From: a virus
Strand: one strand, 5' to 3'
IMG/VR virus record: IMGVR_UViG_3300030110_000088
Location: 1-20,420 of that record
Length of the DNA stretch: 20,420 nucleotides
The position numbers and the translations under genes were made by a program. Under the pieces are notes generated by a model, which had not been told where the DNA came from, searched no databases, and saw only the letters and a list, made by a program, of their open reading frames with translations. Shown here piece after piece: positions 1-20,420 of this stretch. The stretch's first letter is position 1, and the number at the start of each line of letters is the position of its first letter.

Positions 1-350
1 ACAGCTTTGTCACTGTTGGTGTCGTTGTATATTAACGCACCCATTGCAGTAATTGTAGCTGTGGTAAAGCTAATGTCTGCAAAATCAGTCAAAGCTGTTG
101 TGCCAGAAGTGGTTGGAGCGACTTTGGTAAGAGTGCCACCACCCGCCGTGTAAGAGCCACTATTGGCTACTTCACCGGTGGTAGTATAAGCTGTGGTTGC
201 TGCGCCAAGAGTAGCTGTGGTGCTAGACTTACCGCCACCGCCCTCTGCGTACAGAGCTATCTTAAAAGCATTACCATTTGTTGCGAAATTGTGTGTTCCT
301 AGCATCAACTCTTGTTTAAATGCTGTACACATTGCTTGTGCGATTGCCAT
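1..350 (-). CDS. Phage structural (tail-region) protein, 3' end truncated by window edge
   Basis: I translated this frame from the ATG at 350 to the window edge: at least 116 codons with no stop. It begins MAIAQAMCTAFKQELM and continues through NFATNGNAFKIALYAE, a Gly/Ser/Thr-rich stretch and a TDFADITFTTATITAMGALIYN segment. This opening and the alternating Thr/Ala/Gly beta pattern are typical of a small structural protein often encoded in the tail region of marine phages; the resemblance is from memory of the family. The start shares one base with the stop of the preceding gene (TAATG), implying coupled translation. The C-terminus lies outside the window, so full length and exact role (tail or fibre-base component) cannot be settled. 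Confidence 0.75.
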   Translation of the reverse strand, partial: MAIAQAMCTAFKQELMLGTHNFATNGNAFKIALYAEGGGGKSSTTATLGAATTAYTTTGEVANSGSYTAGGGTLTKVAPTTSGTTALTDFADISFTTATITAMGALIYNDTNSDKA

Positions 351-637
351 TACAGTCTCCCAATAGCGTTTGCTAGTTCCATTTGTCCAGCTTCACGGAC
401 CTTGGCGCAAATACTAGCACGTTCTTCCTTTCTAGCCAACTCTATATAGTATTGTGCTAAATATCTAACCCTATCTTGAAAAGCCTCTGCCTGCAAACGT
501 ATGGGTTCCGGGGCTTCATCAGAAATATAAATAAGCTTATTAGCTAACATCTCTGCTATTTGATCGTTAGATAAACCACCATTTTCAGAGGTCATTATGT
601 TAACAGCCCCCACACTTCCTGAACCTAAATCAAACAT
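350..637 (-). CDS. Small conserved phage protein of unknown function (about 95 aa)
   Basis: The protein starts MFDLGSGSVGAVNIM, has an ENGGLSNDQIAEMLANKL segment, and ends in a helical region with charged clusters (ARKEERASICAKVREAG). I chose the ATG at 637 because GGGAG lies 8 bases upstream; an ATG at 643 and a TTG at 652 are also in frame, but the SD spacing is poor for both. It overlaps the stop of the preceding Rossmann-like gene by 8 bases and its own stop by one base with the next start, so it belongs to the same message. The composition suggests a soluble helical protein, with no signal peptide or TM segment. Similar small proteins occur between tail genes of marine podoviruses; the function is unknown. 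Confidence 0.72.
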   Translation of the reverse strand: MFDLGSGSVGAVNIMTSENGGLSNDQIAEMLANKLIYISDEAPEPIRLQAEAFQDRVRYLAQYYIELARKEERASICAKVREAGQMELANAIGRL

Positions 638-1307
638 TATCATGTCTCCCAAAAATAACAGGGTCGGACTCTACGGGCTCCGGGGGTTGAATCTTGGACT
701 GTTTTGTTATCAAAAGACTACCGTTTTCAACAGTTTGAACTAACGGATCATCTAATCTATGATACCCATATAGCTTTTCATTATCAGGCACATTAGTGTC
801 CATTAACCCGGACCGGTGAGCTATCTCTATTTTTATACCTTTTGAAATAGCTGTAGCACACCAAAACTCCACACAAGCTCTTCCAGACTCCGCCATGTTT
901 ACGTTTTTGTAGGTAAAGTCTATGCCAAACAAGCATATCTTCTCTACTTTTTTCCATACAGCATAAGCCATAGCATAAGCCACCGTGTTGTTAAAATAAC
1001 ACAGTCCAGTTGCTTTAGCTATTTTTTCTAATGGATACAGTTCTATAGCAGGGAAATCTGGATGTTCTACACACGAATATATAGGAGCGGTGTTTTTAGC
1101 TAAAAACTCCCTAGCTATTCCGGTCTGAGAACCAGCGTTTTCGGTGTCTATAAACCTTGAGACGGGGTCCATCATAAACGTCCTATCAACGTGTATGATA
1201 CCTCCAATACAATTTATACCCCAAACTTCATCAAATTCTTGAGAGGCGACTCTAGCTGAAATGTAATCTGCGTAGCTGCCGCCTAAACCGACAATAGCAA
1301 TTTTCAC
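630..1307 (-). CDS. Rossmann-like protein in tail gene cluster, unknown function
   Basis: The 225-aa protein starts with MKIAIVGLGGSYADYISARV, a beta strand followed by a Gly-rich G-x-G-G-S turn and helix, typical of a Rossmann-type nucleotide-binding fold. A second strand pattern (KICLFGIDFTYKN, about residues 123-135) suggests an alpha/beta domain resembling the DUF115/MptE-like or glycosyltransferase-associated Rossmann folds. The C-terminal 40 residues are Pro-rich and probably disordered. The start is a GTG, supported by an upstream AAGG and by a GTGA overlap with the adaptor gene stop. It lies between structural genes but has no obvious structural motif, so an enzyme carried in the virion or acting on host surface sugars is possible. 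This assignment is fold-level only. Confidence 0.7.
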   Translation of the reverse strand: MKIAIVGLGGSYADYISARVASQEFDEVWGINCIGGIIHVDRTFMMDPVSRFIDTENAGSQTGIAREFLAKNTAPIYSCVEHPDFPAIELYPLEKIAKATGLCYFNNTVAYAMAYAVWKKVEKICLFGIDFTYKNVNMAESGRACVEFWCATAISKGIKIEIAHRSGLMDTNVPDNEKLYGYHRLDDPLVQTVENGSLLITKQSKIQPPEPVESDPVIFGRHDNV

Positions 1308-2158
1308 GAACGGGCCCTTCTTGGTAGCCCCTGCCTGTTAGCGTCATCATTTTCGCGGGCCTCGCCTAAGTCCTTCAACCTAACTAAAGACTCTACAAAT
1401 CTTTCGCTGTACATTTTCATCACATCCGCTTCACCCTTCATAAAGGTGTAGGCTTCGATAAGGCTTCCATACAGTAAAGCATTAGGTGCATTTTCACTTA
1501 ACCAAGACAAAGTCGTATCAGCAGAGGTTGACACAACGGTTCCAGTAGCCCCGCTTGTGCCCCCTGTAACGGTTTCCCCAACAGTGAAATCTCCTGTAGG
1601 AAGAATTATTACAAATTCAGTAACGGAAGTTATTGAATTTATGGTAGTGCTTTCTCCGCTGGTCCCGCCCGTAATTGTTTCGTTAGCAGCAAAAGTTCCC
1701 GTAACATTGCTTACCGTTAGAGTAACTTTACTTTTAGTCAAACTAACGGGCCTGTAATAATAATGAAGTTCTGTAACAAAATTAGCATTTGGGGTAGGTG
1801 CAAGTATAAAGTTATTTACATCATACGTAGCATAGTATTTTGGCACTCCGGTAGTTGCGGAGTTAGGGTTGTACTCCTGAACAAAATTAACATCTTTAGC
1901 TAACAAAAATTCTTTAGAGCTAGAGTTCTCTATCGAAATGCTAAAGGACGCTAAATAATCATCGGGGACAGCCATAAACTGATTACCAGATGTCATAGCA
2001 CCAGAGGCGTTTTTTCTAAAAAACTCTAGGTCTACCGATTTAAAAATACGTTCTTCAGCAGAGCGAATAAAAGTATCTAAGTGAGAAACAAACACAGACT
2101 CTTGGTTATCCGTGTAATTTTTAACAGCAGTCTTTAGTTCTGTGTAAGTATAGCTCAT
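1304..2158 (-). CDS. Head-tail adaptor / tail tubular protein A-like (T7 gp11-type) with inserted beta repeat
   Basis: The 284-aa protein opens with YTELKTAVKNYTDN, followed by a helical segment ending in RSAEERIFKSVDLEFFRKN, the usual N-terminal signature of the phage adaptor/gatekeeper family that joins portal to tail tube. PDDYLASFSISI (65-76) and the LHYYYRPVSLT strand (131-141) also fit. The helical C-terminus NALLYGSLIEAYTFMKGEADVMKMYSERF (226-254) again matches. Residues about 145-215 look like an insertion containing two related units, GTFAANETITGGTSGE and GDFTVGETVTGGTSGA, absent from the T7 prototype (196 aa), which explains the extra length. Start and stop overlap neighbours (ATGA upstream, GTGA downstream). 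The role is inferred from family pattern and position next to the gp4-like connector. Confidence 0.8.
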   Translation of the reverse strand: MSYTYTELKTAVKNYTDNQESVFVSHLDTFIRSAEERIFKSVDLEFFRKNASGAMTSGNQFMAVPDDYLASFSISIENSSSKEFLLAKDVNFVQEYNPNSATTGVPKYYATYDVNNFILAPTPNANFVTELHYYYRPVSLTKSKVTLTVSNVTGTFAANETITGGTSGESTTINSITSVTEFVIILPTGDFTVGETVTGGTSGATGTVVSTSADTTLSWLSENAPNALLYGSLIEAYTFMKGEADVMKMYSERFVESLVRLKDLGEARENDDANRQGLPRRARS

Positions 2159-2895
2159 GGTGTATTTGCCTGTCCGCCCATAGCACTATGGTTTGTACAG
2201 TAATAATACAGTGTTGGAGCCCCAACAGCTACTGTTATTTGAGTATATGCTCCCGAAGAGCCGGGGGTTCCGCTTGTGCTTACACCTGTGGTATACTCAG
2301 AACCACTAGCATGAGTGCCGTTAGATGTTGTTGAAAATCTCAAGGGGTGACCTGAATTACTACTGTCAGATTGATCAAATTTATATGTGTTACCCTCTGA
2401 CAAAGTCAACGTCGCCTGCCTTACGCCATCAATATAATATTTGTTAGCTCCAAGATAAGAAGCGACCGTTACCGCGTATGTTATATCTACAGTTTGTCCT
2501 GTTCCAGAAACTGTAACAGTGCCTATCTCGCCAAGGCCCCCCACTCCTGCAAACTCAACGGCGGTAGGGGTGTGCACATTACCGCCAAAACTAACCGTTC
2601 CCACAAGGCCCTCTGCCTGCGGCACAAGCGCATACTGTAAAGTCGTTGTGTTAAAAACAGGGAAACTAACCGTTACGCTTTCCGTGGCGTTTTCAGACCG
2701 GTCAGGGCGAGCGTCTCTTAAAGTTTGGGGATCATAAACTTTTCTAAAAGGTCCTAGCTGCGGGTGTTTTCTTTCAAACTCGTCTTTTCCAACAAGTAAA
2801 CCATTCCACTCTTTACGCATGTCTTTATATCTATATCGGAGTCCAGAACGATCAGAAATAGCGTAGGAGTGTTTTCCTGTGGCATATCTAGCCAT
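2155..2895 (-). CDS. Virion structural protein with C-terminal cupredoxin-like copper-site domain
   Basis: The 246-aa protein has two parts. Residues 1-70 (MARYATGKHSYAISDRSG, RYKDMRKEWNGLLV, EFERKHPQLGPF, DARPDRSE) form a module seen in many marine phage structural proteins. Residues about 75-145 are beta-rich linker. Residues 153-241 read like a small cupredoxin: YYIDGVRQATLTLSEGNTYKFDQ strands, then H183 in GHPLRFS, and C233, H236 and M239 in YYYCTNHSAMGG. This is the complete His-Cys-His-Met set of a type-1 copper site; the C-x2-H-x2-M spacing matches amicyanin rather than plastocyanin. It overlaps both neighbours (TAATG upstream, ATGA downstream) inside the connector gene block, so the product is probably in the virion. 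Copper binding is inferred from motif only. Confidence 0.8.
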   Translation of the reverse strand: MARYATGKHSYAISDRSGLRYRYKDMRKEWNGLLVGKDEFERKHPQLGPFRKVYDPQTLRDARPDRSENATESVTVSFPVFNTTTLQYALVPQAEGLVGTVSFGGNVHTPTAVEFAGVGGLGEIGTVTVSGTGQTVDITYAVTVASYLGANKYYIDGVRQATLTLSEGNTYKFDQSDSSNSGHPLRFSTTSNGTHASGSEYTTGVSTSGTPGSSGAYTQITVAVGAPTLYYYCTNHSAMGGQANTP

Positions 2896-3563
2896 TAGTT
2901 TGTCCTGAAATACGCATATTCGGGAGTTACGGTGAAGCTGGACCGGTCTCTATCCTCACCCATAGCTCGTTCAAACTCCTCTTCATAAATCGCTTTTAAC
3001 ATTTGAGTACGATTAGGAGCTCGCTTCAAAGATATGTAATAAGCTAGTCCCGCAGCCAAACAAGGGTAAAACCGGAAAGGAACATCCATTGTGTTAACCG
3101 CAGCATCACCGTCATCTATCCGAGTCAAGGCGTTATAAACAATGACATCCGTGCTGTTTTCTGGAGTAGGCCAAACACGCAAACTAGGTGTTACCTGCCT
3201 GTCTAGGAAAAATTGAGTGGGACGACCTGTTGTGGCTTTGCTTGGAATGTTAAGATCATCGTCTCGGCTGACCCGTGTTAAAGTAAAGTCAGTACTGCTC
3301 CGGGTGACAACAGCACTTAATATATCAATTACATCCGCCGATAAAGCATATGTTCTTGTTCCAGAAGTAAGAGCTTGAGTTCTTTGGGCGATAGTCCACT
3401 GGTTTAGGCCCCGATTGGCCCATTCTGCCAGCATTAAGTTAAGAGAACGCCTAGCTGTTGTTAAATCATATCCGGTGCGAACCTCTAAGCCACAACGCTC
3501 AAAAGCTTCTTCGACATATTCGGCGACATCTAACTCAAAGTTTACGCTTCCAGAAACAGCCAT
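2895..3563 (-). CDS. P22 gp4-like head-tail connector / tail accessory factor
   Basis: The 222-aa protein contains VEEAFERCGLEVRTGYDLTTARRSLNLMLAEWANRGLNQWTI (about residues 17-58). This helical pattern with an LNLML-x-EWANRG-x-NQWTI core is characteristic of the gp4-like DNA-stabilising connector that docks below the portal ring in short-tailed phages. It is followed by beta strands (TRTYALSADVIDILSAVV, PTQFFLDRQVTPSLRVWPTP) and a C-terminal helix that includes YYISLKRAPNRTQMLKAIYEEEFERAMGEDRDR. The length is near that of family members. The ATG overlaps the preceding stop (TAATG). With the adaptor two genes further on, it completes a portal-connector-adaptor series. Function is from family resemblance; biochemical detail is not visible. 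Confidence 0.8.
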   Translation of the reverse strand: MAVSGSVNFELDVAEYVEEAFERCGLEVRTGYDLTTARRSLNLMLAEWANRGLNQWTIAQRTQALTSGTRTYALSADVIDILSAVVTRSSTDFTLTRVSRDDDLNIPSKATTGRPTQFFLDRQVTPSLRVWPTPENSTDVIVYNALTRIDDGDAAVNTMDVPFRFYPCLAAGLAYYISLKRAPNRTQMLKAIYEEEFERAMGEDRDRSSFTVTPEYAYFRTN

Positions 3564-4240
3564 TATTTTTCTTTCGCATACAAGTTGTCAAAAATCTGAT
3601 TTACGTCCATTGTATAGTCTAAATCTGATTTTGAATAGTGTATATGCTGTGATGGTAAGAAATCAGGAGCACCTTGCCCTGTTTCAAACCATGCTGGATG
3701 TGTAACACGAACACGATTATTAGGCAATGCAACTATGTTACCCGTATACGGACCCGCATCCAAAAGCTCTAAAACGTGACTTTGCTTATGCTGCGCCGGG
3801 TCATCGGCAATCTCGCTCTCCGTGTAATCTACTGTAAAATAGTATTTAGCCGGATAAAACTCAGGCCCCACTTTAGCTAACCAAGGGCACGGATGAGCAC
3901 GATCCATACGATAAACTGCGTGTGTATGGGACATACAGTCCCAAGGCTGCGCCAAATGGACAGGCATAGGTTCTGGCCATTCTTCAAAAGGCGTGTCACC
4001 AACAAGAGCAGTAATAGGCATACGAGCCCACATTGCGCCACCGTGCACGTTTGGCTGATCCGTGCCGTCTGCTTCACAACCCGTAAAAATCATTTGAAAA
4101 CTTAAACAACGGCTGGGCATCGTGGTTACCGCAATGGCCATACCGTGCAAAAACTCGCCATGATAATTTTGATGATTACAGGTGTACTCTCTTCGCACCC
4201 AGCATTTAAAGTGCGGAATATTGCTTTGAAGATATGGCAA
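3563..4240 (-). CDS. Conserved marine phage protein, His/Cys-rich N-terminus, TTG start
   Basis: The 225-aa protein starts MPYLQSNIPHFKCWVRREY, a beginning I associate with a conserved marine phage family. For that reason I accept the TTG at 4240; no in-frame ATG occurs before about residue 34. The TTG is 1 base after the stop of the repeat-protein gene and has AAGG about 9 bases upstream. The first 33 residues carry H10, C13, C21, H23, H27 and H32. Later segments HVLELLDAGPYTGNIVALPNNRVRV and the end YTMDVNQIFDNLYAKEK look soluble and beta-rich. There is no signal peptide or TM segment. Its position between tiny basic proteins and the connector suggests a virion or assembly role, but the function is unknown. 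Confidence 0.72.
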   Translation of the reverse strand: MPYLQSNIPHFKCWVRREYTCNHQNYHGEFLHGMAIAVTTMPSRCLSFQMIFTGCEADGTDQPNVHGGAMWARMPITALVGDTPFEEWPEPMPVHLAQPWDCMSHTHAVYRMDRAHPCPWLAKVGPEFYPAKYYFTVDYTESEIADDPAQHKQSHVLELLDAGPYTGNIVALPNNRVRVTHPAWFETGQGAPDFLPSQHIHYSKSDLDYTMDVNQIFDNLYAKEK

Positions 4241-4241
4241 G

Positions 4242-4523
4242 TTACTTTACCTTGCCGCCCTTGGCATAGCCCTTTTTCTTCATCATGCCGCCGTTAGCCA
4301 TCTTCTGAACCTTGCCACCTTTGGCCATGCCCTTTTTCTTCATCATCATGCCGCCATTGGCCATCTTCTGGACTTTACCGCCTTTAGCATAGCCCTTCTT
4401 TTTCATGGCTCCACCAGCAGCCATTTTCTGGACTTTACCGCCTTTGGCCATGCCCTTAGACTTCATGTTTCCACCCACAAGAGATGCTGAATATTCTTCC
4501 ATAGTCATAAATTCTTTTGCCAT
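4242..4523 (-). CDS. Lys/Gly/Met tandem-repeat protein
   Basis: The 93-aa protein has a 19-residue head (MAKEFMTMEEYSASLVGGN) and then four tandem units beginning at residues 20, 40, 61 and 81. The consensus is MKKKG[YM]AKGGKVQKMANGG, the last unit being cut after KVK. It is strongly cationic, with no acidic residue after position 10. The ATG has a strong AGGAG six bases upstream. Proteins with such KGG/MGG repeats are frequent in uncultured marine phages but have no assigned function; binding to packaged DNA or the inner capsid is conceivable from the charge. It sits in a run of tiny basic genes, upstream of the TTG-started 225-aa gene. Confidence 0.75.
   Translation of the reverse strand: MAKEFMTMEEYSASLVGGNMKSKGMAKGGKVQKMAAGGAMKKKGYAKGGKVQKMANGGMMMKKKGMAKGGKVQKMANGGMMKKKGYAKGGKVK
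4245..4466 (-). repeat. In-frame tandem repeat, about 60 bp unit, four copies
   Basis: The DNA encoding residues 20-93 of the Lys/Gly protein repeats with periods of 60, 63 and 60 bases. Each unit contains a 'catcttctg[ga]ac[ct]tt[ga]ccgcc/acc' block on the plus strand and a 'cc[ct]tt[ct]ttcat' block. Synonymous differences between copies show the units have been held at protein level and are not a fresh duplication. The final copy is truncated by the stop codon. Confidence 0.8.
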
Positions 4524-4532
4524 TTTAAGCTC

Positions 4533-4910
4533 CTATGCTTGACTTACTGAACCACTGGTTCTCTTTCTTCGGTTTGCCATAACAGCGCCACAACCTCGTG
4601 CTACAACTGTCCCCGAAACTTTTTTACCTCTAAAGGGTCTTTTAGGCTTGGTAACAGCCCCGCCGTTCTCTAAACCCGTTACTTTCGCCGCTTTGGTATT
4701 AGCGACAGTAGTTTTGCCTTTAGAGCCTGCACGTTTCTTTTTACGAGCAGTTTTAGCCCGTTCAGCCTTTGATAGACTATTAGCTTTAGCTCTAGGCAAG
4801 CAACGATCAGGGTTACTCTTATCTTTTGAAGTACCGCACGGCCCTTTGATAGATCCATCTGCACCAATCCTTACCCAATCTTGTTTCAACCAATTTTTAA
4901 GCTGACCCAT
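4533..4910 (-). CDS. DUF5872-like small basic protein with marine-phage C-terminal peptide
   Basis: The 125-aa protein begins with LKNWLKQDWVRIGADGSIKGPCGTSKD, then NPDRCLPRAKANSLSKAERAKTARKKKRAGSKGKT (about residues 33-67). This W-x5-WV-x-IG, PCG, RCLP-x-AKA-x-SLSKAERA pattern is that of DUF5872-type proteins (family name from memory). C25 and C37 are the conserved cysteines. A low-complexity linker with ENGGAVTKPKRP follows, then RGCGAVMANRRKRT near the C-terminus, a short motif that I recall at the ends of small marine phage proteins. The protein is very basic. Its ATG overlaps the stop of the 42-aa gene by one base (TAATG). DNA or RNA binding is a charge-based guess. Confidence 0.75.
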   Translation of the reverse strand: MGQLKNWLKQDWVRIGADGSIKGPCGTSKDKSNPDRCLPRAKANSLSKAERAKTARKKKRAGSKGKTTVANTKAAKVTGLENGGAVTKPKRPFRGKKVSGTVVARGCGAVMANRRKRTSGSVSQA

Positions 4911-5038
4911 TACGCTTTTCTTTTTCCGTTTTTCACCAACTTGGACAAAGTTTTTGCTTGCCCCGCATGTGCCTTGGAAGCTTTTCTCAACTTTTTAGCC
5001 ACTTTTTTAACTTGAGTTTTAGCTCGTCCTGTTAACAT
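4910..5038 (-). CDS. 42-aa Lys/Arg/Ala-rich peptide
   Basis: I read this frame by hand. ATG at 5038 directly follows the TAA of the preceding gene, and the 42 codons end in a TAA that overlaps the next ATG by one base. The product starts MLTGRAKTQVKKVAKKLRKA, continues SKAHAGQAKTLSKLVKNGKR and ends KA. It has no acidic residue and would form one amphipathic cationic helix. The SKAHAGQAKTLSKL portion resembles a short conserved marine phage peptide. The tight fit between two accepted genes, with start and stop abutting both, is the main evidence that it is expressed. Its small size makes it easy to miss in annotation. Confidence 0.7.
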   Translation of the reverse strand: MLTGRAKTQVKKVAKKLRKASKAHAGQAKTLSKLVKNGKRKA

Positions 5039-5278
5039 TTATCGACCTTTTCTTTTGCCACCTTTTGATTTTTTAGCATAGTTGGGGTCTTTACAGTATT
5101 TGGAAGCGGCCAAGTTTGCATACGCTGACGGGTATGTGTCAAATGTGCGTTTAGCCCAAGCCTTGCCTTCGGGACAGATCTTACCACCACTTTTCACCTT
5201 CCCTCCTTTTTTCATGCGTACAACGCTACTCTTACGAGTGGGGCATTGTCCTGCACCTAAATTTACCGCACTACCCAT
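5039..5278 (-). CDS. Small basic Cys-containing protein (79 aa)
   Basis: The protein reads MGSAVNLGAGQCPTRKSSVV, then a KKGGKVKSGGK linker, a central ICPEGKAWAKRTFDTYPSAYANLAASKYCKDPNYAKK segment (about residues 34-70), and a Lys/Gly tail. The CPEGKAWAKRTFDxYPSAYAN-x-AA-x-KYCKDPNYA block with its two Cys is conserved in marine phages as far as I recall and may be a small Zn- or disulfide-stabilised fold. I chose the ATG at 5278 because GAGG lies six bases upstream. A GTG at 5290 would give a GTGA overlap with the previous gene but has no SD. Role unknown; it fits the run of tiny basic proteins. Confidence 0.72.
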   Translation of the reverse strand: MGSAVNLGAGQCPTRKSSVVRMKKGGKVKSGGKICPEGKAWAKRTFDTYPSAYANLAASKYCKDPNYAKKSKGGKRKGR

Positions 5279-5286
5279 ATCTAACC

Positions 5287-5526
5287 TCACTGATTAGTAA
5301 AAGCCAAGTTTTCTTCATAAGTTCTGCCTGTAAACTCTTCCCACATAGGTTTGAGCATTACATGTAATTCGTCTATTTTTTGGCTGTTAGCATCGGTTTG
5401 CACAGCCATAACAGCTATATTTTTATCTACTTCTATTAAAGTAGAAGAGATCCAAGTGACGCCCGTCACACAAACTCCTACAAGAGCAACAAAAAGAGTC
5501 CCCATTATAAATTGTTGACCTAACAT
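5287..5526 (-). CDS. Small single-pass membrane protein (79 aa)
   Basis: From the ATG at 5526 the protein is MLGQQFIMGTLFVALVGVCV and continues TGVTWISSTLIEVDKNIAVM. A TM helix spans about residues 6-28, followed by a hydrophilic helix (DANSQKIDELHVMLKPMWEEF) and a short tail. AGGAG lies six bases before this ATG; the alternative ATG at 5532 abuts the SD and is unlikely. Its start overlaps the stop of the DUF6321-like gene by 7 bases. The arrangement (short N-terminus, one TM, coiled cytoplasmic or periplasmic helix) recalls small phage lysis accessories or inner-membrane anchors, but it lies away from the holin/lysozyme block and no family can be named. Confidence 0.72.
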   Translation of the reverse strand: MLGQQFIMGTLFVALVGVCVTGVTWISSTLIEVDKNIAVMAVQTDANSQKIDELHVMLKPMWEEFTGRTYEENLAFTNQ

Positions 5527-5813
5527 TTCCATCTCCTGCGAGCGGCGCAAATGCGCTTCTTAGGCGTTTTCTTACAATTTATATTGTGCATCTTCATTTG
5601 GCCTTTTGACCGACTACAATAAGATGCACGACGTTTAGCGTCTTTACTACCTTTTTTAACCTTACCAGTAACAGCCGTTTTTAGTTTACTGCCCGGATTT
5701 GCCCTTCTATGAGCTTTTACGCCCTTTTCAGTCATTCCCGCCCCAGATTTTGTAGGACGGAAATTACCTGATTTAACCGACGTTTTTATCGGTTTCTGTT
5801 TTTTACTAGCCAT
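5520..5813 (-). CDS. DUF6321-like small basic protein
   Basis: The 97-aa protein has a Lys-rich head (MASKKQKPIKTSVKSG), then GAGMTEKGVKAHRRANPGSKLKTAVTGKVKKGSKDAKRRASYCSRSKGQMK (about residues 24-74) and ends KKTPKKRICAARRRWKC. The EKGVKAHRRANPGSKLKTAVT and AKRRASYCSRS blocks with a terminal R-R-W-K/N-C are those I associate with DUF6321 proteins of large viruses and phages. Cysteines at the SYC, INC, IC and terminal WKC positions could bind zinc. The ATG at 5813 overlaps the stop of the upstream beta-rich structural gene by 8 bases. Function is unknown; the extreme positive charge fits nucleic-acid contact. Confidence 0.75.
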   Translation of the reverse strand: MASKKQKPIKTSVKSGNFRPTKSGAGMTEKGVKAHRRANPGSKLKTAVTGKVKKGSKDAKRRASYCSRSKGQMKMHNINCKKTPKKRICAARRRWKC

Positions 5814-6408
5814 GAAAGAACGTCATCATGTCAATGGTGGCAATAGTGTATTGAACAACCATCCCATTAGTAAACAAAACTCCTTGCTCCGGAATCGTCA
5901 TATCTACCGTGGTGTTATCCGTTCCAACTGTACGAGATTTAAACAAAATAGTGCCGTCTTCTGGGGCTCCGTTAATAAAATTAACAACTCCCGCTGTACC
6001 ACCAGAAACAATAGAAAACCCTTTTAAACGTATTCTATTCGTACCCTGTATGGCTTCGGCGCATAAATCCCCCGATCCTACCGTGATGTTAGCTGCATAT
6101 TGTGCAGAACACTCAACAGCCGTCACTGTTAAAAATAATTTTTCACCCGCGACAGTAGCTGCGCTACCTGTAGACGTAATGACTTCCGTCATAGCGTCCC
6201 CAAAAACATCTGTTCCTGTAATTGTACATGTTTTACCATTGTCACCTGTGCCCGCGGTAGTCACAGTGACATTTCTAGCGGCACCCCCAGCAAACGTGGT
6301 CTCAGCCATAGTTGCACTGGTATTGGGCCTTGCCGCAGTTACGAGGCGATCTGGATCGGATGCGTTCTCATCGCTAATGAGTTTTGCAGTCACTACTGTA
6401 CTGGACAT
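5806..6408 (-). CDS. Beta-rich phage structural protein (200 aa)
   Basis: This Thr/Ala/Gly/Val-rich protein has many short strands: ARNVTVTTAG, KTCTITGTDVFGDAMTEVIT, TVTAVECSAQYAANITVGSGD, RLKGFSIVSGGTAGVVNF, and the ending TIPEQGVLFTNGMVVQYTIATIDMMTFFHG. The 'GTDVFGD-AMTE' and 'I-PEQGVLFTNGM' pattern recurs in marine phage virion proteins encoded downstream of the capsid gene. The ATG has AGGAG with seven-base spacing. A terminator lies just upstream (6429-6450), so it may have its own promoter or be read by read-through. It could be a decoration, head-fibre or tail protein; no specific family is certain. Confidence 0.72.
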   Translation of the reverse strand: MSSTVVTAKLISDENASDPDRLVTAARPNTSATMAETTFAGGAARNVTVTTAGTGDNGKTCTITGTDVFGDAMTEVITSTGSAATVAGEKLFLTVTAVECSAQYAANITVGSGDLCAEAIQGTNRIRLKGFSIVSGGTAGVVNFINGAPEDGTILFKSRTVGTDNTTVDMTIPEQGVLFTNGMVVQYTIATIDMMTFFHG

Positions 6409-6421
6409 TTTAATCTCCTTA

Positions 6422-6450
6422 TAAAAGAAGAGGGGGAGTTACCCCCCTCT
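6422..6450 (-). terminator. Rho-independent terminator after the 208-aa structural gene
   Basis: Plus-strand 6429-6436 (agaggggg) is the exact reverse complement of 6443-6450 (ccccctct), giving an 8-bp GC-rich stem with a 6-base loop. On the minus strand the stem is followed by TTCTTTTAT, a U-rich tract interrupted once. It lies 5-34 bases after the stop of the 208-aa gene and before the SD of the 200-aa gene. The placement supports partial termination on the minus strand. Confidence 0.7.
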
Positions 6451-6455
6451 CGTTA

Positions 6456-7082
6456 CTAGGCTTCGTAGCCCATCAATTCAATAAAGAGTTTACCAGCAGT
6501 GTAATCAGCGTCTGTAGCTGCGCCTGTTGTCAAGTACAGGAACTGATCAGCCGCAGGAACAGCAGTAAAGTAAACTTTACTTCCTGTTGTAGCGTCACCA
6601 GCATTGACAAGAAGCGTTTCAGTCAAGTCACCGATTGCTCCGTCCTCAACACCTGTACCTTCTGTGGCAGAGTGCACGTTAATATCTGGGTCACCGCCAG
6701 CAGGTGCTTCAAAACACTCCATGCTTCCAGTCAAGATGGTGCCGTTTTTCGCAGCAGTAATCTGACCAATGTGACAAACAAGTGCTGTGCCGTTGACACC
6801 AATGATGTCACCAGATCCTGTTGAACGCAGACCAGTTAGGTCAATAAGAATACGAGTTGTAATGATGCCGCCTACACGCTGGACAGAACTGCGGTAGATC
6901 GTTCCAGAACCGGTGGTAATACCAGTGCCAGCCTCTACAGCCATTGTGTTTGCATCAAACGAAGACACACCAGTTGAACTGATGCTTGAAAGAGTAGTGA
7001 AAGCGCCGGTAGAAGAGTTTTTGCTGACAGAGGTAAAACCACCTTGTGAGCGAACTGCACCGGTAAAAGTTGTTGTAGCCAT
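6456..7082 (-). CDS. Beta-rich phage structural protein (208 aa)
   Basis: The protein begins MATTTFTGAVRSQGGFTSVSK and is rich in Thr, Ser, Gly and Ala with strands such as VQRVGGIITTRILIDLTGLRS, ALVCHIGQITAAKNGTILTG and KVYFTAVPAADQFLYLTTGA. The closing segment ADYTAGKLFIELMGYEA is typical of beta-sandwich virion proteins from marine phages. It has no TM segment. AGGAG lies six bases upstream of its ATG. It follows the major capsid gene but is separated from it by a strong terminator and followed by another, so its expression level may be set independently. A capsid decoration or tail role is likely but not provable. Confidence 0.72.
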   Translation of the reverse strand: MATTTFTGAVRSQGGFTSVSKNSSTGAFTTLSSISSTGVSSFDANTMAVEAGTGITTGSGTIYRSSVQRVGGIITTRILIDLTGLRSTGSGDIIGVNGTALVCHIGQITAAKNGTILTGSMECFEAPAGGDPDINVHSATEGTGVEDGAIGDLTETLLVNAGDATTGSKVYFTAVPAADQFLYLTTGAATDADYTAGKLFIELMGYEA

Positions 7083-7151
7083 GTCATTCTCCTGTCGTGG
7101 CTAGTGTCAGCCGCCCAATGCGACTGTCAGGGATTAAAAAAACTATACAAT

Positions 7152-7204
7152 AAAAAAGAGCGGCTGTGAAGCCGCTCTTTCTAATCTCTACGGGAGAAGA
7201 GATT
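7152..7204 (-). terminator. Strong terminator (tandem hairpins) after major capsid gene
   Basis: An 11-bp perfect stem pairs 7155-7165 (aaagagcggct) with 7170-7180 (agccgctcttt) around a four-base loop. On the minus strand it is followed by TTTTTT then ATTG, a classical rho-independent terminator. Immediately before it in transcription order is a second hairpin, 7183-7189 with 7198-7204 (aatctct/agagatt), starting at the capsid stop codon. The pair should end most capsid messages and protect their 3' ends. Confidence 0.9.
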
Positions 7205-8116
7205 TTAGGCTGCGCCCGGTGTTCCAAACACTGAACGCCAATCAGAAACGCCGAAGCTATAACGCTCACGGGCCTTGAACCGCATGTTTCCGGTGTCAAA
7301 GTCACCTTCCATAGCAGTCTTGATTGGAGAACGGTTAAAGTATTTGAAACCGTTAGGTGCATCGGTCTTGATGAAAAACGCATCTGTATCCGTCAAGAAA
7401 TGGTTAACTACTGCCCCTTCAGGAAGCATACCCATGTTCTTAATAGCATTTGCATCGTTATCAGCCGTTGCTGAACGCAAGTTTGAGTTGATCACACGCT
7501 CTGCGATAAACTGCAATTCTTTTGGAATGATAAGCTTCGTTCCACGAACTGCAATCTTCAGACCACGCTCATCTGTCAAACCAGCAATATCAATCAACAT
7601 TTGCTCAAGTGAAGTTTCGTTCAAATCAGCGGCTGTTGAAAGAAGGTTGCGCTGGTTACCAGACAACGATGGGTGTGATGAAGAACAAAGTGCTGCACCA
7701 TCACCGATTGCAGAAGCGCCTGTGCTGAACGCATTGTTCAGGATAGCCGCAGCTTTAATCTGCTTTGTCTGAGCCATAGAGCGGGCCAGAGCTTTGGTGT
7801 AGCGTGATGCAAGACGGTCATACAGATTATCCTCAATGGCTTCTTCGGTAATCGAAAACGCCAAAGCGATTGTCTCGTGTGTGTACCGTGCAGTGTAGGT
7901 CTCTTGAGCATCATCAAAGGAGATGGCAGAGCCCTCTTCCTTAGTTGGCGCTGTTGAGAAACCCCCCAACATCACTTCTTCTTCAAATGAACGGTCTGAA
8001 GACTCCTCATCGAAGATCTCCGCATGTTCATTCTCGTAACGGTCGTACTCTAGTCCGAACAGTGCATTTAGACCGGGTTCTAGCTCTTTAGCTAGTTGTG
8101 CTCTTGAAATAGCCAT
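7205..8116 (-). CDS. Major capsid protein, HK97 fold
   Basis: The 303-aa protein has the acidic/helical N-arm (MAISRAQLAKELEPGLNALFGLEYDRYENEHAEIF), then a VMLGGFSTAPTKEEGSAISFDDAQETYTARY E-loop-like segment (48-78). A spine-helix region contains DNLYDRLASRYTKALARSMAQTKQIKAAAILNNAFS (95-130), followed by GDGAALCSSSHP, EQMLIDIAGLTDERG and a C-terminal A-domain with KLIIPKELQFIAERV and KARERYSFGVSDWRSVFG. This order is that of HK97-type capsid proteins of Mu-head/podovirus lineages. A very strong SD (AGGAGGAGG) precedes the ATG and a strong terminator follows, consistent with very high expression. It follows scaffold, unknown and decoration genes, the expected head order. Confidence 0.9.
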   Translation of the reverse strand: MAISRAQLAKELEPGLNALFGLEYDRYENEHAEIFDEESSDRSFEEEVMLGGFSTAPTKEEGSAISFDDAQETYTARYTHETIALAFSITEEAIEDNLYDRLASRYTKALARSMAQTKQIKAAAILNNAFSTGASAIGDGAALCSSSHPSLSGNQRNLLSTAADLNETSLEQMLIDIAGLTDERGLKIAVRGTKLIIPKELQFIAERVINSNLRSATADNDANAIKNMGMLPEGAVVNHFLTDTDAFFIKTDAPNGFKYFNRSPIKTAMEGDFDTGNMRFKARERYSFGVSDWRSVFGTPGAA

Positions 8117-8130
8117 GTTCTAGCCTCCTC

Positions 8131-8763
8131 CTATATACCGGTTGTAGCGTAGGTGCCAACCGCAATGGTCGTACCTGTGTTGAAATGACCGTTCAAACGA
8201 ACGATGTACTGGTGTCCAGCAGCGGAATAATCCGTATTACCTTCGTCCTCATAGAGGCCGACGATACGAACATCCAAAGTGTTAGTAGTAGCCGCTGTAC
8301 TGATGTCTAGCATGTCGCTTGATTTACCAGTGTTTGTGCTACCATTGTTAACACTTGCCATGTCACAGTTAATGAAAACGTCTGCCAACGCGGTTGCCCG
8401 GTTGGTGTTTGTTCCATCAGCTACAACAGAGAACAACTGCATTGGATCATCATATACATAAGCTTTGACAGGATGATTCGTGTCAACACTTACGGCATTT
8501 GATCCGGGCCAATAATTTAGGTGTGTCGTCTTACCAGTAACTGAGTCTACATACTCAACACCACCTAGAACGCCTAGAGGAGCAATCGCCTGATCGGTGA
8601 TGATGATTGTTCCAGTAGAAGCGGGCACAACAATGCCCCCGTTGTAGATAGCAGTAGTGTAGTTGTTAGCAATTTCATACATCGTCGTTGCGTTGTTGTT
8701 GACATTGCCACCCACTTTACCAATAGGACGAAGGCCGTAACCACCTGATAGTGTATTCGCCAT
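8131..8763 (-). CDS. Putative capsid decoration / head structural protein
   Basis: The 210-aa protein starts MANTLSGGYGLRPIGKVGGN and has a beta-rich core: TAIYNGGIVVPASTGTIII, APLGVLGGVEYVD, HPVKAYVYDDPMQLFSVVAD, DVFINCDMASVNNG, TLDVRIVGLYEDE and HQYIVRLNGHF. The GGYGLRPIGKxGG start and PLGVLGGVEY segment are typical of the protein encoded directly upstream of the capsid gene in many marine phages, which I take as a decoration or stabilising protein. AGGAG lies six bases before its ATG and it ends 14 bases before the capsid start. No TM or signal sequence. Exact role is inferred from location. Confidence 0.75.
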   Translation of the reverse strand: MANTLSGGYGLRPIGKVGGNVNNNATTMYEIANNYTTAIYNGGIVVPASTGTIIITDQAIAPLGVLGGVEYVDSVTGKTTHLNYWPGSNAVSVDTNHPVKAYVYDDPMQLFSVVADGTNTNRATALADVFINCDMASVNNGSTNTGKSSDMLDISTAATTNTLDVRIVGLYEDEGNTDYSAAGHQYIVRLNGHFNTGTTIAVGTYATTGI

Positions 8764-8792
8764 TAGGCTCTCCTATTAAAAAAATGGTGCCC

Positions 8793-9281
8793 TTATCTTT
8801 GTGGGCCACCAAAGGTTACACGAGATTGACGATCTGCTTTAGAAATCGTCATAGTCGAATGTGCATTCTCGCGCATCATATCAGAGTCAACGGCCTGCAT
8901 CTGGTCTGCGCTTCTTTGATTAAAGTAAGCACTTCTTTCAGCAACTGTTTCATCGGGTATGCGAGCAAGAATAAGTCCACCTACTCCAAACACACCTTCA
9001 TATTTACCTGAGTCAAGTACCGGGGCCTCAAAGTCTGGGTACTCATCCTTACGGACAAGCTCATAACCTTCGCGCAGTTTCGCGCTGATGTTCTTAGTAT
9101 CGTCAAAACCGCGGGTTTCAGCCCTGATCCAACGATGCTTAAAACCATCCGGTGCAGGTGGTGCATCCAACATAGACGGGGGAGCCCACGGCTTACGCTG
9201 CGCCGTTTTCTCCCTAGTTTGGTTAGCGCGAGCAGTACGTTTTACTGTACCTTCAAACATTTCGTTCTGTTCTTCAGACAT
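8793..9281 (-). CDS. Head-cluster protein of unknown function (162 aa)
   Basis: The protein begins MSEEQNEMFEGTVKRTARAN with a basic, probably flexible N-terminus. It then has GFKHRWIRAETRGFDDTKNI (about residues 46-65), AKLREGYELVRKDEYPDF, and GVFGVGGLILARIPDETVAERSAYFNQRSADQMQAVD (96-132). The 'HRWIRAE..GF.D..N....LREGYE.V' and 'GGLILARIPDETVAER' pattern is conserved next to scaffold genes in marine phages as I recall. AAGGAG precedes the ATG. It lies between scaffold and decoration genes and is likely a head assembly or minor capsid component, with no catalytic motif visible. Confidence 0.75.
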   Translation of the reverse strand: MSEEQNEMFEGTVKRTARANQTREKTAQRKPWAPPSMLDAPPAPDGFKHRWIRAETRGFDDTKNISAKLREGYELVRKDEYPDFEAPVLDSGKYEGVFGVGGLILARIPDETVAERSAYFNQRSADQMQAVDSDMMRENAHSTMTISKADRQSRVTFGGPQR

Positions 9282-9286
9282 TTAAC

Positions 9287-10171
9287 TTACTCCTTCACGT
9301 ATTTCGCGTATTCTTCAAGCGGCACACCCAATTTCTTTGCTATCGCAACTTGGCTAGGGGTGAGTCTAACCTTTTTCCCACTACTGCGCCCAGAACTTGT
9401 GCGGGATACAGAAGCTACGGTCTGAGCGGGCCGCTTGCTTCCCCCGGTTTTTAACTTGTGCGGAAACTCTTCCCGCATACGGTTATCCAGTTCAGTATAG
9501 TACTCATCGCTCTGCGGGTCAAACCCTTCATTTTCGACAAGCTTTTTGTGAACACCAAAAGCTGCATAAGTCATGGCCTCATCAGAACCAAACCAGTCAT
9601 TTCTAGAGGCCCAGTTTTCTGCTTTAGGGTCCGGACGACGCGGCTGCTGTTGAGGCATGGGCTGCTGAACTTGAGCCTGTGCCTGCGCTTGAACCTGCTG
9701 GGCATACCGCTCTTGTTGCATTTTGGCCTGTTGAGCCCGGTCATTTTCAATGGCCAAAGAAGTTATTTTTCTCTGCGCTTCAACAACCCCGTTTGTATCT
9801 CCAATTTCAATAGCTTTTGCTAAGTCTTGTTCAGCATTTCCCATCTGAGAGTTAACACGATTGCTATATTCGTTGACATAATTGGTGTCGAGAGTGTTCA
9901 TACGGGTTTTTAGCTGCTCCGCTTCACTCTTAACATTTTGAGCATATCGTAGAGCTTCTTCTTCCCGACGCTCTGCTTCCCGCATTTTCTTAGTCAAACG
10001 ATCAATCCGCTTCTGCGTATTGCTCTCAGCTTTTTCAAACTGATCGTCTTCCGTCTCCGCTACAAGTGGCGCTTCTTTTACATCTTCGCCAGAAACGTCT
10101 ACTTCAGTTTCTTCTGCGTCATCCAAATCCAGTTCGATCTGGTCAGTTTCTTTTAAATTTTCTTTCGCCAT
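9287..10171 (-). CDS. Capsid scaffolding protein
   Basis: The protein is acidic at the N-terminus (DQIELDLDDAEETEVDVSGEDV), then forms a long charged coiled coil (about residues 50-130, including KRIDRLTKKMREAERREEEALRY). A Gln/Ala run about residues 150-175 (QQVQAQAQAQVQQPMPQQQP) is followed by a conserved C-terminal block KAENWASRNDWFGSDEAMTYAAFGVHKKL and VRLTPSQVAIAKKLGVPLEEYAKYVKE. Such an acidic, helical protein directly before the head genes is typical of phage scaffolds. Two consecutive ATGs occur at 10174 and 10171; the second is preferred because AGGAG is six bases away. It lies 9 bases after the co-chaperonin gene. Confidence 0.85.
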   Translation of the reverse strand: MAKENLKETDQIELDLDDAEETEVDVSGEDVKEAPLVAETEDDQFEKAESNTQKRIDRLTKKMREAERREEEALRYAQNVKSEAEQLKTRMNTLDTNYVNEYSNRVNSQMGNAEQDLAKAIEIGDTNGVVEAQRKITSLAIENDRAQQAKMQQERYAQQVQAQAQAQVQQPMPQQQPRRPDPKAENWASRNDWFGSDEAMTYAAFGVHKKLVENEGFDPQSDEYYTELDNRMREEFPHKLKTGGSKRPAQTVASVSRTSSGRSSGKKVRLTPSQVAIAKKLGVPLEEYAKYVKE

Positions 10172-10180
10172 CATTCGCTC

Positions 10181-10627
10181 CTAGAAATGAAGAATATCTT
10201 CAGGTTCTTTAATTTTAGCCAAAACCTCATCATCATTGAGTATCCTGACTTCACCACCGTCAATTTTAAAACGAGACCCGGAATAACGAGCAAACATCAC
10301 CCAGTTACCTTCCTCGCACCAAGGCCCCGTAGGAAACTTTTCCGCATCCTTGTAAGCTAGATCCCCTACTTTGAGGACATAGCCCACCTGTGTTGAAACG
10401 GTCTGTTCCTGAACCACCGCATCCGGAAGGTAAATACCCCCGTCTGTTTTGCCTTTACCACGGTATGGAAGAACCAGAATGCGCCATCCCGTAGGTGTAG
10501 GCATTCTTTCTAGAAGTGACCCCTCAATAGCTTCGGGGTCTAATACTTTATCAGAAGGCTCTTTGTAAGCCTCTGCAATAGTTGCAACACCCTTAGATGC
10601 CGCAGCTAAATCAACTGCTTTAGTCAT
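10181..10627 (-). CDS. Phage GroES-like co-chaperonin (Cpn10 family)
   Basis: The 148-aa protein carries the Cpn10 pattern after a 44-residue extension: GWRILVLPYRGKGKTDGGIYLPD (47-69), EQTVSTQVGYVLKVGDLAYKD (74-94), WCEEGNWVMFARYSGSRFKIDGGEVRILNDDEVLAKI (103-139). GGIYL at 63-67 aligns with the GGIVL hydrophobic tripeptide region of the GroES mobile loop that contacts GroEL; GNWVMFARYSG matches the GDIVIFNDGYG strand. Bacterial GroES is about 97 aa, so the N-terminal extension is extra, as in phage versions. AGGAG precedes the ATG. It is next to scaffold and capsid genes, which fits a T4 gp31-like role: redirecting host GroEL to fold the capsid protein. Family is clear, role inferred. Confidence 0.88.
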   Translation of the reverse strand: MTKAVDLAAASKGVATIAEAYKEPSDKVLDPEAIEGSLLERMPTPTGWRILVLPYRGKGKTDGGIYLPDAVVQEQTVSTQVGYVLKVGDLAYKDAEKFPTGPWCEEGNWVMFARYSGSRFKIDGGEVRILNDDEVLAKIKEPEDILHF

Positions 10628-10817
10628 TGCTTCGCTCCTGTTTATCTAGCAGGCCCTTGAGTTCCTGTTCCACGTGATCTAGGGCTTTTAAATTACCCAT
10701 GAGCTCACGATACTGCTCTATGTTCTTCACGTTATCATAAATCAACAAGTCTTGAATGGCTTGTCGCCGTTCTTTTATTATGCGAAAAACAGCTTCCGCA
10801 AAGTAAACTTCATCCAC
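10620..10817 (-). CDS. Small conserved helical phage protein (65 aa)
   Basis: The protein has one helix (MDEVYFAEAVFRIIKERRQAIQDLLI), a DNVKNIEQYRELMGNLKALDHVEQELKGLLDKQE second helix, and an acidic end. The KERR-x-I-x-D-x2-x5-VK-x-IEQYRELMGNLKALDHV pattern is shared by a short protein found near head genes of many T7-like and marine podoviruses. The start is GTG at 10817; no in-frame ATG is available and GGAG lies about eight bases upstream. It overlaps the co-chaperonin ATG by 8 bases. No TM, so a soluble hairpin or dimer is likely; function unknown. Confidence 0.72.
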   Translation of the reverse strand: MDEVYFAEAVFRIIKERRQAIQDLLIYDNVKNIEQYRELMGNLKALDHVEQELKGLLDKQERSND

Positions 10818-10859
10818 TCCGATAACTCCGCATTAAATCCTATGTGTTCTTATAACACA

Positions 10860-11312
10860 CTATTCGGATTCCGCAAGAGCTCTCATCCTGTCTACCAAAC
10901 GTCTGGCCCGATTTGGGACCTGTGTATACCATCTGGAATCCACCATCTCATCTGCGGCTTTATTCCAGTCTCTATCGTCCACACCGGCTTTCATGCCTTT
11001 GAACTTGCTAAGTCTGGGTCTGCCCATATTAAACATCATGTTTGCAATGATGTGCTGACACTCTTCGGGCAGGTCATCGAAGTCCGGGTACAATACTTTG
11101 CACTCATCAACAGTCACTGTCATATCTAGTGAGAACAACTGCTTTACTCGCTCCTGTTCCACGACTGTGCCAACAGGTTTGCTGTGTTCTTCGTCAATTT
11201 CTGTGATGAGGTGACCTATGCCACAAGTTGGGAGTCCAAGATGATCTAAATACACCTCGTACTTGCACCCCTCATCCTCCGCGATCTCTCCGCGTAATTT
11301 ATCTTTGTTCAT
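10860..11312 (-). CDS. T4-type lysozyme endolysin (glycoside hydrolase 24)
   Basis: The 150-aa protein aligns by eye with T4 gpE: AEDEGCKYEVYLDHLGLPTCGIGHLIT (11-37) gives the catalytic E14, D23 and T29, equivalent to T4 E11, D20 and T26. Later NMMFNMGRPRLSKFKGMKAG (91-110) and AADEMVDSRWYTQVPNRARRLVDRMRAL (119-146) match the C-terminal lobe motif SRWYxQxPNRAxR. It cleaves the MurNAc-GlcNAc bonds of host peptidoglycan. There is no N-terminal signal or TM anchor, so release depends on the holin. Its ATG overlaps the holin stop (ATGA), the classic holin-endolysin arrangement. Slightly shorter than T4 lysozyme (164 aa) but complete. Confidence 0.93.
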   Translation of the reverse strand: MNKDKLRGEIAEDEGCKYEVYLDHLGLPTCGIGHLITEIDEEHSKPVGTVVEQERVKQLFSLDMTVTVDECKVLYPDFDDLPEECQHIIANMMFNMGRPRLSKFKGMKAGVDDRDWNKAADEMVDSRWYTQVPNRARRLVDRMRALAESE

Positions 11313-11686
11313 TTTTTAAATCCTTTTAGACCCCGTATTCCAAAAGAAGCTCCGATTGAGGCATACATCGCCCATTGAAACCATTCTGGTGTACGAGACA
11401 AAGCGGCAAACCCATCCTCAACATACTGTTGAGTAAACGGAATGAAGCACATTGCAATTATACAAATAAACAAAATAGTCCATGCTTCGTCTTTCCACGA
11501 GTTATCAGAGGCTTGCGCCATTATTTTTTCCCAGCCCGCCTCATGCGTAGCTGCCGTAACCATAACCTGCGCTTCTGCCTCTGCCCGTGCTTTGGCTACA
11601 GCGCCCTTGGCTTTAGTCTGTTCAATCTTTGATTCCATAAACGAGCCCGCAAGACTTGCTATGGGGCCTATAAGTGCCTGTATCAT
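11309..11686 (-). CDS. Holin, 3-TM / GTA-holin-like
   Basis: The 125-aa protein has a hydrophobic N-terminus (IQALIGPIASLAGSFM, 2-17), a charged Ala/Lys/Glu helix (18-50), and SDNSWKDEAWTILFICIIAMCFIPFTQQYV (60-89) with a TM at about 69-85. A second TM-like helix follows at about 101-118 (EWFQWAMYASIGASFGIRG). The SWKDE-W-T..., FIPFT, GF-x-AL-x-x-P-EW-x2-W and SFGIRGLKGFKK order is that of the 3-TM holins also present in gene transfer agents. It makes the inner-membrane lesion that frees the lysozyme, whose ATG overlaps this stop. Its own ATG overlaps the preceding stop. Confidence 0.85.
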   Translation of the reverse strand: MIQALIGPIASLAGSFMESKIEQTKAKGAVAKARAEAEAQVMVTAATHEAGWEKIMAQASDNSWKDEAWTILFICIIAMCFIPFTQQYVEDGFAALSRTPEWFQWAMYASIGASFGIRGLKGFKK

Positions 11687-11892
11687 TGCTCAATAATCTC
11701 CATTATTTCGCCTGCTTCAATTTTTACCTTTAACTGCTTACATGCCCACCTTTTATCAAAATCAATTGTATGTCCAGTATTACGCTTGATTTTACGGCGC
11801 ACGGTCAAACATTGAGACAAGTTTTCATACGGCGTATATTCTACTTTTTCATCGCCAATCATCAATAGTAAAACAAAGGTAACTTCAATCAT
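11683..11892 (-). CDS. Small putative exported protein with Cys pair (69 aa)
   Basis: The N-terminus MIEVTFVLLLMIGDE is a short hydrophobic segment without a positive cluster, possibly an uncleaved anchor. It is followed by YTPYENLSQCLTVRRKIKRN and DKRWACKQLKV, giving C28 and C51 about 23 residues apart. The same layout (hydrophobic start, [S/R]-x-C near the start of a helix, a later Cys) occurs in the 73-aa and 68-aa genes upstream in the same operon. It sits between the 131-aa anchored protein (8-nt overlap) and the holin (ATGA overlap), suggesting a lysis or envelope role. No named family; disulfide formation is inferred. Confidence 0.65.
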   Translation of the reverse strand: MIEVTFVLLLMIGDEKVEYTPYENLSQCLTVRRKIKRNTGHTIDFDKRWACKQLKVKIEAGEIMEIIEQ

Positions 11893-12280
11893 TGTTCGTC
11901 AGCTTTTCTATGTTGTCCTCTATCTTAGTAAGCCGCCTATCGTAAAACTCTAAAACCAGCTTTTGTTGCTGATCATGTGGAGCGTTACCGCTTTCTATGT
12001 TTTCAGCCAGCTTTTCTAACTCACTAGCCAAATGCTCTATCATCATAAACTGTTCTGAATCGGCTGGCAAACTACCCATTTCACCACGAGGCCACTTAAT
12101 ACGAAACTCTGTGTTTTGCCCCAAGTCTGTTTCAACAAGAATAAATTTATTCTCTATCGTGTTCAGCCGTTCTATTACTCCAAAATAAGCCCATGTTGCT
12201 ACCGCTGCGCCAACCACCATCGCAATCAAATTGCGGATTGGCATAGATAACTCTGTGTTTTCGCTTAACTTAGTAGCCAC
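11885..12280 (-). CDS. Membrane-anchored protein with conserved KWPRGE motif (131 aa)
   Basis: A TM helix spans about residues 15-35 (PIRNLIAMVVGAAVATWAYFG). It is followed by a coiled stretch (ERLNTIENKFILVETDLGQN), then the conserved NTEFRIKWPRGEMGSLPADSEQ block (56-76), then a charged coiled coil to the end (ASELEKLAENIES, RRLTKIEDNIEKL). I recall this block as constant in marine phage genomes but never assigned. The GTG at 12280 overlaps the upstream stop (TAGTG) and is preferred because the N-terminal LSENTELS residues belong to the conserved region. Lying two genes before the holin, it could be a spanin-like or superinfection protein; this is a guess. Confidence 0.72.
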   Translation of the reverse strand: MATKLSENTELSMPIRNLIAMVVGAAVATWAYFGVIERLNTIENKFILVETDLGQNTEFRIKWPRGEMGSLPADSEQFMMIEHLASELEKLAENIESGNAPHDQQQKLVLEFYDRRLTKIEDNIEKLTNND

Positions 12281-12492
12281 TATTCAACACCCATTATACG
12301 TGACAGACCAAACACCTCCATAAGCATAAACGTGAAAAACAGAAGCAAAACGCCTCCGGCTATCAACTTACCGCTGAAATTAGTAGAACCTATCCGTATA
12401 GCTATAAACTCATTACCTAATATGCGAAGGACCAGTTCAAAGCTGTTCTCCCCAACAGCTAACGATATTGGCTTTTTCTTTTCTTCAGTCAC
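12280..12492 (-). CDS. Small C-terminally anchored membrane protein (70 aa)
   Basis: The protein has a cationic head (MTEEKKKPISL), a short amphipathic central part (ENSFELVLRILGNEFIAIRIGSTNFSG), and a strong TM helix at about residues 42-63 (KLIAGGVLLLFFTFMLMEVFG) close to the C-terminus. It starts at a GTG with AAAGGAAA upstream and overlaps the 73-aa gene stop by 8 bases. Its own stop overlaps the next GTG by one base. The single TM and small size suit an envelope-targeting phage accessory, such as a holin regulator, but no family can be named. Confidence 0.68.
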   Translation of the reverse strand: MTEEKKKPISLAVGENSFELVLRILGNEFIAIRIGSTNFSGKLIAGGVLLLFFTFMLMEVFGLSRIMGVE

Positions 12493-12706
12493 AACTTTCC
12501 TTTCCAGCGCAATCTGTTGAAAAACAATGCGCCATCAATTTATAATATCGGTTACGGTATGTAGCTCTCCACATGTCCTCTCGTATCATGTATTCACATT
12601 GTGACAGGCTCATCGGTTGTTGAAGAACTAACTGATTACCAATATATTCCCATTCTTCACCGGTATGCCCCCACATACTAATAACAAGAACAAACTCCTT
12701 AACCAT
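12485..12706 (-). CDS. Small putative exported Cys-rich protein (73 aa)
   Basis: The N-terminus MVKEFVLVISMWG is a short hydrophobic segment. The body has EWEYIGNQLVLQQPMSLSQCEYMIREDMWRATY and ends RYYKLMAHCFSTDCAGKESCD, with cysteines at residues 37, 61, 66 and 72. The ending LMAHCF-x-x-DCAGKE-x-CD is a pattern I recall in marine phage lysis regions. Four Cys in a small exported chain suggest two disulfides. The LSQC motif is shared with the 69-aa gene downstream. Overlaps both neighbours by 8 bases. Function unknown. Confidence 0.68.
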   Translation of the reverse strand: MVKEFVLVISMWGHTGEEWEYIGNQLVLQQPMSLSQCEYMIREDMWRATYRNRYYKLMAHCFSTDCAGKESCD

Positions 12707-12905
12707 CGCTGATTATAACCCATTTAACGTCGTTTTTAGTGCTCGACACCCTAAAGTTACCGGCTTTTGACCAGTCGATTTCTTCTAAGCCATCGTTGAA
12801 GACAACTTTCTGGCCGACATCTATAATGGTATCTTGTTGAGTTTCATATTGGTGATAGTGGTGCATTCCATAAGCTAATGCGCCAAATAACAGTATCGCT
12901 TCCAT
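12699..12905 (-). CDS. Small protein with hydrophobic N-terminus (68 aa)
   Basis: The product begins MEAILLFGALAYGMHHYHQY: a short hydrophobic segment (3-13) followed by a His/Tyr cluster (H15, H16, H18). A soluble beta-like tail follows (IIDVGQKVVFNDGLEEIDWSKAGNFRVSSTKNDVKWVIISD). The ATG has GAGG about seven bases upstream and its stop overlaps the next gene by 8 bases. It may be a membrane-tethered periplasmic peptide. No family is recognised. Confidence 0.6.
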   Translation of the reverse strand: MEAILLFGALAYGMHHYHQYETQQDTIIDVGQKVVFNDGLEEIDWSKAGNFRVSSTKNDVKWVIISDG

Positions 12906-12909
12906 TTTA

Positions 12910-13116
12910 CTACCTCGTTAAACTTCCTTTAGGTAGCCCCCTGCAACTCCATCTCACCGGCTTGTATCCCCGCATATGCTTATGAACGTCCCTAGACATT
13001 TCAAAAGCCCGTGCCTCACAACGCTCCATACTTTCATACGGACCACGCTGATCCTCAAGCTGTAGGCAATACTCCATGTTATTTATTAAACAAGCAAGAA
13101 CTATCGCTTGAAACAT
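12910..13116 (-). CDS. Small putative exported Cys protein (68 aa)
   Basis: From the ATG at 13116 the protein is MFQAIVLACLINNMEYCLQL, then EDQRGPYESMERCEARAFEM, ending HMRGYKPVRWSCRGLPKGSLTR. The hydrophobic start followed by a probable helix with C33 and a distal C58 mirrors the two other Cys proteins of this operon. The frame is open further upstream, but I reject that extension because it lies wholly within the EF-hand gene and the ATG at 13116 overlaps that gene's stop as TAATG. A periplasmic disulfide-bonded peptide is inferred; function unknown. Confidence 0.65.
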   Translation of the reverse strand: MFQAIVLACLINNMEYCLQLEDQRGPYESMERCEARAFEMSRDVHKHMRGYKPVRWSCRGLPKGSLTR

Positions 13117-13433
13117 TATTTCTTTGCCATATACGCCTGTGCGCCAAAGTAGAACCCTACTATGGACGCCTGACTCAAAAACAACATGTCGCTCAAGCTG
13201 GCAAGAAACTGTAAGCGAGCTTCTGGTATCCACGGTATAAGTGGCAAAAGCGCGAAACCAACCATACTAGCCACAGCAACCCAAGCCATTCGTTTTTGAG
13301 CATCCGCCTTCTCCTCACGAAGCTCTAGTTCCAGCATTTCCTTGCCCCGATTGATCTCAGCATCCGAGACGGTGCCATCATTGTCTAAATCAAACTGAGC
13401 AAACCGTGAATCTTTTTCTAACTTCTTACTCAT
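13116..13433 (-). CDS. EF-hand-containing two-TM membrane protein (105 aa)
   Basis: Residues 15-26 read DLDNDGTVSDAE, a complete canonical EF-hand calcium loop (D at positions 1, 3, 5, G at 6, E at 12), flanked by a short helix (SRFAQF) and INRGKEMLELELREEKADAQKR. Two TM helices follow, about 49-70 (MAWVAVASMVGFALLPLIPWIP) and 78-100 (ASLSDMLFLSQASIVGFYFGAQA). Similar proteins are widespread in marine phages but uncharacterised. The ATG overlaps the upstream stop (ATGA) and the stop overlaps the next ATG (TAATG). Its place in the membrane/lysis island suggests a calcium-responsive membrane role; calcium binding and topology are inferred from the sequence. Confidence 0.78.
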   Translation of the reverse strand: MSKKLEKDSRFAQFDLDNDGTVSDAEINRGKEMLELELREEKADAQKRMAWVAVASMVGFALLPLIPWIPEARLQFLASLSDMLFLSQASIVGFYFGAQAYMAKK

Positions 13434-13927
13434 AACTCAATAGCCTTTGCTACCGAAACCATCAAAAATATAAACAATCCTATTGTTGCGGTAAGAACGC
13501 CTACAATCATAAGACCCATTTTTATGTTCTCTTCTAGTTCCTTCTGCTTTCTGCGCTGCTCTCGTTTAGCAGCCGCCGCCGCCTCTTTGGCTTCCTGTAT
13601 GCGTCGGGCTCTTTCAGCTACAATACCCGCCCACGTGCCGTGCCCGAACCGCATGTCAACCATGCTGGCTATTTCCTGCATATGCTCTTTGGCAATCTTT
13701 GCGTCAATGATCTCCTGCGCTACCGACTTAATACCAAACTGGTCGCCCACACCTACGCCGGATTTCTTGTTGCGCTTCTTTTGTACCTGTTTTTCACCTT
13801 CAAACAGGTTGTCTATAAAACCAGCTATCTCCCCTACATCATTTGCTGTACCAATAGCGCCTTTAATACCATCAACAGCCGATTTAAACAGAGCTATGCC
13901 AGCTAAAGCCGTTGATATCGGTTCCAT
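13430..13927 (-). CDS. C-terminally anchored phage membrane protein (165 aa)
   Basis: The first 40 residues (ISTALAGIALFKSAVDGIKG, NDVGEIAGFIDNLF) are a small-residue amphipathic region. A basic linker with QVQKKRNKKSG follows, then SVAQEIIDAKIAKEHMQEIASMVDMRFGHGTWAGIVAERARRIQEAKEAAAAAKREQRRKQKELEE (68-134), a long helix with the conserved MRFG-x-G-TW block at 92-99. A TM helix spans about 137-160. Proteins of this design occur next to portal or internal-core genes in marine podoviruses, where an ejected or virion-internal membrane role has been suggested; here it follows the portal by 18 bases. AGGGGG precedes the ATG. The role is unproven. Confidence 0.75.
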   Translation of the reverse strand: MEPISTALAGIALFKSAVDGIKGAIGTANDVGEIAGFIDNLFEGEKQVQKKRNKKSGVGVGDQFGIKSVAQEIIDAKIAKEHMQEIASMVDMRFGHGTWAGIVAERARRIQEAKEAAAAAKREQRRKQKELEENIKMGLMIVGVLTATIGLFIFLMVSVAKAIEL

Positions 13928-13945
13928 TTTGCCCCCTGAATTATT

Positions 13946-16384
13946 TTAATTCCCACGTTGTTTAAGTAGCTCCCGCTCCCGTGCTGCATCAATACGAGCC
14001 GCTGTCTGCTTCTCTTGACTAGCCAACCGCTGCTGGAACTGTGCTCCGCGCATCTGCTGGTTCTGAGCATCCAAGTTGAGCTTGGCAGCGTCATTCTGAG
14101 CATCCGCCTGTTCAGCCTGCGCCTTGATCTGAAGTTCCTGTTCCTTGAGTTGTACCAGCGGATCAGGGCCTTGACCCGAAACCTGCTGTGACATCTGCTT
14201 GACCATCTGCATACCTTCAGCAACAAACTGCGCGGTCAGACCCTCTATCTGCAACATCTCTTCCTCTGTCGCAGCCTCGCCGCCAACAGCCTGCCTAGAC
14301 TGAATAAACTGCACCGCTGCCCGCTCCCGCGCTGCAATCTTCACATGCTCCATTATGTGCTTCTGCAAAGACATCGCAATTGCAGGCATACCGCCAACCA
14401 TCGGCGTGGAACCAAAAACCATGTGCGCCATAATATGCGCCTCATGCTCCTGACCCTCAAACGCCTGCAACGGCACCATGTCCATTGAGTCGATGTTCTC
14501 TTGTGCCGGATCTTTCGGACTAGGCTCCTCATCAGGAATACGCTTCATAATCCTGTCAGTGTCCTTAACACCCAACGCTTCATACATGTCTTTGTATACT
14601 TCGTGCATGTTGTGCAACTCAGGAGCCGCACCAGCAAGCTGTAACTTGGTTTGCGCTAAAGCAATCCTTTGCGCCTGACTGAACATATTCGGATCAGATA
14701 CAGGGACTACGTCGATCTTGTCGTCAAAGTCGCTCGCCATAATGGCAGACTCTGCGCCTTCTACAGAATACGGATATTCCTGCGGCAAGCTCTCCGACAT
14801 AACCCGTGCCAGCATTTTAAACTCAATCCTCATGGCATAGTGCAAACGCTTATGCACCGCACTCATCACACGAGAACCCTGCTCCAGCATAGCAATAGTG
14901 GTTCCTACCGCCGCCTGCTGATTACCATCTCCAACCTTCAAGTCCGTAATCGTTGCAAACCTCTGACCCGCCTGAACTACAAATCCAAGCAAGTTAAACA
15001 GCGTCTGGTCAGGACCCTTGAAGGGCAACGGCATCAGGCTGTCACGAATAGCCCCTCCGGGAGCATCCACATCGCGAAACTCACCGGGCTGCAACGGGTC
15101 ATCGTCATCCCTGATCCGTAGTCCGCGGGCCTTGAAACCCGCTGGGAGGTTGGACAACGTACCAGCGTCGATCAACTGTCGCAGTGCCGCCGTGGCGGTG
15201 CGTGACAAACCGCCAATGGTGTGAATTAAGCCCAATCCATAAAAACCAAAGCCCGGAAGGAACTTATAATGCACAAAATACTGTATTTTACGCTTATCCT
15301 CGTCCTCTTCACGGTAATTACGCCTAATTGACAGTATCTGACCGTTGTCCTGACTGATCGTCACTACATATGGTATCTTGATACCCGTTAACTCGCCGTC
15401 TTCGTCCTCATCTTCATACCCCTCAAGGTCCAGATCAACGTGACACTCCAAAATAGTGCAATCATAGTCAATCTGAGTGGGTGTAACACCGTCAATGCGC
15501 TGTATCTCGTCCTCCACGGACCCCGAATCACCCTGTGAAGGCAAAACAGGTATGTCCAGATAGAAGCCAGACACCTGTTTCTTACGTAAATCGTTCAACG
15601 ACATACGCAAAACCTGCGTAATGTTAGGACAAGTGTCCAAATCAGACGTTTCATACGGCACAACCAAGTGTTCCGCCGGTATGAACTTGCTTACAGCCCG
15701 TCCCCGTGTCTCGTCGTAGTAAACTTTCTTGAAGGTAGACCCCGCCAGAGGCAAAAAGAACAACATCTGGTCAAGTTCAGGCGTATATTCCTCCATCACG
15801 TTGGTGATGTAGTAATTCATAAACTGCTTTACGCGGATGGCCTGCTGCTCTTTTTCTCTTGTTTCGGCTCCCAATACAGCAGTTCGCACGGGACCGCTGG
15901 CAGGCAACAACTCATTGAACGCCTGCGCCTGAAATTGCGTAGCCGCCTCGGCAAGCAACGGATGCGTGACCCCGGAGGCTCCTCTGAACGGCTGCGCCCG
16001 CTCTTCGTAGGAGAAACCAAGAAGCTCCAAACCGTTGGCGTAAGCATCTTCCCACTCCTGTCGTCCTGATTTGTTGCTGTCAAACTCAGACATCAGATCA
16101 CCGGCAATCCGCGACAACTCACGGTCCGGCATCTCCTCTGCCAAGTTCATGTAGAAGTCATCGCTCTCACCGCGCTGATCCTGCGGATCAAAGTCCACGG
16201 TCATGCCGCCGTCTTCTTCCGGCGTGATCTCAATGTCCATGCCTTCCGCCGTGCCTTCAAAAGCTACGACGTTGTCGTCCATGCTGCCCGGAAGCTCCAA
16301 CTCTACTTCAGCCGCAAGATCCTCCATGTCCAACTGTGAGGGGACGTTCTTGTCAATCATTCCGGCAATCGGTTCTCTAGCCAT
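13946..16384 (-). CDS. Portal protein
   Basis: The 812-aa protein has a long acidic N-terminus with MDIEITPEEDGGMTVDFDPQDQRGESDDFYMNLAEEMPD (about 49-87). Its portal body includes GRQEWEDAYANGLELLGFSYEERAQPFRGASGVTHPLLAEAATQFQAQAFNELLPASGPV, ITNVMEEYTPELDQMLFFLPLAGSTFKKVYYD, PAEHLVVPYETSDLDTCPNITQV and GFGFYGLGLIHTIGGLSRTATAALRQLIDAGTLSNLPAGF. This is the pattern of large podovirus/marine phage portals that form the dodecameric DNA channel. A Gln/Ala-rich coiled C-terminus with QLKEQELQIKAQAEQADAQNDAAKL follows. AAGGAGA precedes the ATG. It lies after terminase and before the connector genes far downstream. Size is above T7 gp8 (536 aa) and near the larger P22-type class. Confidence 0.9.
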   Translation of the reverse strand: MAREPIAGMIDKNVPSQLDMEDLAAEVELELPGSMDDNVVAFEGTAEGMDIEITPEEDGGMTVDFDPQDQRGESDDFYMNLAEEMPDRELSRIAGDLMSEFDSNKSGRQEWEDAYANGLELLGFSYEERAQPFRGASGVTHPLLAEAATQFQAQAFNELLPASGPVRTAVLGAETREKEQQAIRVKQFMNYYITNVMEEYTPELDQMLFFLPLAGSTFKKVYYDETRGRAVSKFIPAEHLVVPYETSDLDTCPNITQVLRMSLNDLRKKQVSGFYLDIPVLPSQGDSGSVEDEIQRIDGVTPTQIDYDCTILECHVDLDLEGYEDEDEDGELTGIKIPYVVTISQDNGQILSIRRNYREEDEDKRKIQYFVHYKFLPGFGFYGLGLIHTIGGLSRTATAALRQLIDAGTLSNLPAGFKARGLRIRDDDDPLQPGEFRDVDAPGGAIRDSLMPLPFKGPDQTLFNLLGFVVQAGQRFATITDLKVGDGNQQAAVGTTIAMLEQGSRVMSAVHKRLHYAMRIEFKMLARVMSESLPQEYPYSVEGAESAIMASDFDDKIDVVPVSDPNMFSQAQRIALAQTKLQLAGAAPELHNMHEVYKDMYEALGVKDTDRIMKRIPDEEPSPKDPAQENIDSMDMVPLQAFEGQEHEAHIMAHMVFGSTPMVGGMPAIAMSLQKHIMEHVKIAARERAAVQFIQSRQAVGGEAATEEEMLQIEGLTAQFVAEGMQMVKQMSQQVSGQGPDPLVQLKEQELQIKAQAEQADAQNDAAKLNLDAQNQQMRGAQFQQRLASQEKQTAARIDAARERELLKQRGN

Positions 16385-16404
16385 TAAATGTCTCCTTTAA
16401 AGAC

Positions 16405-17928
16405 CTAACTTACCATAGGCCGGTTCATATTCCTAGCTATTGGAGCTAACGCCGCAATGCCTCGTGGGCCGCGGCCCGTGTTCCGCGCTGCGTCTACCAT
16501 GCTTACTATGCCGCCGTCTTTCATTTGTTTTTCTTCAGGTTCAGAAACAGCACCGCGGGCCGCGGTTAAAGTTACGGGGCCAACAACTCCATATTTCTTT
16601 AATATTTTTAATACGCTATCGTCAAAAATTACGTAATTATATTTGTCGTCTTCAGGCTTTAACTTAGCTTGCCTTGTGCCTTGTGTGGAATATTTCACCC
16701 CTTTAATACCAAATTCGTTAAATAATTCAGAAACCTTGGGACTCTGGTACTGAACACCTAAATATTTGGCTATAGCATCTTGAACACCCTGACCGTCAGC
16801 ATTTTGTAAATTTTTTATTAAATCCTTGTTGCCTATTTTCTCAGCTATTGTTTTTATTTTTCTTTGCACTTCTGTTGGTTGTTCAGACAATCTACGATAA
16901 AAGTCTAACAAATCTTCTTGCGGGTTTACGTTAACTCCCACCTTCATCAAAGTGCCCTCAGACTTTCCTAAGGGCTGAATGAAGTTTCCAGATAAGGGTT
17001 CTTTTGTGAGATAATCCTGAACCCCACCTTCAAAAATACGGTTGCCTTCTTCGTCTATAATTTTTTCCCCGTTTTGTGTTCTTAACGCGCTTCCATCCTT
17101 AAACTCAATTACTGTAGCCTGATCTGTCAAACTGGTTCGTGTACTGATTTTATCGTCAGACTCAATTATCTCATCTAGTAAATCTGCATAATCATCATCG
17201 TCCTCTATAAATCTACCAAAAGGAGATCCCTCTACATCTCTAATTCTAGCCGGTTCAAATTTATTTAATGCTTTCTCCGCCATAGTTTCGCCATCGCCAG
17301 ATAACGTCGGTCTAAAACCAAGGTTGTCCCGATATTCCGTCCCGATAACCCTGAGGTCACTGGTGTATATACCGTGACCAAACATCTGGTTACCTTCTCC
17401 GGTGCCCACGTATCTCATATTAAATTTAGGAAAATCTACCCCGGTTCCATGCCACGTCTCAATTTGAGGACCCGGAGAAAAACCCGGAGGTAAATTTATA
17501 GTAGGCTCTATTCTTGAGGGCGGATCTTTTTTCAAAAACTTAGCGAAATCACCTATGCCTTTACTCGCCTTCAATGTTGCCAGTTCACCAAGACCGGCTA
17601 TGCCACCGATCAAACGGGCATCGTCCCTGATCTGCTGTAATTCTTCCGTGGGAGCTTTTCCATAGATCATCTCCCCAAGCGCCTGCATCCCGTACTTTTC
17701 AACGAAATCTTGCACATAAGGGTCTGCGGCGGACAGGGCCGAAGCGATTGGAGATGTTGCGAGTAACCTTGGGTCAAGCTCAGAAGCTACGCTTGTCGCA
17801 GTCGCTAGAGTTTCTTGAGGAATAGATATGAGATCCGTGGTCGCACCCTGCGCCAAACCTTTAAAAGTTTCAAGAGTAGAGCCGGGTTGATTTACATCAA
17901 AGCCCCGTGGTTGTGGACGTTCAGCCAA
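16405..17928 (-). CDS. ADP-ribosyltransferase-like (ART-PolyVal-type) phage protein, TTG start
   Basis: The 507-aa protein has a helical N-terminus (residues 1-135). Residues 157-200 contain ETWHGTGVDFPKFNMRYVGTGEGNQMFGHGIYTSDLRVIGTEYR, and the C-terminal part has SELFNEFGIKGVKYSTQGTRQ (400-420) and YNYVIFDDSVLKILKKYG (430-447). WHG-x-x-x-x-F-x-x-F, GTGEG-x-Q-x-x-GHG-x-Y and the late GIKG-x-x-Y...NYVIFD blocks are those of ART domains of polyvalent phage proteins; H160 and Y188 are candidate NAD-contact residues. The end has KDGGIVSMVDAARNTGRGPRG. I accept TTG at 17928 since no ATG occurs in frame before residue 81; its start overlaps the upstream stop by 8 bases. Possibly an ejected effector; activity not shown. 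Confidence 0.75.
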   Translation of the reverse strand: MAERPQPRGFDVNQPGSTLETFKGLAQGATTDLISIPQETLATATSVASELDPRLLATSPIASALSAADPYVQDFVEKYGMQALGEMIYGKAPTEELQQIRDDARLIGGIAGLGELATLKASKGIGDFAKFLKKDPPSRIEPTINLPPGFSPGPQIETWHGTGVDFPKFNMRYVGTGEGNQMFGHGIYTSDLRVIGTEYRDNLGFRPTLSGDGETMAEKALNKFEPARIRDVEGSPFGRFIEDDDDYADLLDEIIESDDKISTRTSLTDQATVIEFKDGSALRTQNGEKIIDEEGNRIFEGGVQDYLTKEPLSGNFIQPLGKSEGTLMKVGVNVNPQEDLLDFYRRLSEQPTEVQRKIKTIAEKIGNKDLIKNLQNADGQGVQDAIAKYLGVQYQSPKVSELFNEFGIKGVKYSTQGTRQAKLKPEDDKYNYVIFDDSVLKILKKYGVVGPVTLTAARGAVSEPEEKQMKDGGIVSMVDAARNTGRGPRGIAALAPIARNMNRPMVS

Positions 17929-18760
17929 TGTCCCGCCCCAAGATGCGGCTCATTTGTGATAAAATCTTGGGGTCTAGATTGTCCATGACCTGATTGGCAG
18001 ACGCCTGCAAACCTGCCTGCCGCATCAGTTTAGTGCCTACGGCGTCGTCCCGTTCATTTAATTTAACCTGTGTGCTCATCTGCATGAGACCACCTATCCC
18101 GCCACCATTCTCAAAACCGATAGGGTTGGTTGTTACTTTACCGTCCTCTATCTCAATCTGCTGTGGTACAAAACGACCTTCTCGACCGGCAAAAGGGTCT
18201 CCAAGACTGGCTGAGTCTTGTAAATCCGCAATACTGGCCGCGCCGCTTTGTATATCTTTTTCTGTAATACCGTGTGCCGGATCTGCAAATCCCTCGTAAA
18301 ACTCTTCGCGGCCCATGCTCTGACCCGCATAATCTACAGTATCGCGTGGGGCCTGCTGCAACTTACCGTCAATCATTACTTTCGCGTTAGGGTCTATTTC
18401 CTGCATACCAAGTATTGGAAATTCCCTATATTCTTTTCCGGACTCACCCTCTTTGTAGGACGGTTTATTCCTGCGAAGAAACTCTAAGAACTCTTCTAGC
18501 TCTTCCTTTGTCGCTACCGACATTGGAGAACCCTCTCCAAGCTCTACTACACCACCGTCTTCAAAACCTAAATATTCAAAAAGGGTCTGGCTCTCCGGGT
18601 TTTCGCCGCTATACAAGGTCTGGCCTTTGCGGCTCTTTTTAACAATATATGTATTAGAGGCACGAGCCTCCGGGGCCCCTGTGAAATAATCAACAAAGTC
18701 GTCAAACTTTTCGGAGATGTACTCTCCAGCAGCCCCCAAGTCTACTTTGGAATTTCCCAT
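17921..18760 (-). CDS. Unknown phage protein between terminase and ART-like gene (279 aa)
   Basis: The protein begins GAAGEYISEKFDDFVDYFTGAPEARASNTY and contains the marine phage module GFEDGGVVELGEGSPMSVATKEELEEFLEFLRRNKPSYKEG (about 65-105), which has a helix and a conserved FEDGGVV turn. The central part (YREFPILGMQEIDPNAKVMIDGKLQQAPRDTVDY, GREEFYEGFADPAHGIT) looks globular, and the tail has FENGGGIGGLMQMSTQ (215-230) then a helical end, MDNLDPKILSQMSRILGRDIG. No TM, signal or catalytic signature. It starts 15 bases after the terminase stop and overlaps the ART-like gene start. Probably a virion or packaging-associated protein, unassigned. Confidence 0.7.
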   Translation of the reverse strand: MGNSKVDLGAAGEYISEKFDDFVDYFTGAPEARASNTYIVKKSRKGQTLYSGENPESQTLFEYLGFEDGGVVELGEGSPMSVATKEELEEFLEFLRRNKPSYKEGESGKEYREFPILGMQEIDPNAKVMIDGKLQQAPRDTVDYAGQSMGREEFYEGFADPAHGITEKDIQSGAASIADLQDSASLGDPFAGREGRFVPQQIEIEDGKVTTNPIGFENGGGIGGLMQMSTQVKLNERDDAVGTKLMRQAGLQASANQVMDNLDPKILSQMSRILGRDIG

Positions 18761-18775
18761 GCGTCCGCTGCCCCT

Positions 18776-20221
18776 TTAGTAATAAGCCTGTATCCTACTA
18801 TAATTATCTTCATCTTCCCAGTCATCTGTTGGTAATTGTACAAAATTACCCTGCCGATACCGCATCAACGCCTGTGTCATGCTGTCAACCAGATCGTCAT
18901 ACTCCCCATTAGGGAACGCCGCTACCTCTTCAATCAACTCGTCCGCAAACGTAGTGTCGGGGGCCCAAACCATTCCAGCCTCAAAAAGTGGTGACACGGA
19001 ATGGACCCTCGTCACCTTATCATTACCTTTGCTCGGCGTAAAGTTAACAACAGGTATGCCCATGTTCCGTAGTTCGTGGGTCAAGGGGGTCCCTGACGCT
19101 TTGGCCTCAATGATGACGGTGTCGGGGTCCCAGTAATTATACTGTTCTAACGCTATCTCCTTCAACTCCGGAAAGTCCCACCGCCCCTTCTGACTATCCA
19201 ATAATATCAAAGCCGGGGGACCCCCAGCCTCCTCTGGCCGGAAAACACCCCAAGTTGTAATAGCCGAATAGTCCGCCGTCTCCCTCTTGCTAAACGCCGT
19301 ATCATAACTCTGTATAACAAACTCAAGATTGGGAACCCGCTCTTTTTCCCACAAGTTCCACCACTCCCGCCGGATAATCGCATTCTCCTCACCCGTCGGA
19401 TTTTGCTGATACTGAGCATTCCACTTACTAGGCGGTATTGATGCTTTGACCGCGGTGAGATCCTCCATCGACCAGAACTCCGGCCAACAGGGCTTGTTAT
19501 CCTCAAAAATGGCAGGAAGTTCTACAACCTCCCATTGATCCGCCAAAGGATCTTTAGCCATAGAACGAAGCAGTTGACCCGTCATATCCTTCTCGGACCA
19601 TCGGGTCTGAACCAAAACAATAGACCCACCCGGCTGGAGCCTCTGCCGGGGGCCCCCTGTGTACCAATCCCATGCGTCATCAAAACCATTAGCAGACATC
19701 GCCGTCTGCTCCGAATGCGGATCATCAATGATTACGAGATCACCACCGCGTCCCGCCAAGTTCGATCCAACACCAACGGCATAGTACATTCCACCACTAG
19801 CCGTGTCCCATCGCCCCGACGCTTTACTATCAACAGCCAGACGTACTTCTGGGAATATGTCTTTGTAATCGTCACTATCAATTAAGTTCTTTGTCTTTCG
19901 TCCAAAGTTAACGGCAAGCTCTGTCGTGTGCGTTGCCTGAATAATCTTCATCTTTGGATTCTTACCCATCATCCATGCAGGAAACAAGAAAGAAGCGAAC
20001 TCGGACTTCGTGTGCCGCGGTGCCATGTTAATGATCAAACGCTTTAACTCGCCGCTCGCGACACGCTGCAACTTGTCCGCAATGATTTTATGATGACGAC
20101 CGGCTATGAACTCCGGCCACATGTTTTTTACAAAGATTAAAAAGTCCTCGCGACACGCTTCGTTCTTTTCGATTTGAGCTAGTCGCAGACGAAGCTTGGC
20201 TTCCTGATCTGATACATCCAT
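18776..20221 (-). CDS. terL: Terminase large subunit (DNA packaging ATPase/nuclease)
   Basis: The 481-aa protein has an ATPase half with a Walker-A-like MAPRHTKSE (66-74), a GGDLVIIDDPH Walker B (159-169, D166/D167), and a QTRWSEKD coupling motif (205-212). Its C-terminal nuclease half has QSYDTAFSKRETADYSA (D307, D317), VIIEAKASGTPL (E372) and YDDLVDSMTQAL (D446 region), the acidic residues of an RNase-H-like fold. Length is normal for the family. It drives DNA into the prohead through the portal and cuts the concatemer. The ATG follows an AGGG and no strong SD. No small terminase gene is seen in the window. Upstream lies a 199-base region with regulatory repeats. Confidence 0.95.
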   Translation of the reverse strand: MDVSDQEAKLRLRLAQIEKNEACREDFLIFVKNMWPEFIAGRHHKIIADKLQRVASGELKRLIINMAPRHTKSEFASFLFPAWMMGKNPKMKIIQATHTTELAVNFGRKTKNLIDSDDYKDIFPEVRLAVDSKASGRWDTASGGMYYAVGVGSNLAGRGGDLVIIDDPHSEQTAMSANGFDDAWDWYTGGPRQRLQPGGSIVLVQTRWSEKDMTGQLLRSMAKDPLADQWEVVELPAIFEDNKPCWPEFWSMEDLTAVKASIPPSKWNAQYQQNPTGEENAIIRREWWNLWEKERVPNLEFVIQSYDTAFSKRETADYSAITTWGVFRPEEAGGPPALILLDSQKGRWDFPELKEIALEQYNYWDPDTVIIEAKASGTPLTHELRNMGIPVVNFTPSKGNDKVTRVHSVSPLFEAGMVWAPDTTFADELIEEVAAFPNGEYDDLVDSMTQALMRYRQGNFVQLPTDDWEDEDNYSRIQAYY

Positions 20222-20246
20222 CGGGGGACCCTAAATTGCATAAAAT

Positions 20247-20266
20247 ATGTGCACAAATATGCACAT
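20247..20266. promoter_or_regulatory. Inverted repeat, operator-like
   Basis: ATGTGCA at 20247-20253 and TGCACAT at 20260-20266 are exact reverse complements around a 6-base spacer. The repeat overlaps the -10 of the candidate terL promoter, the usual position for a repressor or activator site. No binding protein is identified in the window. Confidence 0.45.
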
Positions 20267-20284
20267 TTATTAGTCAGTTAACAA
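20256..20284 (-). promoter_or_regulatory. Candidate sigma70-type promoter for terL
   Basis: On the minus strand TTGTTA (20284-20279) and CATATT (20261-20256) match the -35 and -10 hexamers at four of six bases each, separated by exactly 17 bases, with transcription directed into terL. No experimental support; A/T-rich DNA yields such matches by chance. Confidence 0.3.
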
Positions 20285-20294
20285 GCCTTCATAT

Positions 20295-20313
20295 TTGCCT
20301 AATAAATAGGCAA
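20295..20313. repeat. Hairpin-forming inverted repeat next to parS-like site
   Basis: TTGCCTA at 20295-20301 pairs with TAGGCAA at 20307-20313 around ATAAA. Neither strand has a T-tract after it, so it is not a typical terminator. It shares two bases with the adjoining palindrome and may be part of the same protein-DNA assembly. Confidence 0.45.
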
Positions 20314-20331
20314 TGTTTCACGTGAAACATT
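20312..20331. promoter_or_regulatory. parS-like site (perfect ParB-binding palindrome)
   Basis: AATGTTTCACGTGAAACATT is a perfect 20-bp palindrome. Its central 16 bases (20314-20329, TGTTTCACGTGAAACA) are identical to the consensus parS sequence bound by chromosomal ParB/Spo0J proteins in most bacteria. An exact 16-base match is very unlikely by chance in 20 kb. It stands about 90 bases before terL in non-coding DNA. No parA or parB is present in the window; whether a phage or host ParB binds it cannot be seen. Confidence 0.8.
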
Positions 20332-20366
20332 CTATACCGTTTTTCATATGAATATTTGAGAGAAAC

Positions 20367-20420
20367 ATGGCCCATGCTCCCGCTAGGCACGGCGCGGGCG
20401 GCGGCGCGAAAATCGCGAAT
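20367..20420 (+). CDS. Possible start of a divergent GC-rich gene (partial, window edge)
   Basis: An ATG at 20367 opens an 18-codon frame to the window end (MAHAPARHGAGGGAKIAN) with GAGAG about 4-8 bases upstream. By hand count about 70% of its bases are G or C, far above the flanking A/T-rich DNA. It could be the first divergent gene of another module or a random open frame; nothing in 18 residues identifies it. Confidence 0.25.
   Translation, partial: MAHAPARHGAGGGAKIAN

Follow-up and report, generated by a model that had tools for sequence, protein, structure and literature searches.

The window, an entire viral contig of 20,420 bp that is itself a genome fragment, carries an exact copy of the bacterial parS consensus, the 16-mer TGTTTCACGTGAAACA at 20314-20329, which by its sequence is a true parS of the bacterial type in phage DNA. 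This phage parS is very probably bound by the ParB of the host, and the purpose of such binding would likely be mainly partition or positioning of the phage genome. The 16-mer is enclosed by AATGTTTCACGTGAAACATT, a perfect 20-bp palindrome (20312-20331), and lies 92 bp upstream of terL and 91 bp before the end of the window. No stop-free frame longer than 71 codons spans the site, which is therefore most likely non-coding. These coordinates confirm the original prediction of an exact parS 16-mer within a perfect palindrome upstream of the terminase gene. A search of the whole record for further copies, which that prediction had proposed, returned none at up to three mismatches, leaving the site as the single copy. 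Dinucleotide shuffles gave a mean of 0.08 matches to the 16-mer at the same threshold, and the chance of the exact 16-mer in 20 kb, estimated from base composition, is ~6e-6.

The terL gene (18776-20221, minus strand; PHROG 38, E 1.6e-109) encodes the large terminase subunit and opens the structural (late) block that follows parS, in which all genes are on the minus strand. By terL, the named phages nearest to the window are Pelagibacter phage HTVC027P (63% identity), 023Pt_psg01, DSL-LC04 and HTVC023P. Between parS and terL lies a promoter-like element, TTGTTA-N17-CATATT (20256-20284, minus strand), recognized from the sequence and from relatives, which is weak and did not reach the cut-off of the promoter scan; a sigma-70 promoter scan of the leader gave no call. 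This element is overlapped by a short inverted repeat, ATGTGCACAAATATGCACAT (20247-20266), that is terminator-like by pattern only. A second inverted repeat, TTGCCTA-N5-TAGGCAA (20295-20313), abuts parS on the terL side and varies among relatives. In the other direction, away from terL, a GTTTYTCNCAAATANTYA element is conserved ~20-45 bp beyond parS (window ~20350-20370, minus strand) and is also present in the leaders of relatives without parS. Elsewhere in the window, a small ORF (4242-4523, minus strand) is made of KGGKVQKMANGG-like repeats.

The exact site is found in 62 of the 80 nearest terL loci, and several of the remaining 18 end before the site position. Absence from close relatives, which would have spoken against the original prediction, does not apply, as near relatives carry the site at the same place. 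Across 34 dereplicated leaders, picked for carrying the site within two mismatches, mean conservation is 0.998 in the 16-mer vs 0.79, 0.81 and 0.62 in the flanks. Because these leaders were selected for having the site, a census of 192 terL upstream regions is the fairer test of conservation. In this census, which covered 170 kb upstream of terL genes of at least 70% terL identity, the pattern TGTTYCACGTGRAACA was matched by 103 error-free sites, by four with one mismatch and by none with two, and four scrambled palindromes gave no matches at up to two mismatches in the same 170 kb. The gap between perfect and mismatched sites is consistent with a functional site, unlike drift.

The substitutions that do occur follow a recognizable pattern. 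Only T/C at position 5 and A/G at position 12 are frequent, with C at position 1 seen once, so that the phage sites form the 16-bp palindrome TGTTNCACGTGAAACA with its known T/C and A/G degeneracy. The general parS consensus is TGTTNCACGTGAAACA, the Caulobacter version is t/cGTTt/cCACGTGAAAca, and in several species ParB binds GTTTCAC as well as GTTCCAC (PMC7022226). At the level of sequence, the Y/R variants of the phage sites equal these known chromosomal parS variants. Two sites are present in 16 loci, spaced ~24 bp apart in 15 of the 16 and with the two variants in either order, and each of 15 longer clade records holds exactly one copy within two mismatches. On the terL tree (118 rows), the presence of parS changes 9 times vs 34 in shuffles and is therefore clustered, with repeated losses or gains. 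An association of parS with high G+C is a trend only, as the independent-pairs test was not significant. Taken together, conservation, the census and the terL tree point to a bacterial parS kept under selection. A near-site with one mismatch in HTVC027P was rejected as a homologous parS, as it sits in a nuclease-like ORF and codes FHVKH. This served as a negative control: synonymous changes break the near-palindrome in about half of the relatives in the HTVC027P clade while FHVKH stays coded, so the near-site looks protein-constrained.

The phages that carry parS appear to lack the proteins that would normally accompany it. Neither ParB_N (PF02195) nor the ParA-type AAA_31 (PF13614) was found in any of 17 relatives, with control genomes positive, and a search confined to the tyrosine type of integrase (PF00589) likewise gave 0 of 17. 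A phage ParB of strongly divergent sequence might escape the ParB_N model. Among the 17 is a genome of 57.5 kb (G005) with one exact parS, taken as complete because of its 301-bp exact terminal repeat. These results oppose the suggestion of a phage-plasmid with its own ParABS, insofar as 17 relatives can speak for a window that is a fragment, and they provide no sign of a temperate phage with a tyrosine integrase. The cultured relative HTVC027P has been described as obligately lytic (PMC12753301), and the parS-bearing marine phages are apparently virulent. No tRNA genes were found in the relatives scanned. Beyond these genomes, ParB_N was matched in only 5 of 50 records from a sample of viral stretches collected by the parS pattern, nearly all outside the close terL family, suggesting that viruses may often carry parS but no ParB, with many of those records being fragments.

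The position of the site is steady among near relatives and flexible beyond them. In near relatives, the exact 16-mer usually lies between -84 and -152 relative to terL; with terS and a nuclease-like gene preceding terL, its position is about -1056 to -1058. Within the genus-level clade, parS is nearly always 51-273 bp upstream of the late operon, directly upstream of terS-nuclease-terL in relatives whose operon starts at terS, and in a -71/-95 subclade the gene is preceded by the sites and these in turn by a promoter-like TATAAT. In one of these arrangements (G007, L216-L218; ~31072-32047), the gene between terS and terL was assigned by eye as a VRR_NUC-like nuclease. One subclade has undergone a clean deletion that removed parS together with the adjoining palindrome TTGCCTA-N5-TAGGCAA and left the promoter-like element intact; a member of this subclade, G001, carries parS in a different context at a distance of 6.6 kb. 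Another genome, G050, has three copies. Among 120 parS-bearing viral stretches collected by pattern alone, and so chosen for having parS, 26 share at least 50% terL identity with the window; parS is just upstream of the terL operon in 15 of these and elsewhere in 11, some inside genes, and in some wider relatives it is kilobases from terL. Since many relatives are without it, parS is not essential. The positions elsewhere in wider kin, the deletion beside an intact promoter-like element and the distant G001 copy favour a genome-wide role in partition or positioning over an essential late-promoter element. As a counterpoint, the spacing of 51-273 bp to the late operon, kept almost throughout the genus-level clade, is steadier than a pure centromere requires. 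More distant phages also carry the site: three fragments (L097, L124 and L133) with terL identity of only 28-29% hold three to five exact parS each, a few kb from terL, and gave no ParB_N match, while Bacteriophage DSS3_MAL1 (L538) has exact parS at 2520 and 5007, ~2.5 kb apart, near the end of its 150-kb genome.

As no ParB, ParA or tyrosine integrase was found in the relatives, the reader of parS is most likely host ParB. Recruitment of host ParB for placement or partition of the phage genome is the reading considered probable overall, and hijacking of host ParB for segregation, as originally proposed, would be the best interpretation of a conserved site accompanied by no phage ParB. In this mechanism, the chromosomal ParB of the host, a CTP-dependent DNA clamp, would load at the phage parS after DNA entry, as the phage itself appears to encode no ParB, and would then spread along the adjacent phage DNA. 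The ParB-coated genome could be treated as a chromosome origin region via ParA and possibly SMC, whose handling would place it inside the cell. If a marine host grows poorly and the lytic cycle proceeds slowly or pauses, the phage genome might in this way be inherited by daughter cells. The identity of the site, its strong conservation and parS-type degeneracy, the failure to find a phage ParA, ParB or integrase, and the positional flexibility were observed, whereas binding and spreading of ParB and a benefit for partition or positioning are inferred; the flexibility is the reason for preferring placement or partition.

The main rival, by virtue of the usual parS position and of known repression by ParB at intergenic parS, is a copy-number timer, in which host ParB at parS would cover the late promoter and repress terL and the structural genes at low genome number, until replication adds further parS copies over which the limited ParB is diluted, releasing the late operon. 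Such repression of neighbouring genes occurs in Pseudomonas aeruginosa, where ParB at the intergenic parS3 and parS4 represses downstream genes (PMC7022226), and both the steady distance to terL or terS-nuclease-terL in the genus-level clade and the placement of the -71/-95 sites between TATAAT and gene would suit it. However, the promoter is unsupported by the scan, one subclade lost parS and kept the promoter-like element, and parS is 6.6 kb away in G001 and kilobases from terL or in genes in wider relatives. Repression of this kind is accordingly rated as rather unlikely, and host ParB as a timer of the lytic programme of a virulent phage, silencing the terminase operon early, is similarly doubtful. 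An operator for a phage-encoded regulator could also explain a palindrome close to the operon start, and weak HTH matches (HTH_28, Sigma70_r4, KORA) were obtained for one or more proteins of the relative G003. However, this would make the match to the universal 16-mer and its Y/R degeneracy a coincidence, and the site is found too at unrelated positions and in unrelated phages, so this option is improbable.

Titration is no better placed. A single site amplified through phage replication could draw off host ParB, or SMC loading, and so disturb chromosome segregation or cell division, as the 3-5 copies in some unrelated phages might suggest; yet almost all relatives have one site per genome, which makes a weak decoy, whereas a titrating phage should gain copies, and a decoy function is thus given a low probability. 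A mark of the packaging region or genome end beside terL, also raised in the original prediction, fares worse and is very improbable. Contigs do end within 500 bp upstream of terL more often than downstream (49 of 176 vs 10 of 139), but these ends fall at scattered bases within a GC-rich variable block that may itself break assemblies, which led to the rejection of a fixed genome end at the parS site, and the site is dispensable and movable, having been lost where the region is otherwise kept and lying kilobases from terL in wider kin. Finally, the location of the site only 91 bp from the window end might hint at chance or at host DNA joined to the phage during assembly. This explanation has next to no probability given the chance expectation above, and is refuted by the near-relative loci and the 192-terL census; the same site occurs within many independent contigs, in many of them well inside longer sequences, ruling out a wrongly joined host chromosome.

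With these alternatives set aside as less probable, recruitment of host ParB can be compared with known systems. The end of gene 10 in Bacillus phage phi29 holds TGTTTCACGTGGAACA, which fits TGTTYCACGTGRAACA and is one letter off the site of the window. This is presumably the site meant by Meijer et al. According to PMC9437464, which describes the work of Meijer et al. (2005), phi29 depends on the host ParB, Spo0J, for the trapping of its DNA in spores. Phi29 is virulent, as the phages studied here appear to be, and is said to use host ParB in trans for genome keeping. The phage of the window would most likely do as phi29 does and recruit the ParB of its host in trans. It differs from phi29 in being marine, with spores not known, and in having a non-coding site that is generally found where the late operon begins, is doubled in some relatives and is conserved across a phage clade. 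Chromosomal parABS systems, through which bacteria segregate their own chromosome, have a parS with this very 16-mer and with the natural variants seen in the phage sites (PMC7022226), whereas here the site is phage-borne and without parA or parB. A marine alphaproteobacterial MAG also has the exact 16-mer in two copies on one 4-kb contig, beside gidA/rsmG-like genes (read by eye). Phage-plasmids and extrachromosomal prophages with ParABS, such as P1 and mycobacteriophages (PMC7157519), and the ParB-only Lacachita (PMC10286716), are similar in that the phage employs a partition system, but they are temperate phages with genes for ParB and, in most cases, ParA, and no such genes or tyrosine integrase were found here. 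A further parallel is provided by phages of Alphaproteobacteria that carry CtrA-binding sites, for which lytic deferment has been proposed (PMC9437464). These also place sites for a host cell-cycle DNA-binding protein on phage DNA, although the host protein is a different one and the sites are of transcription-factor rather than centromere type.

A search of genome contigs with terL for a possible host recovered five loci in MAGs of conflicting taxa. L227 (PBTU01000003.1), L224, L225, L226 and L228 were binned as Verrucomicrobia, Rhodobacteraceae, Sphingobacteriales and Maricaulis, and host assignment through these loci was rejected, as the conflict looks like misbinning. The L227 contig and the IMG/VR contig of L067 are both 21,061 bp.

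Among open-licence PMC papers, no report was found of a conserved host-type parS in virulent phages lacking ParB, and the same literature on phage parS with host ParB yielded only mentions of phi29, temperate phages with ParB and the CtrA parallel. The use of a host centromere-binding protein by a virulent phage is known from phi29, where the reason is tied to spores. A letter-perfect parS in many marine podoviruses without ParB suggests that the borrowing of ParB is much more general, and therefore that a reason beyond sporulation is needed. Candidate reasons are placement of the genome, its partition where cells are slow or starved, and the timing of late genes.
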